Both the position numbers and the translations under genes were made by a program. The notes below the pieces were generated by a model. That model was not told the DNA's origin, ran no database searches, and saw nothing but the letters and a program-made list of their open reading frames with translations. DNA of 64,000 nt from Saccharofermentans sp. (GTDB taxonomy: Bacteria > Bacillota > Clostridia > Saccharofermentanales > Saccharofermentanaceae), in NCBI GenBank assembly GCA_016292215.1, contig JAEFBB010000008.1, forward strand, positions 1-64,000. The letters are read 5' to 3'. Each line of letters begins with the position of its first letter. Within the stretch, counting starts at the first letter, position 1. Positions 1 through 64,000 of the stretch are shown here, one piece after another.

Positions 1-1
1 T

Positions 2-487
2 GTATCTGCGAAGACCCAGGTGGAGACAGCAGGAGAGGCAGCAGTACCGATCGCTATCCGTACGCAGGTCGCAGACCAGACATCCAATTCCAAGAGAGTC
101 GGTACAGCCACAAGGATCCTGTTCCTTGTCGTGTCGATCTTCCTGTCGCTTTTACTTTGGATGTATATCCAGATCAATACAAACCCTGTTGTTTCCAAGA
201 CCATTACGGTCCCGATCCAGTATAACGACGAGAACAAGCCCGAGAATTACGAAGTGTCTTACCCTGTTAAGACTGTTGAGCTTGAGATCGTAGGACGTGC
301 GGGCACTCTTAATTCCATGACCGCCGACGACATCGTTGCGACGATCGATTATTCCAAGATCGAAGAAGGCGCTACGGGAGTTATCCAGCTTCCGGTTAAC
401 GTATCAGGTGCAGACGGCAATACGTATTTCCGTGTTGAGACCCAGACGCCGGAGTACGTTGACGTTATAGTCTACTCGGTCGACTGA
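2..487 (+). CDS. YbbR-domain membrane protein, 5' end outside window
   Basis: The reading frame is open to the left edge, so the true start probably lies outside the window; a GTG at 20 is the first possible start inside it. After a polar segment there is one transmembrane helix (about residues 32-50 counted from position 20), followed by a single YbbR-like beta domain with the typical pattern of N-P-V-V then 'TITVPIQY' and a later 'VELEIVG'. YbbR proteins (CdaR in Bacillus) sit outside the membrane and usually follow the diadenylate cyclase gene cdaA, where they modulate c-di-AMP synthesis. That gene would lie just upstream but cannot be seen here. Only one YbbR repeat is visible, against three or four in typical CdaR, so the protein is short or its other repeats lie upstream. 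Confidence 0.75.
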   Translation, partial: VSAKTQVETAGEAAVPIAIRTQVADQTSNSKRVGTATRILFLVVSIFLSLLLWMYIQINTNPVVSKTITVPIQYNDENKPENYEVSYPVKTVELEIVGRAGTLNSMTADDIVATIDYSKIEEGATGVIQLPVNVSGADGNTYFRVETQTPEYVDVIVYSVD

Positions 488-529
488 TAAGTATTCTATT
501 GCCTGGTATTCAGGCCGAAAGGAAATAAT

Positions 530-1192
530 ATGCTTGAGACAAAAGATCTTATCGATTTAACACACACTTTGGCTGCGCCTATTCTTGAAGACAAGAAGTA
601 TCCCTGGGAAGCATTGCCTCTCATCAAGGAATTCATCTTAAAGCTTGGTCCTACGCTCGATCCCGAGATTTATGAGCAGAAGGCTGACGATATCTGGATC
701 GCAAAGAGCGCCAAGGTTTTTGATTCTGCATACATCGCAGGTCCCTGCATCATCGGACCCGAGACAGAAGTACGTCAGTGCGCATTCATCAGAGGAAGCG
801 CTCTTATCGGAAGCAAGTGCGTTATCGGTAATTCCACGGAGCTTAAGAATGTAATCATCAGCGATAACGTTCAGGTCCCTCACTATAACTATGTAGGCGA
901 CTCCATCCTCGGATACAAATCACACCTCGGTGCAGGTGCCATCACATCAAACGTTAAGTCTGATAAGACATTGGTATGCGTTAAGAACGGTGATGAAGTA
1001 ATCGAGACAGGACTTAAGAAGTTCGCTGCTATCGTAGGCGATAACGTTGAAGTCGGCTGCCAGAGCGTTCTTAATCCCGGTACCGTTATCGGCAGAGGCT
1101 GCCGTGTATATCCGCTCTCAAGAGTAAGAGGTGTTATTCCTGAAAAGCATATCTTCAAGGATAAGGATGAGATCGTACCGATCGAAGAGTAA
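530..1192 (+). CDS. Left-handed beta-helix nucleotidyltransferase/acyltransferase-like protein (GlmU C-domain-like)
   Basis: A 220-residue protein built largely of hexapeptide repeats (I-G-x-x-x-x patterns from about residue 55 to 205), the signature of a left-handed beta helix. It contains the segment 'HYNYVGDSILG' followed by 'GAGAITSNVKSD', as in the acetyltransferase half of GlmU and related sugar-phosphate enzymes. No N-terminal nucleotidyltransferase domain is present. Clostridial relatives are often labelled UDP-N-acetylglucosamine pyrophosphorylase, but on this architecture an acyltransferase or unknown role is more likely. A good ribosome site (GAAAGGA) precedes the ATG, and an intrinsic terminator follows the stop. 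Confidence 0.8.
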   Translation: MLETKDLIDLTHTLAAPILEDKKYPWEALPLIKEFILKLGPTLDPEIYEQKADDIWIAKSAKVFDSAYIAGPCIIGPETEVRQCAFIRGSALIGSKCVIGNSTELKNVIISDNVQVPHYNYVGDSILGYKSHLGAGAITSNVKSDKTLVCVKNGDEVIETGLKKFAAIVGDNVEVGCQSVLNPGTVIGRGCRVYPLSRVRGVIPEKHIFKDKDEIVPIEE

Positions 1193-1211
1193 ACAACAAA
1201 AGATTTGTTTT

Positions 1212-1248
1212 AAAGGGCTTCTCTAATGAGGAGCCCTTTATTTTTTTT
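1212..1248 (+). terminator. Intrinsic terminator
   Basis: A 12-bp stem (left arm 1212-1223, right arm 1228-1239, one G:T wobble) with a TAAT loop is followed by an uninterrupted run of eight T residues. It closes the transcript of the beta-helix transferase gene. Confidence 0.9.
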
Positions 1249-1313
1249 GACATTTGTTTTTATAATACATTTGTAGGCAATAGTTTTTTTTTGATTTTTC
1301 CGGAGGGGATAGT

Positions 1314-2576
1314 ATGAAATTAACAAAGATAGTCGCATCCGCATTGGCTTTTTCGACGGCTTTGGGAATAGCCGGATGTAATTCCCACAATAAGCAGAAA
1401 GACAGGGAAGAGATCGATTCACTTGTACAGGATTATGTGGAAGCAATGCGCGAATTCGATTATGAGCCGCTTGCTGAAGTGACTGCAATCGATTTCGAAG
1501 AAGAATACAGCTGGTTCATAAATGTTACTGATTATCCGAATACTGATTTTCTGGATGAATTCACTTATGAATACTGTAAGTACACAGCATCGACAATAGA
1601 AGCTGACTACGATATTGAAGACATTGAATTTGAAAAAGATGAAGCTACTCTTAAAGTCACTTTTTCTATAGTAGACTGGACATCAGTTTGCTGGGGAACT
1701 TTCGATGATACTGAAAGCATGCTCGATGTTCTGAAAAATACAGACGAGAGAAGAACGATAAAAGATAAGCTGACATTTGAGTATTCAGACGGCGAATGGG
1801 AGCTCGTTAAGTCAAAGAGCTTCACTGATATCATGATCTTCTACTGCAACACACCGGCACTTTATTCATATTATGAGTGGATCGACGAGACGGAACCCGA
1901 GCCGGAGCCGACCGAGTCTACGCAGCCCGAGCCTGTAACGCATGAGCAGTTTTTAGGAGCTATGGATTATTACCATTATGAGCTGATAGTATCTTCTGAC
2001 AGTATCATCGCCATGCAGAATTCTTATATGGACAAGCTTTGCTTTGAGCATGATTTTAACGGGGACGGATCTCCTGAGATGTGCTATTTCGCAAGGAATC
2101 CGGAAACGGGCGACTCTTATCTGGAATACTGCGAATATATTCCTTTATCAGACGGCATAGTTTTCAATTACATTGCCATACCGGATGCTTGTATAAATCC
2201 TGATAAAGACGGTTCGTTTGTTCTTTATGCTACCGAAAAAGAGTTTGTCTTTACATGCAGTTACACCGAAGACAACAAAACTATTGTTGAGACTGAAGTC
2301 TATAATTTCAGTTCTTTCCCGGAGGGCTATTACAGACTTGAGAAGGATCTTGCGACCGGCAAAGAAGAGTGCTTTACCAACTTAGGTAAAGACTATGGCG
2401 AAGATGATCCGATGGATGTCGGTCAGTATAATTCCGTTATTAAAGATCTTACTGACAGGGCATCATTGATCTTTGTTGAACGCAACAACGATCTGCAGTT
2501 TGCTCCCGGAATATCTCATTTAGATGAATTGAGAACATATGAAGAAGCTGTCGAATATTATGAGAGCTTCCTGTGA
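1314..2576 (+). CDS. Putative lipoprotein, unknown function
   Basis: The N-terminus is a lipoprotein signal peptide: basic start, hydrophobic core, then lipobox I-A-G-C with the lipid-bearing cysteine at residue 22. The mature protein has an N-terminal alpha+beta module (about residues 30-170) that resembles NTF2-like lipoprotein domains in size and pattern, then a low-complexity Pro/Glu/Thr linker (about 193-210), then a second acidic module of about 200 residues. I do not recognise the C-terminal module. The start has a clear SD (GGAGGGG). It is expected on the outer face of the membrane. The gene stands alone, with terminators on both sides. Confidence 0.7.
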   Translation: MKLTKIVASALAFSTALGIAGCNSHNKQKDREEIDSLVQDYVEAMREFDYEPLAEVTAIDFEEEYSWFINVTDYPNTDFLDEFTYEYCKYTASTIEADYDIEDIEFEKDEATLKVTFSIVDWTSVCWGTFDDTESMLDVLKNTDERRTIKDKLTFEYSDGEWELVKSKSFTDIMIFYCNTPALYSYYEWIDETEPEPEPTESTQPEPVTHEQFLGAMDYYHYELIVSSDSIIAMQNSYMDKLCFEHDFNGDGSPEMCYFARNPETGDSYLEYCEYIPLSDGIVFNYIAIPDACINPDKDGSFVLYATEKEFVFTCSYTEDNKTIVETEVYNFSSFPEGYYRLEKDLATGKEECFTNLGKDYGEDDPMDVGQYNSVIKDLTDRASLIFVERNNDLQFAPGISHLDELRTYEEAVEYYESFL

Positions 2577-2603
2577 TCTGAAAGGTGAAACGATAACAAC
2601 AAA

Positions 2604-2628
2604 AAGGGCGCCCGAATCGAGCGCCCTT
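2604..2628. terminator. Bidirectional intrinsic terminator between convergent genes
   Basis: Eight-base-pair GC-rich stem (AAGGGCGC at 2604-2611, its complement at 2621-2628) with a nine-base loop. The left flank is a run of A, giving a U-tract for the minus-strand HEAT gene; the right flank is TTAATAATTT for the plus-strand lipoprotein gene. It lies between the two convergent genes. Confidence 0.8.
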
Positions 2629-2649
2629 AATAATTTAATACGTTATTTA

Positions 2650-2991
2650 TCAGACTACTGAATCCTTGAGCTTATCGAAAGCAGCCTTAGCGACCTGTCT
2701 TACGTTAGGATCGGAATCAGCGAAAGCGAGCTTTTTTACATACTCTTCGCAATGCTTAGCGTGGATCTCAGCAGCGGAAGTAGCTGCTGCCGCTCTTACC
2801 ATGGGTGAAGAGTCACGGAGAAGAGGAATAAGAGCCATACCGGTCTCGTATGAAGGGATATTGCCCATAGCCATAGCAACTGCCATGCGAACATCATCTT
2901 CCGGGGCATCAGCAAACTTGAGCAGGGCACCGAGTTTACCCTTTGAACCGAGTTTCTGGATTTTATCTTTCAAAGCGTCCGTACGTCCCAT
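2650..2991 (-). CDS. Small HEAT-repeat protein
   Basis: A 113-residue all-helical protein with about three HEAT-type repeats. Recurring helices carry the pattern 'D-D-V-R-x-A-x-A' (about residues 32-39), 'SPMVRAAAATSAAEIH' (62-77) and 'DPNVRQVAKAAFDKL' (94-108). HEAT repeats form curved scaffolds for protein-protein contact, so no enzymatic role is implied. No signal peptide or membrane segment is seen, so it is probably cytoplasmic. The start is preceded by CAGGAG on the minus strand. It is divergent from the GH5-like lipoprotein gene across an AT-rich gap of about 200 bases. Confidence 0.75.
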   Translation of the reverse strand: MGRTDALKDKIQKLGSKGKLGALLKFADAPEDDVRMAVAMAMGNIPSYETGMALIPLLRDSSPMVRAAAATSAAEIHAKHCEEYVKKLAFADSDPNVRQVAKAAFDKLKDSVV

Positions 2992-3111
2992 ATATCGTTA
3001 GACTCCTGATCTCGTTAATTGCTCAACATCATTATAGAGTAAATCTTCCAAAAAAAACACCACCGATTTTTAAAATTATTTGAAATTATTAGTTTTTGGT
3101 ATACTTAGCTC

Positions 3112-3165
3112 TATAATACTTTTGATTATACAATCAAAATTCTCAAAAAAGAAACCGCTTTTGAG
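3112..3165 (+). promoter_or_regulatory. Putative -10 element with two short inverted repeats
   Basis: TATAAT at 3112-3117 is followed at once by an 8-bp perfect inverted repeat (TTTTGATT at 3120-3127, AATCAAAA at 3132-3139). A second, CTCAAAA/TTTTGAG, lies at 3142-3148 and 3159-3165. No good -35 hexamer is present. The repeats would lie at the transcript start and could be operator sites or 5' hairpins for the downstream lipoprotein gene. The functional reading is inference. Confidence 0.4.
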
Positions 3166-3194
3166 TATTTTGGATAAATGTGAGGATAATGAAA

Positions 3195-4388
3195 ATGAAT
3201 AGATTTACTAACTGCCTGACGATAGCTGTCGTATCCGGAGCAGTCTTGTTATGTTCGTGTTCGACTAATCTCGGTCCTGAGACTTTGCCTTCGACAACGC
3301 CTGCTACAGAGACTGAAGAGTCGGTCCCCGAGACAACTGAAACCACTACTCCCGAGATGACTGATCCTTCAAGTGAAGCAGTCGTTACTGACCGCATCGT
3401 CGACAAATACGGAAAGCTTACGATCGACGGCTCAAAGATCGTTAACGGTGAGGGCGAGACCGTCATGCTCAAGGGCATCAGCTCTTACGGAATCGAAAAG
3501 TGCGAAGGCTTCTTTACACCCGAGATCATTAAGACACTCGCTCAGGACTGGGGCTGCGATATTCTCAGAATCTCCCTTACAGGTGATAAGGAGAGCGAAG
3601 GCTATCTTAAGGAACCCGAGAAGTATTTCGATATGGTCTGCGAGATATGCAATATGTGCATCGATCAGGGCATCTATGTTCTCGTTGACTGGAATGTCGC
3701 TTATACGGAAGACTCCGATGAGAATGAGGAAGCCGCTGTTGATTTCTTCTCAAGATTATCAGCGATCTATTCGGATTCTCCGAACGTTCTTTATGAAGTC
3801 GAGAATAATGCATTAATGATCGATGAAGATCAGAGCGCCGGTGCTGAATGGTCTGACGATATCAAGCCTTTCGTGAAGGCTGTGATCGAAGCCATCAGAG
3901 AGAATGATGAAGATACCATCATCATTGTCGGCACTCCGAAAACATGCTTCGGCATCAGCACGGCTGCCGATTCCGAGCTCGACTACAGTAATATTGCTTA
4001 TGCGTGCCGCTTCTTTGCGGGAACGCAGGGCGAGGAATACCGAGAGGATATTGAATCAGCCATTGATGACGGTTTGTGCGTATTCATCAACGAGTGGTCA
4101 ATGTGCCCCGACAATTTTACAGGCGGAATATTCTATGTAGAGAGCCAGGAGTGGATGGACTTCCTTAAGGAAAATCAGATCTCATGGTGCAATTACGCTA
4201 TCGGAAACGATACATACGATGACGCGAATGCGCTTATGTTCTCATCTGAAAACTATACCTTTGAACAGAAGTATTCAGGACACTGGCCTAACGGCCTGAT
4301 CTCCGGAAGCGGCCTGTTCGTAAGAGAACAGATGCTCCTGGTGGAGACTGATGATTCTGCCGATGAGACGGAATCTACCGAAGAGTAG
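3195..4388 (+). CDS. GH5-like lipoprotein with a degenerate active site
   Basis: The ATG at 3195 has GAGG nine bases upstream; an in-frame GTG at 3180 is less well placed. A lipoprotein signal ends at Cys22, followed by a Thr/Glu/Pro linker to about residue 65 and a glycoside hydrolase family 5 type TIM barrel (about 70-380). The fold is recognisable from 'MLKGISSYG', 'DILRISL' with Arg125, 'YVLVDW', 'NVLYE', 'FINEW' and 'SGLFVRE'. The nucleophile-type Glu300 is kept. The acid/base position, normally Asn-Glu-Pro, reads Asn204-Asn205-Ala. The usual histidines are Asn167, Arg272 and Gln278. It is therefore unlikely to be a normal retaining cellulase and may bind glycans or have another role. 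The gene is monocistronic or leads into the GNAT gene. Confidence 0.75.
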   Translation: MNRFTNCLTIAVVSGAVLLCSCSTNLGPETLPSTTPATETEESVPETTETTTPEMTDPSSEAVVTDRIVDKYGKLTIDGSKIVNGEGETVMLKGISSYGIEKCEGFFTPEIIKTLAQDWGCDILRISLTGDKESEGYLKEPEKYFDMVCEICNMCIDQGIYVLVDWNVAYTEDSDENEEAAVDFFSRLSAIYSDSPNVLYEVENNALMIDEDQSAGAEWSDDIKPFVKAVIEAIRENDEDTIIIVGTPKTCFGISTAADSELDYSNIAYACRFFAGTQGEEYREDIESAIDDGLCVFINEWSMCPDNFTGGIFYVESQEWMDFLKENQISWCNYAIGNDTYDDANALMFSSENYTFEQKYSGHWPNGLISGSGLFVREQMLLVETDDSADETESTEE

Positions 4389-4452
4389 GGAGCAGTAGCA
4401 GCGGATGCCCAGACCAGGTTATGCATTGGCATCAAACAGAAGCAGATGTGAG

Positions 4453-5010
4453 ATGCTTGCTCTTGAGACAGAACATCTAAGGCTTGCCGTGCTCCGCAAG
4501 AGCGAGGCTGCGAGAGCCTGTGAATATTTCATCAATAACAGGGACTTCCATAAAGCTTTTGCCCAGACGCATAAGGACGACTATTTCACTGTGCCCATGC
4601 AGAAGAAGTATCTTGCTTATGATTGTGATTCGTTTCTTGAAGGCAGCCTTATCCCGCTGTGGATAACACTTAAGGGCAGTGACAAGCTGATAGGAAGAGT
4701 GTCCTTTTTCAATTTTGCTTACGGCGGAATGATGTGCTGCAGTGTCGGTTATCATCTGGATGAGAAACATACCGGCAAGGGATATATGACCGAGGCTTTA
4801 AGAGGTGCCATAGCTTTTGTTTTCGATGAATTCAAGATGCACCGCATCGAAGCCTTCATACTTCCTGAGAACGAGAAGTCAAAGAATCTGGTCAAGAGGC
4901 TGGGCTTCCACTATGAGGGACAGAGGATCTCATATATGCACATCAACGGCAGATACAGGGATCACGATGCATTCTATCTGCTCGAGGATGATATCAAAGT
5001 CGGGCCGTAA
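4453..5010 (+). CDS. GNAT-family N-acetyltransferase (RimJ/RimL type)
   Basis: About 185 residues with the GNAT fold. The region 'LDEKHTGKGYMTEALRGAI' holds the acetyl-CoA binding R/Q-x-x-G-x-G/A loop (here H-T-G-K-G-Y). It is followed by 'HRIEAFILPENEKSKNLVKRLGFHYEG', typical of RimJ/RimL enzymes that acetylate protein N-termini or small molecules. I place the start at 4453 because homology-like sequence begins there; an in-frame ATG at 4405 would add 16 residues that look unrelated. The substrate cannot be deduced. It lies shortly after the GH5-like gene on the same strand. Confidence 0.85.
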   Translation: MLALETEHLRLAVLRKSEAARACEYFINNRDFHKAFAQTHKDDYFTVPMQKKYLAYDCDSFLEGSLIPLWITLKGSDKLIGRVSFFNFAYGGMMCCSVGYHLDEKHTGKGYMTEALRGAIAFVFDEFKMHRIEAFILPENEKSKNLVKRLGFHYEGQRISYMHINGRYRDHDAFYLLEDDIKVGP

Positions 5011-5123
5011 ACAGGGGGAATTTGGCAAAACCGTAAAATTGCCTTAACTTGTAACAAAAAATCAATATTTTTACTTGGAAAGTGTGTAATAATAATATAA
5101 ACGTCTATTCGGAGGTGATATTT

Positions 5124-5555
5124 GTGAACAGAAAGAGATTTACAACTGCACTTATAGCTGCAATGATGGTTGGCATACTCTGCCTTGGCGCAGCAGCTTG
5201 CAAGAAGAAGACAGATCCTACGATTACAGATACCAGCGAGACTTCTGAACAGACGACAACTACCACCACCACAGCTCCGACGACGTCACTTGCTATATAT
5301 TCAGGTCCCCTCGAGAACAGCCAGGAGATCACCTGGACTGAGACACCCTTAGAGTCACCTAAGACATATTATGTAAAGGTTTCCAGGGGCGAGTTCCTCA
5401 ATGTAAGAAAGGGACCGGGCACGAATTACGAGAAGGTTGCTTCCCTTACAAGAGGCCAGGCTGTTGTAGTAGTTGCCAAGTCAGGTATCTGGTATAAGAC
5501 CAACGACGGTTTCTATATCTCCGAGACATACCTTTCAGGCACAATGCCCGACTGA
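5124..5555 (+). CDS. Lipoprotein with bacterial SH3 domain
   Basis: I chose the GTG at 5124 because GGAGGTG lies six bases upstream and the signal peptide then begins with N-R-K-R. A hydrophobic core leads to lipobox G-A-A-A-C with Cys26. A Thr-rich linker (about residues 33-60) separates it from a C-terminal SH3-like domain (about 75-140) with the hallmark 'GEFLNVRKGPGTNYEKVASL'. Such domains bind peptidoglycan peptides or act as spacers, so a cell-wall-associated role is likely. No catalytic domain is present. Confidence 0.85.
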   Translation: MNRKRFTTALIAAMMVGILCLGAAACKKKTDPTITDTSETSEQTTTTTTTAPTTSLAIYSGPLENSQEITWTETPLESPKTYYVKVSRGEFLNVRKGPGTNYEKVASLTRGQAVVVVAKSGIWYKTNDGFYISETYLSGTMPD

Positions 5556-5566
5556 TAAAATATCGG

Positions 5567-5595
5567 TTGATTATTTTCAGACCTTAGTGTAATAT
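5567..5595 (+). promoter_or_regulatory. Sigma-A-type promoter of the tRNA pair
   Basis: TTGATT at 5567-5572 and TAATAT at 5590-5595 are separated by 17 bases, about 30 bases upstream of the mature tRNA-Gly. No terminator separates the preceding lipoprotein gene, so read-through is also possible. Confidence 0.5.
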
Positions 5596-5600
5596 ACATA

Positions 5601-5619
5601 GGCACTTGAATTAAGTGCC
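5601..5619 (+). repeat. Perfect inverted repeat in the tRNA leader
   Basis: GGCACTT at 5601-5607 and AAGTGCC at 5613-5619 form a 7-bp hairpin with a five-base loop, six bases before the tRNA-Gly 5' end. It would be in the precursor RNA just upstream of the RNase P cut. Confidence 0.6.
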
Positions 5620-5624
5620 GATAT

Positions 5625-5698
5625 GCGAGTGTAGTTCAATGGTAGAACTTCAGCCTTCCAAGCTGACCACGTGGGTTCGATTCCCATCACTCGCTCCA
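5625..5698 (+). tRNA. tRNA-Gly (anticodon TCC)
   Basis: A full cloverleaf can be drawn: acceptor GCGAGTG paired with CACTCGC, D arm GTTC/GAAC, anticodon stem TCAGC/GCTGA with loop CTTCCAA, and T arm GTGGG/CCCAT with loop TTCGATT. The discriminator is T, as usual for tRNA-Gly. The CCA end is encoded (5696-5698). The next tRNA begins on the following base. Confidence 0.97.
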
Positions 5699-5775
5699 GG
5701 GTCATTAGCTCAGCTGGATAGAGCAACAGCCTTCTAAGCTGTGGGCCGGAGGTTCGAGTCCCCCATGGCTCACCA
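5699..5775 (+). tRNA. tRNA-Arg (anticodon TCT)
   Basis: Acceptor GGGTCAT pairs with ATGGCTC (two G:T wobbles), the D arm is GCTC/GAGC, the anticodon stem ACAGC/GCTGT has loop CTTCTAA, and the discriminator A is followed by encoded CCA. The T stem GGAGG/CCCCC has an A-C mismatch in its middle pair (bases 5750 and 5762). It reads AGA and probably AGG, which are heavily used Arg codons in this window. It directly abuts the tRNA-Gly CCA. Confidence 0.95.
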
Positions 5776-5778
5776 TCA

Positions 5779-5812
5779 AAAAGCGCTTCGTGTTTCACGG
5801 AGCGCTTTTGGT
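5779..5812 (+). terminator. Intrinsic terminator of the tRNA operon
   Basis: A 14-bp stem (AAAAGCGCTTCGTG at 5779-5792 with its complement at 5796-5809, one wobble) and TTT loop end in a T-rich stretch. The same stem sequence recurs at the tRNA-Lys locus (21818-21846). Confidence 0.88.
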
Positions 5813-5867
5813 TTATATTGCATAAATAGCAAGACTCCGATTTTACTCTGATTATCTTCCGGCATCA

Positions 5868-5896
5868 TTGTTGACAGCCTTACTATTTGATAAAAT
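5868..5896 (+). promoter_or_regulatory. Putative promoter for the zinc-ribbon genes
   Basis: TTGTTG at 5868-5873, 17 bases, then TAAAAT at 5891-5896. A TTGACA overlaps at 5871 but is only 14 bases from the -10. The AT-rich gap from 5813 to 5927 shows nothing else. Confidence 0.4.
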
Positions 5897-5927
5897 TTCT
5901 TTAATGAAATAAGGGAGGGTAGATGAG

Positions 5928-6629
5928 ATGATCACATGTGATAAGTGCGGAAGGATTCTCCAGCCTGAAGATGATTTTTGCCCTAAGTGCGGTACGCCGG
6001 TCCGGGATATTAATAATATTTTGGATGTTAAGAGTGATGGCACGCCAAGGACAAAAGAAGAGAGCATTGAGCTGGCAGAGGAACTTGCGAACAATTATGA
6101 CGTTTTAAACAACGCCAAAACAGAAATAGAAGACCTTGAGCATAAGCTTAAAGTCACCAAGCCTTCTGATGTCAGGCCGAGATATCACACTTTCAGATTT
6201 TTCTGGAAGTATTTTATCTTTTCATATGTTGCTTTGATAATTACCTTGCTTATTGGAGCGGGCATATTAAGCGCTACAAATTCAGACTCAGTTGCAGGCT
6301 TGATCTGGATATCTCTGCTGGTTTATTTTGGCGTTCTTATTCTCGGAGGCATTCTTTCTTCGAGAAAGGCGGACAAACTGAATACTGAATTGGAAATGGC
6401 AGAAAGACGCCTGAATGAGAAGCGCCGCCAGATGGAGAGGGATCTTGAAGAAAGAAGGAATGAGTTTAATGAAGCCAACGCGTTCTTATTTTCTTTTAAC
6501 AGAAGGATCCCGTCCACTATGCGCAACAAGCAGCGTATGAGAAAGGCAAAGGATATGATCGCTTCGGGTCAGGCCGAAAAGCTCAGCCAGGCAATTGCCC
6601 TTTGCACACCCGGAAACAGGAACGTCTGA
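5928..6629 (+). CDS. Zinc-ribbon membrane protein with coiled coil
   Basis: The protein opens with a zinc ribbon (C-D-K-C-G at residues 4-8 and C-P-K-C-G at about 19-23). It then has a helical segment, two transmembrane helices (about 93-115 and 120-142) and a long charged coiled coil (about 150-195, rich in Glu/Arg/Lys). The C-terminal segment is basic. The ATG follows AGGGAGGG. Proteins with this layout are common and uncharacterised in Clostridia. I infer a membrane protein with both ends in the cytoplasm. The next gene starts with a very similar ribbon, and the two are probably co-transcribed. Confidence 0.75.
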   Translation: MITCDKCGRILQPEDDFCPKCGTPVRDINNILDVKSDGTPRTKEESIELAEELANNYDVLNNAKTEIEDLEHKLKVTKPSDVRPRYHTFRFFWKYFIFSYVALIITLLIGAGILSATNSDSVAGLIWISLLVYFGVLILGGILSSRKADKLNTELEMAERRLNEKRRQMERDLEERRNEFNEANAFLFSFNRRIPSTMRNKQRMRKAKDMIASGQAEKLSQAIALCTPGNRNV

Positions 6630-6666
6630 TTCTTTATATATTAAACTTTTAAAGGGGGTAGATTTC

Positions 6667-7344
6667 ATGAATTGTACTAATTGCGGTAATCCGGTCGGAG
6701 AGGGTTTTAAGTTCTGCATGAAATGCGGCAGTCCCGTAAGCGCGCCTGCACCCGGCCCCGCAGCTGCGCCGGTACCTGAACCTTCCGCTGCGCCGGCTTA
6801 TGTTCCTGTGTCTCCTGCCACGGGCACGCCTAAGCAGATGGAAGATCCCAACTTTGTTCCTTACGGACCGCCGACAATGTCAGGAAGCAACATTATCATT
6901 CCTGCAGGCAGATCATTCAGGCTCCGCTGCCCCAGCTGCAGCTGTCTCGTAAATGGCGTAAAGATGGATCCGACACCCGGATATACATGTACGAACTGCT
7001 CAAAGACCTATGCTTACGGCGGCCAGCTCCTTCTCTACAGGATGGGAAGCTTTCATCCGATGATCATGGGTCTTCCTTACCATATCGTAATAGACGGTAT
7101 GGATTACGGTGAACTCAGGAATCATTCATCGGTGAGGGTTTTGCTTTCGTCAGGTACTCACACCGTATCGGTCGGTTTTCTTGGCGGCAAGCATTCCAAC
7201 CAATATCAGATAGATATAACGCCTGAATATTATAACTTTGCTTTTAAATTTAATATTGTATACAGGCCCTTTGGAAGACCGGGCGGAAGCGGCTTCCCGA
7301 CGGAGTTCTTCCAGTGTGCTCCGGAGGAGATCCCGTACATTTAA
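6667..7344 (+). CDS. Double zinc-ribbon protein of unknown function
   Basis: The ATG at 6667 follows AAAGGGGG and gives a protein that begins with a zinc ribbon (C-T-N-C-G, then C-M-K-C-G-S). An Ala/Pro-rich linker (about 27-60) leads to a second CxxC...CxxC motif (about residues 98-122) and a C-terminal beta-rich domain of about 110 residues ending near 'RPFGRPGG'. No membrane segment is seen. The C-terminal domain resembles an immunoglobulin-like or PEGA-like beta sandwich in pattern ('VRVLLSSGTHTVSVGFLGGK'), but this is tentative. A strong terminator follows. Confidence 0.75.
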   Translation: MNCTNCGNPVGEGFKFCMKCGSPVSAPAPGPAAAPVPEPSAAPAYVPVSPATGTPKQMEDPNFVPYGPPTMSGSNIIIPAGRSFRLRCPSCSCLVNGVKMDPTPGYTCTNCSKTYAYGGQLLLYRMGSFHPMIMGLPYHIVIDGMDYGELRNHSSVRVLLSSGTHTVSVGFLGGKHSNQYQIDITPEYYNFAFKFNIVYRPFGRPGGSGFPTEFFQCAPEEIPYI

Positions 7345-7369
7345 TCAAAAGCATTTTACGTTTATCGTG

Positions 7370-7404
7370 ACAAGGTTGTCCGTTTTTGGGACAACCTTGT
7401 TTTT
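7370..7404 (+). terminator. Intrinsic terminator
   Basis: A 12-bp perfect stem (ACAAGGTTGTCC at 7370-7381 with 7389-7400), a loop of about seven bases, then TTTTT. It separates the zinc-ribbon genes from the topoisomerase operon. Confidence 0.92.
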
Positions 7405-7440
7405 GCTGTAATTTGGGCTTGAAGGATATCGAAATCTTTG

Positions 7441-7449
7441 TGTTATAAT
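7441..7449 (+). promoter_or_regulatory. Extended -10 promoter of the parE-parC operon
   Basis: TGTTATAAT is an extended -10 element. A possible -35, TTGAAG at 7419-7424, is 19 bases upstream of TATAAT. The start codon of parE lies about 50 bases downstream with AAGGAGC as ribosome site. Confidence 0.6.
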
Positions 7450-7500
7450 CGAAAAAATCAAATACATATATATTATTTATTTTAAGGAGCTGGGTAGAAT

Positions 7501-9495
7501 ATGCCGGGTAAGAAAGATTACGGCAACGAGAGCATTTCGATGCTCAAGGGCGAAGACAGAGTAAGACTTCGTCCTGCTGTTATTTTCGGATCAGATAATC
7601 TCGAAGGATGCATTCACTCATTCTTTGAGATCCTCTCGAATTCGATCGACGAGGCCAGGGAAGGCCACGGAGACAAGATCATCATCACAAGGTTTGCTGA
7701 CGGCACCATCGAAGTCGAGGACTTCGGACGCGGAATCCCCATGGATTACAATGCCAAAGAGGGAAGATATAACTGGGAGCTCGTATACTGCGAGCTTTAT
7801 GCCGGCGGCAAGTACAATAATAATTCGTCAGGCGATTACGAGTTCTCATTAGGTCTTAACGGCCTTGGTGCCTGCGCTACGCAGTATGCTTCAGAGTTCT
7901 TCGAAGTAACTGTATTCAGAGATCATACAAAGTACGAGATGGGCTTTAAGAAGGGCGTGCCTGTGACAGAGCTCATGCAGGAGCCATACAGGTTCAGAAG
8001 GACAGGTACGATCCAGCGCTGGAAGCCTGATACAGAGGTCTTTACGGAGATCATTATTCCTCTTGAGACATTCAAGGAGATCATCAAGCGCCAGTCTGTC
8101 ATCAACAGCGGTATCGAATTCATCCTCAAGGATGCCGAATCAGGCGAAGAGTTCTCATTCATTTATCCCGAAGGCATCAAGGGTTATGTCGATGAGTTAA
8201 ATGACATGAAGGGCTTTACCGAGACATATACTTTCTCGGGCGAAGGCAGGGGCCGCGATAAGGAAGACCGTGACGAGTATAAGGTCAGAGCCGAAGTCGC
8301 TTTCTGCTTCAATAACGAAGTAAACGCCCTTGAATACTTCCACAATTCCAGCTTCCTTGAGCACGGCGGATCGCCTGATAAGGCTGTAAGGAATGCTTTC
8401 GTAGCCGAGATCGACAAGCAGATCAAGCTTAAGGAAAAATATAAGGCCAATGAGTCGAAGATCACATTCCAGGATATTGCAGATTCATTGATCCTTGTTA
8501 CCAATACGTTCTCCACGCAGACTTCATACGAGAACCAGACCAAGAAAGCTATCAACAACAAGTTCATCCAGGACTTCATGACTCAGCTCATCAGGGATAA
8601 TCTTGAGATCTGGTTTATTGAGAATAAGGATTTTGCAGCCAAGACTATCGAGCAGATCCTCATCAACAAGCGTGCGCGTGAGAATGCCGAGAAGGCAAAG
8701 GTCAACATCAAGAAGACCCTCATGGGCAAGGTCGATATCAACAACCGTATCAAGAAGTTTGTTGACTGCCGTACTAAGGACGTTGCAAAGCGTGAGCTCT
8801 ACATCGTAGAGGGTGACTCCGCTTTGGGTTCCGTTAAGCTTGGCCGTGACGCTGAATTCCAGGCTGTTATGCCTGTAAGAGGTAAGATCTTAAACTGTTT
8901 GAAGGCTGATTACGCAACCATCTTTAAGAGCGAGATCATCACAGATCTTCTTAAGGTATTGGGATGCGGCGTCGAGATCAAGAACAAGCACACAAAGGAT
9001 ATGAGTGCATTTAATCTCGATGACTTAAGATGGAACAAGATCATAATCTGTACCGATGCCGACGTCGACGGATTCCAGATCAGAACGCTTATACTTGCTA
9101 TGCTCTACAGACTTACCCCCACTCTTATCGAGAAGGGATATGTCTATGTAGCCGAATCTCCGCTTTTCGAGATCACATACAGACCTAAGGGAAAGAACGC
9201 GCAGGAAGAGACATACTTCGCATTTAACGAGAAGGAAAAGGCTGAGATCCTTTCCAAAGTAGATCCCAAGCTCTGCACGATCCAGAGATCCAAAGGTTTG
9301 GGTGAGAACGAGCCTGAGATGATGTGGAAGACCACGATGAATCCGAAGTCCAGAAGACTTATCAAGGCTTGTCCTGAAGATGCAATGAGGACTGCTGAGG
9401 TCTTTGATCTTCTCTTAGGAGACAATCTCGCAGGAAGAAAACTCCATATCGAGACAGACGGTAAGAAATACCTCGATATGCTTGATTTAGGGTGA
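7501..9495 (+). CDS. parE: Type IIA topoisomerase subunit B (divergent ParE/GyrB type)
   Basis: The ATPase and TOPRIM subunit of a type II topoisomerase (664 residues). The GHKL ATPase domain shows 'EILSNSIDEA' (Glu and Asn for ATP/Mg) and 'DFGRGIP'. The normally near-invariant SGGLHGVG lid motif reads SLGLNGLG. The transducer motif QTK is in 'ENQTKKAINN'. The TOPRIM domain has 'EGDSALGS' and the D-x-D pair in 'CTDADVDGFQ'. It forms a tetramer with the ParC-like product encoded five bases downstream. The same divergent pair is, as far as I recall, widespread in Clostridia beside a standard gyrase. Whether it relaxes, decatenates or supercoils cannot be told from sequence. Confidence 0.9.
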   Translation: MPGKKDYGNESISMLKGEDRVRLRPAVIFGSDNLEGCIHSFFEILSNSIDEAREGHGDKIIITRFADGTIEVEDFGRGIPMDYNAKEGRYNWELVYCELYAGGKYNNNSSGDYEFSLGLNGLGACATQYASEFFEVTVFRDHTKYEMGFKKGVPVTELMQEPYRFRRTGTIQRWKPDTEVFTEIIIPLETFKEIIKRQSVINSGIEFILKDAESGEEFSFIYPEGIKGYVDELNDMKGFTETYTFSGEGRGRDKEDRDEYKVRAEVAFCFNNEVNALEYFHNSSFLEHGGSPDKAVRNAFVAEIDKQIKLKEKYKANESKITFQDIADSLILVTNTFSTQTSYENQTKKAINNKFIQDFMTQLIRDNLEIWFIENKDFAAKTIEQILINKRARENAEKAKVNIKKTLMGKVDINNRIKKFVDCRTKDVAKRELYIVEGDSALGSVKLGRDAEFQAVMPVRGKILNCLKADYATIFKSEIITDLLKVLGCGVEIKNKHTKDMSAFNLDDLRWNKIIICTDADVDGFQIRTLILAMLYRLTPTLIEKGYVYVAESPLFEITYRPKGKNAQEETYFAFNEKEKAEILSKVDPKLCTIQRSKGLGENEPEMMWKTTMNPKSRRLIKACPEDAMRTAEVFDLLLGDNLAGRKLHIETDGKKYLDMLDLG

Positions 9496-9500
9496 TTTAA

Positions 9501-11762
9501 ATGGCACGTAAGAAAAAAGAAGATATCAATTCAGATTCACTTAAGGCAAGGCTTACAGACAGCAACGCCAAGGATATGCCGGCAATAGACCAGCCGATTA
9601 CGGAGATGCTCGAGATCAACTACATGCCGTATGCGATGAGCGTCATCGTATCCCGTGCTATTCCTGAGATCGACGGCTTCAAGCCTTCACACAGAAAGCT
9701 CCTTTACACGATGTATAAGATGGGCCTTCTTGGCGGTAACAGAACGAAGTCTGCAAACGTAGTCGGCCAGACCATGAAGCTCAATCCTCACGGCGACCAG
9801 GCTATCTACGATACGATGGTCAGACTTACCAGAGGCAACGGTTCATTGCTGCATCCGTTTGTTGATTCAAAGGGTAACTTCGGTAAGCAGTATTCCAGAG
9901 ACATGCAGTGCGCAGCACCCCGTTATACCGAGGTAAGGCTCGAGAAGATCTGTGAAGAGATCTTCAAAGGCATCGATAAAGATGCCGTAGATATGATCGA
10001 TAACTACGACGGCACGCTTAAGGAACCTTCGCTGCTTCCTACGACGTTCCCGGCAGTTCTCGTTAATGCCAACCAGGGTATTGCAGTCGGTATGGCTTCC
10101 AATATCTGCTCATTCAATCTCGCTGAAGTATGCGCTGCTGCTGAAGCATATCTGAGAGACCCGGATACTGATCTTCTGGAGATCATGCCTGCGCCTGACT
10201 TTTCGGGCGGCGGAAAGATCCTTTATGACAAGGACCAGATGAAGGCTATATACGACACCGGTAAGGGTACTTTCTCTGTCAGAGCCAAGTACCAGGTAGA
10301 TAAGGCAAAAAATCTAATCGAGATCACTGAGATCCCTTATTCTACCAGCGTTGAAGCTATCATCGACAATATTGCTGATCTCGTTAAGAGCGGTAAGGCA
10401 AAAGAGATCGCAGACATCCGTGACGAGACAGACCTTGACGGTCTTAAGATCACGATCGACTGCAAGCGCGGCACCGATCACGAACAGCTCATGACAAAGC
10501 TCTTCAGATTTACAAAGCTCGAAGATACTTTCTCATGCAATTTCAATATCCTCATTGACGGTTCACCGAGAGTAATGGGAATCGCCCAGATCCTTGATGA
10601 ATGGCTTAAGTGGAGAAGAACATGCGTCTGCCGTGAACTTGCTTTTAACCTCGATAAGATGAAGAAGAGACTGCATTTGCTTGACGGTCTTGCAGTTATC
10701 CTCTTAGACATCGATAAGGCTATTAAGATCATCAGAGAGACAGAGCTTGAAGCTGACGTTATCCCTAACCTCATGAAGGGATTCGGCATTGATGAAGAGC
10801 AGGCTGAATATGTTGCAGAGATCAAGCTCCGTAACATCAACAAGCAGTACATCTTAAACAGGATATCTGACAGAGATAAGCTCAAGGCAGATATCGCTGA
10901 TACCGAAGATCTCCTGGGGAGCCCCAGAAGGATCAACAACCTCATTGCAAAGACATTGAAGGAAGTTGCAGAGAAGTACGGCCAGCCCAGAAAGTCTGAG
11001 CTTGTCGGCATGGAAGAGACAGAGACATTCGTTGAGTCTGCGGTTATTCCTGATTACAGACTCCACTTGATGCTTACCCGTCACGGCTATCTTAAGAAGC
11101 ACACTATGAAGTCTTTGCAGAGCGCCGGCGAACTTAAGACCAAGGACGACGATGAGATCTTCATGGGCTTTGAGTGTGAGAATAAGTCTGATCTCCTTAT
11201 CTTTACCGATAAGTGCAATCTCTATAAGACTCACGTCTACGATTTCTCCGACACTAAGCCGGGTGATCTCGGACACTTCTTATCGAGCGAGCTCGAAATG
11301 GAAGACGGCGAGAGACCGATGTTCATGATCTCCACGACAGACTACAAGGGAATACTCTTTATCGCGTTCGAGAATGGCAAGGCTGCAAGATTCCCCATTT
11401 CTTCTTATGAGACAAAGCAGAACAGAAAGAAGCTTATCAATGCTTACTTTGACGGAAGCAAGGCCATCGGATTCCTTCTCCTTGACGAGTCGGAAGATCC
11501 GGATCTTATCGTTACCAACAGTCTCGATAAGGCAGCCGTATTCAAGGCTTCGCTGATCCCGCTTAAGACAACGAGAACAACACAGGGTGTCCAGCTCCTC
11601 GCATCCAAGAAGGGCTCCGTATTAAAGACTTTGTCCAGACTTGCGGAAGTAAATGTTCAGGATCCCGAGTACTACAGGATCCGTAAGGTGCCGGCAATCG
11701 GCTATTACATTAGAGAGACTACATTGGAGGCAAAGCAGGTTAGCTTTGATGATTTGAAGTGA
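9501..11762 (+). CDS. parC: Type IIA topoisomerase subunit A (divergent ParC/GyrA type)
   Basis: The DNA cleavage and religation subunit (753 residues). 'MPYAMSVIVSRAIPEIDGFKP' marks the N-terminal winged-helix region. The catalytic tyrosine is Tyr142 in 'AAPRYTEVRL'. The segment matching the quinolone-resistance region reads P-H-G-D-Q-A-I-Y-D, so Gln100 stands where most homologues have Ser or Thr; the acidic residue four positions on is kept (Asp104). The C-terminal part (about 510-750) resembles a degenerate beta-pinwheel and lacks an obvious GyrA box, which favours a topoisomerase IV label. It is translated right after parE, and its stop overlaps the next start (GTGA). Confidence 0.9.
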   Translation: MARKKKEDINSDSLKARLTDSNAKDMPAIDQPITEMLEINYMPYAMSVIVSRAIPEIDGFKPSHRKLLYTMYKMGLLGGNRTKSANVVGQTMKLNPHGDQAIYDTMVRLTRGNGSLLHPFVDSKGNFGKQYSRDMQCAAPRYTEVRLEKICEEIFKGIDKDAVDMIDNYDGTLKEPSLLPTTFPAVLVNANQGIAVGMASNICSFNLAEVCAAAEAYLRDPDTDLLEIMPAPDFSGGGKILYDKDQMKAIYDTGKGTFSVRAKYQVDKAKNLIEITEIPYSTSVEAIIDNIADLVKSGKAKEIADIRDETDLDGLKITIDCKRGTDHEQLMTKLFRFTKLEDTFSCNFNILIDGSPRVMGIAQILDEWLKWRRTCVCRELAFNLDKMKKRLHLLDGLAVILLDIDKAIKIIRETELEADVIPNLMKGFGIDEEQAEYVAEIKLRNINKQYILNRISDRDKLKADIADTEDLLGSPRRINNLIAKTLKEVAEKYGQPRKSELVGMEETETFVESAVIPDYRLHLMLTRHGYLKKHTMKSLQSAGELKTKDDDEIFMGFECENKSDLLIFTDKCNLYKTHVYDFSDTKPGDLGHFLSSELEMEDGERPMFMISTTDYKGILFIAFENGKAARFPISSYETKQNRKKLINAYFDGSKAIGFLLLDESEDPDLIVTNSLDKAAVFKASLIPLKTTRTTQGVQLLASKKGSVLKTLSRLAEVNVQDPEYYRIRKVPAIGYYIRETTLEAKQVSFDDLK

Positions 11763-13645
11763 CGGTATTTTCTTCCGAGTATCACGTCGGAGAAGACGAG
11801 CGTAACAACAGCAAGGGCTTTACTGCTGCAGCTGTTGTATGCGCGGTCGCGCTATTAGTGCTCAGCTTCACGACTTTTTTCATCGGAAGAAAGAATGCTT
11901 ATGAGCTTGATACCGTTCCCAAGTTTGAGAAGGCTATCGATGACGGCCACTACACCGAAGCTCTTGAGATCTACCGCGGCATTCAGGATGAAGTATTGAA
12001 GTCTTCTCCTGGTGAACAGGCCTCCAATTCTTTCAGAGTTGAGATGCTTGATGAGATGGAAAATATCGTCAGAGTGCGTGTTAATTCCATCTGTGACCAG
12101 ATCATCGACAACAGATATGTTCTTACGACAAGCGATATCAACTTCCTCGATTCCATGAGAGAGCTTACGAGCTCGATCGTATCCGAGCGTCTTTACGGGA
12201 TCTGCGAAGAATTTCTTTTGGGTAGGGTCGAGAAGCCTGTCGTTATGTATTTCTTTGAGCAGCTCCAGCCTATCGGTAATTTTGCCGCGACCGCTAATCC
12301 GCTTCTCAGAGAGCTTGATTTTATTGAGACTGCTACGGGCGATGTCCAGAATGCCGAGAGGTATTACGGCGAAGGCAATTATGTCGATGCGGTCAAGAAA
12401 TACACCCAGGTAAATGAAGATTATGACGGCTTCGTAGGCGATTACTGCGACATGAGGATTGCTGAGATCAAGGAGACGATGTACGAGCCGATGATGGCAG
12501 AAGGTGAGCATCTGCTCCAGACTTATAAGTTCTATTCTGCAGAGCAGCTCTTTTCTGATCTTGCGGTTATCTTCCCGGAAGATGACATGATCAAGAGTAA
12601 TCTTCTTACAGCCACTTCACACACCACAGAGGTAAAGGAATACAGGGGGCAGATCGAGGTAATCTGCGTACGTTCCCTCATCGTTAATACCGATGCAGCA
12701 TTCTCAGAGAGATATCATTCGGGCAACACTGATCTTTATCTGACGACTTACGAGTTTGAGAAGATCTTGGAGAACCTTTACGAGAGAGATTATGTCCTTG
12801 TAGACCCTGAGAATCTTATTGAAGCAAGCGACCCAACGTTCCTGTTGGAGCGTAATCTCAAGGTCCCGAAGGGCAAGAAGCCCCTTGTAGTCGTTATCGA
12901 GAATCTCCAGTACAGCTGCTCTGCATACAGCAGCGGAACATGCAGAAGACTCGTGCTTAACGACGAGAACCAGGTGTGCGGTGAATATGTCAATTCTGAC
13001 AAGGAGACCATCGTCAGCAGAACAGCGGAAGCAATAGGCCTTCTCGATACATTTGTCGAGAAGCATCCTGATTTTACTTATGACGGCGCGAAAGGAATCA
13101 TCTCCGTCAGCGGTTATGAGGCATGCTTCGGTTACGTCGTATCTGCTGATGAAGTTGACGACAGAAATGCTGCCTTGTCTGCTGCAAACCTTCCCCAGAT
13201 CGATCCTTCAAGCGAAGATATCGAATATAACAGGGAGAAAGTTAAGGAGATCGTCAGCGTGCTTGCAGATAACGGCTGGAAGTTCGCATCCTGCACATAT
13301 GCTTATATCGATGACTGCCGTAATACAGAGAAGGAAGTCCTGATCGAAGATACGACCAAGTGGCTTGACCAGATAGGCAGCTTGTTCGGCGAAGTCCATA
13401 TGCTCGTTTATCCGAACGGCAACTACATCTACGGTACCGACGACAGGGCGGTCTATTACAAGAACTTGGGCTTCAGGATCTTTTTCGGAGGCGGCGCAAC
13501 GCCATATTACACTTATGGTGACAACTACCTTTATCTCGACCGTGCCATGATGAGCTATAAGACACTTACCAGAGAAGCATATAAGGATCTTTTCGATTAC
13601 AACGACATAATCGATCCGGTCAGAAAAAAGAATACTGAGACGTAA
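11759..13645 (+). CDS. Membrane-anchored protein with deacetylase-like C-terminal domain lacking the metal motif
   Basis: GTG start overlapping the parC stop by four bases. A short cytoplasmic segment is followed by one transmembrane helix (about residues 21-42). A helical region (about 50-300) carries TPR-like 'GHYTEALEIYRGI' and 'GNYVDAVKKYTQV' motifs. The C-terminal 330 residues match, by pattern, clostridial polysaccharide-deacetylase-like proteins: 'LKVPKGKKPLVVVIENLQYS', 'HPDFTYDGAKGIISVSGYEACFGYVV' and 'VYPNGNYI'. In active relatives the segment after the K-K-P-L strand has an Asp-Asp metal motif; here it reads Ile-Glu-Asn-Leu. I infer an extracellular, probably non-hydrolytic protein. 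It shares the topoisomerase transcript. Confidence 0.7.
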   Translation: MTVFSSEYHVGEDERNNSKGFTAAAVVCAVALLVLSFTTFFIGRKNAYELDTVPKFEKAIDDGHYTEALEIYRGIQDEVLKSSPGEQASNSFRVEMLDEMENIVRVRVNSICDQIIDNRYVLTTSDINFLDSMRELTSSIVSERLYGICEEFLLGRVEKPVVMYFFEQLQPIGNFAATANPLLRELDFIETATGDVQNAERYYGEGNYVDAVKKYTQVNEDYDGFVGDYCDMRIAEIKETMYEPMMAEGEHLLQTYKFYSAEQLFSDLAVIFPEDDMIKSNLLTATSHTTEVKEYRGQIEVICVRSLIVNTDAAFSERYHSGNTDLYLTTYEFEKILENLYERDYVLVDPENLIEASDPTFLLERNLKVPKGKKPLVVVIENLQYSCSAYSSGTCRRLVLNDENQVCGEYVNSDKETIVSRTAEAIGLLDTFVEKHPDFTYDGAKGIISVSGYEACFGYVVSADEVDDRNAALSAANLPQIDPSSEDIEYNREKVKEIVSVLADNGWKFASCTYAYIDDCRNTEKEVLIEDTTKWLDQIGSLFGEVHMLVYPNGNYIYGTDDRAVYYKNLGFRIFFGGGATPYYTYGDNYLYLDRAMMSYKTLTREAYKDLFDYNDIIDPVRKKNTET

Positions 13646-13675
13646 TATTATATTTGCGTTTCATTTTGCAATTGT

Positions 13676-13705
13676 TTGCAAATTATTTTGATTCTTTATT
13701 ATAAT
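13676..13705 (+). promoter_or_regulatory. Sigma-A-type promoter for the PH-sirtuin-MutS operon
   Basis: TTGCAA at 13676-13681 and TATAAT at 13700-13705 with an 18-base spacer. The start codon lies 43 bases downstream with AAGGGAG as ribosome site. Confidence 0.6.
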
Positions 13706-13748
13706 GTAAGTTGTAACGCTGTTGTTTTGCGTTCGAAGGGAGCTGAGT

Positions 13749-14198
13749 ATGGGTAGAATCGATAAACTTACCAACCTTACGGAAAAGGATGAGGTCCTCT
13801 GGCAGGACAGAAGAAGATACTTGGGTCTGCCCATGTCTTTCACGATCTACAGCTTCAGTAAGAACAAGTTCTACTACAAGAAGGGCCTTTTTACGACTCA
13901 TTCTGAAGAGATCCTTTTGTACAGGATCCTTGACCTTCAGTATAAGCAGACACTGTGGCAGAGGATATTCGGTGTAGGTACCGTTATCCTTACGACAGCT
14001 GATAAGACTACACCCGTTTTGGAACTCAAGAGCATCAAGACACCTGACAGAGTCAGGAAGGCATTGAGCAACCTCGTTGAACAGAGAAGAGACGAGAAGC
14101 GTGTTACAGGCAAGGAAATGTTCGGTGCAGCCGGTATGTTCAGCGGCGTCGACGGCGAAGACGCAGATATGGACGGCATAATCGATTCGCACGTGTAA
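13749..14198 (+). CDS. Bacterial PH-domain-like protein
   Basis: The ATG at 13749 follows GAAGGGAGC. The 149-residue product begins with 'NLTEKDEVLWQDRRRYLGLPMSFTIYSF', continues with 'KNKFYYKKGLFTTHSEEILLYRILDLQYKQTLWQRIFGVGTVIL' and ends in an acidic tail. The strand pattern and the 'EEILLYRILDLQ...GVGTV' motif are those of the bacterial pleckstrin-homology (bPH2/YdbS-like) fold, here without the usual transmembrane helices. The specific role is unknown. It is the first gene of a run that continues into the sirtuin gene ten bases later. Confidence 0.75.
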   Translation: MGRIDKLTNLTEKDEVLWQDRRRYLGLPMSFTIYSFSKNKFYYKKGLFTTHSEEILLYRILDLQYKQTLWQRIFGVGTVILTTADKTTPVLELKSIKTPDRVRKALSNLVEQRRDEKRVTGKEMFGAAGMFSGVDGEDADMDGIIDSHV

Positions 14199-14208
14199 GA
14201 GGTTTGTT

Positions 14209-15282
14209 GTGGAAACTAGAATTGACAGATTCGGCAGTGTCCGTGAAGACAAATTAAACCAGCTTAAAGAGCTGATCGCGGAATCGAAATACATCGTTTT
14301 CCTTGGCGGAGCCGGTGTATCCACAGAGAGCGGTATTCCTGACTTCAGAAGCGGAGCCGGTATCTACAACACGGAGAGCGGCACCAAATACAGACCTATC
14401 GATATCATCGCTCACGACTTCTTCATGGAGCATCCTGAAGATTTTTATGACTTCTACAAGCGTAAGCTTATCTATCCTGACGCTAGACCGAATAAGGCTC
14501 ACAAGGCTCTCGTAAGGCTTGAGAGACAGGGCAAGCTTAAGGCTATCATCACACAGAATATCGACAACCTTCACCAGGAAGCAGGAAGCAAGTGCGTAAT
14601 CGAGCTTCACGGCTCCGTATACAGAAATTACTGCATGGACTGCGGTAAGAAGTTCAATATCGAATACATCGCTTCCCAGGAAGGCGTTCCTCACTGTGAC
14701 AAGTGCGGCGGTATCGTCAGACCTGACATCGTTCTTTATGAAGAGAACTTAGAGCACGAGAATGTCGACAATGCCATCAAGGCTGTTAAGAAGTGCGATC
14801 TCATGATCATTGCGGGAACTTCGCTTACGGTTTATCCTGCAGCTACATTTGCGCAGTTTTTAAAGCATGACAGGATAGTCATCATCAACAAGAGCTCGAC
14901 ATATATGGATCTCAAGGCACTCCTTACGATCCACGATAATGTCGGTGAAGTGCTTGATAAATGTGTTCCTAAGAGGGTATCCAGACAGACGTCTTCCAAG
15001 ACTTCTGCAAAGACATCTTCCAAGAGCACTGCTAAGACTGCGACCACCAAGAAGACCACAACTAAGGCTTCTTCAGCCAAGGCTGATTCCAAGAGCGCTT
15101 CGAAGAAAGAGACTTCTAAGAAAGAAACATCTACGAAAGAGCCGGCAAAGAAAGCTCCTGCCAAGAAGGCTGCGGCAAAGCCTGCTGCGGCCAAGAAGGC
15201 TACTGCTAAGAAGCCTGCTCAAGCTTCCGCATCAAAGAAGTCCGCTTCTTCAAAGGCTAAGAAGGATGAAAGCAAATCTTGA
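14209..15282 (+). CDS. cobB: Sir2-family NAD-dependent deacylase with histone-H1-like C-terminal tail
   Basis: A bacterial sirtuin core occupies residues 1-255. The Rossmann motif is 'GAGVSTESGIPDFRS', the NAD and catalytic motifs are 'TQNIDNLHQEAG' and His134 in 'LHGS', and the zinc cysteines are 142, 145, 163 and 166. Sirtuins remove acetyl or acyl groups from lysines using NAD. The last 100 residues (about 257-357) are almost only Lys, Ala, Ser and Thr with repeated P-A-K-K/A-A-K-K units, like histone H1 or bacterial H1-like DNA-binding tails. Typical sirtuins of this class are about 240 residues, so the tail is an addition. It could place the enzyme on DNA or be its own substrate. The start is a GTG. 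The gene end overlaps the next gene by 17 bases. Confidence 0.9.
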   Translation: METRIDRFGSVREDKLNQLKELIAESKYIVFLGGAGVSTESGIPDFRSGAGIYNTESGTKYRPIDIIAHDFFMEHPEDFYDFYKRKLIYPDARPNKAHKALVRLERQGKLKAIITQNIDNLHQEAGSKCVIELHGSVYRNYCMDCGKKFNIEYIASQEGVPHCDKCGGIVRPDIVLYEENLEHENVDNAIKAVKKCDLMIIAGTSLTVYPAATFAQFLKHDRIVIINKSSTYMDLKALLTIHDNVGEVLDKCVPKRVSRQTSSKTSAKTSSKSTAKTATTKKTTTKASSAKADSKSASKKETSKKETSTKEPAKKAPAKKAAAKPAAAKKATAKKPAQASASKKSASSKAKKDESKS

Positions 15283-17128
15283 TTTCCATTTAAATAAGCA
15301 GAAAGCTATTACAGCCGAACTGGCCGGGTTTAACGGCCGGAGCGGCTTTTTATCATTTGCGAGACTGATATTTTTCATAGGCTCCGCTGCTCTTATCATC
15401 TGGGGAAGCGTCAGCAGCATCATGGTACCGGTCATCTGCGGTATCTTATTGTTTGCAGCGTTTTTAATGCTCTGCCTTATACACGGAAAAGTACTGGCCC
15501 GCGTCGAATATCTCAATGAACTCGATAAAGTTAATTCTTCATATATGGCAAGGATCAAGGGCGATTTCAATGAGCTCAGGAATATTGCCGTAAAAGACCT
15601 GAAGAGGGCAGAGGATATCGGGCTTGCAAAGAACAGGCTTTACGGCAAGGAGTTCGAAGAGTCCGAGCATGATTACTGCTGCGACCTCGATCTGTTCGGC
15701 AAGAAATCTCTTTTCTCATTGTTTAATGTTTCAGAGACCTCTTTCGGCAGAAAGAGATTTGCCCGGAGCCTTCTTGATCCTCATGTATCTGATATTTCGC
15801 GTGACGAGCTCAAGGCTAAGCAGGAAGCCGTAGCCGAGCTTTGTTCCAAGCCGGATGTCCTGATGGATTATCAGGCTACAGCAAGGTGCGGCCGTATGAC
15901 CAAAGATCCCAAAGCACTTCTTGATTTTTCCGTAACAGGCTCGAAAACAAAGACTGCCTCAAACGTTGCCGGAATATTCGGCTGTGTGATCTGGATCGCT
16001 GTGCCTCTTGCTTATATCTTTTTCCCTGATTATGCTCCTGCTTCGATCATCGGCTGCCTTTTGGTCAACCTGATTATCTGGATGGCAGGCCATGCCGTTA
16101 ACGAGACTTACATCAAAGCCTGTGAAGGCATGCCTTCACAGGTTGCTACTATCCTTAAGCTCTATACGATCCTTGAGAAGACCGGTTTTGAGAATAAGCT
16201 TATAAAGTCCTTGATAAACGGTAAAGGCAAGCAGGAGGGTGCTTTCGAGTCTTTAAAGAGCCTTGAGAAGATCTTAAAGGTCGCTTTGTTAAGAAGCCAG
16301 CCTCTTTTCGCGCTGATATTTAACGTCATAGTTCCTATCGATTATCTGATCTCATTCCTTTTGGGAAACTGGGCGGTCAAGTACGGTAAGAATCTTCCTT
16401 CGCAGATCGATGATCTCGCTGAATTGGAAGCATTAATGTGCGCGGCACAGACAGGACTTGTCCTTCCTGACAGCACATTCCCGGAATTCGTCGAATCTGA
16501 CGATGCAAAAGAAAATGCTTACTTTGAAGGCTTTGATCTTGCCCATCCGCTTATCGAAAGAGAGTCGGTAGTAAGCAACTCTGTAACGGTAGATTCAGAT
16601 ATAGCGATAATAACCGGTTCTAATATGTCAGGTAAGACCACGCTTATAAGAACGGTTGGTGTCTGCACGATACTTGCTCTTACAGGCGGTCTGGTCCCGG
16701 CTTCTAAGCTTAAGCTCGGAAGAATGAGAGTGATGAGTTCAATGAGGATCGTGGACAGCCTTGAAGAGAATATGAGTACATTTAAAGCAGAGCTCATCAG
16801 GATCTCCGGAATAGTCAATGCTGCAGGCAATGACAAACCGCTGTTGTTCCTGATCGATGAGATATTCAGAGGAACCAATTCAGATGACAGGACCGAAGGC
16901 GCACTGACAGTCTTAAAGAAGCTGTCTAAGCCTTGCATTTGCGGACTCATGACTACGCATGATTATGCATTGATCGACAAGACGGAAGAAGGATTCGGAA
17001 ATATCAGATATTATCACTTCTCCGAATCCTACACAGACACAGGCATCAACTTCGATTATAAGCTGACCTCAGGAATCAGCAGACAATCCAACGCTAAATA
17101 CCTTATGAAGCTCGTTGGTATCGAATAA
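15266..17128 (+). CDS. Membrane-anchored MutS-like ATPase
   Basis: The start is the ATG at 15266, inside the end of the sirtuin gene, preceded by AAGAAGG. The 620-residue protein has two N-terminal transmembrane helices (about residues 27-70), a MutS-like core/clamp region with two further hydrophobic segments (about 228-280), and a C-terminal MutS ATPase. Walker A is 'GSNMSGKTT' near residue 451, Walker B is 'FLIDEIFRGTNS' near 530, and a 'TTHDYAL' switch follows. The mismatch-reading N-terminal domain of MutS is missing, so mismatch repair is unlikely. Proteins of this architecture are common in Bacillota and, to my knowledge, not functionally defined. It is co-transcribed with the sirtuin. 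Confidence 0.85.
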   Translation: MKANLDFHLNKQKAITAELAGFNGRSGFLSFARLIFFIGSAALIIWGSVSSIMVPVICGILLFAAFLMLCLIHGKVLARVEYLNELDKVNSSYMARIKGDFNELRNIAVKDLKRAEDIGLAKNRLYGKEFEESEHDYCCDLDLFGKKSLFSLFNVSETSFGRKRFARSLLDPHVSDISRDELKAKQEAVAELCSKPDVLMDYQATARCGRMTKDPKALLDFSVTGSKTKTASNVAGIFGCVIWIAVPLAYIFFPDYAPASIIGCLLVNLIIWMAGHAVNETYIKACEGMPSQVATILKLYTILEKTGFENKLIKSLINGKGKQEGAFESLKSLEKILKVALLRSQPLFALIFNVIVPIDYLISFLLGNWAVKYGKNLPSQIDDLAELEALMCAAQTGLVLPDSTFPEFVESDDAKENAYFEGFDLAHPLIERESVVSNSVTVDSDIAIITGSNMSGKTTLIRTVGVCTILALTGGLVPASKLKLGRMRVMSSMRIVDSLEENMSTFKAELIRISGIVNAAGNDKPLLFLIDEIFRGTNSDDRTEGALTVLKKLSKPCICGLMTTHDYALIDKTEEGFGNIRYYHFSESYTDTGINFDYKLTSGISRQSNAKYLMKLVGIE

Positions 17129-17194
17129 CAGCCATTTTTTGCAAATATCGTATATTTTATATTTAATTAGATATAATTAATCGGATAAATAGCG

Positions 17195-17223
17195 TTGATT
17201 TAACATTCTAGATTGTATAGAAT
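17195..17223 (+). promoter_or_regulatory. Sigma-A-type promoter for the kinase-vWA-PP2C operon
   Basis: TTGATT at 17195-17200, 17 bases, TAGAAT at 17218-17223, with GGAGAGAAGG just upstream of the kinase start at 17255. Confidence 0.6.
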
Positions 17224-17254
17224 TACAGTGGAGAGAAGGTTTTGAAGTGCTTTT

Positions 17255-18976
17255 ATGTTCGAAGGATTAAGTAGGTATCTGTCGATCGTTCTTGATTACT
17301 CCGTAGTTTTGGAATATTCCAACGGAGTATGGTTTGATGAACTTTTATCTCTTTTTAACGACTATGGTATCGACTGTTATGTCAATGATACCTTCAAAGT
17401 ACTCCATAAATGTGTAGTTGCCCAGAATGACGTTAAGGATAAGCACGTTCAGGGCGCAATGCGTTCTCTGATGCAGAGCCTCCTTACAACTAACAGACTT
17501 CACCTTATCAATACATGCAATACAGAAAGATTCATCGAGCAGGTTAATGAACTCAATGAGTCTGTCCTTCTCACCACCAAGAAGAGTATTCTTGCCAAGA
17601 GGCTTTATGAGATAGCACCGGAGTTTGATCACGATGTTGCTATTCTTTCGCCTACGGGTCTTAAGATATATCCTTCTGTCGCCCGGATGATAGAGGATAA
17701 CCCGCTTCCGTCTTTAAGTAATCTCGCCAAGAACAACACATTCCTTGATGCTGATGCGAGAGCAAGCATCGGTGATGTTGTGACTTACAATAACGGCGAG
17801 AAGCTTACGCTTGAGAAGAGGCTTTCAGGCGGTGCGGAAGGCATGGTTTTTGTTACAGATAATCCGAAGTATGTCGCAAAGATATACCACAAAGGCGTTA
17901 TTACCCCGTTAAGATGGGCAAAGCTTAAAAAGCTTACCGATCTTGGCATTACATCATCAGGATTCTGCTGTCCTCAGCACCTTCTCTATTTCCGCGGAAT
18001 TCCTGTAGGTTATACGATGTTTATGGGTAAGGGCACTACATTAAGCAATGTTTTCGACGGCCCTGACGCAATACTCGAAAGCTATCCCGACTGGACCAGA
18101 CTCGATGTTGTCGAGACACTTCTCTCTCTTATCGACAAATATCTTTATCTGCATATGCACGACGTTGTTGCCGGTGATATCCAGCTTAAGAACGCTTTGA
18201 TCTACGATTCGGTAACACAGTATCTGATCGACATGGACAGTGTCCAGATCGGCAATCTTCCTTGCCCTGTCGGCACAGAGGACTTTACGGATCCCGCACT
18301 TTGGGGAAAAGATTTCTCAGGATTTGTCAGGACATTGTCTGACGAAGACTACTCTATCTCGATGCTTGTTTTCTCCGTGCTTTTCTGCGGTCTTCATCCC
18401 TATGCTACAAGGAACGGCGCTGAGACGTTAAGGGAAGAGATATTGAGTCATAATTTCCCTTATGATCTTGATAATGCCGATACCGAGCACATTCCGTTAG
18501 GCGGTTATGATCATATCTGGGAATATCTCCCTGAATATCTGCGCAAGATGCTTTACAGGACTTTCAAAGAAGGAAAGTATTATGAAGCAGTCTGCTGGAG
18601 AGATGCTGTCGGAAAGTATATGCACGAGCTTGAGACCTGTGCTTATGATGATGCTGAAGCGTATAAGCTTTTCCCTTGCGAGGACTATAAGCAGGTAAGC
18701 ATCAATGTTGAAGAATTAAGAGAACAGCTCGCAGCTAAAAACAACAAAGCACATGCTGCAGCAGACAGGGCAGCTGAGCCTAAGCCGAAGTTTGAGAGAA
18801 AGACGTTTGCAAATGCGCCTACGGGAGCATATGTTTCTGCAAGTGTCGGAGGTAATTCGCTTAGACCTTTGAATTTTAATTCTCCGGATGAAAAGAATAC
18901 TAATTCAAGTTCTTCCGGCTACGATAATTCTGCTGGTACTGCCAAGAATAAGAAGAAATTCTTCGGCCTGTTCTGA
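17255..18976 (+). CDS. Atypical Ser/Thr kinase of a kinase-vWA-PP2C module (YegI-like)
   Basis: The N-terminal 150 residues form a separate domain with alternating strands and helices, possibly PIN-like ('IVLDYSVVLEYSNG'), which I cannot assign with certainty. Residues about 185-470 form a protein-kinase-like fold: glycine loop 'SGGAEGMVF' (191-199), ATP-binding Lys209 in 'YVAKIY', catalytic loop Asp308 and Asn313 in 'GDIQLKNAL', and metal-binding Asp326 in 'LIDMDS' in place of DFG. The last 90 residues are low-complexity and basic at the end. The order kinase, vWA, PP2C resembles the E. coli yegI/yegL/yegK set and the TerY-phosphorylation triads described from comparative genomics. It is probably cytoplasmic. 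Confidence 0.8.
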   Translation: MFEGLSRYLSIVLDYSVVLEYSNGVWFDELLSLFNDYGIDCYVNDTFKVLHKCVVAQNDVKDKHVQGAMRSLMQSLLTTNRLHLINTCNTERFIEQVNELNESVLLTTKKSILAKRLYEIAPEFDHDVAILSPTGLKIYPSVARMIEDNPLPSLSNLAKNNTFLDADARASIGDVVTYNNGEKLTLEKRLSGGAEGMVFVTDNPKYVAKIYHKGVITPLRWAKLKKLTDLGITSSGFCCPQHLLYFRGIPVGYTMFMGKGTTLSNVFDGPDAILESYPDWTRLDVVETLLSLIDKYLYLHMHDVVAGDIQLKNALIYDSVTQYLIDMDSVQIGNLPCPVGTEDFTDPALWGKDFSGFVRTLSDEDYSISMLVFSVLFCGLHPYATRNGAETLREEILSHNFPYDLDNADTEHIPLGGYDHIWEYLPEYLRKMLYRTFKEGKYYEAVCWRDAVGKYMHELETCAYDDAEAYKLFPCEDYKQVSINVEELREQLAAKNNKAHAAADRAAEPKPKFERKTFANAPTGAYVSASVGGNSLRPLNFNSPDEKNTNSSSSGYDNSAGTAKNKKKFFGLF

Positions 18977-19031
18977 TATATCTGATATAATCTCATAAGA
19001 TATAAAACTCACGAAAATTCGGAGGATTATT

Positions 19032-19763
19032 ATGTTGGAAAATTTTTCAAGCTCTGATTTCGGTTCGAGCACAAAAAGAAGACTTCCTATCTGCTTTGCG
19101 CTTGATACATCCGGTTCCATGATGGGCATACCGATTAAGCAGCTTAATATGGGACTTCAGAACTTCGTTGCTTCCATCAAGTCTAATGATGATACAAGAT
19201 CTTCTACGGATATAGCTATCGTTACTTTCGGTTCTAAAGTAGATATCGTAATGCCTTTCGGTAAGATCTCCAAGGATAAGGGCATTCCTGAGATCAAGGC
19301 TTCGACGACACTCACACCTATCGGTGAAGGAGTCCTTACTGCATTAGAGCTTCTTAACGCCAGAAAAGAAGGCTACAAGCAGATGGGCATCAAGTATTTC
19401 CAGCCCTGGCTCGTAGTAATTACAGACGGCGCGCCCCAGGGCCCTAACGCTGTCGCAAATATGGAGCTTGCGATCAAGGCCTGCAATGAGCTTGAGCGCG
19501 ACGACAAGCTCGTAGTATTCAATATCGGCGTCGGTTCCGGTGTTGACTTTGACTGTCTTAAGAGACTTTCCGTTAAGAGAGAAGAGCCTATTTCCATCAA
19601 TTCTACGGATTTCGGCAAACTCTTCGAATTCCTCGGATCTTCATCATCATCTATCGTATCTTCCGGTATGAACGATGATGCCCTTTATACAATGGATACA
19701 GCACCTCAAGGTACTGCTGTTGATATTGATGATTTCATGAAATTCATTAACGAGGACGAATAA
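19032..19763 (+). CDS. vWA-domain protein (YegL/TerY-like)
   Basis: Nearly the whole protein is a von Willebrand A domain with an intact metal-ion-dependent adhesion site: D-T-S-G-S in 'ALDTSGSMMG', the Thr of 'TTLTPIGEG', and Asp in 'VVITDGAPQG'. TerY/YegL proteins are cytoplasmic vWA proteins that pair with a PP2C phosphatase and a kinase. Its role is likely to be a metal-dependent scaffold or a substrate of the kinase. GGAGGA precedes the ATG. Its stop overlaps the PP2C start by one base (TAATG), which suggests translational coupling. The C-terminal tail is acidic. Confidence 0.88.
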   Translation: MLENFSSSDFGSSTKRRLPICFALDTSGSMMGIPIKQLNMGLQNFVASIKSNDDTRSSTDIAIVTFGSKVDIVMPFGKISKDKGIPEIKASTTLTPIGEGVLTALELLNARKEGYKQMGIKYFQPWLVVITDGAPQGPNAVANMELAIKACNELERDDKLVVFNIGVGSGVDFDCLKRLSVKREEPISINSTDFGKLFEFLGSSSSSIVSSGMNDDALYTMDTAPQGTAVDIDDFMKFINEDE

Positions 19764-20842
19764 TGTATACGGGAATTACAGTTGGCGCAATTACTACTAT
19801 CGGTAATAAGCATGTCAACCGCGGAACTCCTTGCGAGGATGCTTCATACGCAGTTACAAAAAACGGCGTATCGGTTGTATGTATTGCTGACGGAGCCGGC
19901 GGTAAGCAGTATACGGATGCAAGATTCGGTTCTGACTGTGCGGTCCATGTAATTACAGATATTCTCTGTGAGCATTTCGATGCTTTGTACAGCGAGAACA
20001 GGGAGGCAGCCGTAAGGGGATATCTTATGGCTAAGCTTCGTGTCGCTTTCGCGGGTATCATGGAAGAGCGCACCATCGATGTGATCGACAGATTGTCCTG
20101 CACGCTTCTTTTCGTAGCGGTCAAGGACAGAAGAATGATGATCGGACACATCGGCGACGGCTTGATCGTAAGGATCTCGCCCTCAGGTGTCAGCCCTATC
20201 TCGATGCCGCAGAACGATAAGGACGGCAAGACATACTTTGTTACTGCCGCTCATGCAGATAACTATCTGCGTTTCCTTAAGACGACTGTCGATGATGTGC
20301 ATGCCATTGCGCTCATGACAGACGGCGTACAGGACAGCGTATATAACGAAGAAGCGGGACTCGTCAAGCCTGTCGTAGCCAAGATGGCAGAGACATTTAC
20401 TGCCGGCAGGGAAGAAGGCGAGAAGTCCGTGCTTGAGACCGTACAGAAATTCATCGTAGGTTCAAGCAACGCGAGTGATGATGCAAGCTTCGGTGTAATG
20501 CTTTTTGAGGGGACAAAAGCACCGGATCCGAATACTCTTGAGAGTTCGGCCGAAAAGTTTGAATCATCAGCTGAGACATTTAAGGATCTGTCACAGGCCA
20601 TCAAGCCTGAACTCGTGAATGCGCACGAGATAATTAAGAAGTGCGCAGGAGAAGGATCAGAGCAGGCTCCGGAAACAGCCGGGGAGGAGGCACCGGAGAC
20701 AAAAGAACCGGAGGTGGCAGCGGCCGAGACACAGCCGAAGCAGCCTTCGAGAGTAAGCAAGCTCTCGATCATAATGTTAGGTATCGGTTTAGCGTTGTTT
20801 ATTATCGGATTAATAGAGTTAGTACTTGCTTTTAAAGGATGA
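19763..20842 (+). CDS. PP2C-type phosphatase with C-terminal membrane anchor (YegK-like)
   Basis: A PP2C-family domain (about residues 1-250) keeps the metal-binding motifs: 'CEDAS', 'IADGAGG', 'GHIGDG', 'LMTDGV' and 'SDDAS'. An Ala/Glu/Pro-rich linker (about 290-335) leads to a C-terminal transmembrane helix (about 336-357) ending in 'AFKG', so the enzyme should be tail-anchored facing the cytoplasm. It is expected to remove phosphates placed by the upstream kinase, perhaps on the vWA or the downstream coiled-coil protein. It is different from the classical Stp-type PP2C encoded at 57430. Confidence 0.88.
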   Translation: MYTGITVGAITTIGNKHVNRGTPCEDASYAVTKNGVSVVCIADGAGGKQYTDARFGSDCAVHVITDILCEHFDALYSENREAAVRGYLMAKLRVAFAGIMEERTIDVIDRLSCTLLFVAVKDRRMMIGHIGDGLIVRISPSGVSPISMPQNDKDGKTYFVTAAHADNYLRFLKTTVDDVHAIALMTDGVQDSVYNEEAGLVKPVVAKMAETFTAGREEGEKSVLETVQKFIVGSSNASDDASFGVMLFEGTKAPDPNTLESSAEKFESSAETFKDLSQAIKPELVNAHEIIKKCAGEGSEQAPETAGEEAPETKEPEVAAAETQPKQPSRVSKLSIIMLGIGLALFIIGLIELVLAFKG

Positions 20843-20848
20843 CGGGTT

Positions 20849-21796
20849 ATGAGAGAAGAAAAGAAATATGAAGTGCTTCCCGGAGTTGAGCTTCCGGATA
20901 TTAAAGCTATCAATGCGGCTGCATCTGACTTCAGTGTTTCCGAGGTCGGTGACGTAGATATCAATACGGCTGCTTTTGCCGTAACTGAGAGTATTACCGA
21001 TGCAGTCGTACCTGCAGTAACTGCTGAAGAGCTTGCAAATCTGCAGTCTCTCGGCAATAAGGTCGCTGAAGAGGAGGCTCGTTCTCAGGCTGAAAGCCGC
21101 AAGAAGATGGATGCCATCATGAGCAAGGCCGTTCATGCTTCCGAGTCCATCAGTGATCTTAAGTCTTCGAACATCAGTAAGGCTAACGAAGAGAAGCGTA
21201 AAGCTATTGAAGAAAGCCTGAAGGCTGAGCAGGATCAGAAGGCTGAAGAAGAGGCCAAGAACAAAGCGCGCGAAGAGCGCCGTCTCCTCCAGCAGAGACT
21301 TCTTGAAGAAGCCAAGGAACGCGCTGCCAAGGAAGCTGAAGAAAAGGCAGCACGAGAAGCCGCCCGGGCTGAAGAGGAAGCCAAAAAGGCAGCAGAAGAA
21401 GCTGCTGCTGCACAGGCTGCCAAGGAAGCTGAAGAGAAGGCTGCCCAGGAAGCTGAAGAAAAAGAGATCCGTGAAGCTGCAGAAAGAGCAGTCAGAGAGG
21501 CTCTCGAATATAAGAAGCCTGAGCCCGAAGAAGTTAAGCCTGAACAGGCACCCGCAGAACAGGCTGCTGCCGAGACTCCGGCAGCTGCACAGGAAGCTAA
21601 GACTGTTGAAGAACCTAAGGCAGAAGAGCCTAAGGCTGAAGCAGTTGCTGAAGAAGCTAAGGCAGAGGAGCCCAAGGCTGAAGAACCTAAGAAGCCTATG
21701 GTTCCTATCTGGGAACAGAAGAGAACTACGACGATCGTTTCTTCAGAAGAGACTTTCGACGACTTCAAGGAATTCCTGGACGACGACTTCCAGTAA
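20849..21796 (+). CDS. Ala/Glu/Lys-rich coiled-coil protein of the kinase-vWA-PP2C operon
   Basis: A 315-residue protein with a short conserved-looking N-terminus, a long heptad-like segment (about residues 65-225) of repeated E-E-A-K/E-K-A-A-x-E units, a Pro/Glu/Ala/Lys repeat region (about 225-285), and a distinct C-terminus with 'MVPIWEQKRTTTI' and an acidic end. I do not recognise a family. It is translated six bases after the PP2C gene with no terminator between, so it probably works with the kinase module, perhaps as its phosphorylated target or filament. Low-complexity composition makes homology searches unreliable. A terminator follows. Confidence 0.75.
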   Translation: MREEKKYEVLPGVELPDIKAINAAASDFSVSEVGDVDINTAAFAVTESITDAVVPAVTAEELANLQSLGNKVAEEEARSQAESRKKMDAIMSKAVHASESISDLKSSNISKANEEKRKAIEESLKAEQDQKAEEEAKNKAREERRLLQQRLLEEAKERAAKEAEEKAAREAARAEEEAKKAAEEAAAAQAAKEAEEKAAQEAEEKEIREAAERAVREALEYKKPEPEEVKPEQAPAEQAAAETPAAAQEAKTVEEPKAEEPKAEAVAEEAKAEEPKAEEPKKPMVPIWEQKRTTTIVSSEETFDDFKEFLDDDFQ

Positions 21797-21817
21797 GCAC
21801 AAATACAATCAAAACAA

Positions 21818-21850
21818 AAAGCGCTCCGTGATTCACGAAGCGCTTTCTTT
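21818..21850. terminator. Bidirectional intrinsic terminator
   Basis: A 13-bp stem (AAAGCGCTCCGTG at 21818-21830, complement 21834-21846, one wobble) with an ATT loop. A-rich on the left and T-rich on the right, it can serve both the coiled-coil gene (plus) and the tRNA-Lys (minus). It is nearly the same as the stem after the tRNA-Arg. Confidence 0.88.
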
Positions 21851-21854
21851 TGGT

Positions 21855-21930
21855 TGGTGCACCTCCAGGGACTCGAACCCTGGGCCCACTGATTAAGAGT
21901 CAGTTGCTCTACCATCTGAGCTAGAGGTGC
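21855..21930 (-). tRNA. tRNA-Lys (anticodon CTT)
   Basis: Read on the minus strand: acceptor GCACCTC/GAGGTGC, D arm GCTC/GAGC, anticodon stem ACTGA/TCAGT with loop CTCTTAA, T loop TTCGAGT, discriminator A and encoded CCA. Anticodon CTT reads AAG, a frequent Lys codon in these genes. Confidence 0.95.
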
Positions 21931-22021
21931 GTTAACAACGTCAGTTATTATAGCCATAAGGGTTTTACAAGTCAACACCTATTTTTATGTAATGACGTTT
22001 TTTAAGTCGTTTGTATGTGCC

Positions 22022-23161
22022 TCAGTCGAAAAAGCCCGTCATATCAACTGAATTGAAGTCATCTTTAAGAGGCAGGGAGACAGGATGGCCTTCCTTGGCT
22101 GACTTATAGATGCCGAGGAGAGTATCGACTGAAGAGAATCCTGCATAAGCGTCTGCGATAGGATTCTTGTTCTCTATAACTGAATCACAGAGATCTTTAT
22201 AGATACCGAGATGCGGGTTAAGAGCGCACTTATATGAGAAAAGACCGCCTGTCTTGAACTGCTTGCGGATGTAATAACCGTTCAGCTTCTTGGTCTTGCC
22301 GTTGGGCTTAACTCCGTAGACTGCGATGTGGGGCTTGCCGGAATCGAGTCCCATGGTGAGCTGGGCATTCTCGCAGAAGACTGAGAACTCTGCCGTATGC
22401 TTGGAAGGGATAGTGGCCGTCGTGCCTTCGATCTGTGCGAGGGCTCCGTTCTCAAGTCTTAATACAGCCATACCGAGATCTTCTGCTTCTATATTTCTTA
22501 TGCGCTTGGCGATCATGGCGGAAGCCTCTTCGGGCTCTGAACCCATAAGCCATACGAGAAGGTCGATGGCATGGATAGTCTGGTTCATGAGGGCGCCGCC
22601 GTCACTCTTCCAGGTGCCGCGCCAAGCAGCGCTCTGATAGTAATCCTCGCCGTGTCCCCAGCGGACATAGATAGAGCCGTGAGTTACCTTGCCGAACTTG
22701 CCTTCGGCGATATCTTCTTTGATAAGACCTACGATAGGGAGGTAACGGTATATGTGTCCCATTGCGATCTTAAGACCTGTTTTACCGGACAGCTCAAAGA
22801 TCTCTCTGGCCTCTGATACTGACATTGTCATGGGCTTCTCGAGAAGGAGATTTGATCCGTGTTCCATTGCGTATTTGGCAATCTGGAAATGAAGTCCCGA
22901 AGGAACCGTAACAGATACTATGGAAGGCTTAACTTCATCAATGGCGGTCTTATAGTCACTGTATTGCTTTACGCCCGCAAAACCCTTAACAGAGCCTAAG
23001 AGCCTTTTCGCTGAATCGGGATTGGTATCTACGACAGCCTTAAGCTCTAACCCCTTAAGCTTGGAGATAGCCTTCAAATGCTTTTCTGCGACTCTTCCGC
23101 AACCGATGATGATGACGGATAACGGTGCTGATACTGAAGATGTAGTTGTATTCTCGGCCAT
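22022..23161 (-). CDS. Gfo/Idh/MocA-family oxidoreductase
   Basis: A 379-residue NAD(P)-dependent dehydrogenase. The Rossmann motif 'IIGCGRVAEKHLKAI' lies at about residues 18-32, and the family's catalytic-lysine motif is 'LLEKPMTMS' near 117. The C-terminal half has the alpha/beta substrate domain ('GRGTWKSDGGALMNQTIHAIDLL' type pattern, here 'GTWKSDGGALMNQ'). Members oxidise sugars, inositols or bile pigments; the substrate cannot be set from sequence. GGAGGC precedes the ATG on the minus strand. It stands alone, divergent from the nucleoside phosphorylase gene. Confidence 0.9.
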   Translation of the reverse strand: MAENTTTSSVSAPLSVIIIGCGRVAEKHLKAISKLKGLELKAVVDTNPDSAKRLLGSVKGFAGVKQYSDYKTAIDEVKPSIVSVTVPSGLHFQIAKYAMEHGSNLLLEKPMTMSVSEAREIFELSGKTGLKIAMGHIYRYLPIVGLIKEDIAEGKFGKVTHGSIYVRWGHGEDYYQSAAWRGTWKSDGGALMNQTIHAIDLLVWLMGSEPEEASAMIAKRIRNIEAEDLGMAVLRLENGALAQIEGTTATIPSKHTAEFSVFCENAQLTMGLDSGKPHIAVYGVKPNGKTKKLNGYYIRKQFKTGGLFSYKCALNPHLGIYKDLCDSVIENKNPIADAYAGFSSVDTLLGIYKSAKEGHPVSLPLKDDFNSVDMTGFFD

Positions 23162-23273
23162 TTAAAGCCTCCGTAAGGTTTTGTGATTTGAAATAGTTTA
23201 GCACAAAAGGAAAATTTAACACGTATATTGATTATAATATCTTTATTAGGACCTTTAACGGAGGTGATCTTCC

Positions 23274-24599
23274 ATGAACATGCGGGACATTATCATCGCC
23301 AAGAGAGATAAGCAAAGTCTTACCGATGAACAGATAAAGTTTTTCGTTGCAGGCGTTACGGACGGCAGTATTCCCGATTATCAGATATCGGCTCTTCTGA
23401 TGGCGATAGTCTTAAACGGCATGGATGAACGTGAGATGACTACGCTTACTCTGGAGATGGCAGCATCCGGAAGCCAGATGGATCTGTCTTATCTCGGGGG
23501 CATTCCTGTTGATAAGCACAGCACGGGCGGCGTAGGTGACAAGATCACTCCGATACTTTTGCCGCTTATCGCTACCTTCGGTGTAGAGACGGTCAAGCTC
23601 AGCGGAAGAGGTCTGGGCTTTACGGGCGGTACTGTAGATAAATTCGAATCGATAAAAGGCTTTAACGTAGAGGTGGATTCAAAGGATTTTCCTGAGCTTG
23701 TTAAGAAGACCGGCATGGTCATATCGGGCCAGACTCCCGATCTGGCTCCTGCGGATAAGATACTCTACGCCTTAAGAGATGTTACGGGAACAGTCGATTC
23801 AATTCCGCTTATCGCATCGAGCATCATGAGCAAGAAGATCGCGGGCGGTGCAAAGGCTATCGTACTTGACGTTACATGCGGTTCCGGAGCTTTCATGAAG
23901 GATTATGCTATGGCAAAAGAACTTGCCGAAGCCATGATCAAGATAGGCAATCTCGCAGGCAGAAAGACCGTTGCGGTCATCACTGATATGGACCAGCCTT
24001 TGGGCAGATTCTGCGGTAATATCCTCGAAATGCAGGAGGTATTTGATACCGTCACCGGCAAGGGCGAGGAGGACGTCAAGGAAGTCGTGACCGAGCTTGC
24101 TTTCCGGCTGATAACGCTCGCGGGAAAAGACGCCGGCATGAGCCCTGAAGTCTTAAAGGATGAGATAAGGGCAAGGCTTTCAGACGGAAGCTGCTATGAA
24201 AAATATAAGGAACTCATCAAGTCCCAGGGCGGAGAGATAAATGCTGCGGGATCACCCGTTTATGTTGCAAAGCCTTTCGACTGCATGCATGTTAATTCGC
24301 CTGATGCGGGATATGTCCGGGGCATGAGGGCTGACTTAATAGGACAGGCTTCAGTCCTTCTCGGCGCAGGCCGCCTTGCTAAGACTGATGCAATCGATTA
24401 CGGCGCAGGCATTGGGTTCTTCGTAAAGATCGGCGACAGGGTAGAAAGAGGAGATTCGCTCTGTGCGCTTTATACCGGCGAGGACAGAGATATATCCGAA
24501 GAAAGGCTTTTCGACGCCATGGAGCTGATACTCAGCGCATATGAAATAGGTCCTGACAAGCCGGAGAAGAAGCCCGCGATAATAGACGTTATAACTTGA
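23274..24599 (+). CDS. pdp: Pyrimidine-nucleoside (thymidine) phosphorylase
   Basis: A 441-residue member of the nucleoside phosphorylase II family, which splits uridine, thymidine or deoxyuridine with phosphate for nucleoside salvage. The diagnostic 'DKHSTGGVGDK' phosphate/substrate motif is at about residues 80-90, with 'GRGLGFTGGTVDK' and a conserved C-terminal 'GIGFFVKIGDRVERGDSLCALY' barrel-sandwich domain. Length is normal. GGAGGTGA lies ahead of the ATG. Its last codons overlap the promoter of the ruvCAB genes. Whether it prefers thymidine (DeoA) or all pyrimidines (Pdp) is uncertain; I favour Pdp for Bacillota. Confidence 0.92.
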   Translation: MNMRDIIIAKRDKQSLTDEQIKFFVAGVTDGSIPDYQISALLMAIVLNGMDEREMTTLTLEMAASGSQMDLSYLGGIPVDKHSTGGVGDKITPILLPLIATFGVETVKLSGRGLGFTGGTVDKFESIKGFNVEVDSKDFPELVKKTGMVISGQTPDLAPADKILYALRDVTGTVDSIPLIASSIMSKKIAGGAKAIVLDVTCGSGAFMKDYAMAKELAEAMIKIGNLAGRKTVAVITDMDQPLGRFCGNILEMQEVFDTVTGKGEEDVKEVVTELAFRLITLAGKDAGMSPEVLKDEIRARLSDGSCYEKYKELIKSQGGEINAAGSPVYVAKPFDCMHVNSPDAGYVRGMRADLIGQASVLLGAGRLAKTDAIDYGAGIGFFVKIGDRVERGDSLCALYTGEDRDISEERLFDAMELILSAYEIGPDKPEKKPAIIDVIT

Positions 24600-24623
24600 T
24601 TTGTTTTCGCGTTATTGTATAAT
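24596..24623 (+). promoter_or_regulatory. Sigma-A-type promoter of ruvC-ruvA-ruvB
   Basis: TTGATT at 24596-24601, 16 bases, TATAAT at 24618-24623. The -35 overlaps the stop codon of the preceding gene. Confidence 0.65.
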
Positions 24624-24655
24624 ACGAACAAATGTTTATATAAGGCAGGAGTACT

Positions 24656-25222
24656 ATGGCTACAGAACCCGTTGTTAAGAGGATAATCGGTATCGACCCT
24701 GGTTATGCCATTACGGGTTACGGCATTATCGACAAGAAGGGCAATAAGCTTACCGCAGTCGATTACGGCGTCATAGAGACTAAAGCCGGTGTGGATTTCC
24801 CGTTAAGACTTCTGGCGATCAGCGATAAGCTCAGATTTATCCTTGAGCAGTATAAGCCTGACCTTATGTCCGTAGAAGAACTTTTCATGGGACACAACCA
24901 TACGACGGTCATCGGAACGGCTCAGGCCAGAGGCGCAGTGCTCGTAGAGGCTGCCAGGGCAGGCATCGAAGTATATGAGTTTACGCCGGGGCAGGTAAAG
25001 CTCGCCATCACGGGTTACGGTAAGGCTGAGAAGAAGCAGGTACAGATAATGACCAAGTCTATCCTTGGGCTTAAGGAAGTTCCGAAGCCTGATGACGCTG
25101 CGGATGCATTAGCTCTGGCCATAACTCTTGCGAATACCGGGCTTGCGTTTGCAGGCAAGGCCGTATCCGGCTACCAGTACGGCAGATACGGATATTCGAA
25201 CCGCAACGAAGGATTTGTCTGA
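24656..25222 (+). CDS. ruvC: Holliday junction resolvase RuvC
   Basis: RuvC cleaves Holliday junctions during recombination. The RNase H-like fold shows all acidic catalytic positions: Asp in 'IGIDPGYAITGYG', Glu in 'MSVEELFMGHNHT', and the C-terminal 'KPDDAADALALAI' with two Asp. 'TPGQVKLAITGYGKAEKKQV' is typical. At 188 residues it is slightly longer than usual because of a Tyr/Gly/Arg-rich C-terminal tail. It is first in the order ruvC, ruvA, ruvB. Confidence 0.96.
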   Translation: MATEPVVKRIIGIDPGYAITGYGIIDKKGNKLTAVDYGVIETKAGVDFPLRLLAISDKLRFILEQYKPDLMSVEELFMGHNHTTVIGTAQARGAVLVEAARAGIEVYEFTPGQVKLAITGYGKAEKKQVQIMTKSILGLKEVPKPDDAADALALAITLANTGLAFAGKAVSGYQYGRYGYSNRNEGFV

Positions 25223-25264
25223 TTTATTGATAGAATACTTATATCAGTATAGGGAGATATTAGA

Positions 25265-25891
25265 ATGTACGCATATATCAAGGGATTATTGGCAGACCGT
25301 AACGACCAGCAGATAGTTATCGAGAATAACGGTATCGGTTATCTCATCAATTGTCCTCTCGGCATCTCGGCTGAGATTGGCTTACTTGGCGACGAAGTAA
25401 CGGTCTACCTTTATCAGAGCGTTAAGGAAGATGACATTTCTCTTTATGGTTTTAATTCGCGCGACCAGAAGGAGATGTTCTTAAAGCTCATTACAGTAAG
25501 CGGTATCGGTCCCAAGGTCGCTCATTCCATCTGTGCTTCTTTATCTGCAGAGCAGATCGCTGCAGCTGTCATGAGCAGCAATATCGCGCTCCTTACAAGC
25601 GTAAAGGGATTGGGCAAGAAGACGGCAGAGAGGATCATCTTAGAGCTCAAGGATAAGCTTAAGGACCAGCTCGGAAAGACGGCAGCAATAAGTGTTGCGC
25701 CTACTGTATCTCCGGCTTCAGGCAATGTCGATTCAGGCGTCATGCAGGATGCTGTCGGTGCGCTCGTTGTGTTAGGATATAAAGATCAGGAAGCTGCAGA
25801 CGCTGTAGCTTCGGCATATGAAGACGGAATCGGTCTGGAAGACCTTATCCGTAAGGCATTGAAGCTTGCAGCAGGAAAGAAGTTCGGCTAA
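25265..25891 (+). CDS. ruvA: Holliday junction branch migration protein RuvA
   Basis: RuvA binds four-way junctions and loads RuvB. The N-terminal OB fold begins 'MYAYIKGLLAD'. Helix-hairpin-helix motifs lie in 'KLITVSGIGPKVAHSICA' and 'LLTSVKGLGKKTAERIILELKDKL'. A flexible linker precedes the C-terminal RuvB-binding domain ('DAVGALVVLGYKDQEAADAV'). Length 208 is normal. It lies between ruvC and ruvB on one transcript. Confidence 0.96.
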   Translation: MYAYIKGLLADRNDQQIVIENNGIGYLINCPLGISAEIGLLGDEVTVYLYQSVKEDDISLYGFNSRDQKEMFLKLITVSGIGPKVAHSICASLSAEQIAAAVMSSNIALLTSVKGLGKKTAERIILELKDKLKDQLGKTAAISVAPTVSPASGNVDSGVMQDAVGALVVLGYKDQEAADAVASAYEDGIGLEDLIRKALKLAAGKKFG

Positions 25892-25907
25892 GGAACGGTC
25901 ACGATAA

Positions 25908-27032
25908 ATGATGAATTTTAACGAACAAGATAATGAGGAAGAGCGCGTCTTAGGAAGGCTGAGACAGCCCGGTGATGTAGAGGAGAAGGCGTTAAGGCCT
26001 GTCACCTTTGATGAGTATTCCGGCCAGACCAAGGTAAAGAATAACCTCAGGATCTTTATCAATGCCGCCAAGAAGCGCGGTGAAGCGTTAGACCATGTTC
26101 TTTTATACGGCCCTCCGGGATTGGGCAAGACGACTCTTGCAGGCATCATAGCATCTGAGATGGACGTCTCCATGCATATCACCACAGGACCTTCTATTGA
26201 GAAGGCAGGCGATCTGGCAGCGCTTCTTACTAACCTCAATGAGAATGAAGTCTTATTTATCGACGAGATACACAGGCTCAACAAGAATGTCGAGGAAGTA
26301 CTCTATCCTGCGATGGAAGATTACTGCCTTGATCTCATGATCGGCAAAGGCCCTGCCGCAAGGTCCGTAAGGCTTGATCTGCCTCACTTCACACTGGTAG
26401 GCGCTACGACGAGAGCAGGAATGATTTCCGCTCCTTTAAGAGACCGCTTCGGCATGATCCACCGCCTCGAATTATATGAGACAGAAGATCTCATGGAGAT
26501 CCTTAAACGTGACGCAGGCCTTCTCGGTATCGCTATCAACGAAGAAGGTCTCCGCAATATAGCGTCACGATCCAGAGGCACCCCGAGAATCGCGATACGA
26601 CTCCTTAAGCGAATGAGAGACTTCGCATCTTACCTTGAGAAGGATGAGATCGACAAAGAAGTATCCGATTACGGCCTTAAGGCTCTTGATATCGATGAAG
26701 TAGGTCTTGATGCCGTTGACAGAAGAGTGCTTACCGCGATCGCCGATATCTTTAAGGGCGGCCCTGTCGGCCTTGAGACTCTGGCTGCATGTACAGGTGA
26801 AGATCCTGTGACTATTGAAGACGTTTACGAACCGTTCCTGCTTCAGAACGGATTCCTGGCTAAGACACCGAGGGGAAGAGTTCTTACATTAAGAGCTTTC
26901 GAGCACATTGGCATCACGCCTCCGCCGTCTTTTATCGCGGGCATGAAGAATACTGATGTTATTCCTCCGCGCTACGAGAATATCTCCATCGAAGACTGGC
27001 AGAATTCCGAAAGGAACGGTGATAACAGCTGA
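25908..27032 (+). CDS. ruvB: Holliday junction helicase motor RuvB
   Basis: An AAA+ ATPase that drives branch migration with RuvA. Walker A is 'GPPGLGKTT', Walker B '[11 protein letters not shown]', sensor 1 '[12 protein letters not shown]', and the arginine finger region is '[15 protein letters not shown]'. The C-terminal winged-helix domain has '[16 protein letters not shown]'. The length of 374 includes a short extra tail compared with about 340 in model species. The stop overlaps the queH start by one base. Confidence 0.97.
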
Positions 27033-27592
27033 TGGGGAAGATGCTCCTTCATTGCTGCTGCGGGCCTTGTGCCATGTATCCTTTGGATCTCCTGACTTCC
27101 GCAGGAAGAGATCTTGACTGTTATTGGTATAACCCTAATATCCAGCCGCAGTTCGAATTCGACAGGCGTCATGAGAATCTTTCCAAAGCATGTGAGCATT
27201 TCGGGATCAATCTGATTTCCGAAGGAACGGAATGCATGCAGGATTATTGGCTTTCTAAAGTTTATCTTGAAGAGTTCGCTTCAAGATGTGAGATGTGCTA
27301 TGACATCCGTATGGATCATGTGGCGAAGTTTGCATCTGAAAACGGCTATGCTTCTTTCTGCACGACTTTGCTGGTAAGCCCGTACCAGCAGCACGACAAG
27401 ATCGCTGAGATAAGCGATATGAAGGCTTCCAAGTACGGTGTTAAGTTTGAATATATGGATTTCAGACCGGGATTCAGGCAGGGTCAGGACATGGCAAGGG
27501 AGATCGGCCTTTACAGGCAAAAATACTGCGGCTGCATTTTCTCGTTAGAGGAATCCAAATTCAGGGATAAGATTTATAAGTCCTTTGAATAA
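27032..27592 (+). CDS. queH: Epoxyqueuosine reductase QueH
   Basis: QueH converts epoxyqueuosine to queuosine in tRNA without cobalamin, replacing QueG. Its signature cysteines are present: 'HCCCGPCAMYP' near the N-terminus, 'CEMCYD' near residue 88-93 and 'YCGCIF' near the C-terminus, matching the cluster- and metal-binding cysteines known for the family. Other motifs are 'FCTTLLVSPYQQH' and 'DFRPGFRQGQ'. Length 186 is typical. It is coupled to ruvB, and its last 19 bases overlap tail-to-tail with the NFACT gene on the other strand. Confidence 0.93.
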   Translation: MGKMLLHCCCGPCAMYPLDLLTSAGRDLDCYWYNPNIQPQFEFDRRHENLSKACEHFGINLISEGTECMQDYWLSKVYLEEFASRCEMCYDIRMDHVAKFASENGYASFCTTLLVSPYQQHDKIAEISDMKASKYGVKFEYMDFRPGFRQGQDMAREIGLYRQKYCGCIFSLEESKFRDKIYKSFE

Positions 27593-29499
27593 GGCTCTTT
27601 GGCTTCCACCAGAACCGAATAATATCCTTCGTAGATCACCATTCCGGGCTTTGCTCCCGGAATCTTTTTTACATGGGAAACAGGGCAGTAATCGACTTCT
27701 GCCTTAAGCTGTCCCGGCTTTGAATCTTCGGATGTCATATGCTCTTCAAGGATAATGGCTTTGGAGAAGAATGCAGCGAGGCTTGCCGCTTCAAGGACTG
27801 CATTATCAGAAGGCATCTCCTCATTGGGCTTTGTCTTAAGGATAACGTGAGTTCCGGGAAGTCCCTTTACATGGAACCACCAGTCACGTCTTGATGCCGT
27901 GTGGAAAGTGAGCTGTTCGTTCTGGATGTTATTTCTGCCTGCAAGGATCTCATATCCGTCAGAAGTCATGTATCTGCGGCAGGGAAGCGGACGGTCCTTG
28001 GCTTTGTCTTTATTGCCTTTGCCCTGGTTAGCTCTCTTGGCGGCTTCCCTTAAAGCTCTTGATGAAGCCTTGCCGGACTTGGCGACACCGACCATCTTGT
28101 TAGGATCGCCAGTGTTGTTCTTTTTGACGGCCTGGCCTTTGCGGAACCCTGAATCTCCGGCTATTTCTATCCTGATCTCTTCATTGATCGCCTGAATGTC
28201 TTCAAGGCTTGTAGCCGCATTGACCGCAGCGAAAAGCGAACGCAGATACTGCGCTGCAAGATCGTCGTCTTTTAAGTATTTCTCGGCAAGCTCCATCTTG
28301 CGCTTTGCCTTATGGAAGCGCTTGTAGTACTCCTGGGCATTGCCGGAAGCGTCGAGCGTAGGATTCAAGGCGACAGATATATCCTTTTGGCCTTCTTCGG
28401 TGTAGTCGGTAAGTGTTACATTCGAAGAGCCCTGCTTTATCATGTACTTGTACGTGAGGATAAGATCGCCGGAATGCTTGTATTCATCCGCCTTTTTGCC
28501 TTCTTCAAGGTCCTGCTCGTGGAGTTCTCTCTTCTTGATGACTCTCGCGAGAGCGTTGGATATTATCTGTATCAGGCGGTCTTTTCCCATATCGAGGACG
28601 AGCCTGGAATCTCTTGCGCGGTAGCTCAGATAAATGGCTTCAGATATGGATGACACGGTCTCGGATCCGGCATAGCCCTTGAGATCGACTATGGATGCAT
28701 CAGCGGGTTCATCGTTATCATCGTAGAAGATCCGTGCGGAATAAGTGCCTCCGGTAACTGATTCAAGGAAAGCCTTAACAGAAGCGTTGAGCTTTGACTT
28801 TTCGAGATCAGAGAGCATCGATAATGTCTTACGGTCATCAAGGTCGGCACAGTCGGATATGTATGCGGCAAGTACAGGGGAAAGGCCCTGGATCGAACCT
28901 ACCAAAGCTTTCTCGATGGGTCTCGAAAGCTCGGATTCCATAATGGGAAGGTCGCCCTGACGCGCCATCTCAAGGGCCCTGTCAGGTGAGAGCTTATCCT
29001 GGGCCGGAGGATAGATGTAGACTCTGGCAGGCATGACTTCTCTTACTCTGGAGACAGAGAAATCAACATGGATAGCGGAATCTAAGATCTTGCCGGTCTC
29101 ATTTATGAGCACGAGATTAGAAAAACGGCCCATAAGCTCTACTGTAAGGGTATAGAGCTTGCGGTCTCTTAATTCATCGTTGTTGCTGACTGTTATCTCG
29201 ATTATTCGCTCGTAACCGGGATTGGTTACTTTCTCAATTCGCGAACCAGCAAGATATTTGCGCAGGAGCATACAGAAAGACGGGGGCATAGAAGGATTCT
29301 CGGCAGTGGTTTCAGCAAAACAGATGCGGGGAGAACCGGGATCTATTGAGATAAGCAGCTTTCTGTAACCGCCTGTAAATCTTATATGGAGGATAACGGT
29401 ATGCTTGTCAGGCATGTAGATCTTATCTACACGCTTACCCTCAAGCTCTTTATTAAGCTCATTTGCGAGGAGCTGACAGGTGATGCCGTCAAGAGTCAA
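27574..29499 (-). CDS. rqcH: NFACT-family ribosome quality control protein RqcH
   Basis: A 641-residue NFACT protein. The N-domain begins 'LDGITCQLLANELNKELEGKRVDKIYMPD', with a helix-hairpin-helix and coiled-coil arms in the middle (about 250-450). The C-terminal NFACT-R domain is seen as 'GYEILAGRNNIQNEQLTFHTASRRDWWFHVKGLPGTHVI'. In Bacillus RqcH binds stalled 50S subunits and adds alanine tails; older names call it a fibronectin-binding protein. A Lys/Ala/Gly-rich basic stretch (about 485-520) precedes the C-domain. The start codon is TTG with GAGG upstream. It is the last gene of the leftward prs operon. Confidence 0.92.
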   Translation of the reverse strand: MTLDGITCQLLANELNKELEGKRVDKIYMPDKHTVILHIRFTGGYRKLLISIDPGSPRICFAETTAENPSMPPSFCMLLRKYLAGSRIEKVTNPGYERIIEITVSNNDELRDRKLYTLTVELMGRFSNLVLINETGKILDSAIHVDFSVSRVREVMPARVYIYPPAQDKLSPDRALEMARQGDLPIMESELSRPIEKALVGSIQGLSPVLAAYISDCADLDDRKTLSMLSDLEKSKLNASVKAFLESVTGGTYSARIFYDDNDEPADASIVDLKGYAGSETVSSISEAIYLSYRARDSRLVLDMGKDRLIQIISNALARVIKKRELHEQDLEEGKKADEYKHSGDLILTYKYMIKQGSSNVTLTDYTEEGQKDISVALNPTLDASGNAQEYYKRFHKAKRKMELAEKYLKDDDLAAQYLRSLFAAVNAATSLEDIQAINEEIRIEIAGDSGFRKGQAVKKNNTGDPNKMVGVAKSGKASSRALREAAKRANQGKGNKDKAKDRPLPCRRYMTSDGYEILAGRNNIQNEQLTFHTASRRDWWFHVKGLPGTHVILKTKPNEEMPSDNAVLEAASLAAFFSKAIILEEHMTSEDSKPGQLKAEVDYCPVSHVKKIPGAKPGMVIYEGYYSVLVEAKEPYSKDL

Positions 29500-29503
29500 G
29501 GCT

Positions 29504-29890
29504 TTATACCTCGTCTGAAGGCTCGTTATCCGAATCCTTATTCTTTTTGCCTGAGAAGACCATTGTCATGACGCCCCAGACTAAAGCGGCGATAAGAAGC
29601 TCGATGCCGAGGATCTTAAAGAACATCTCGTATTTATTCCAGCTGATAAGAAGGTCTAATCCGACTATCAGGATAACTGCTCCGAGAAAAATAACAGGCA
29701 TAGCTGCTTTTGAAGCCGCGAATTTATTGATGACTCCGGCAAATCCTGACTCTTCTTTTACAGGCGCAGTTCTGCTTCTGGAAGAAGTAGTCTTTCTTCC
29801 GGAATTAGAGCGCGTGCCTGAACGTGAGGAGGTCTTTTTGGAACCGCCTCTTGAAGAGCTTGACGAACGAGATCTGCCGGTATTAGCCAT
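29504..29890 (-). CDS. Small membrane protein with Ser/Arg-rich N-terminus
   Basis: The first 45 residues are almost only Ser, Arg, Gly, Lys and Thr, then comes an amphipathic segment and two transmembrane helices (about 63-83 and 90-112), ending with a charged tail. The N-terminus is very basic and should be cytoplasmic; it could contact nucleic acid or ribosomes. I do not recognise a family. The gene sits between a PRPP synthetase (one-base overlap) and rqcH (four-base gap), so it is translated within that operon. Confidence 0.7.
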   Translation of the reverse strand: MANTGRSRSSSSSRGGSKKTSSRSGTRSNSGRKTTSSRSRTAPVKEESGFAGVINKFAASKAAMPVIFLGAVILIVGLDLLISWNKYEMFFKILGIELLIAALVWGVMTMVFSGKKNKDSDNEPSDEV

Positions 29891-31098
29891 TATAAGTTAA
29901 TACCTTCTTTTTCCTTGAGGAGCTTCTTGATCTTCTCAGTAGGATTGATGAGGCTCGAAAGCGAAGCGTCGTGGTTGATGGCATCGATGAGGAGCGCTAC
30001 GAACTTGCAGAGGTTAACGTCTGCAAACCAGGGAGCTTCCAAAAGTTCGGGTCTTCTGTAGATCAGGTTTGTAGCGAAGACCTTATTGATGATGCCTTCT
30101 TCGTAAGCCTTATTGAAGTGATCGATGCCTTCGGTGAAAAGACCGAAAGTAACAGCGCAGAATACCTTGCGTGCGCCGCGGTCCTTCATTTCGCGTGCGA
30201 TATCGATCATGGAATCACCGGATGAGATCATGTCGTCAACGATGAGGATATCCATGCCTTCAACGGAATCACCCAAGAATTCGTGAGCAACGATAGGGTT
30301 CTTGCCGTCAACGATCTTGGTGTAGTCTCTTCTCTTGTAGAACGTTCCGAGAGGGACACCGAGGATGGATGCGTAGTACATTGCTCTGCCGATACCGCCT
30401 TCATCAGGGGAGATGATCATAAACTTGCCGTTGGAGAACTGGAGATCAGGTACCTGACGGTACATTTCCTTGATGATCTGGTATGTGGTAGGGAGGCTCT
30501 CAAAGCCGGCGAGAGGGATGGCATTTGCAACTCTCTCGTCGTGTGCGTCAAAGGTAATGATGTTGGCTACACCGAGATTGTAGAGCTCTTCGAGCGCGAA
30601 AGCGCAGTCCAAAGACTCTCTGGCATTTCTCTTGTGCTGGCGGCTCTCGTAAAGGAAAGGCATTATGACATTGATTCTTCTTGATTTGCCGGAGCATGCG
30701 AGAATGACACGCTTGAGATCCTGATAGTGATCATCGGGGCTCATGCGGTTTTCCTGGCCGAACATCTTATAGGTGCAGGAGCAGTTCATTACGTCGCTGA
30801 TGAGGAAGAGGTCATGGCCTCTAACGGTATTCTTTACGACAGCCTTACCTTCACCTGATGAGAATCTGGCGTTCTCCACAGGGATCGTGTAATCCTCTCT
30901 GAAGAATCCCGGATAAGTATTGACGATCTGTTCCTTCTGGTACTCGTTACGTCTCTTGTTGAGGTAGAAGTTAACCTTCTGGGTGAAATCCTCACTTCCT
31001 CTGAGAGCAATAAGACCGATAGGTCCTACCGGCGCCATGGGGTTGTCGCCGTATTGGTCGTAGCGGGAATAAGCTCTTTCGTCAGATGCTGATGTCAT
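29890..31098 (-). CDS. prs: Ribose-phosphate pyrophosphokinase (PRPP synthetase), catalytic-looking copy
   Basis: PRPP synthetase makes PRPP from ribose 5-phosphate and ATP for nucleotide, His and Trp synthesis. Recognisable sites: 'FDAHDERVANAI' (Mg/ATP loop), 'ISPDEGGIGRAMYYAS', the catalytic flexible-loop Lys255-Arg256-Arg257, and the PRPP-binding loop 'ILIVDDMISSGDSM'. It is about 402 residues, about 85 more than standard Prs, with an N-terminal extension and insertions. It belongs to a long Prs-like clade seen in Clostridia. It follows a paralogue with a 23-base gap. Direct activity is inferred, not proven. Confidence 0.88.
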   Translation of the reverse strand: MTSASDERAYSRYDQYGDNPMAPVGPIGLIALRGSEDFTQKVNFYLNKRRNEYQKEQIVNTYPGFFREDYTIPVENARFSSGEGKAVVKNTVRGHDLFLISDVMNCSCTYKMFGQENRMSPDDHYQDLKRVILACSGKSRRINVIMPFLYESRQHKRNARESLDCAFALEELYNLGVANIITFDAHDERVANAIPLAGFESLPTTYQIIKEMYRQVPDLQFSNGKFMIISPDEGGIGRAMYYASILGVPLGTFYKRRDYTKIVDGKNPIVAHEFLGDSVEGMDILIVDDMISSGDSMIDIAREMKDRGARKVFCAVTFGLFTEGIDHFNKAYEEGIINKVFATNLIYRRPELLEAPWFADVNLCKFVALLIDAINHDASLSSLINPTEKIKKLLKEKEGINL

Positions 31099-31121
31099 AA
31101 TTGCAGCCTGCCTTTCATGCC

Positions 31122-32342
31122 TTAATTGGTTTCGTTCAATATATTATCGTCTTCAAACAACTCATCGATTCTCATCTGACTCTTGAGATCCTGGAGTCTG
31201 GTGGTCGAATTGATGAGGTCGTAAACAGATTCATCGACATTAAGCGCGTCTATGATCCTGCCCATATAGGGGACCATGTCCGCAGCCAGATACCACTCCC
31301 GTGACTGAAGCTCTTCCGGAGCATAGATGAGATTGGTGGTGCAGACGCACTTAAATACGCCTTCTTTGTATTTCTTGTCAAACTCTTCGAGGCCGTTGGT
31401 GAAAAGGGCAAAGGGAGCAAGGCAGTAAATGTCTTTGGCGCCTGCAGCCTTGAGCTGCTCAGCCGTTCTGAACATGGTGTTGCCCGAATTGATCATGTCA
31501 TCGATAAGGAGAATGTCCATTCCGGTGACATCTTCGCCTAAGTACTCGAAGATCCTGCCGTTCTGACCGGGCTTGCCGGTATATTTTCTGTAGAACAGGC
31601 TTAAGGGAAGATTGAGGTTTGACGCGTAAAAAATAGCTCGCGATACACCTGTTTCATCAGGACTTACCACGAGCGTGCTTTCTTTGTCTAATCTTAATGA
31701 TCCGAACTTGTTCAAAAGGGTAGAAGTCATCTTGAACTGGCAGCGGGGCATTTCGATCGACATAAGAGGAACCGCATTTGCGATTCTCTCGTCGTGCGGA
31801 TCGAAAACAATGAGATTGGATACGCCCAGTTCGTAAAGCTTTTTGAGCATATCCGCACAATCGTAGGATTCTCTGTGTGAATCGAGCTTCTCGCGTCTGC
31901 CTTCATAGACGAAAGGCATTATGACGTTGACTCTCTTAGCCTTGCCCTTAAGTGTGGAAAGGATCCTCAAAAGATCCATATACTGGTCATCGGGGGAGAT
32001 GACATGTGAGCCGTCAGTAAGTTCGATCTCGAGATTATGGGAAAGAACATCAGTAATGACAAAAATATCATGACCTCTGGCGCTCTCTCCGATGGAGAAC
32101 TTGCCTTCACCTGTCTGGAAACGGATAAGCTCTGAATCAAAAACATAATTCTCACGGTAATAGCCGGGAGTATTGGCAAAAACGTTGTCAGGTCTTAATG
32201 AACGGCGCTTTCTTCTGATGGAAAGGTCGTCTGAAACCCTTTGTACAAAGTCTTTGTTGGAAGTATGCGAAATAATGCCAATGGGGCCGAAAGGTGCCAA
32301 AGTAATAGCCTTAAAGTCTTTACTGACATCTAAGTCGCTCAT
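31122..32342 (-). CDS. Second PRPP synthetase paralogue with altered catalytic loop
   Basis: A 406-residue paralogue of the next gene, with the same long architecture. It keeps 'FDPHDERIANAV', 'VSPDETGVSRAIFYAS' and the PRPP loop 'LLIDDMINSGNTM'. The flexible loop that should read Lys-Arg-Arg is Arg252-Lys253-Tyr254 and is followed by a shortened segment. In E. coli Prs the Lys and second Arg of this motif are needed for catalysis. It could be a regulatory subunit like the PRPP-synthetase-associated proteins of animals, or an enzyme of changed specificity. It is first of the leftward four-gene run that ends with rqcH. Confidence 0.85.
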   Translation of the reverse strand: MSDLDVSKDFKAITLAPFGPIGIISHTSNKDFVQRVSDDLSIRRKRRSLRPDNVFANTPGYYRENYVFDSELIRFQTGEGKFSIGESARGHDIFVITDVLSHNLEIELTDGSHVISPDDQYMDLLRILSTLKGKAKRVNVIMPFVYEGRREKLDSHRESYDCADMLKKLYELGVSNLIVFDPHDERIANAVPLMSIEMPRCQFKMTSTLLNKFGSLRLDKESTLVVSPDETGVSRAIFYASNLNLPLSLFYRKYTGKPGQNGRIFEYLGEDVTGMDILLIDDMINSGNTMFRTAEQLKAAGAKDIYCLAPFALFTNGLEEFDKKYKEGVFKCVCTTNLIYAPEELQSREWYLAADMVPYMGRIIDALNVDESVYDLINSTTRLQDLKSQMRIDELFEDDNILNETN

Positions 32343-32453
32343 GGCAGAACAAATCCCCCTAAAGAAAACTAATTAAATGATATCTAAGACAAAAAATATT
32401 TCAAAGTACTCTAATACAAAAATTTGCACGAAAAGTATTCAAAAGATTGTTCA

Positions 32454-33059
32454 TTATTTGCATACCTCATCAGAGACAGCCTGCTTTAAATCATTTAATC
32501 CTGATTTTTGAGGGTTTGTCTCGCTCGATGAGACCGCGAAAACACGGGCATCTTCAGCAAAATCAAGGCATTTTGACATCATCTGAAGCTGGTTTCTGAC
32601 CTGCTGGGCAGAGAGCTTGTCGCACTTGGTAAAAACCAGAAAATAAGGCAGATTCGCACTGTTTAAGAAGTTAAGCATCGCAACATCGTCATTTGAGGGT
32701 TCGTGCCTTATATCGATGAGAAGAAGGACCAGGTCTATGCCTGTCCTGACCTTGAAATAGTTGTCGCAAAGCTCGGAAAAGCCGGAATTCTTAGCTTTGG
32801 AAGCCTTGGAAAAGCCGTATCCTGGAAGATCTGCAAGGATCGCCTGTGAATCCAGATCAAAATATATGATCTGCTGCGTTTTTCCGGGCGTCTGTGAGAC
32901 TCTGGCAAGCTTTTTATTGTTGCCCAGAGCATTTACCAGAGAGGATTTGCCGACATTGGATCTTCCTGCAAGCACGATCTCGGGAAGGCTGTCGTCTGGC
33001 AGGTCCTTTATCGATGCGCATGTCTTAAGATATCTGATCTTTCCGTAATTAATGCTCAT
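32454..33059 (-). CDS. engB: Ribosome biogenesis GTPase EngB (YsxC/YihA)
   Basis: EngB is a small GTPase needed for 50S subunit assembly. G1 is 'GRSNVGKSSL', G2 'TPGKTQ', G3 'DLPGYGFS' and G4 'TKCDKL'; G5 is near 'FAVSS'. I start at the ATG whose complement ends at 33059, giving 'MSINYGKIRYLKTCAS', the expected N-terminus. An in-frame ATG at 33107 would add 16 residues encoded by the GTCG-repeat promoter region and is unlikely. Length is about 201. It is divergent from comEC. Confidence 0.92.
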   Translation of the reverse strand: MSINYGKIRYLKTCASIKDLPDDSLPEIVLAGRSNVGKSSLVNALGNNKKLARVSQTPGKTQQIIYFDLDSQAILADLPGYGFSKASKAKNSGFSELCDNYFKVRTGIDLVLLLIDIRHEPSNDDVAMLNFLNSANLPYFLVFTKCDKLSAQQVRNQLQMMSKCLDFAEDARVFAVSSSETNPQKSGLNDLKQAVSDEVCK

Positions 33060-33090
33060 ATGTTTATAACTCTGTCCATAGTGTTCAACT

Positions 33091-33150
33091 TGTCGTTTTT
33101 GTCGCATTTTGTCGGTTTTTCAGCCTGATATTGAGACGAAAACCGACAAA
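33091..33150. promoter_or_regulatory. Phased GTCG tract and inverted repeat between engB and comEC
   Basis: On the plus strand three units start with GTCG: TGTCGTTTTT at 33091-33100, GTCGCATTTT at 33101-33110 and GTCGGTTTTT at 33111-33120, one helical turn apart. The hexamer GATATT begins 12 bases after the last GTCG (33127). A perfect 12-bp inverted repeat (33108-33119 with 33139-33150) gives another GTCG unit on the minus strand, with AATATC 11 bases further. The layout suggests a divergent promoter with activator or alternative sigma recognition. Nearly the same tract precedes the TadE-like cluster (44928-44957). Confidence 0.6.
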
Positions 33151-33171
33151 CACGTTCCTTAGAATTTTAAC

Positions 33172-35574
33172 ATGAAGAATATTTATGGCAAAACACACCA
33201 TAACACTTGGTTTTCGGCGCTTGGAGAGAAGCTGCTTCTGAGACTTGAGGAACTGTCTTATGCAGCTGATTCTTTCAAAAGGAGACCCTGTCTGATTCCT
33301 GCGGCTATGCTCATTCTTTGCTGTGTCCTGTGTTACCGGTTTGAATCGTTTGTGCCGGCTGTGGTTATGGCCGTGACTACTCTCGGTGCATGCTTATTCA
33401 TTAGCTCCCGAAGGTCCCGTAACATAACGCTTTCAGCTGGACAACAAGGAAAATATATCCTCTTGTTAGCTGGCTTTCTGCTCAGCCTGATCATTGTCTA
33501 TAACGGGATGTATATTCATTCAAGATTATCCGCCTGTTTAACCCCTCAAAACGGCGCGTTCAGCTGCACTGTTACAGAAGTTTCTTATGACCTTGCAGGC
33601 GGCATAGACATGACCGTCAGGCTCGAAGGCGGTGTATATGCAAAAGCCGCGTTTTATAAAGAGATTCCGCAGAATATCAGGGCGGGTGATAAGGTAGTTT
33701 TGCACGGCAAGCTCAAGGAGCCCGAGAGCGCAGGCAATCCGGGAGAATTCGATTACAAAGGGTATCTGAAGAAAAAGGGGATACTTTACGTGATCTCCTG
33801 CGACAGTTATGAACTGGTCGGCAGAGCATCATTTCCGCAAAATGTTACAGGGCTTCTCCGCAAGTTTTTCTTTGAGCTCAGAAAAGGCGCTGTTGGCGCA
33901 GTGTCAGGCACATTTAGTGAAGAGGAGAGGGCTTTGGCTGCGGCAGTTTGCACCGGTGACAGATCTCTTATAAGTGACGGCACTAAGCGTGATTTTAAGT
34001 TGTCCTGCTGTTCGCATCTTCTGGCGGTCTCGGGAACCCATTTTGCAGGCTTTCTGGCAGGGCTCCCCATGATCCTGGATACCCTCAAAGTCAAAAGAAA
34101 AAAAGCATTTTTCATATATATTGTCTTTGCTCTTTTGATAGGCTGCCTTACGGGCTGGAGCGATTCGGTTACCAGGGCAGCAATTATGAGCATCTGCATA
34201 TTTGCGATGCGGGACTGGGTGTCTGCTCTGAGCGTGGCTTCGCTGGTAATGGTTACTGCAGATCCGTTCTGTGCGATGTCATCAGGCTTCCGGATGAGCT
34301 TTTGCGCCGTGATCGCGATCAAGATGTATAGCGATAAGATCTCGAGGGTCCTTAAAAAGCTGCATTCAGGCGATTTTTTGGCAGGAATAATCAGTCCTAC
34401 GATAGCTGCAAGCCTTGGCATGATCCCTTTCTGGGAAGATATCTCCATGAAGATCGATCTTGAACACCTGGGCATTCAGACCGCGGGATCATTTATTGCC
34501 CAGACTGCCTGCGCTTTCTTTGTGCCGTGTGTGGTTTTATGTCTACTTATGCCGTTTGGGGCACAATTTTTGTCTTCACCGCTATGTCTGTGCCTGAATG
34601 TGCTTCAAAAACTGGTGTCTTTTGGCGGCAGTATTACTGAAAGAAACATATCTGCTATCCATCTTTCACAAGCATTTTTGGCCGTTACGGCTGTTGTGGT
34701 TTTTCTTTTGCTGATCCCGCCAAGTATCCTGAAGAGGATATTTCTTAAGCCGGCCGCGCTGCTTCTGGCTGTAATGACCGGATTCGAAGTGTTTTCGATA
34801 CTTGATAAGCCGTCAGCGAAGGTCGTTTTTGCTGATGTCGGACAGGGCGACTGCTGCCTGATAATGACAGAGGATTTGACATGTCTCATAGATGCAGGAA
34901 CATACGATGAAGGCGCTGAAACAGTATGCAATATCCTTGATTATTACGGGATATATCAGGTCGATATCTGCTTAATGAGCCACTGGGATGTGGATCACGC
35001 AGGCGGGATAGCGGCCCTGTATGACCGGGGCAGGACAAAGCAGATTATTACTTCATATGTACCCGGGCCCGGCGCTGAGGACAAGGATGTGCGGGAATTC
35101 TTTGAAGCTGTGGGGTTTGATGACGGAAAAAGATCAGGATACCTCTCAAGTATTGACTCTGTGTGCTCCGGAGACCTGATATTTCTGTCTGAAACGGTTT
35201 ATCTGGACATTCTTTATCCTGCATCAGGCTCCGGAGGCGGCAACGAAGAGAGCCTGGTGGCCATGCTTCATATAGAAGGTGAGGAGAGTGCCTGCATTTT
35301 GTTTACTGGAGATATCGGAATAAAAACAGAAGAAAAAATACTTAAAAGCGGCATGAATATTGACTGCGACATCTTAAAAGTCGCCCATCACGGGTCGAAA
35401 TATTCATCTTCAGAAGATTTTATAGAGGCATGCTCTCCGGAAGCAGCCGTAATATCTGTAGGAAAGAATAATTTCTACGGCCATCCTACGCCCGAAACGC
35501 TCGAAAGGCTTGATTCATACGGCTGCGAGGTCTTTAGGACCGACAGGGAAGGGGCAGTGATACTGAATTATTGA
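33172..35574 (+). CDS. comEC: DNA-uptake channel protein ComEC/Rec2
   Basis: An 800-residue protein with all three ComEC parts: N-terminal membrane helices and OB-like DUF4131 domain (to about 230), the Competence domain with many transmembrane helices (about 240-540, including 'HLLAVSGTHF'), and a C-terminal metallo-beta-lactamase domain with 'FADVGQGDCCLI', 'SHWDVDHAGG' (His604, Asp606, Asp608, His609) and 'VAHHGSKYSS'. ComEC passes single-stranded DNA through the membrane in transformation; the C-domain may degrade the other strand. The gene looks intact. The ATG at 33172 has no clear ribosome site, so a leaderless or internal start is possible. Confidence 0.93.
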   Translation: MKNIYGKTHHNTWFSALGEKLLLRLEELSYAADSFKRRPCLIPAAMLILCCVLCYRFESFVPAVVMAVTTLGACLFISSRRSRNITLSAGQQGKYILLLAGFLLSLIIVYNGMYIHSRLSACLTPQNGAFSCTVTEVSYDLAGGIDMTVRLEGGVYAKAAFYKEIPQNIRAGDKVVLHGKLKEPESAGNPGEFDYKGYLKKKGILYVISCDSYELVGRASFPQNVTGLLRKFFFELRKGAVGAVSGTFSEEERALAAAVCTGDRSLISDGTKRDFKLSCCSHLLAVSGTHFAGFLAGLPMILDTLKVKRKKAFFIYIVFALLIGCLTGWSDSVTRAAIMSICIFAMRDWVSALSVASLVMVTADPFCAMSSGFRMSFCAVIAIKMYSDKISRVLKKLHSGDFLAGIISPTIAASLGMIPFWEDISMKIDLEHLGIQTAGSFIAQTACAFFVPCVVLCLLMPFGAQFLSSPLCLCLNVLQKLVSFGGSITERNISAIHLSQAFLAVTAVVVFLLLIPPSILKRIFLKPAALLLAVMTGFEVFSILDKPSAKVVFADVGQGDCCLIMTEDLTCLIDAGTYDEGAETVCNILDYYGIYQVDICLMSHWDVDHAGGIAALYDRGRTKQIITSYVPGPGAEDKDVREFFEAVGFDDGKRSGYLSSIDSVCSGDLIFLSETVYLDILYPASGSGGGNEESLVAMLHIEGEESACILFTGDIGIKTEEKILKSGMNIDCDILKVAHHGSKYSSSEDFIEACSPEAAVISVGKNNFYGHPTPETLERLDSYGCEVFRTDREGAVILNY

Positions 35575-35628
35575 TCTTTCCTTTGCCATAAATTGTCCTA
35601 TAAGTCGCATAAGAAAAACGGTCATGTT

Positions 35629-35637
35629 TGTTATAAT
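35629..35637 (+). promoter_or_regulatory. Extended -10 promoter of the GH25-holA genes
   Basis: TGTTATAAT, the same extended -10 seen before parE, lies about 47 bases before the start codon. No good -35 is present at 17 bases. Confidence 0.5.
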
Positions 35638-35683
35638 CTGATTACATTATGGGAAAATTGGAAGGAAAAAGAGAGATTTTTGT

Positions 35684-36868
35684 ATGAAGAAAATGCCTAA
35701 TTACCTGTCAAGAAATGCAAGATCTTTGGTTGCCGCTTTGCTTGCGGTATCAGTCAGCTTTGCGTTCCTGGCAGGCTGCCAGAGGAACAGCGGACGTGAG
35801 ACAGATGACGACGATGAGCCTGTCAAGACGTCTGAAGAAGAGACAGTAGTGACTACAGAAGAGGTAACTACAACAACTACCGAAGAGATCACGCCTTCTC
35901 CTACGCCTACTATTCCGCACATGCAGGCTCCTGAAGAGGATACGACTGCGCCCATGTGGCTCAATCTTCCTGAGAGCGTAAGTATTCAGGTGGATACGGA
36001 GTTTGATATCAACAGATACGTCGGATTCATCGATGACTGCGACAGCGATGTCGATATCCGGATCGAGGGTGAGGTAGATACATCTACGCCCGGCAGTTAT
36101 CCGATCACCATGACTTTGACTGATGATGCCAACAACACCAAGACCGGCAGCATGACCGTTAAGGTATACAGACCCAGCGGCGGCGGTGGCGGCGGCGGTG
36201 GCGGAGAAGATACGCACACGACGCTGGCGTACAGTGATTTTATGGCCAGATATCCCGGAGACGACATCGCTTATGGTATTGATGTCTCGAGATATCAGGG
36301 TGACATCGATTTTAACATGGTCAAAGCCGCAGGATGTGAATTCGTATATCTCAGGGCTATGATCTACAACAACGGCGAGCTTGGCGAAGACCGTAAATTC
36401 GAAGAATATTATGTCGATGCCAAGGCCGCAGGTCTTAAGATCGGCGTTTATTACTATTCGACCGACTGCAATCTCGAAGAACTCCATGAGCACTGCAATG
36501 AGCTCCTCAAAGTCCTTGCGGATAAGGAGATCGATCTTCCCGTAGCGTTTGACTGGGAGAGCTGGTCTCATTTCCAGAAGTACAAAATGAGCATCGTGGA
36601 TATCAATAATCTGTTCTATGAGTTTGCAGGCATCATGACCGAGAACGGCTATGGTACGATCCTTTATGCCAGCAAGTATTATCTTGAGATAATCTGGGAG
36701 CCTGCTGATTATGACGTATGGCTTGCTCACTACGTCAAAGAGACTTCTTATGAAGGTGATTACACGATGTGGCAGACCGGCTCCATCGGAAGGATCGACG
36801 GCTGTTCTGAAGACGTCGATACTGATATCCTCTTTAAGAGCAGATACCCTGAAGTTTTCGGAGGCTAG
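35684..36868 (+). CDS. Glycoside hydrolase family 25 (lysozyme-like) lipoprotein
   Basis: A lipoprotein signal ends in L-A-G-C (Cys32), followed by a Thr/Glu/Pro-rich spacer, an immunoglobulin-like domain (about 90-165, 'STPGSYPITMTLTDDANN'), a run of nine glycines, and a C-terminal GH25 muramidase domain (about 195-390). GH25 marks are 'YGIDVSRYQGDIDF', the catalytic D-W-E in 'AFDWESW', and 'YDVWLAHY' with 'MWQTGS'. It should cut the MurNAc-GlcNAc bond of peptidoglycan at the cell surface, in wall remodelling. It is followed after six bases by holA. Confidence 0.92.
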   Translation: MKKMPNYLSRNARSLVAALLAVSVSFAFLAGCQRNSGRETDDDDEPVKTSEEETVVTTEEVTTTTTEEITPSPTPTIPHMQAPEEDTTAPMWLNLPESVSIQVDTEFDINRYVGFIDDCDSDVDIRIEGEVDTSTPGSYPITMTLTDDANNTKTGSMTVKVYRPSGGGGGGGGGEDTHTTLAYSDFMARYPGDDIAYGIDVSRYQGDIDFNMVKAAGCEFVYLRAMIYNNGELGEDRKFEEYYVDAKAAGLKIGVYYYSTDCNLEELHEHCNELLKVLADKEIDLPVAFDWESWSHFQKYKMSIVDINNLFYEFAGIMTENGYGTILYASKYYLEIIWEPADYDVWLAHYVKETSYEGDYTMWQTGSIGRIDGCSEDVDTDILFKSRYPEVFGG

Positions 36869-36874
36869 CAGCAG

Positions 36875-37933
36875 ATGGCAAAGCCAAAGGCTCTTCCCAA
36901 AGGTGTTTTGAACGCCAGACAGATGCTTTCCAAGATCAGCAAAGAGTCTGATTCATTGGGACTTGTGCTTTTGTACGGTGAGGAGAGCTACATGACCGAC
37001 GGCGCCGTATCGATGCTTAAGAAGGTCTGCTTAGGCCCCGGAGCAGAAGATATGGACTTTGCCTGCGTAGATACCAGGACCGGCGACAAGTTCGAGATGG
37101 CAAAGCTTGAAGAGCTTATCTCCATGCCCCCTTGGATGTCGCCCAAAAGGCTTGTCGTTATCAAGCAGTCGGGGCTTCCGAACAAGGAATTGACTGACAG
37201 GGACATCGAGATATTAAGCGACATTCCTTCATCTGTTGTTGTAGTCTTCTGCGAGGATTCCATAGACAGCCGCAAGAAGGCTTTTAAGACATTCCTCCAG
37301 TACGGCACGGTCGCTTCCATGAGCGGTTTTGAGGAAAACGAGCTTACCGGCTGGATAGGAAGCCGTTTTGGCAAAGAAGGCCTTAAGATAGGCTTTGAAG
37401 CCGCAAATTCAATGGCTTCCAGGTGTTCCAATAATATGATGGAGCTTGTAAATGAGATAAACAAAGTATCTCTATACTGTCAAAACAAGGGTTATACCGA
37501 AGTCACACCCGATATCGTTGAGCTTTGCTGTCCGCCTGACCTGTCGGGCAAGATATTTGACATCATGGACGCCTGCGGCAGCGGAAATGCCCAGAAGGCA
37601 TTAGGAACGCTTGATAAGCTTATCGCCAATAAAGAGCCTCTGGTCAAGATCAGGGCTTCTATCGTTAATCACATTAAGGCCCTCATAATGGCAAAGGAGG
37701 CCCGTAATCCGGATGTTCTGGTCGACCGTACCGGAATGAACGATTTCAGGGCAAAAAAGCTTTGTGCACAGGCGGCAAGCTTTGACATGAAGAGGCTTAT
37801 AGCTCTTTATCTGGCTGCATCTGATTCAGACAGCGAGTTCAAACACGGCCTGATAGACGAGAGATATTCAATAGAGATCATTCTGGTAAAGGCATCGGCG
37901 AGATCTAACGGTCCCGCTGGTGCGTTTTCATGA
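36875..37933 (+). CDS. holA: DNA polymerase III delta subunit
   Basis: The delta subunit opens the beta sliding clamp in the clamp loader. The 352-residue protein has the HolA pattern: 'GLVLLYGEESYMTDGAVSMLKK', 'LEELISMPPWMSPKRLVVIKQ', 'VVVVFCEDSIDSRKKAFKTF', and the helical C-terminal domain with 'SGKIFDIMDACGSGNAQKALGTLDKLI' and 'HGLIDERYSIEIIL'. As usual for delta, there is no working Walker A. The N-terminus is basic. It probably shares a transcript with the GH25 gene. Confidence 0.9.
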   Translation: MAKPKALPKGVLNARQMLSKISKESDSLGLVLLYGEESYMTDGAVSMLKKVCLGPGAEDMDFACVDTRTGDKFEMAKLEELISMPPWMSPKRLVVIKQSGLPNKELTDRDIEILSDIPSSVVVVFCEDSIDSRKKAFKTFLQYGTVASMSGFEENELTGWIGSRFGKEGLKIGFEAANSMASRCSNNMMELVNEINKVSLYCQNKGYTEVTPDIVELCCPPDLSGKIFDIMDACGSGNAQKALGTLDKLIANKEPLVKIRASIVNHIKALIMAKEARNPDVLVDRTGMNDFRAKKLCAQAASFDMKRLIALYLAASDSDSEFKHGLIDERYSIEIILVKASARSNGPAGAFS

Positions 37934-37954
37934 GTTTTTTCCCAATTTTCGGAT

Positions 37955-37983
37955 TTGACGTTAAGGTACTAATGTCTTAAAAT
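37955..37983 (+). promoter_or_regulatory. Sigma-A-type promoter of icd
   Basis: TTGACG at 37955-37960, 17 bases, TAAAAT at 37978-37983. It is one of the best promoter matches in the window. Confidence 0.75.
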
Positions 37984-38015
37984 CTTTTAGTTATTATTTA
38001 TAGAATGGAGATTTT

Positions 38016-39212
38016 ATGGCTAAGATTCAGATGAAGACCCCGCTTGTAGAGATGGACGGGGATGAAATGACAAGAATTATCTGGAAGCAGATAAAAGACA
38101 TCGTTATCGAGCCTTATGTTGATCTGAAGACCGAATATTTCGATCTCGGATTAAAGCACAGAGATGAGACAGCAGACCAGGTCACTATCGATGCTGCCAA
38201 CAGGACAAATGAGCTCGGTGTTGCTGTTAAGTGCGCTACCATTACGCCTAACGCGCAGAGAATGACCGAGTACAACCTCCACACAATGTGGAAGAGCCCT
38301 AACGGAACGATCAGAGCTATTCTTGACGGTACCGTTTTCAGAGCTCCTATCCTGGTCAAAGGCATCAAGCCTTTTGTCTCATGCTGGGAAAAGCCTATCA
38401 CTATCGCAAGACATGCTTACGGCGATGTTTACAGAGACACTGAGTTCCTTGTAGACGGCCCCGCAAGAGCTGATCTCGTAATCACATATCCCGACGGAAG
38501 ACAGGAGAGCCAGACGATCTTTGAGTATAAGGATTCCGGCGTTGTTCAGGGCCTTTACAATACAGATAAGTCCATTTCCGCTTTCGCTACATCCTGCTTT
38601 GAGTATGCATTGGATACTAAGCAGGATCTCTGGTTCGCTACTAAGGATACTATCTCCAAGAAGTACGACGGACGTTTCAAGGAAATCTTCCAGAACATCT
38701 ATGACACACAGTATAAGGAGAAGTTCGAGGCAGCAGGAATCACATATTTCTATACGCTTATTGATGATGCGGTAGCACGTGTTATGCGTTCTTCCGGCGG
38801 ATTTGTATGGGCTCTTAAGAATTATGACGGCGACGTTATGAGCGACATGCTTGCTTCTGCCTGCGGTTCTTTGGCCATGATGACATCCGTTCTCGTTTCA
38901 CCTAAGGGCGTTTACGAGTACGAGGCTGCACACGGTACAGTTACACGTCACTATTACAGGCACCTCAAGGGCGAGACTACTTCCACAAACCCTATGGCAA
39001 CTCTGTTTGCCTGGTCCGGTGCTTTGAGGAAGAGAGCGCAGCTTGACGGTCTTGCTGACTTGGAAGCTTTTGCCGACAAGATCGAAAAGGCATCTATTGC
39101 TACTATCGAGGAAGGCGTTATCACAGGCGACCTCAATAATCTCTTAGACAACGACAACAAGAGAACGGTTACGACAGAGGAATTCCTCAAGGCCGTAGCT
39201 GCTAAGCTTTAA
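38016..39212 (+). CDS. icd: NADP-dependent isocitrate dehydrogenase (dimeric eukaryote-like type)
   Basis: Converts isocitrate to 2-oxoglutarate with NADP. The 398-residue protein matches the type II family: 'VEMDGDEMTRIIWKQIK', 'CATITPNAQRM', 'MWKSPNGTIRAILDGTVFRAPI' (substrate-binding Ser-Pro-Asn-Gly-Thr segment), 'DDAVARVMRSSGGFVWALKNYDGDVMSD' with metal-binding Asp residues, and the NADP loop 'EAAHGTVTRHY'. In an anaerobe it likely supplies 2-oxoglutarate for glutamate synthesis in an incomplete citric-acid branch. GGAGA precedes the start. Confidence 0.95.
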   Translation: MAKIQMKTPLVEMDGDEMTRIIWKQIKDIVIEPYVDLKTEYFDLGLKHRDETADQVTIDAANRTNELGVAVKCATITPNAQRMTEYNLHTMWKSPNGTIRAILDGTVFRAPILVKGIKPFVSCWEKPITIARHAYGDVYRDTEFLVDGPARADLVITYPDGRQESQTIFEYKDSGVVQGLYNTDKSISAFATSCFEYALDTKQDLWFATKDTISKKYDGRFKEIFQNIYDTQYKEKFEAAGITYFYTLIDDAVARVMRSSGGFVWALKNYDGDVMSDMLASACGSLAMMTSVLVSPKGVYEYEAAHGTVTRHYYRHLKGETTSTNPMATLFAWSGALRKRAQLDGLADLEAFADKIEKASIATIEEGVITGDLNNLLDNDNKRTVTTEEFLKAVAAKL

Positions 39213-39236
39213 TATTGATTTCGGAGGAAAACGAAA

Positions 39237-39761
39237 ATGAGTTATTACAAGACATGGATGGACAAATCAGAAGATGCTTCCAACAGACAGGAATACATCG
39301 AATATATCAACCGCTACTATGCCCTTGAGAAGGTAGCTTACGAGAAGATCCTCGGCAGCTATCCTGACAATCAGGAGTTCCTTAACGGTACAGCAGCAGA
39401 GCTTGCCGGAAAGCTTGAATTCCCCAAGGATTCTATGGATGTTTTCGTAGGCTTCGTTGACGGAATCAAGTCAAGCCTTACAAACGGTGACGATATCGAT
39501 CTCGAGGCTATCGATGATAACTATGAGATCAAGCTCGTTATCGATTACGAGAAGCTCTATTACAACATGCGTGATGCAAAGGCCGACTGGCTTTACAACA
39601 TCCCTTCATGGAAGAATATTCTTACGGATGAGAAGAGACAGGAGATCACAAAGGAATACCGTGATGCCAATATCGCTCATTCCGATAAGATCGGACGTAA
39701 TGACCCCTGCCCCTGCGGTTCAGGCAAGAAGTATAAGAACTGCTGCGGTAAGAAGGGCTGA
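39237..39761 (+). CDS. SEC-C motif protein
   Basis: A 174-residue helical protein ending in a SEC-C zinc-binding motif ('[19 protein letters not shown]', Cys-x-Cys...Cys-Cys), nearly the same as the end of SecA in this window. The helical N-terminal part has no obvious enzyme motif. Free-standing SEC-C proteins may contact SecB, ribosomes or other partners; the role is unknown. GGAGG lies nine bases before the ATG. It may be transcribed with icd. Confidence 0.85.
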
Positions 39762-39787
39762 TCTGTTAGCTTTATCCGGAGATTATC

Positions 39788-40666
39788 TTGAAAAAACTGT
39801 TAAAGTCCAAATGGTTTATAGCGCTTGTTGTCCTGCTTGTCCTGGCAGCATGTGCCGTCTTGAGCCTGCTCCCGAACAGCCCTGTGCGTAAGATGTTAAA
39901 GCCCGTGCAGTCGGTCAGCTCGCCTGCGCAGTCTTTTGTAAAGAACGCAGGTGACACGTTAAGCGATTTCTGGGCCGCCATTACTGACGGTATTGCGATC
40001 AGAGAAGAGAATGAGGCCTTAAAAGAGGAGATCGCCGACTTAAGATACCAGTTGACGCAGAATGAGGAAGCTGCTCTGAGATATGAGGAGCTTAAAGATG
40101 CGCTTCATATCAAGGACACGTTCAGTAACTACGAGATCTACGGTGCTTCGATCCTTTCAAGAGAGTCTGACGAGTGGTTCTCTACGATCAGGCTTAATGC
40201 GGGAAGTGTTGACGGTATCGAGATCGCTGAAGGAAGTTCATATCCTGTTCTTGACGTTGAGATGAACCTTGTAGGAAGAGTTATCGAGACTTCGGATACC
40301 GAATCAAGAGTATTGCCGCTCCTGCATGAAGGTTTTTCAGTAGCAGGTAAGGTCAATACCGTAAACGGCGCTACATTTATGGTCTTGGGCGATGCTGAGC
40401 TTAAGAGACAGGGATTGTGCCTTGTAACGGATATCGATCCTGATGTTAAGCTTGAGCCCGGAATGGAGATCGTTACTTCCGGAGACGGCGGCCTTTTCCC
40501 TGAAGGTATACCGATCGGAGTAATCGAGTCAGTTGATGATTCCAATCCGCTGCAGATAACAGCGACACTCAGGCCGTATTCCCAGATCGGTAAGCTTGAA
40601 GACGTATTTATCATGATTCCTTATGTCGAGGAGTCTCCTGAAGAGACCGCAGTTCCTACCACTTAA
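39788..40666 (+). CDS. mreC: Rod-shape protein MreC
   Basis: MreC links the MreB cytoskeleton to cell-wall enzymes of elongation. A short basic N-terminus, one transmembrane helix (about residues 9-27), a coiled coil (about 74-100) and the beta-rich MreC domain (about 115-275, with 'GASILSRESDEWFSTIRLNAGSVDGI' and 'GMEIVTSGDGGLFPEGIPIG') are visible. The start is a TTG with CCGGAGA upstream. It begins the mreC-mreD-PBP2 group. mreB is not in the window. Confidence 0.93.
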   Translation: MKKLLKSKWFIALVVLLVLAACAVLSLLPNSPVRKMLKPVQSVSSPAQSFVKNAGDTLSDFWAAITDGIAIREENEALKEEIADLRYQLTQNEEAALRYEELKDALHIKDTFSNYEIYGASILSRESDEWFSTIRLNAGSVDGIEIAEGSSYPVLDVEMNLVGRVIETSDTESRVLPLLHEGFSVAGKVNTVNGATFMVLGDAELKRQGLCLVTDIDPDVKLEPGMEIVTSGDGGLFPEGIPIGVIESVDDSNPLQITATLRPYSQIGKLEDVFIMIPYVEESPEETAVPTT

Positions 40667-40678
40667 GGGGCTTAGATT

Positions 40679-41314
40679 ATGAGACTGGTGGGAATAGATA
40701 CAAGAGCAAGGATAAGAAAGATAGTCGTTTATGCTGTCTACATTATCCTGCTTTCTTCTTTCCAGGTATCTTTCCCTGACAGGATCAGTTTTCTCGGGCA
40801 GACAGCTGACCTGATGTTTGTTTTTGTTGTTCTTTCCGGATATTTCAACGGGTTCTGGGACGGAGCCGTAGTAGGATTTATCAGCGGAATGATCAGAGAT
40901 GTTTTCTCTCCTCCGGCTGTAATAGGTCTTGACGGAGAGGTAAGAGTTACTGCATTTATCGGTGTTTTCACGCTCTTTGCGGCCGGAGTCATCGGTTCGT
41001 CTTTCTTTACGCGCAGAATGCACCGTAATATTCCTTTCTCGATCGTCGCAGTCATTTTCACGACGTTCTGTTATAAGGTTGCAGGCTTTATATTGATCTA
41101 CGCATGGAGCTCTTTGGCGGGAGCCGAGACAAGCCTCTATGCTCCTATGACAGCAATAGTTTATTCTTTGCTGCCGCAGTTATTGCTTAACGTGATCGCT
41201 TCGATACCGCTGATTCTGCTCATCAGGTTCCTCGGACCTGTCTCGTTTAAGGGCAGCGGCAAGAAGGATGAGATCATCAAAGATAAAGGTGAAGGTACAT
41301 GGCTGGGAATCTGA
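40679..41314 (+). CDS. mreD: Rod-shape membrane protein MreD
   Basis: A 211-residue protein with about five transmembrane helices, of the size and position of MreD. The segment 'ADLMFVFVVLSGYFNGFWDGAVVGFISGMIRDVF' has the family pattern. It works with MreC and PBP2 in the elongation complex. Its 3' end overlaps the PBP2 start by 16 bases. Confidence 0.88.
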   Translation: MRLVGIDTRARIRKIVVYAVYIILLSSFQVSFPDRISFLGQTADLMFVFVVLSGYFNGFWDGAVVGFISGMIRDVFSPPAVIGLDGEVRVTAFIGVFTLFAAGVIGSSFFTRRMHRNIPFSIVAVIFTTFCYKVAGFILIYAWSSLAGAETSLYAPMTAIVYSLLPQLLLNVIASIPLILLIRFLGPVSFKGSGKKDEIIKDKGEGTWLGI

Positions 41315-43617
41315 TAGACGATTACGGCGCATTTGATAATAATGCCGAGAGAGGTTCAAAGAACGACGCGGGGTCGCTCTTTAAACGTTTTTTCTCGTTC
41401 CTGACCAACAGATATCTGGTGCTTGGTGTGGGTTTTGTCACGTTCGGCGTGATCATCCTCGTCATGACCACAAAACTTCAGTTCTCGGATTACCAGAACA
41501 CATTGTCTGAGAGTTCATCCGGTGTTGTAAGGCAGTATGTGTCACAGGCCCCCAGAGGCGATATCTACGACAGCAGGGGAGTCCTCCTTGCTTCTACGAC
41601 CGAATATAACAGCGTAATGCTCGCAAATGCTTATCTTGACGATAAAGAGCTTAACGCTCTCTGTCTTGAGCTCAGCTATCTTTTCGATGAGTATCATTGC
41701 CTGGTCGTATCTGATCTTGATCAGTATTATGTTTTAGATCCCGCGGCAAGGTTCGTGAAGGATGAAGAGAAGATAAGGCTTTGGCAGACCGATTCCAACC
41801 TCTTTGATCTCAAGGATTATTCGCAGGGCGTTATCGTTACTTTCTCAGATGACTATGTAAAGACTGATCCGAACGTCTTTTTCCTTTACCTGCGCCGGAA
41901 ATTCAATATCGACAACAATTACACGATCGAAGAAGCGTACAGGATCATAAGGATCAGGTATCAGATATTCTCTGACAACTGGGCATTTATCAAGGGTACG
42001 CCCGTAAAGATCGCGAGCAATGTCCCTGATGAGCTCATAAGGATATTCGAAGAGCAGAATTATCACTATATGGGCATCGTTGCATGCAAGGAATATGCCC
42101 GCAATTACACCACCGAGGCACTTTACGCATGCCACGTCCTTGGATATGTAGGTAAGATCTCCAGCGTCACATATTCAGATCTTGCTCCATTCGGCTATAC
42201 GAGTGACGACATGGTCGGAAAATCCGGCGTTGAGTCGCAGATGGAAAGATACCTTCACGGAAGCAGCGGAATTACTCCGTATAACATCTGGACTAAAAAC
42301 GGTGAAGACAGCCTTTTCGTGCCGCAAAGCTACGGTGTAGCCCCGCAGGAAGGCGCAACCGTATATCTCACGATCGATTCAAGGATCCAGGAGGTAGGAA
42401 TACAGGCTCTTAAAGAGTACATCCTGCAGGAGAAAGAATCAGACGTATCAGGATATAAGACGGCATCCGCAGGCGCTTTCGTTATGATGAACGTTAACAC
42501 CGGTGCGGTCATTGCGATGGGATCTTATCCTAACTACGACCCGAACGATTTTATCCTTGCAAACTACGGCGATGAACAGGCTCAGGAACAGGTAAAATAC
42601 TATCTTGGCGTTGACGAGAAATATCAGGAGATTACGGCAAACGATCTTCCTTTGTGGAACCGCGCGATCATGTCAATGTACGCGCCCGGCTCTACATTTA
42701 AGCCATGTACGGCTTTGGCGGGCCTGGAGAACGGCGTAATAACGCCTACGAATAATACGATCACATGCGTCAGCCCTTATGATATTGACGGATGGATCTT
42801 TAAGTGCCTTGAGTATCCTGACTATGGTCACGGTCCTCTGACGTTAAATGATGCCATGGCCCAGTCGTGCAATATCTATTTCATGATCCTCGGCACGAGG
42901 ACCGGTATTGATAATATTTCTGCTATGGCTAACAGATTTGGCTTGGGCGTTAAGTCGGGAATCGATCTTCCGGGCGAGATCCCGGGCGTTATGTCGAGCC
43001 GTGAGTATAAGAGACTTACAAGACAGTCCGTCTACGATAAGACATGGTTCCCGTCAAATACCGCGCAGGCTTCGATCGGACAGTTCGACAACTGCTTTAC
43101 GATCCTTCAGCTCTGCAGATATACCTGCGGAATCGCGACAAATAAGCTCTGTACTCCTTATGTTATCGACAGGGTAGTCGCAGGCAACGGCGCGATACTT
43201 TATCAGGGCCAGACAGAGTCAGTAGATATCGGAATCTCGGAAGAGAACATCAATGCCGTAAGAACGGCGATGAGATGCGTTGCTACCGGTACTTATCACT
43301 GGAATTCAAGTGCCCACGGCCAGTTCAATAATTATCCTGTTGAGATGGTATGTAAGACAGGTACGGCTGAGACGGGATTTGAGGACTCGCGTAAAGAGTA
43401 TTCCAACGGTCTGTTTATCTGTTATGCTCCGAAGGATAATCCGGAAGTTGCCCTGGCTCTCGTGGTTGAGAAGGGTAAGTGGGGTTCATCTTCTGTCGTC
43501 ATCGCGAAAAAGATCATGGCAGCTTATTTCAATGCGCAGGTCGATTCTTCTGTAGCTCTTTATACAAGGAACCCGATATTAGGCGACTATCTGCCTTCTA
43601 ACTCTAGAAGAGGATAA
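41299..43617 (+). CDS. mrdA: Class B penicillin-binding protein 2 (elongation transpeptidase)
   Basis: A D,D-transpeptidase for lateral wall growth. One transmembrane helix (about 39-57) is followed by a dimerisation/pedestal domain with 'PRGDIYDSRGVLLAST' and the transpeptidase domain. Active-site motifs are intact: Ser465-x-x-Lys468 in 'APGSTFKPC', Ser523-Cys524-Asn525 in 'AQSCNIYF', and Lys686-Thr-Gly in 'VCKTGTAE'. At 772 residues it is longer than E. coli PBP2 (about 630), as common in Bacillota. It forms an operon with mreC and mreD. Confidence 0.94.
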   Translation: MAGNLIDDYGAFDNNAERGSKNDAGSLFKRFFSFLTNRYLVLGVGFVTFGVIILVMTTKLQFSDYQNTLSESSSGVVRQYVSQAPRGDIYDSRGVLLASTTEYNSVMLANAYLDDKELNALCLELSYLFDEYHCLVVSDLDQYYVLDPAARFVKDEEKIRLWQTDSNLFDLKDYSQGVIVTFSDDYVKTDPNVFFLYLRRKFNIDNNYTIEEAYRIIRIRYQIFSDNWAFIKGTPVKIASNVPDELIRIFEEQNYHYMGIVACKEYARNYTTEALYACHVLGYVGKISSVTYSDLAPFGYTSDDMVGKSGVESQMERYLHGSSGITPYNIWTKNGEDSLFVPQSYGVAPQEGATVYLTIDSRIQEVGIQALKEYILQEKESDVSGYKTASAGAFVMMNVNTGAVIAMGSYPNYDPNDFILANYGDEQAQEQVKYYLGVDEKYQEITANDLPLWNRAIMSMYAPGSTFKPCTALAGLENGVITPTNNTITCVSPYDIDGWIFKCLEYPDYGHGPLTLNDAMAQSCNIYFMILGTRTGIDNISAMANRFGLGVKSGIDLPGEIPGVMSSREYKRLTRQSVYDKTWFPSNTAQASIGQFDNCFTILQLCRYTCGIATNKLCTPYVIDRVVAGNGAILYQGQTESVDIGISEENINAVRTAMRCVATGTYHWNSSAHGQFNNYPVEMVCKTGTAETGFEDSRKEYSNGLFICYAPKDNPEVALALVVEKGKWGSSSVVIAKKIMAAYFNAQVDSSVALYTRNPILGDYLPSNSRRG

Positions 43618-43699
43618 GGTTTTCGGGGGCTTTTATACCTTCATAACAGGACTTGTGCAAAAAGCGATTTTTGGAATTCAGTTTTGTAATAATAATACG

Positions 43700-43728
43700 T
43701 TGCCCGATTGTGGATTTTACTGTAAAAT
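43700..43728 (+). promoter_or_regulatory. Sigma-A-type promoter of the MgsA-like gene
   Basis: TTGCCC at 43700-43705, 17 bases, TAAAAT at 43723-43728, with GGGAG before the start at 43759. Confidence 0.6.
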
Positions 43729-43758
43729 TCTTGTATTCGCTTTAATGGGAGATTTCGG

Positions 43759-44151
43759 ATGAAAATAGTTTTGATGGCTGACAACAGGAAGACCGAGTTG
43801 CTGGTTAACTTCTGCATTGCCTACAAGCCTTTGCTTGAGAAGCATCAGCTCATCTCCGTTTATAACACCGCAAAACTTCTCAAATCTGCAGCAGATCTGG
43901 ACGTTTCCGGATTGTCTGTTGATTATTCAAGCGGATTCGAGCAGCTCGCTTCCAGAGCAGAATACAACGGCATCGACTGCGTTATCTATTTAAGGGACGG
44001 TCATCAGAAGGGCGAGTCCAATCCTTTCGAGCTTTTGGACGTATGCGACCAGAACACGATCCCTTATGCTACGAATATCGCATCTGCCGAGATCCTTGTT
44101 ACCGCTATCGACAGCGGCGCTCTTGATTATCGCGAATGGAACGCGGTCTGA
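43759..44151 (+). CDS. Methylglyoxal synthase-like protein with lost active site
   Basis: The protein aligns by eye over its full 130 residues with MgsA, which turns dihydroxyacetone phosphate into methylglyoxal: 'KTELLVNFCIAYKPLLEKH', 'EYNGIDCVIYLRD', 'NTIPYATNIASAEIL' and the C-terminal 'ALDYREW' are all in place. The catalytic and phosphate-binding parts are not. A-H-D near the start is Ala7-Asp8-Asn9. The A-T-G-T-T-G loop is S-V-Y-N-T-A. The S-G-P-x-G-G-D segment is replaced, with Phe60 at the catalytic Asp. The histidine loop after R-D is G-H-Q-K-G-E. It keeps the MGS-like fold but is probably not a methylglyoxal synthase. Confidence 0.85.
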   Translation: MKIVLMADNRKTELLVNFCIAYKPLLEKHQLISVYNTAKLLKSAADLDVSGLSVDYSSGFEQLASRAEYNGIDCVIYLRDGHQKGESNPFELLDVCDQNTIPYATNIASAEILVTAIDSGALDYREWNAV

Positions 44152-44807
44152 TAGTAGTCCCGATAGGGCCTCTCCAATCCAACATGTACATCATTACCGG
44201 CGAGTCCGGTATTTTTATTATTGACCCTTCTGTGTCACTTGAGGCAACGGAAGAGTTTTTGCGTGAAATCCCTGATTTCTATGGTATTTCCAGAGGAAAG
44301 GCTGATGTTAAGGCCCTCTTGCTTACTCATGGACACCACGATCACATCAAATATGTTGAAGAGTGGAAAAAGGCTTATCCCAAAGCAGAGATCTTCTTCA
44401 GCAGCAAAGATCAGGAGCTCCTGGAGAGCGCCTACTGGAATTGCTCGTACATGGAAGGCAGAGAATCTGTTTACAGTTTTGAATATACGGATATATCAGG
44501 AAAAGACGGACAGGTCTTCTATAAAGATCCCGAGATCGAAATAACGGTTTATGAGACACCGGGACATACCATGGGAAGCGTTTGTTTCCTCGTAAGTCTC
44601 GGCGGTAAGGAGAAGCTTTTTACCGGTGATACGGTCTTCTGCGGATCCGTAGGCCGTACGGACATGCACGGCGGTACATCTAAGCTTATCCTTCAGTCTG
44701 TTATGAGGATCAAGACATTTAACCCCGAATTGGAGATCTATCCCGGGCACGGACCTGATTCCACTATCGAAGACGAGATCAGGATGAATCCGTTCTTTGA
44801 CATGTGA
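44136..44807 (+). CDS. Metallo-beta-lactamase-fold hydrolase (glyoxalase II-like)
   Basis: A 223-residue hydrolase with the metal motif 'THGHHDHI' (H-x-H-x-D-H), then 'TPGHTMGSVCFL', 'FTGDTVFCGSVGRTD' and a final 'YPGHGPDSTIEDE'. This pattern matches the hydroxyacylglutathione hydrolase-like MBL family common in Bacillota. It may hydrolyse a thioester, but the exact substrate is unknown. Its start overlaps the MgsA-like gene by 16 bases, so the two are translationally coupled. Confidence 0.9.
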   Translation: MERGLIVVPIGPLQSNMYIITGESGIFIIDPSVSLEATEEFLREIPDFYGISRGKADVKALLLTHGHHDHIKYVEEWKKAYPKAEIFFSSKDQELLESAYWNCSYMEGRESVYSFEYTDISGKDGQVFYKDPEIEITVYETPGHTMGSVCFLVSLGGKEKLFTGDTVFCGSVGRTDMHGGTSKLILQSVMRIKTFNPELEIYPGHGPDSTIEDEIRMNPFFDM

Positions 44808-44927
44808 TCAAGGTTAATCGTAAATATAAGTATATTATGAAATTTCTGGCCTTTTAAAGCCGCTAAAATCCAATGAAATAAGCGCTTCCGGGGTTTTCTG
44901 ACACTGTTTGTGCCGGGCGGTTTACTC

Positions 44928-44969
44928 TGTCGTTTTTGTCGGATTTTGTCGAACTTTGTATGCAATATC
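44928..44969 (+). promoter_or_regulatory. Phased GTCG tract before the TadE-like cluster
   Basis: TGTCGTTTTT (44928-44937), GTCGGATTTT (44938-44947) and GTCGAACTTT (44948-44957) match the tract before comEC with one difference over the first 24 bases. AATATC starts 12 bases after the last GTCG (44964), the same distance as in the comEC tract. The rest of the 44808-45011 gap is AT-rich with nothing else recognised. Confidence 0.6.
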
Positions 44970-45011
44970 AAAGACCTCAGCAATGTATTCTTCAGAAAAA
45001 AGGAGGTCTTT

Positions 45012-45314
45012 ATGTCTACTTTGGAATCAGCTTTAGCATTTTCTTTGATCATCATCGTTCTCGTCTTCATGATCACTGCTCCCGAGTCTATTGCTTTAGA
45101 AAGCTTTGACCGGGCAAAAGACGGCGGCAACGAGCTCTATTTCATGGAGCGGGATCAGGAGGTCATGAGCAAGCACTACGTCCATTCAGTTGCTTGTTAT
45201 GACACATCTCCTGAGAGATTCTGCACGTTTCTTACTGGTCTTTCGGATAACTTCAGGCTGCTCTACGGGTCAATGTATGACCTGACAAAGGAGGCGACGG
45301 AAGATGAGGATTAA
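45012..45314 (+). CDS. Small pseudopilin-like membrane protein
   Basis: The start at 45012 follows AAAGGAGGT and gives a 100-residue protein with an N-terminal hydrophobic helix (about residues 6-24, 'SALAFSLIIIVLVFMIT') and a Glu/Asp-rich remainder. The position of the helix, and Glu at position 5, resemble TadE/TadF-type minor pilins, though similarity is weak. It is first of three coupled genes. The GTCG tract lies about 55-85 bases upstream. Confidence 0.65.
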   Translation: MSTLESALAFSLIIIVLVFMITAPESIALESFDRAKDGGNELYFMERDQEVMSKHYVHSVACYDTSPERFCTFLTGLSDNFRLLYGSMYDLTKEATEDED

Positions 45315-46668
45315 CAAGCACAGAAGAAACAGGCATGGGGCCTCTTCGATCTTTCTTGCGATCATCTTGTCGGCGGTGATCCTGGTCGAATGCACATTCC
45401 TTGCTTTTGTCTGGAATCTTGACTATGCGCTCAGTGTCAACACAGCGTTAAAGACTGAGATAGACACGGTGCTTGCAGACTATAACAGACAGCTTTTTGA
45501 TGTTTACGGAGTATATGCTTTCTCGCTCGAAGGCATAGATAACGAATGCTTCAACAAAGCCCTGGAGATCAATGGTCTTACTGCCCAGTCGACGCTTTAT
45601 GTTTCAGGCAGGCACAAGGTGACGACAGAAGATCTCAGGAAGGCGATCTCTTCATATTACCTGTACAGAAGCACGGGCCTGGTTGCCAAGACTCTGGTTA
45701 ACAGCTTTTCTGATATGTTCCTTCAGCTCGACAACAGCGGAATGTTGAAAAAGATCGGCCAGTTTATGGACAGCCCTGCGGCGGATTATGTTTCCAAGAT
45801 CATTAAGGGCAGTGAGACTGCTGAACAGTGGATAAACAAGGCAGGCGATGTGCTGAATATCGATGAATTGCTTGAAGAAGCCGCGAATATCGATTCCCTG
45901 AGGAAGGATTATGCGGATTCGATAAGGCAGTCAGGCATGGGAATAGACGTTGACGTGGCAAACTGGGAACAGTTCCTTGACTGTATGTCCGGCTTTGAGT
46001 CCTTCGGGAATACTTTATCGGATGCTTCGCTTGGCACAAGCACAAAGTTTATGACATCGCATTACTGCGCATATAACTTCGACTGCATCATGCCGCCTAA
46101 GGACGATGTATCGATCAACGGCACGCCTTTTGATGCTATTCACGGGACCAGGAAAGCCGACTGCGAATACCTGATCGCAGGGGATAATGATTTCTTTACC
46201 ATTTTCGGGCTGCACTTGGATCTTATCTATATCCTGACAGCAGGCAATATGCTTACTGATTTTGCGAATGAGACTTACAGGACCACGATAAACGCCATAT
46301 CCGAGGTCATCTCACTGATCATCGCGGCTGTAAGCGAAGGAACGGTGCAGATCGATTACAGGATAATAGCAGTCGGACTTACTTTCTACGTCGGTCTGGT
46401 CCAGTCGATGAAGAATTATTATGATCTTACGAAAGGTGAGCGGATCGTCTTTTTCAAATACGAGGATATGGATCTTCTGCAGTTCAGTTACAGGGATTTT
46501 CTGTTTTTGTTCTGTCTCTTTACGCCCGAAGATGACCTCCTGAAAAGAAGCCTTCATGTCCTTAAGCGTGATTACGGCACTCTCTATAAGGGCGTAAGGC
46601 TTGAAGCGGATTTCCGGGGTGAGACTTATTACGTCGAAAAGTCTTACCAGCTGTATGAATCTTCGTGA
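45304..46668 (+). CDS. DUF5702-like Tad-associated membrane protein
   Basis: A 454-residue protein with a basic N-terminus, a hydrophobic helix (about residues 13-35), then 'VLADYNRQLFDVYGVYAFSLE', which matches the DUF5702 proteins found in clostridial Tad pilus loci. Further hydrophobic segments near 340-370 may be membrane-associated. The role is unknown; it is probably part of an extracytoplasmic pilus-like assembly. It overlaps the previous gene by 11 bases. Confidence 0.7.
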   Translation: MRINKHRRNRHGASSIFLAIILSAVILVECTFLAFVWNLDYALSVNTALKTEIDTVLADYNRQLFDVYGVYAFSLEGIDNECFNKALEINGLTAQSTLYVSGRHKVTTEDLRKAISSYYLYRSTGLVAKTLVNSFSDMFLQLDNSGMLKKIGQFMDSPAADYVSKIIKGSETAEQWINKAGDVLNIDELLEEAANIDSLRKDYADSIRQSGMGIDVDVANWEQFLDCMSGFESFGNTLSDASLGTSTKFMTSHYCAYNFDCIMPPKDDVSINGTPFDAIHGTRKADCEYLIAGDNDFFTIFGLHLDLIYILTAGNMLTDFANETYRTTINAISEVISLIIAAVSEGTVQIDYRIIAVGLTFYVGLVQSMKNYYDLTKGERIVFFKYEDMDLLQFSYRDFLFLFCLFTPEDDLLKRSLHVLKRDYGTLYKGVRLEADFRGETYYVEKSYQLYESS

Positions 46669-46679
46669 GGTGATATCTA

Positions 46680-47707
46680 TGAGAAGACATAACAAGCGCG
46701 GCCAGGTAACGATAGAAGCCGCAATTGCCTTTACAATAACGCTCATATTCCTCGCAACTGTAATAAGCAGCCTTCAGTATTACAGGACAGATATCCTCAT
46801 GAGGCGTGCTTGTGAACAGACATGCGAAAAGATGGCCATTCTTTATCCTTTGTCCGTTCCTGCATCTGATGCTTTGTCGACAATGCTGAATGCCTTTCCC
46901 GATATGGGGATCGGGGCCACAAAAGGTGCAGATATCGTCTCCAAGGTGACTTCAGTCGCTTTAGGTGCTGACAGAGCCACGGGAAACAACATCAAAGAAC
47001 TGATCCTGCAGGGGCTGTTTGCCAAGACAATGGAAGAGCAGATACGAAGTGCTTATATCGAGAGGAACGGCGGTTCTGACTTTTTCGCGCCCGATGAGAT
47101 CAGGGTGTATTTTGAGATAAGCGAGACGCACCATGTGATCGAGGTGACAACCGAATATACGGTAGTTACGCTCGCCGGAGTTAAGACCAGGAGCATCTAT
47201 TCGGTAATCCCGCTCTACGGTGATCCGGTCCTTATGCTTAACGGCGCAGACTCTGAGACATCGGATGAAAAAGACGAGAATAAGGACAGTATCTGGTCAT
47301 TGAGTAATTTTGCCAGGGGAGAAGCCTTCAGGGAAAGGTACGGAGCAAACCTTCCAAAGACGTTTCCGGTCATAGATGCTGTCAACGACGGGGATATTAC
47401 TGCCATAAGGAGCATAGATCTGACCTCTCCTTACTACCAGGATGTCTCAAATATCGAGAAAGAGATAAAAGAAGATATCCTCGCTTTGAGCGGATTTGAG
47501 CCCCAGTCGGCAAATATCAACGGTACGGTCTATTCCGTAGATTACATAGATTCCAGGTATCTTACTGTGATAATCCCCGAAAATTCAGGGGAAATAGGCA
47601 AAGCTGTCATCGATGAACTTAAGGGCTATGCCTTCGTTAAAGGTGTTATACTTGACGTCAAAGAGTGCGAGACCTCCAATAAATACCAGGCAGGGGATCA
47701 GGCATAA
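46680..47707 (+). CDS. TadE-like pseudopilin/assembly protein
   Basis: I start at the ATG at 46680, with GAGGTGAT upstream. The N-terminus 'RRHNKRGQVTIEAAIAFTITLIFL' has the TadE/TadF pattern: basic residues, a Gly cut-like position, a Glu five residues later in 'TIEAA', and a hydrophobic helix. The rest (about 60-342) is an extracellular domain with no recognised motif. TadE-like proteins are minor pilins of Tad (type IVc) pili. No TadA ATPase, TadB/TadC platform or Flp pilin is found in the window. Confidence 0.75.
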
Positions 47708-47784
47708 ATTACGATTGCCGCCCTTTTATTGTATTAAAATAATAAATGCGTTATTATGTATGGGTATGTTTGGAGGTATTTGAG

Positions 47785-48018
47785 TTGAAACATGATAATA
47801 GCGTAAGAAGGCCGAGTCTTGCAAACTCTAAGATAACTACTGACAAGACTGCTTCGCTTTCCATCGGGGACTCCCTGAGGAAGGCTAAGACTAATCTTAT
47901 CTTCTCCAGATTGCTTCTGGGTATCCTTGTCATACTCGCCATTACAGTGGCTTTTATTGCAGTTTACATGGGTTATGCTACTCCTATCTGGGAATATCTG
48001 ACAAAGATGGTATGGTGA
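47785..48018 (+). CDS. Small single-pass membrane protein
   Basis: A TTG start at 47785 preceded by TGGAGG gives 77 residues: a polar, basic N-terminal half and one transmembrane helix (about residues 43-66), ending in 'WEYLTKMVW'. No family is recognised. It is likely inserted with the N-terminus in the cytoplasm. It stands between the pilus-like genes and the TrpR-like regulator. Confidence 0.6.
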   Translation: MKHDNSVRRPSLANSKITTDKTASLSIGDSLRKAKTNLIFSRLLLGILVILAITVAFIAVYMGYATPIWEYLTKMVW

Positions 48019-48051
48019 TATCGATTATCAGGTTGCGCATAAGGTGACAAT

Positions 48052-48477
48052 ATGGACGATATTAAGGACAATCATTTTACACAGAGCGAATTGGAGGAAT
48101 TAACCGATCTTTATAACGCCATGCTGACCATGGAAGACAGCTCTGAGATGCATAAATTCTTTGTGGATCTCTGTTCGATAAATGAGCTGCACTCATTGCT
48201 TCATCGTTGGCAGATCGTCAGAAGGATCGAGCAGGGCAAGAGCTACGAAGAGATAATCAAGGAACTCTCACCCAAGGAAGCGCCTGAGAGCGATACGGTA
48301 AAAACAGAAAAGAAAACAACCGGCAGAGCACGTGGCAAGGCCAGATCATCAACAAAGGTCAGTTCCACGACTATTTCGAGAGTCAAGAAGTGCCTGGTCA
48401 ATCCGGAAGGCGGATACAGAACAGCACTTAACAGACTCGAGGAAACTTCCGGAGAGAATAAAGAAGACAAACAGTGA
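48052..48477 (+). CDS. TrpR/YerC-like DNA-binding protein with a basic insertion
   Basis: The protein has the YerC/YecD pattern of TrpR-fold regulators: 'ELEELTDLYNAMLTMED', 'FFVDLCSINELHSLLHRWQIVRRIEQGKSYEEII', then 'SSTTISRVKKCL' and 'GGYRTAL'. In relatives the two halves of the helix-turn-helix are separated by about six residues. Here about 28 extra residues (about 74-102, rich in Lys, Arg, Ser and Thr) lie between them. The target is unknown. It is fifteen bases upstream of secA and may share its transcript. Confidence 0.8.
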   Translation: MDDIKDNHFTQSELEELTDLYNAMLTMEDSSEMHKFFVDLCSINELHSLLHRWQIVRRIEQGKSYEEIIKELSPKEAPESDTVKTEKKTTGRARGKARSSTKVSSTTISRVKKCLVNPEGGYRTALNRLEETSGENKEDKQ

Positions 48478-48492
48478 AGGTAAAGGAACAAA

Positions 48493-51288
<2,796 letters not shown>

Positions 51289-51294
51289 TCAGTA

Positions 51295-52140
51295 ATGATC
51301 ACGGATACTAAGGAATTTGTTAAGCGTGTAGACGGAGCTGCCGATTACATAAAGCAGGCAGCATCCGACTGCGCGCTTCCTCAGATATGCATTGTTTTAG
51401 GCTCGGGATTAGGTCCTTTGGCTTCTATGGTAGAGGTCCTTCACGAGATAAGTTATAAGGATATTCCGGGTTTTCCCGTATCCACGGCTCCCGGACATAA
51501 GGGCTCTCTTATTATCGGTAATCTTTCAGGAAAGACAGTTTTCCTTATGAACGGAAGATTCCACTACTATGAGGGATATCCCATGGAGACCGTTACTTTC
51601 TATGTAAGGGTAATGGGAAGACTGGGTGTAAAAGTCCTGTTCCTTACCAATGCTTCAGGCGGCATCAATCTTGATTTGAAAGTGCCTGAACTGGTTGCTA
51701 TTACTGACCATATCTCCTTTAATGCGGAGCCTGTATTAAGAGGCCCGAACATTGAAGAATTCGGAACAAGGTTTCCTGACCAGTGCCATGTGTACGATCC
51801 CGCTCTTACGGATACCATCGTTAATTGCGCAAGAGATCTCGGCATCAGGATCAGCCGCGGTGTTTATGCATATACTAAAGGCCCCCAGTATGAGACTCCT
51901 GCTGAGATCAGGGCATTAAGGACCATGGGAGCTGACTGTGTCGGCATGTCCACAGTGCCTGAAGCAATTGCAGCTTCACATATGGGTATCAGAGTTGCGG
52001 CTATGTCATGCATCACTAATATGGCGGCAGGCATCTCCGGCAATCCCTTGTCCGAGCAGGAAGTACTTGACAATGCTGCAAAGGCATCAGATAACAGCTG
52101 CGCGCTGGTAAAGGAATTTGTCAGAAGAATAGAATTTTAA
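51295..52140 (+). CDS. punA: Purine nucleoside phosphorylase (trimeric type)
   Basis: Splits inosine and guanosine with phosphate in purine salvage. The 281-residue protein has 'ICIVLGSGLGPLASM' (phosphate loop), 'GRFHYYEGYPM', 'FLTNASGGINLD', 'YTKGPQYETPAEIRALRTMGADCVGMSTVPE' and 'CITNMAAGI', all classic for family 2 PNP. The adjacent ahcY gene releases a nucleoside (adenosine), so the two may act together in purine recovery. Confidence 0.95.
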   Translation: MITDTKEFVKRVDGAADYIKQAASDCALPQICIVLGSGLGPLASMVEVLHEISYKDIPGFPVSTAPGHKGSLIIGNLSGKTVFLMNGRFHYYEGYPMETVTFYVRVMGRLGVKVLFLTNASGGINLDLKVPELVAITDHISFNAEPVLRGPNIEEFGTRFPDQCHVYDPALTDTIVNCARDLGIRISRGVYAYTKGPQYETPAEIRALRTMGADCVGMSTVPEAIAASHMGIRVAAMSCITNMAAGISGNPLSEQEVLDNAAKASDNSCALVKEFVRRIEF

Positions 52141-52152
52141 GAGGTATCAGCA

Positions 52153-53412
52153 ATGAGCACTTTCAGCTATGAAGTCAGAGATATCGGCCTCGCGAAAACA
52201 GGTTTGGAAAAGATCGAATGGGCTTACCGCAATATGCCTGTTTTAAGGGCTATTGAGGCAGAACTTATCGAGAAGCAGCCTTTTAAGGGTCTGAAAATAT
52301 CTGTTTCCGTTCATGTTGAGGCAAAGACAGCTTGTCTTGCAAGAGCTTTGGCAAGAGGAGGCGCAGAGGTAGCTCTTACCGGATGCAATCCGCTTTCCAC
52401 TCAGGATGATGTTGCTGCCGCTTTGGCTTCAATGGACATCATGAACATTTACGCGGTCCACGGCGATAACGGGGAAGAATACTGGGGCAGATTGAGAAAA
52501 GCCTTAAGCTTTAAGCCCGATATCGTTATCGATGACGGTGGTGACTTTGCTTTGCTCCTTCACTCTGAATTAAAGGATATGGCCGCAAACGTAAAGGGCG
52601 GCTGTGAAGAGACCACCACAGGTGTTCACAGACTTGAGATACTTAAGGGCGAAGGAAAGCTCCTTTATCCTGTCGTTGCAGTCAACGATGCAAGATGCAA
52701 GCATTTATTCGATAACAGATTCGGTACAGGCCAATCCGTCTGGACAGCTATTATGGCTACAACGAACCTGGTTGTTGCAGGCAAGACTGTTGTAGTCGCA
52801 GGTTACGGAATGTGCGGAAGAGGCGTTGCCATGAGGGCAAAGGGCCTTGGCGCAAAGGTTATCGTTACTGAGATCGATCCTGTTAAGGCCTGCGAAGCCA
52901 TCATGGAAGGCTATCAGGTCATGACCATGGATGAAGCTGCTCCTCTGGGTGATTTCTTCGTTACTGTTACAGGCTGCAAGGATGTCATCGTAGGAAGACA
53001 TTTCGAGGCCATGAAGGACGGCGCGGTATGCTGCAATGCAGGACATTTCGACTGCGAAGTAAGCGTTGCCGAATTAAAGAAGATGTGTGTTGAGAGCACA
53101 GAACTTAGAAACAACATCATCGGTTATAGGCTTGAGAGCGGTAAGACCGTATGCGTTATCGCGGAAGGCAGACTCGTAAACCTCGCATCCGGTGACGGAC
53201 ATCCCGTTGAGATCATGGATATGAGCTTTGCTCTTCAGGCACAGTCTGCGATGTATATAGCAGAAAATCCCGAAAGGCTTCCTGTCGACGTATATCAGAC
53301 TCCTGAAGTCATCGATAACCGTGTTGCCGAGATCCTTCTTAAGACTAAAGGCATAAAGATCGATGAGCTTACGGATGAACAGATGAAATATATCAGTTCC
53401 TGGGATCTGTGA
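52153..53412 (+). CDS. ahcY: Adenosylhomocysteinase (SAH hydrolase)
   Basis: Cleaves S-adenosylhomocysteine to adenosine and homocysteine with bound NAD. The 419-residue protein shows 'ARALARGGAEVALTGCNPLSTQDD', 'GGCEETTTGVHRL', 'DNRFGTGQSVW' and the NAD-binding 'VVVAGYGMCGRGVAMRAKGLGAKVIVTEIDP'. It lacks the 40-residue insertion of eukaryotic-type enzymes, as in archaeal and Thermotoga forms. Many Bacillota use Pfs/LuxS instead, so its presence is informative. The gap to punA is only 12 bases, so there is no room for an SAH riboswitch directly upstream. A terminator follows. Confidence 0.94.
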   Translation: MSTFSYEVRDIGLAKTGLEKIEWAYRNMPVLRAIEAELIEKQPFKGLKISVSVHVEAKTACLARALARGGAEVALTGCNPLSTQDDVAAALASMDIMNIYAVHGDNGEEYWGRLRKALSFKPDIVIDDGGDFALLLHSELKDMAANVKGGCEETTTGVHRLEILKGEGKLLYPVVAVNDARCKHLFDNRFGTGQSVWTAIMATTNLVVAGKTVVVAGYGMCGRGVAMRAKGLGAKVIVTEIDPVKACEAIMEGYQVMTMDEAAPLGDFFVTVTGCKDVIVGRHFEAMKDGAVCCNAGHFDCEVSVAELKKMCVESTELRNNIIGYRLESGKTVCVIAEGRLVNLASGDGHPVEIMDMSFALQAQSAMYIAENPERLPVDVYQTPEVIDNRVAEILLKTKGIKIDELTDEQMKYISSWDL

Positions 53413-53437
53413 TCTTACTTACAATTGAAGGTTTGTG

Positions 53438-53470
53438 CAAGTGCCGAAGGAGTCCTCCGGCACTTGTTTG
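53438..53470 (+). terminator. Intrinsic terminator after ahcY
   Basis: A stem with core CAAGTGCCG (53438-53446) and CGGCACTTG (53458-53466), extended inward with one mismatch, is followed by a T-rich stretch. It overlaps the -35 region of the def promoter. Confidence 0.8.
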
Positions 53471-53492
53471 TTATTATTATAAAAATTATAAT
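53464..53492 (+). promoter_or_regulatory. Sigma-A-type promoter of the def-thiN operon
   Basis: TTGTTT at 53464-53469, 17 bases, TATAAT at 53487-53492, about 33 bases before the def start. Confidence 0.55.
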
Positions 53493-53524
53493 ATATAGGT
53501 AAAATAGTGAATGGAGGCCTGATA

Positions 53525-54004
53525 ATGGCTTTAAGAAATCTTGTTTTAGAAGGTGATCCGCTTCTCAGAAAGAAGTCGAGACCTGTTGAAGAGATAACCC
53601 CCAGGATCATAAAGCTCCTGGATGATATGGCAGATACAATGAATTATGAAAACAGGGGTGTCGGCATAGCCGCTCCTCAGGTCGGTGTATTAAGAAGAGT
53701 TTTTATCGTAGATGTCGGTGATGAGCATGGCCTTGTCGAGTTTATCAATCCCGAGATCCTTGAGACAGCAGGGTCCCAGATTGATAACGAAGGCTGTCTT
53801 TCCGTTCCCGGCAAGACTTGCCCTGTTGAAAGAGCATCTTATGTTAAGGTCAGAGCATTAGACCGTAACGGTAATGAGTTTATCGTAGAAGGCGAAGGTC
53901 TTTTCGCAAGGTGCGTCCTTCACGAGTATGACCATCTTGAAGGTATACTTTTTATCGATAAATCCGCTGACGGTAAGATCTACAGTACCGAGAGTGAGGG
54001 ATAA
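53525..54004 (+). CDS. def: Peptide deformylase
   Basis: Removes the formyl group from new proteins. All three motifs are present: '[10 protein letters not shown]', 'EGCLSVPG' with the metal Cys, and 'HEYDHLEG' with two metal His and catalytic Glu. I start at the ATG at 53525 because TGGAGG lies seven bases upstream and '[20 protein letters not shown]' is the usual N-terminus; an upstream GTG at 53507 is less likely. It opens the nine-gene operon def to thiN. Confidence 0.95.
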
Positions 54005-54007
54005 GAA

Positions 54008-54967
54008 TTGGACAGGCGTGATCTTAAGATAATTTTCATGGGAACGCCTGAATTTGCAGGCACTAATCTCAAGGCTTTGATCGAAGGCGGATACAATGTC
54101 GTCTTATGTCTTTGTCAGCCTGATAAGCCGGTCGGAAGAAAGCATATCCTCACGGCTCCTCCGGTCAAGGTGATCGCTCAGGAAAACGGTATAGAAGTCT
54201 ATCAGCCTGATACGTTAAAGACGGAAGAAGCTTTGGAAAAGATCGCATCTTATGATGCAGATCTTATCGTTACTGCTGCTTACGGAAAGATCCTTCCTAA
54301 GGCTGTTCTTGATCTTCCCAAATACGGCTGCATAAACTGTCACGGAAGCCTTCTTCCTGCAAGAAGAGGCTCTGCTCCTGTACAGCGCGCGGTATTGGAA
54401 GGCGACAAGGTAACCGGAATCACTTTCATGAAGATGGATGTCGGTATGGATACCGGCGATATCATCGACAAGATCGAAGTGGCGATCGATCCCAATGAAC
54501 ATACGGAAACTCTCATGAACAGGCTTGCTGTTGCAAGCGCTGAAAAGCTTCCTTCGATAATTGACGCCTGGGTAGCAGGAGATCTCACATCCACAAAGCA
54601 GGATGATTCCCTTGCGACAGCATGCCCGCCGATAAGACCTGAAGAAGGCGAGTTCACATGGGATCAGGATGCTTTGGCAATTCATAACAGGGTCAGAGCT
54701 CTGAGCAGCTGGCCCGGAGCATTTGTAATGACGGGCGAGAATAAGCTTAAAGTACTTGATTCAGAAGTATTGGAAGATGAGACGATGGTACCGGAAGAGC
54801 TTAAAGCTTCTGTTCCCGGAACCGTTGTTAAAGCAAAAGGTGAGAACCTTATCGTTAAGTGCGGCAAGGGATTTCTTAAGGTAAAGGAACTGCAGGTGCC
54901 GGGCGGCAAGAGACTCCAATCCAGAGACTGCGCCCATAATTTCACCGTCGGAAATCCGATAATGTAG
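54008..54967 (+). CDS. fmt: Methionyl-tRNA formyltransferase
   Basis: Formylates Met-tRNAi for initiation, the partner reaction to Def. The TTG start follows the def stop by three bases. Motifs include 'IIFMGTPEFAGTNLKAL', the catalytic 'NCHGSLLPARRGSAPVQRAVLEGD' with Asn and His, 'MDVGMDTGDII', and a C-terminal OB-like domain. Length 319 is normal. Confidence 0.95.
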   Translation: MDRRDLKIIFMGTPEFAGTNLKALIEGGYNVVLCLCQPDKPVGRKHILTAPPVKVIAQENGIEVYQPDTLKTEEALEKIASYDADLIVTAAYGKILPKAVLDLPKYGCINCHGSLLPARRGSAPVQRAVLEGDKVTGITFMKMDVGMDTGDIIDKIEVAIDPNEHTETLMNRLAVASAEKLPSIIDAWVAGDLTSTKQDDSLATACPPIRPEEGEFTWDQDALAIHNRVRALSSWPGAFVMTGENKLKVLDSEVLEDETMVPEELKASVPGTVVKAKGENLIVKCGKGFLKVKELQVPGGKRLQSRDCAHNFTVGNPIM

Positions 54968-54977
54968 GAGAAACCTT

Positions 54978-56399
54978 ATGGCTGACGAGATCAAGTATAA
55001 GAAGAAAGAACTGGCGCGTTTAATTGCTGAAGATAACGAAAGAGAGCTTTGCTTTCTCATGCTCTACTGGGTCTATGAGAAGGACGCATATTCAAATCTC
55101 GTTATCAAGAAGGCTGATAAGATCGCAAGCGGCGAAGGCAAGAAGATCGATTTTGCCAGAGCCATGCTTTACGGGACGCTGACTTATACTTTTACGATCG
55201 ATTTCCTTATCAGGCACTTAACAAAAGAAGAAACCGACTTTATGGATCCTGTTGCAAGGACTGCAATAAGAATGGCTGTCTGGCAGATCCAGTTCGGTAA
55301 TAACATCCCTGCTTATGCGGCTGTTGACGCATCAGTAGAGATCACGAAAAAGTACAACCATAAAGCTTCGGGCTATGTTAATGCTGTCTTGAGAAAGTTC
55401 ACGGAAGCTCCTGAAGCCAAAAGATATTTAGACCAGTTTAAGCCCGGCATCAGGGTCGCATTAAAGCCTGAGATCTACGGTGTTTTGAAAAAAGACTTCG
55501 GCAAGCAGGAAGCTTTCGAGATCGGAAAAGCATTCCTCGAACCGATGAACATAACTGTAAGATTCGATGCTCACAAGATCGATCAGGATACTCTCATAAA
55601 AGAGCTTAAGAAGGAAGGCATAACCGCTATTAAGGGAAGCTTTATTCCTGACTGCGTCGAGATCACAGGCGGCCTTAACGGTCTTGAAAATACTGAAGCT
55701 TTCAATAAATACGGCATGTTCGTCCAGGGACAGGGCGCTATGCTCGCTTCGCATGTCGCGCATCCGAGAGTTGCCGACAGGATCCTTGACTGCTGTGCAG
55801 CTCCCGGCGGCAAATCCACTCATATGGCGCAGATGTGCAGGGACGACCTCTATATCACTGCCGTAGATATCAATGAGTCCAGATTAAAGCTCGTAAGGGA
55901 TAACTGTGAGAGATTGGGTCTTACTTCGATCGAGACAGTCTGTGCGGACGCTTCGAGTATCAGTAAGGATGATAAGGATTCAAGAAAATCATACGATATC
56001 GTTCTTTGCGATGTCCCTTGCAGCGGCTTGGGACTTCTTGGCAGAAAGCCTGACATCAGAGAGAAGTTCTCTTACGATGAATTGGATGAGCTCATTCCTT
56101 TACAGTATTCCATCCTTGAGCACGCGGCGAAAATGGTCCGTCCGGGCGGAACTCTCATATACTGCACATGCACTCTTAATTCCGATGAGAATGAGAATCA
56201 GGTAGAGACATTCCTTGCCGAGCATAAGAGATTCCATACCGTACCGCTTGATAAGTACCTTCCCGATGGTATCTATATGGACGAAGAAAGACAGGAAAGT
56301 GTCGCAAACGGCATGATCACGCTGCTTCCGCACATCGATAAGTGCGAAGGATTCTTTATCTGCCGTATGGAAAGAGACAGAAAGGAAGAAGAGTCTTGA
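54978..56399 (+). CDS. rsmB: 16S rRNA m5C967 methyltransferase RsmB
   Basis: A 473-residue enzyme with an N-terminal NusB-like helical domain (about 1-165) and a C-terminal SAM-dependent domain: 'LDCCAAPGGKSTHMAQ' (motif I), 'DVPCSGLGLLGRKPDIR' (motif IV with Pro-Cys), and the catalytic Cys in 'LIYCTCTLN'. The N-terminal RNA-binding part has some charged insertions. It is coupled to rlmN, whose TTG start overlaps its stop. Confidence 0.92.
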   Translation: MADEIKYKKKELARLIAEDNERELCFLMLYWVYEKDAYSNLVIKKADKIASGEGKKIDFARAMLYGTLTYTFTIDFLIRHLTKEETDFMDPVARTAIRMAVWQIQFGNNIPAYAAVDASVEITKKYNHKASGYVNAVLRKFTEAPEAKRYLDQFKPGIRVALKPEIYGVLKKDFGKQEAFEIGKAFLEPMNITVRFDAHKIDQDTLIKELKKEGITAIKGSFIPDCVEITGGLNGLENTEAFNKYGMFVQGQGAMLASHVAHPRVADRILDCCAAPGGKSTHMAQMCRDDLYITAVDINESRLKLVRDNCERLGLTSIETVCADASSISKDDKDSRKSYDIVLCDVPCSGLGLLGRKPDIREKFSYDELDELIPLQYSILEHAAKMVRPGGTLIYCTCTLNSDENENQVETFLAEHKRFHTVPLDKYLPDGIYMDEERQESVANGMITLLPHIDKCEGFFICRMERDRKEEES

Positions 56400-57436
56400 G
56401 AGATAAGTTCTGTCTTGATCTGACTTTAGAAGACCTTAATGCTTGGTGCGAAAAGCGCGAAGTGCCTAAATACCGCGCCTCGCAGATCTACGGCTGGCTC
56501 TCTTCAGGCACTGTGGATACCGCCGATATGACCAATGTCCCGAAGAACGTAAGGTCAATGCTCGAAGAAGACTTTATTTTCGGAGGGTTTGAATTAAGAG
56601 AGCACCTGGTGTCAAAGATCGACGGCACTGAGAAATTCGTTTACGGGCTCTACGACGGCAACATCATTGAGACCGTTGCCATGAGATATAAGCCCGGCAT
56701 CTCGGTATGCGTATCGTCGCAGGCAGGATGCAAGATGGGATGCGCTTTCTGCGCATCTGCAAAGATCGCTTTCGGCAGGTCTTTGTCGGCAGGCGAGATC
56801 TTAGCCCAGATATCCGTTACACAGAAGATAATAGGTGAGAGGATCAGAAGTGTCGTTATCATGGGCATCGGCGAGCCCTTCGATAATTACGATAACGTCA
56901 TGAGATTTATTAAGCTCGCTAATGATCCCGAAGGCCTGGGCCTTGGCGCAAGACATATTACTCTTTCAACATGCGGCCTCGTTCCCAGGATCGAAGAGTT
57001 TACTAAGGAAGGTCTTCAGGTAAATCTCTCCATCTCTTTGCATGCTCCCAATGACGAGCTCAGGAAAAAGCTTATGCCTGTCGCAAAGGCTTATTCTATC
57101 GAGCAGCTCATGAATGCCTGCAAGGAATATACAAAAGCTACCAGCAGAAGGATCACTTTTGAATACAGCCTTTTTGCAGGCGTTAACGATACTCCGGAAT
57201 GTGCCCGTGAGTTAGTTAAGCTCCTGAAGGGCGGTCTTTATCATGTAAATCTCATCTCGGCAAACAAAGTGCCGGGCACGGTATTCCAGTCCGCTTCTCC
57301 CGCAAAGGTCAAGCAGTTCAGGGATATTCTTACATCAGGCGGCATCAACGCGACGATAAGACGCGAGATGGGCTCTGACATTATGGCCGCGTGCGGACAG
57401 CTTAGAAGGGGAAAGATAGAGGAAGCACAATGTTAG
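56396..57436 (+). CDS. rlmN: 23S rRNA/tRNA adenine C2 methyltransferase RlmN
   Basis: A radical SAM enzyme that methylates A2503 of 23S rRNA and A37 of some tRNAs. The cluster motif C-x3-C-x2-C is in 'CKMGCAFCASA'. Other marks are 'MGIGEPFDNYDNVM', 'STCGLVPRI', 'SLHAPNDELR' and the conserved C-terminal 'GINATIRREMGSDIMAACGQL' with the methyl-carrying cysteine. I start at TTG 56396 (GGAAGAAGAG upstream, TTGA overlap with rsmB). An ATG at 56342 lies inside rsmB. Confidence 0.95.
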   Translation: MRDKFCLDLTLEDLNAWCEKREVPKYRASQIYGWLSSGTVDTADMTNVPKNVRSMLEEDFIFGGFELREHLVSKIDGTEKFVYGLYDGNIIETVAMRYKPGISVCVSSQAGCKMGCAFCASAKIAFGRSLSAGEILAQISVTQKIIGERIRSVVIMGIGEPFDNYDNVMRFIKLANDPEGLGLGARHITLSTCGLVPRIEEFTKEGLQVNLSISLHAPNDELRKKLMPVAKAYSIEQLMNACKEYTKATSRRITFEYSLFAGVNDTPECARELVKLLKGGLYHVNLISANKVPGTVFQSASPAKVKQFRDILTSGGINATIRREMGSDIMAACGQLRRGKIEEAQC

Positions 57437-58176
57437 CTTACGGAATGTCTGAAAAAGGTCCCGTCAGGGACATGAATGAAGACAGCTTCGGCTACGAACA
57501 GGTCGGACAGTGCCTTTGCATGGCTGTTGCAGACGGTGTAGGCGGTGAGGCCTGCGGAGAGATCGCAAGCAGGATAGCCGTTGATTCGGTCATGGAAACA
57601 TTAAAAGACAGTCTGCCTTTCGTAAAGGACAGAGATGCTTTGGGATCTTATCTTAAGACGGTTTTTAACAAAGCCAATATCAATATTCTTCATGACTGCC
57701 TCGAGCACAGGGAGCGCATGGGCATGTGCACGACGCTTACCATTGCTATCCTTAAGGGCACTGAGCTTACGATCGCTCATATCGGAGATACCAGATGCTA
57801 CATGCTTCACGGCTCTGAGCTTATCAAGCTTACCGAGGACCACAATGAGACAGGAAGACTTGTTAAGAAGGGTCTTATTTCCGAGGATGAGGCGAAATAC
57901 CATCCCGGCAGGAACAGGCTGTTTAAGGTGCTTGGTGAGAACCAGTATCAAAATCCTGATATTTACAGTTATAATATAAGTTACGGTGATTTAGTCTTCC
58001 TGTGCTCAGACGGGCTTTATTCCTTTATGAGCAACGAGCAGTTCAAGGCTTGCACCCGCGAAAGAAATAATTTGGAGGGCGTTTGTTCGAAGCTTATCGC
58101 GCAGGCGCTCGAAGGAAATAGTACGGATAACATAACGGTAACTATCGGCAGGTCAGAACCCGCCGTAGAATTATAG
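57430..58176 (+). CDS. stp: PP2C Ser/Thr phosphatase (Stp/PrpC)
   Basis: The classical partner phosphatase of the PASTA kinase encoded next. PP2C motifs are complete: 'VRDMNEDSFG', 'VADGVGGEACGE', 'MGMCTTLTIA', 'AHIGDTRCYML', 'LCSDGLY' and 'STDNITV'. The 248 residues are all catalytic domain with no membrane segment, so it is cytoplasmic. It overlaps rlmN by seven bases. It is distinct from the tail-anchored PP2C at 19763. Confidence 0.95.
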   Translation: MLAYGMSEKGPVRDMNEDSFGYEQVGQCLCMAVADGVGGEACGEIASRIAVDSVMETLKDSLPFVKDRDALGSYLKTVFNKANINILHDCLEHRERMGMCTTLTIAILKGTELTIAHIGDTRCYMLHGSELIKLTEDHNETGRLVKKGLISEDEAKYHPGRNRLFKVLGENQYQNPDIYSYNISYGDLVFLCSDGLYSFMSNEQFKACTRERNNLEGVCSKLIAQALEGNSTDNITVTIGRSEPAVEL

Positions 58177-58184
58177 GGGGAAAC

Positions 58185-60305
58185 ATGGCAAATCAGGTTC
58201 ACGGCCCTGAGGGCATGATATTTGCGAACAAGTACAGGATCGTCAAGCTTATCGGCTCAGGCGGTATGGCTAACGTATACCTCGGAATCGATATGAACAC
58301 CGGCGTTAATGTCGCCATCAAGATCCTTAAGCCCGAGTTCTCTTCAGACGAAGAGTTCATCAGAAGATTCGATGCTGAAGCAAAGTCAGTCGCTTCACTT
58401 AATCACGCAAACATCGTAAAGGTTTTCGGTGTAGGCCATGAAGGCAACTTCAGATACATCGTTCAGGAATATATCGAAGGCATCACCGTAAAAGATCTCA
58501 TTAACCAGAACGGTCACTTAGACTGGCGTAATGCGGTTCCGATCGTTATTCAGATCGGTCTTGCTTTGGATTATGCTCACCAGAACGGTATCGTTCACAG
58601 AGACATCAAGCCGCAGAACATTCTTATCTCACGTGACCGTGTCGCAAAGATAACGGACTTCGGTATCGCGCGTGCTGCTTCAAGCACAACGATCACAATG
58701 TCCGGCGTGCAGATGGGCTCGGTACACTATTTCTCGCCCGAGCAGGCAAGGGGAGGCAATGTTGGCCCTCAGTCTGATATCTATTCCTTGGGCGTTTCGC
58801 TTTTCGAGATGGTAACGGGAAGACTTCCTTTCGACGGTGATTCCAATGTAGCCATCGCAGTCAAGCACTTGCAGGAGACACCTCCGGTACCGTCTTCTCT
58901 CATGCAGGGTATCCCGAAGGGTCTTGATTCCATCATTGCAAAATGCATGCAGAAGTCTCCTGAGAGACGTTACCAGACTATGCGCCAGCTCGTAACAGAG
59001 CTCGATTCATTGCTCGTTGATCCTAACGGCGTTTACGGTGTCATCTCCAATGTGCCCGAAAAGAATACGAGCACAGACACGAATATCTCATTCAGACAGG
59101 ATCCTGAGTATGAGAAGATCTCAGAGATCGAGAAGAGTGCCGAGTCCAGAAGGATCTCCAGATTCAGAGACAATATTCTGCTTGCGCTCATTATCGTCGT
59201 TATCATCGGCGTTCTCATCGGTATCGGAATCCTTGTTGTAAAAGCCGTCGGCAATGCTACTCACATCGAGGAGAATACCGAGTACAAGGTCGAGAATTAT
59301 GTGGGTCTGACCATAGATGAAGTTAAGAAGAGACTTGATCTTGCACAGGTCAATTACAGTATTAAGTATGAGATAACGGATGAATTTGAATCCGGTATCG
59401 TTTTGGGCCAGAAGCCTGCTGAAGGCATGGTCATCTCCACAAACAACAAGCTCAGCGTTATCGAGCTTACCGTATCTACGGCTAACGAGGTCATCATTCT
59501 GCAGGATTATGCAAATATTGACCGTGACAGCTGCTATTCATCTCTTACAAAGCTCGGCTTCGAAGTATCTTTCCGCGCAGAGCCTTCTGATGATGTAGAG
59601 CCCGGCAAGGTCATAAGAACAGAGCCTGAAGCATCCTCACAGGTTACGATAGGCCAGCAGATCATTGTCATATACGCTATCGAGCCTAATACATCCGTAG
59701 TGGTTCCTGATGTCGTAGGACAGAATGTAGAAGAAGCTAAGGCCAAGCTTGCTGAGAGCACGCTCAATGCTACTGTCGTTGGTTCTGCGGACGTAACCAA
59801 TCTGCCTCCGGACCAGCAGTACGTAATCATTACTGACCCTCCGGCCGGCTCTCCTGTCAACAGAAAGTCTACCGTCAAGCTTTATGTAGGTACAAAGGAA
59901 GACTACCAGAACGGCGGTACGCCTACGCCTACACCGCCTCAGGCCGTTATCGATGTTAAGATGGTCGGTACCGGTACTGTAACGGGCGGCGGCACTTATG
60001 AGCTCAACACCCAGGTAACTCTTACGGCTACACCTGCTGCAGGCTACGTATTTGATTGCTGGCTCGATTCTCTCGGAAACCAGCTTGCCATCTCCAATAC
60101 TTATACATTTGTCGTAACGGGCAGCACTGAATATACGGCTGTATTCGCCCCGCTGCCAACGGATACACCAGTACCTACGTCGACAAATACACCTGTACCT
60201 ACGTTGACAAATACGCCGGCAACGACTTCGGATCCTAATCAGGGCGGTAACGGCGATGACCAGAACCAGGGCCAAGGCCAGGGTCAGGGCGGCAATCCGG
60301 GTTAA
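58185..60305 (+). CDS. prkC: PASTA-domain Ser/Thr kinase (PrkC/PknB) with an extra C-terminal repeat domain
   Basis: A sensor kinase that responds to cell-wall fragments. The kinase domain (about 12-280) has 'IGSGGMANVY', Lys in 'VAIKIL', 'HRDIKPQN', 'DFGIA' and 'SPEQA'. A transmembrane helix (about 329-353) leads to three PASTA domains (about 366-432, 434-500, 505-571). After a Thr-Pro linker comes an unusual module (about 587-655) with 'GTGTVTGGGTYELN' and 'VTLTATPAAGYVFDCW', which resembles the bacterial repeat (Flg_new/InlB-like) domains of surface proteins. The protein ends in T-P-V-P-T repeats and a Gly/Gln/Asn tail. Typical homologues stop after PASTA. Confidence 0.93.
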   Translation: MANQVHGPEGMIFANKYRIVKLIGSGGMANVYLGIDMNTGVNVAIKILKPEFSSDEEFIRRFDAEAKSVASLNHANIVKVFGVGHEGNFRYIVQEYIEGITVKDLINQNGHLDWRNAVPIVIQIGLALDYAHQNGIVHRDIKPQNILISRDRVAKITDFGIARAASSTTITMSGVQMGSVHYFSPEQARGGNVGPQSDIYSLGVSLFEMVTGRLPFDGDSNVAIAVKHLQETPPVPSSLMQGIPKGLDSIIAKCMQKSPERRYQTMRQLVTELDSLLVDPNGVYGVISNVPEKNTSTDTNISFRQDPEYEKISEIEKSAESRRISRFRDNILLALIIVVIIGVLIGIGILVVKAVGNATHIEENTEYKVENYVGLTIDEVKKRLDLAQVNYSIKYEITDEFESGIVLGQKPAEGMVISTNNKLSVIELTVSTANEVIILQDYANIDRDSCYSSLTKLGFEVSFRAEPSDDVEPGKVIRTEPEASSQVTIGQQIIVIYAIEPNTSVVVPDVVGQNVEEAKAKLAESTLNATVVGSADVTNLPPDQQYVIITDPPAGSPVNRKSTVKLYVGTKEDYQNGGTPTPTPPQAVIDVKMVGTGTVTGGGTYELNTQVTLTATPAAGYVFDCWLDSLGNQLAISNTYTFVVTGSTEYTAVFAPLPTDTPVPTSTNTPVPTLTNTPATTSDPNQGGNGDDQNQGQGQGQGGNPG

Positions 60306-60315
60306 CGTTTGATAT

Positions 60316-61242
60316 ATGTCAGAGGATAAGACTTTTCGAGGAGTTATAACGAAGGGTGTAGGCGGTGTCTACACCGTTCGTTTCGTTAAGGATAATAATC
60401 TGACAAGCGCGCAGTGCGCGGCCAGAGGAGCGTTCAGGCTCAAAGGCATAAAGCCTGCCATCGGTGACCGTGTTGCAATAGTGCCTTCGGGCGATCCTGA
60501 TGTTGAGTATGTAATAGACGATATCGAGGAGAGGACAAGCTTTATCGCAAGGCCGCCTGTCGCAAACCTGTCGATCATGCTCCTTACGTTCTCGGTAACT
60601 AATCCCGCTCCGGACCTTACTTTGCTCGATAAGATGCTTCTTATCTGCGGGCTTAACAACATCAAGCCCGTAATTATCTTTACTAAGAGCGATCTTAATA
60701 CCGGTGACAGCGAGAGGCTTTGTTCGGTTTATACCAAAGCGGGCTACGAAGTGCTCGTTTCTTCGCCCCAAAATGCTCTTACCAAAAGTGATCTTAGGGA
60801 TATAATAGGTGATGGAATCGCCGCTTTCGCAGGCCCTTCCGGAGTCGGGAAAAGTACGCTTTGTAATTCTCTTCTCGGTATTGATATAATGCAGACCGGC
60901 GAAGTCAGCAGCAAGATCAAGCGCGGCAGGCATACGACCAGACATGTCGAGCTTCATGAGTTCTTTGAAGGTTTTATATGCGATACTCCGGGGTTTACCT
61001 CGCTGTCGCTTGAAGAGCAGGGGATCGACTACAGAGATGTCTTATACGGATATCCTGAGATAAATGCGCTTGCGACAGGCTGCAGATTTGATGACTGCTC
61101 GCACCGCAAAGAGGACGGATGTGTCATCAGGCAGGCTCTGGCCGAAGGAAAGATCGACCAGGGGCGTTTTGAAAGATATGTAAGCTTTTATACGGAGCTC
61201 TACGATAATAGGAACAATTATAAGATCAGGAGAAAGCAATGA
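60316..61242 (+). CDS. rsgA: Ribosome small-subunit GTPase RsgA
   Basis: A 30S-maturation GTPase with circularly permuted G motifs: G4 'FTKSDL' comes before G1 'GPSGVGKSTL' and G3 'DTPGF'. An N-terminal OB fold (about 1-70) and C-terminal zinc cysteines ('CRFDDCSHRKEDGC') are present. Length 308 is normal. Position after the PASTA kinase is the common Bacillota order. Its stop overlaps the rpe start (ATGA). Confidence 0.95.
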   Translation: MSEDKTFRGVITKGVGGVYTVRFVKDNNLTSAQCAARGAFRLKGIKPAIGDRVAIVPSGDPDVEYVIDDIEERTSFIARPPVANLSIMLLTFSVTNPAPDLTLLDKMLLICGLNNIKPVIIFTKSDLNTGDSERLCSVYTKAGYEVLVSSPQNALTKSDLRDIIGDGIAAFAGPSGVGKSTLCNSLLGIDIMQTGEVSSKIKRGRHTTRHVELHEFFEGFICDTPGFTSLSLEEQGIDYRDVLYGYPEINALATGCRFDDCSHRKEDGCVIRQALAEGKIDQGRFERYVSFYTELYDNRNNYKIRRKQ

Positions 61243-61895
61243 ACGATTTAGGGATAGCACCTTCAATACTGGCCGCTGATTTCGGCTACCTTATGAGAGA
61301 TATCAAAGCTGTTGAAGGAAACGCAGAGTATCTCCATATCGATGTTATGGACGGACATTATGTAAATAACATCTCTTTTGGTATCCCGGTCATAGAATCG
61401 ATCCGCAAGTATACGGACATGAAGTTTTATACGCATCTCATGATCACGAATCCCGAGAAGTACATCAAGGCTTTCGCGGATGCAGGCTCAGACAATATCA
61501 CTTTCCATATCGAATGCACCGAAGATCCTGACAGCCTCATCAAGGAGATCGAATCTTACGGAAAGACAGCTGGCATCGCTGTCCATCCTGACACCCCTGT
61601 CGAAAAGGTTTTCCCTTACATCGGCAAGGTGAAGATCATCCTCATCATGACTGTCTATCCCGGTTTTGGCGGACAGGGTTATCTCCCGGAATCAGGCGGG
61701 CGCATCAAAAAGCTTAAGGCTGCCATCGATGAAGCGAAGGCTGATACGATCATTTCCGTAGACGGCGGTGTGGCAGAGTCTACGATCAAGGAGATCTACG
61801 ATGCAGGCGCAAGGCTTTTCGTTGCCGGCAGTGCTGTATTCCGTGCTGATGATCCTGCAAAGGCCATAGAAGATCTTAAGAAATGCTGTATCTGA
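61239..61895 (+). CDS. rpe: Ribulose-phosphate 3-epimerase
   Basis: Interconverts ribulose 5-phosphate and xylulose 5-phosphate in the pentose phosphate route. The TIM barrel has 'APSILAADFGYL', 'HIDVMDGHYVNNISFG' (metal His and Asp), 'HLMI', 'MTVYPGFGGQGY' and 'SVDGGVAEST' with 'FVAGSAVF'. Length 218 is normal. It lies between rsgA and thiN with overlaps on both sides. Confidence 0.96.
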   Translation: MNDLGIAPSILAADFGYLMRDIKAVEGNAEYLHIDVMDGHYVNNISFGIPVIESIRKYTDMKFYTHLMITNPEKYIKAFADAGSDNITFHIECTEDPDSLIKEIESYGKTAGIAVHPDTPVEKVFPYIGKVKIILIMTVYPGFGGQGYLPESGGRIKKLKAAIDEAKADTIISVDGGVAESTIKEIYDAGARLFVAGSAVFRADDPAKAIEDLKKCCI

Positions 61896-62554
61896 TCGTT
61901 TCAGGCGGACCTTTGCCTGACAGCGCGGCAAAGTATATCAAGGAAATATCCGGACAAAATGAAGACCACGTGATAATCTGCTGTGACGGCGGCGCGGATT
62001 TTCTTGCACGTCACGATATCGTCCCTGACATGGTCGTCGGAGATATGGATTCGATCACACCTGAAGGACTTAATTTCATTTCCGAAAATAATATCTTCAC
62101 GGAACGCTATCCCATCGAAAAAGACTGGACTGATACAGAGATCGCTTTAGGAAAAGCCGGTGAAGACTCGCAGATCGTGCTTGTCTGTCCTTTGGAAGGA
62201 AGGATCGATCACGTTATTGCAAACCTCGGACTTGTCCTTAAGATGAAGGCATCAGGAAGGGACATTAAGATCACTGACGGTATTACGACCTGCTATCCGC
62301 TTTATGGTGAAGATTCAGCCGTTATAGATATCTCATCTTTTGACGGACCTGTAGCAGTATCTCTTATTCCTTGGAATTTTACCGAGCCTGTTAAGGGGGT
62401 CACGACCAAGGGATTATATTACGCTCTTGATGATCAGGATATTGAAGCAGGGTCTTCTTTTACGTTTTCGAACAAACCATTAGACCAAACCGGCGAAATA
62501 GCAGTATTTATAAGGGCCGGGCTCTTGTACATCGTGGTAACAATTGCAAATTAG
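61883..62554 (+). CDS. thiN: Thiamine pyrophosphokinase
   Basis: Transfers pyrophosphate from ATP to thiamine to give the cofactor TPP. The 223-residue protein has 'CDGGADFL', 'DMVVGDMDSI', 'KDWTDTEIAL' and 'LEGRIDHVIANLGLV', as in ThiN/TPK. The C-terminal domain is beta-rich with 'GSSFTFSNK'. It overlaps rpe by 13 bases and ends the def operon. Confidence 0.93.
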   Translation: MLYLIVSGGPLPDSAAKYIKEISGQNEDHVIICCDGGADFLARHDIVPDMVVGDMDSITPEGLNFISENNIFTERYPIEKDWTDTEIALGKAGEDSQIVLVCPLEGRIDHVIANLGLVLKMKASGRDIKITDGITTCYPLYGEDSAVIDISSFDGPVAVSLIPWNFTEPVKGVTTKGLYYALDDQDIEAGSSFTFSNKPLDQTGEIAVFIRAGLLYIVVTIAN

Positions 62555-62625
62555 GTGCCAAAATTGAGACTATAGGCTATTGAATGAGACTCAAAATCCG
62601 TCTAAACTTATAATGCAAATGAATG

Positions 62626-62652
62626 AACGCATCCTTCGGGGTGCGTTTTTTG
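62626..62652 (+). terminator. Intrinsic terminator with UUCG tetraloop
   Basis: A 9-bp stem (AACGCATCC at 62626-62634, GGGTGCGTT at 62639-62647, one G:T) closed by TTCG, followed by T residues. It ends the def-thiN operon and argues that the next gene starts downstream of it. Confidence 0.92.
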
Positions 62653-62684
62653 TTGCAAATTTTTATGTACGGAGGAAGAAACAA

Positions 62685-63644
62685 ATGATGGATTTTGAGA
62701 GTTTCAAGGAGAGAGTAATGAAAGAGTTCCTAGACTATATGCCCGAAAGGTATTCGGAGTGTGAACTCGAACTTAGAAAAGTCCCTAAGGTGAACACTTG
62801 TCTCACGGGCGTTGTCATTAAGCCTAAGGAGAAGTGTTCTTTTTGCGGGCCGACCTTTTACCTGGAGCGCATGTATGACCAGTACAAGAACTGCGAGTCC
62901 TTTGAAAAGGTCATGGCAAACCAGGCGATTTATCTTGAGGAATCATTGAAGTATCTGCCGAAAGACATTTTGGATCTGGATCTGACAGCTTTGAAGGATA
63001 AGATCGTCTTTCAGGTGGTCAATACCAGGGAGAACCAGGAGATGATCTCGCTTTGTCCGCACAGGGAACTGATGGATCTTACCGTTGTCTACAGAGCGAT
63101 CACTAATGTGGACGAAGAAGGCGTATCGGGCTTCCTGATAACTAATGACATCGCCAAGGCAGAAGAGCTAACGGAGAAGGCTTTATACGCCATGGCCAAG
63201 AAGAATACCAAGAAGCTGTTCCCGTTCAAGAGCGAAAGGATAGAAGAGACCATGATGCGCATGATGAAGCGCTGGGGCGCCAAGGAAGACGATATTGACC
63301 AGTCGTTCCCTTATATCAATGACGTGCCCGAGAATGAACGTGTTTATGTCATCAGCAACAAGTATGAGTTCTTCGGTGCCAACGCGCTTTTGTATAAGGA
63401 CGTTATCGGTAATGTGGCAAAGAGCATCGGTACGGACTGTTATATCCTGCCGTCTTCTGTACATGACCTTGTCGTGCTGTCGACGGAGATCTTCGATGGG
63501 AGCACAAAGCTCATAAATCTTGTAAGGGAGACGAACAACGAGCATGTAAGGATCTCGGACAGACTGTCAGACAGCATATATCTGTACAGCTTAGATAACG
63601 GGAAGATCAATCAGATATCAGCACCTTTGGAGGAAGTATCGTGA
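62685..63644 (+). CDS. DUF5688-family protein
   Basis: The start is placed at the tandem ATG at 62685 because GGAGG lies about nine bases upstream and a terminator lies just before; a longer in-frame form from 62580 would cross that terminator. The 319-residue product resembles the DUF5688 proteins, multi-copy in many Clostridia: 'FKERVMKEFLDYMPE', 'TGVVIKPKEKCSFCGPTFYLE', 'VFQVVNTRENQEMISLCPHREL' and a C-terminal 'CYILPSSVHDLVVL'. The family has no known function. No signal peptide or membrane segment is visible. Its stop overlaps the next start (GTGA). Confidence 0.85.
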   Translation: MMDFESFKERVMKEFLDYMPERYSECELELRKVPKVNTCLTGVVIKPKEKCSFCGPTFYLERMYDQYKNCESFEKVMANQAIYLEESLKYLPKDILDLDLTALKDKIVFQVVNTRENQEMISLCPHRELMDLTVVYRAITNVDEEGVSGFLITNDIAKAEELTEKALYAMAKKNTKKLFPFKSERIEETMMRMMKRWGAKEDDIDQSFPYINDVPENERVYVISNKYEFFGANALLYKDVIGNVAKSIGTDCYILPSSVHDLVVLSTEIFDGSTKLINLVRETNNEHVRISDRLSDSIYLYSLDNGKINQISAPLEEVS

Positions 63645-64000
63645 GACACAAGAAAATAAACTTAAGAGCGAGGATCATCTCGGCTTTTACTGCGGCAACG
63701 ATTGCGATATGCACGTTGCCGTTTTTATTTCAGCCCCAAAATGTAAAGGCTGCGGTAATCAGTTCCAACGCGCTTGTTTCCGCAAGCAATACCAAAGCCG
63801 CTGGCTATTCTTCAGCCAAATCTTTCCGGGATGCGATACTAGCGGCCTGTAAGAAGCTGGACGGCGTCAAATACGAATGGGGCGGCGGAGGCTGGAACGG
63901 CATAGACTGCGCGGGCTCGGTAAGTCTTGCGTACAGCGTTGCTCTCGGGACGGCCTCTATCAACAGCACGCCAGGGTCTTACGGTTATAAGACTTTGTCT
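63641..64000 (+). CDS. NlpC/P60-family secreted peptidase, 3' end outside window
   Basis: GTG start overlapping the previous stop, with GGAGGAAG upstream. The product begins with R-H-K-K and a hydrophobic signal peptide (about residues 11-32), likely cut near V-K-A-A. An NlpC/P60 domain then starts with 'KLDGVKYEWGGGGWNGIDCAGSV', which contains the catalytic Cys. Such enzymes cut peptidoglycan stem peptides. The catalytic His and the C-terminus lie beyond the right edge. Confidence 0.85.
   Translation, partial: MRHKKINLRARIISAFTAATIAICTLPFLFQPQNVKAAVISSNALVSASNTKAAGYSSAKSFRDAILAACKKLDGVKYEWGGGGWNGIDCAGSVSLAYSVALGTASINSTPGSYGYKTLS

Follow-up and report, generated by a model that had tools for sequence, protein, structure and literature searches.

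A tandem TTGTCG operator of a predicted competence regulon and its candidate Spo0A-like activator in Saccharofermentans-like Clostridia

The tract of tandem TTGTCG boxes that precedes comEC in a Saccharofermentans sp. genome is, judged on sequence evidence, close to certainly the operator of a competence regulon. The proposal for this lineage of Saccharofermentans-like Clostridia from rumen and gut is an activator that would bind boxes repeated head to tail, two to four of them on the same helical face, with the last ending about 24 bp upstream of a housekeeping-type -10 and beside the -35 region. This activator would turn on DNA uptake (ComEC, ComEA, and the Tad/Flp pilus with its TadE operon), processing and recombination (DprA, ComM, and RecA), and a set of nuclease-like proteins. 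The most likely candidate is a protein of 171–196 aa whose C-terminal DNA-binding domain is of the Spo0A type and in which no receiver domain can be recognised. Direct control of competence by such a Spo0A-derived activator is given a probability of about 0.75, in the absence of binding, expression, or transformation data. The fuller proposal is favoured with somewhat less assurance. It holds that natural competence in a genus with no detectable full-length Spo0A is under the direct control of a receiver-less Spo0A descendant acting as master activator, that uptake proceeds through a Tad pilus, and that the operator of the regulon changed at least three times with its gene content kept, twice together with the same helix residue.

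The window, which is the whole 64,000-nucleotide stretch of DNA that was analysed, is contig C72 of a 73-contig, 2.33-Mb genome. An earlier note on this DNA had reported three GTCG units near comEC, and these are present, starting at 33092, 33101, and 33111. The 24 bases at 33091–33114 occur again at 44928–44951 with one change, as it had said. The AT-rich hexamers lie 12 bases downstream where it placed them (GATATT at 33127–33132 and AATATC at 44964–44969), and the two arms of the 12-bp inverted repeat, TTTGTCGGTTTT and AAAACCGACAAA, are exact reverse complements (33108–33119 and 33139–33150). The features of the window are collected in Table 1.

Table 1. Operator arrays, promoter elements, and genes of the predicted regulon within the window.
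Feature	Position	Strand	Basis or remark
comEC operator array, three TTGTCG boxes (33090, 33099, 33109)	33090..33114	+	pattern searches, sequence reading
Inverted box AAAACCGACAAA (reverse complement TTTGTCGGTTTT), just 5' of the -10	33139..33150	-	recurs in comEA and 260-aa promoters
Probable -10 hexamer TAGAAT, 6 nt before the comEC ATG	33160..33165	+	start predicted, not measured
comEC, DNA uptake channel	33172..35574	+	PF03772 E=8e-20; TIGR00361 E=2e-55
TadE-operon operator array, CTGTCG and two TTGTCG	44927..44951	+	pattern search
Degenerate fourth box TTGTAT of the TadE-operon array, same 10-bp register	44956..44961	+	sequence reading
Probable -10 hexamer TATTCT, 40 nt past the first base of the third box	44986..44991	+	
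100-aa small membrane/pilin-like protein, gene 1 of the TadE operon, AAGGAGG in front	45012..45314	+	
454-aa TadE-operon protein, weak DUF5702	45304..46668	+	PF18960 19.1 bits, under cut-off 26
TadE-type pilin, C-terminal endonuclease-fold-like domain	46679..47707	+	orthologue profile matches, alignment A4

In the window alone, a search allowing up to two mismatches returned two matches, both perfect, against 3.35 expected. Since chance alone could account for this count, the argument has to be made from the whole genome and from related genomes. Across the genome, the 25-base pattern with 0–1 mismatch gave four matches and its reversed control two weak ones, and the strict three-box pattern gave eight matches and its reversed control none. 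A two-box search added further loci to the four 25-base matches; the remaining two-box matches fall in coding or unrelated places. The tandem TTGTCG boxes of the arrays in this genome are 9–10 bp apart. Among 59 genomes of the genus, the strict three-box array was found in 45, with no reversed-control match in any of the 59, and it is rare outside the genus. Chance is excluded at the genome and genus scale because the matches exceed the reversed controls at both.

In the genome of the window, arrays precede comEC, comEA, comM-dprA, recA, the tadZ-cpaF-flp operon, and the TadE operon, as well as three paralogues of about 260 aa and a 196-aa unknown gene that is followed by a WYL regulator. The earlier note had inferred a competence-type regulon and had proposed enrichment before genes such as comEA, dprA, and Tad genes as its check. 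The first six of these targets meet that check in this genome, enrichment is also seen across the genus, and the idea of a competence-type regulon gains support from both. The comEA product behind the array carries SLBB and HhH domains, and the dprA that follows comM behind the array matches TIGR00732 above cut-off. The match of comEC to TIGR00361 is 188.3 bits, under the cut-off of 190.05. Uptake and recombination genes (comEA, comEC, dprA, and recA) were thus found under one element both here and in relatives. Out of 78 arrays that were read, 68 precede the same eight gene classes. These arrays came from eleven genomes and were selected for the array itself, without regard to the gene behind it; the exceptions are a few loci of the window's genome, which were added after a first look. 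The other arrays include some before toxin-antitoxin-type genes and unknowns; such genes, HicB among them, stand behind some arrays of G029 and G038 (L070, L075, L077, and L143).

Boxes in register were seen at 37 of the 67 comEA loci that were read, with none among the loci from Lachnospiraceae, Caloramator, and Syntrophomonas. According to the comEA search records, the group falls among MAGs from rumen and gut that carry the labels Saccharofermentans sp., Ruminococcaceae, or Clostridiales, and includes the isolates Ruminococcaceae bacterium AB4001 and YAD3003. One sub-clade (G012, G014, G029, G038, G044, and G057) has comEA without an array. In other families of the order, the comEA promoter of G066 has TGTCGAAAATGTCGAAAAATGTCG. 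Two strict arrays occur in G061 (C1:8434 and C1:1072669; L141 and L142), where they accompany non-competence genes, namely a ParA/Soj-type gene and a methyltransferase-like gene.

The pilus genes of the regulon are those of the tadZ-cpaF-(T2SSF)-Flp operon and the TadE operon. In the genome of the window, the array-led CpaF operon also encodes a T2SSF protein, a Flp1-like pilin, and an FHA protein. DNA uptake by this pilus has not been shown and remains an inference, as does transformability itself. PilB- and PilT-like ATPases belonging to a separate type IV pilus are encoded in the genus as well (G040, G052, G015, and others), and no array that was read stands before their genes. Each genome has several paralogues of the family of about 260 aa, and an array almost always precedes them (L003 1565–2347, L005 676–1464, L030 294–1166, and many relatives). 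It has no Pfam match, and its invariant S..E, D, and E..G positions in alignment A3 suggest a PD-(D/E)XK nuclease fold. A nuclease-like protein with a CdiA_C domain (PF18451) follows the tad operon of the window's genome (L129 6275–6661), and in G003 a TTGTAAC array precedes the gene of a similar protein (L322). The recA gene (L132) apparently has two control regions, an array about 230 nt upstream and an SOS-like site, GAACAAATGTTC, near its start.

The geometry of these promoters was read by aligning unique promoters on the last TTGTCG and measuring from the first base of the last box to the start of the -10. A TATAAT-like -10 fits best at 29–30 nt in 72 of 102 unique promoters and at 40–42 nt in another 12; the distance is 51 nt for comEC and 40 nt for the TadE operon. 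Within the last boxes TGTCG is conserved; it is followed by G in 58 percent of them and by A in 18 percent. Units of the form TTGTCGAAAA occur in several species. Because the -10 ends 6–7 nt before the ATG of comEC, comEA, and the 260-aa genes in the genome of the window, their transcripts are predicted to be leaderless, an inference made without measured starts. The pilus operons have Shine-Dalgarno sequences. Two further suggestions of the earlier note did not hold. The AT-rich hexamers are absent from the other array copies as a conserved feature, and for this lack of conservation they were ruled out as the -10; the conserved downstream element is the TATAAT-like -10. A divergent promoter at comEC had been suspected from the inverted repeat. 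An inverted CCGACAAA box, which lies about 8 nt before the -10 in many promoters, sits inside the forward promoters of comEA and the 260-aa genes, so it provides no evidence for divergent transcription.

The best hypothesis for the reader of the arrays is a protein of 171–196 aa with a Spo0A_C DNA-binding domain, found in nearly every genome of the genus and usually in a single copy. PF08769 matched one protein per genome in 41 of 59 genomes, over its cut-off in 30, and the match is weak (21–38 bits). An 11-row alignment (A1), all of whose 11 members match PF08769, finds the candidate in 56 of 59. In the remaining three genomes (G006, G022, and G044), a true absence was rejected in favour of a probable assembly gap because a neighbouring gene is missing too. 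The only convincing PDB relatives of the candidate are Spo0A DNA-binding domains (1fc3, E=5e-6; 1lq1, E=1e-5), with the ER..R of the recognition helix aligned. These residues, which we take to be equivalent to E213, R214, and R217 of Spo0A, are kept in 47 of 55 genus sequences; in the other eight the glutamate is replaced by V, S, K, or A and both arginines are retained. No receiver domain was detected, since Response_reg matched none of the 11 members at E up to 1, and the PF08769 search of the 59 genomes found no strong full-length Spo0A. At its conserved locus the gene follows ligA, a 5-formyltetrahydrofolate cyclo-ligase-like gene, and a gene for a short membrane protein, and it adjoins an HU gene. 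In several species the regulator gene itself has a conserved element unlike the boxes 110–160 nt upstream, TTGAGACTAGTCTCAA together with a direct GTCTCA (L156).

The 0A box of Spo0A has the core TGTCGAA, with base contacts at G2, C4, and G5 (PMC3485338). The invariant part of the array boxes, TGTCG, corresponds to the first five bases of this core, and to that extent the arrays match tandem 0A boxes. That the Spo0A_C-like protein binds the boxes and activates from them is inferred from the homology of both the domain and its site, from its presence in nearly all genomes of the genus, and from covariation that is only partial. We consider this assignment probable; no binding data exist, and other transcription factors were not surveyed genome-wide. 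Against the pairing, alignment A1 also detects the protein in almost every genome from three further families of the order, in which strict arrays hardly occur.

In nine genomes that lack TTGTCG arrays, the regulon is kept but stands under a different motif. TTGTGAG arrays are confined to G048 and G053, with two stray matches among the other 57 genomes, and precede comEA, comM, tadZ-cpaF, the TadE operon, and the 260-aa genes. TTGTAAC arrays occur in G003, G010, and G033, before comEA, comEC, comM, the TadE operon, the 196-aa unknown gene, and a YraN-type gene. A third element, TTTTCGTAT..TTCGGAG, was derived from the tad promoters of G030, G035, G043, and G050 and then searched genus-wide; these genomes have 7, 7, 8, and 1 copies, respectively, with one stray elsewhere, and the targets are comEC, comM, tad, the TadE operon, the 260-aa genes, and the 196-aa genes. 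In place of the glutamate that aligns with E213 of Spo0A, both TTGTGAG genomes have S and all four TTTTCGTAT..TTCGGAG genomes have V. The TTGTAAC clade keeps the glutamate, and G014 (E to K) and G052 (E to A) retain TTGTCG. The tree requires only three changes of motif and four of residue, two of them coinciding, on long branches. Fisher's test by genome gave p = 8e-5 with relatedness ignored, and an independent-pairs test had too few pairs. Since the changes on the tree are few and the two coinciding ones lie on long branches, this imperfect covariation of residue and motif may be taken as support and not as proof.

If the regulon is real, another factor could still read the arrays, for example the WYL regulator (PF13280, E=9e-5) within the regulon, which would control itself. 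An array precedes the 196-aa unknown gene and the WYL regulator in G000, G003, G010, G033, and G043, which would fit autoregulation. However, its presumed recognition helix, FERKS[IV]YSD, is the same under three different motifs, whereas the Spo0A_C protein changes in two of three switches, and the resemblance of the box to the known 0A box also speaks against it. The WYL regulator was therefore rejected as the preferred reader and is retained as an unlikely rival. A repressor role, in which the same protein or another would keep competence genes off from these operators, is also thought rather improbable. It draws on the last box and the inverted box, which adjoin or overlap the -35 region, and on Spo0A of B. 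subtilis, which represses or activates according to box position (PMC12090719). The arrays lie upstream of the -10 at helical-turn steps (30, 40, and 51 nt) and not over the start site, which is activator-like, although repression at single promoters remains possible.

The earlier note had left its regulator as either an activator or a sigma factor, and only the former has fared well. A tract forming part of an alternative sigma factor promoter, in the style of SigH or ComX in competence, would explain the strong conservation near the -35 region and the fixed distance to the -10. But a multimeric activator working with the housekeeping sigma factor would fit the two to four repeats at 9–10 bp, the extra helical-turn offsets, and the TATAAT-like -10, and the non-housekeeping -10 expected of SigH and ComX promoters is lacking. 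A sigma factor is less likely than an activator, given a -10 of housekeeping type and boxes that differ in number and in helical-turn spacing, and this reading is given very little credence. Chance or repeat-family similarity without regulatory meaning would suit the match count of the window alone; it is already contradicted by genus-wide arrays with zero controls, by conserved targets, and by the same targets under different motifs, and it deserves practically no weight.

Direct activation by a Spo0A-derived protein can be compared with known systems. The likeness to Spo0A and its 0A boxes in Bacillus and Clostridioides lies in the homologous Spo0A_C domain, the TGTCG box core, and boxes beside housekeeping promoters, and by analogy in the role of a stationary-phase master regulator. 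In contrast, the genus protein has 171–196 aa without a recognisable receiver, and late competence genes would be its direct targets. Spo0A of B. subtilis acts on competence upstream, via other regulators. The competence regulons of Bacillota (ComK, ComX/SigX, and SigH) likewise place one cis-element before comEA, comEC, dprA, recA, and pilus genes, but differ in operator sequence, in the probable type of regulator, and in the pilus, which is Tad/Flp in the genus and not ComG. Transformation that depends on a Flp/Tad pilus is known from Micrococcus luteus and Liberibacter (PMC8467076, PMC8513845). There, as proposed here, a Tad/Flp pilus replaces ComG or the type IVa pilus in DNA uptake; those organisms are Actinobacteria and Alphaproteobacteria, whereas in these Clostridia only coregulation is seen and function has not been shown. 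A search of open-licence literature found no paper on competence in Saccharofermentans and none on direct control of late competence genes by Spo0A.

Natural competence of uncultured Clostridia from gut and rumen, and what would induce it, is an open question. The result names a set of genes and a candidate master regulator, provides a promoter code that can be read, and points to cultured isolates of the group (AB4001 and YAD3003). If it is correct, the DNA-binding domain of a sporulation regulator has been reused for competence, a novel mode of control over gene uptake, and a Tad/Flp pilus is coregulated with DNA-uptake genes in Clostridia. It would also provide a natural series in which a factor and its whole regulon shifted specificity together.

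The proteins of the TadE operon in the window are only partly recognised by profiles. The 100-aa pilin-like protein has no match in Pfam or NCBIfam and has orthologues at the same place in relatives, and orthologues of the 454-aa protein stand behind arrays in eight further loci. For the TadE-type pilin, the orthologue L098 matches PF07811 (TadE, E=2e-5) and PF21111 (E=2e-15), and the window copy reaches 21.8 bits with PF21111, under its cut-off. PF21111 is a restriction-endonuclease-like domain of contact-dependent inhibition proteins. The lysine of the S-x-K-S strand is replaced by R in the window fusion; three of five relatives likewise lack it, with R, V, or L in its place (alignment A4). 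An active nuclease is not claimed since this expected active-site lysine is not conserved, and the C-terminal domain may bind DNA without cutting it. A single-sequence structure prediction of the protein was set aside (mean pLDDT 36.7). Directly 3' of the TadE operon and before secA, a TrpR/YerC-like protein is encoded at 48052–48477 (PF01371, E=4e-17).
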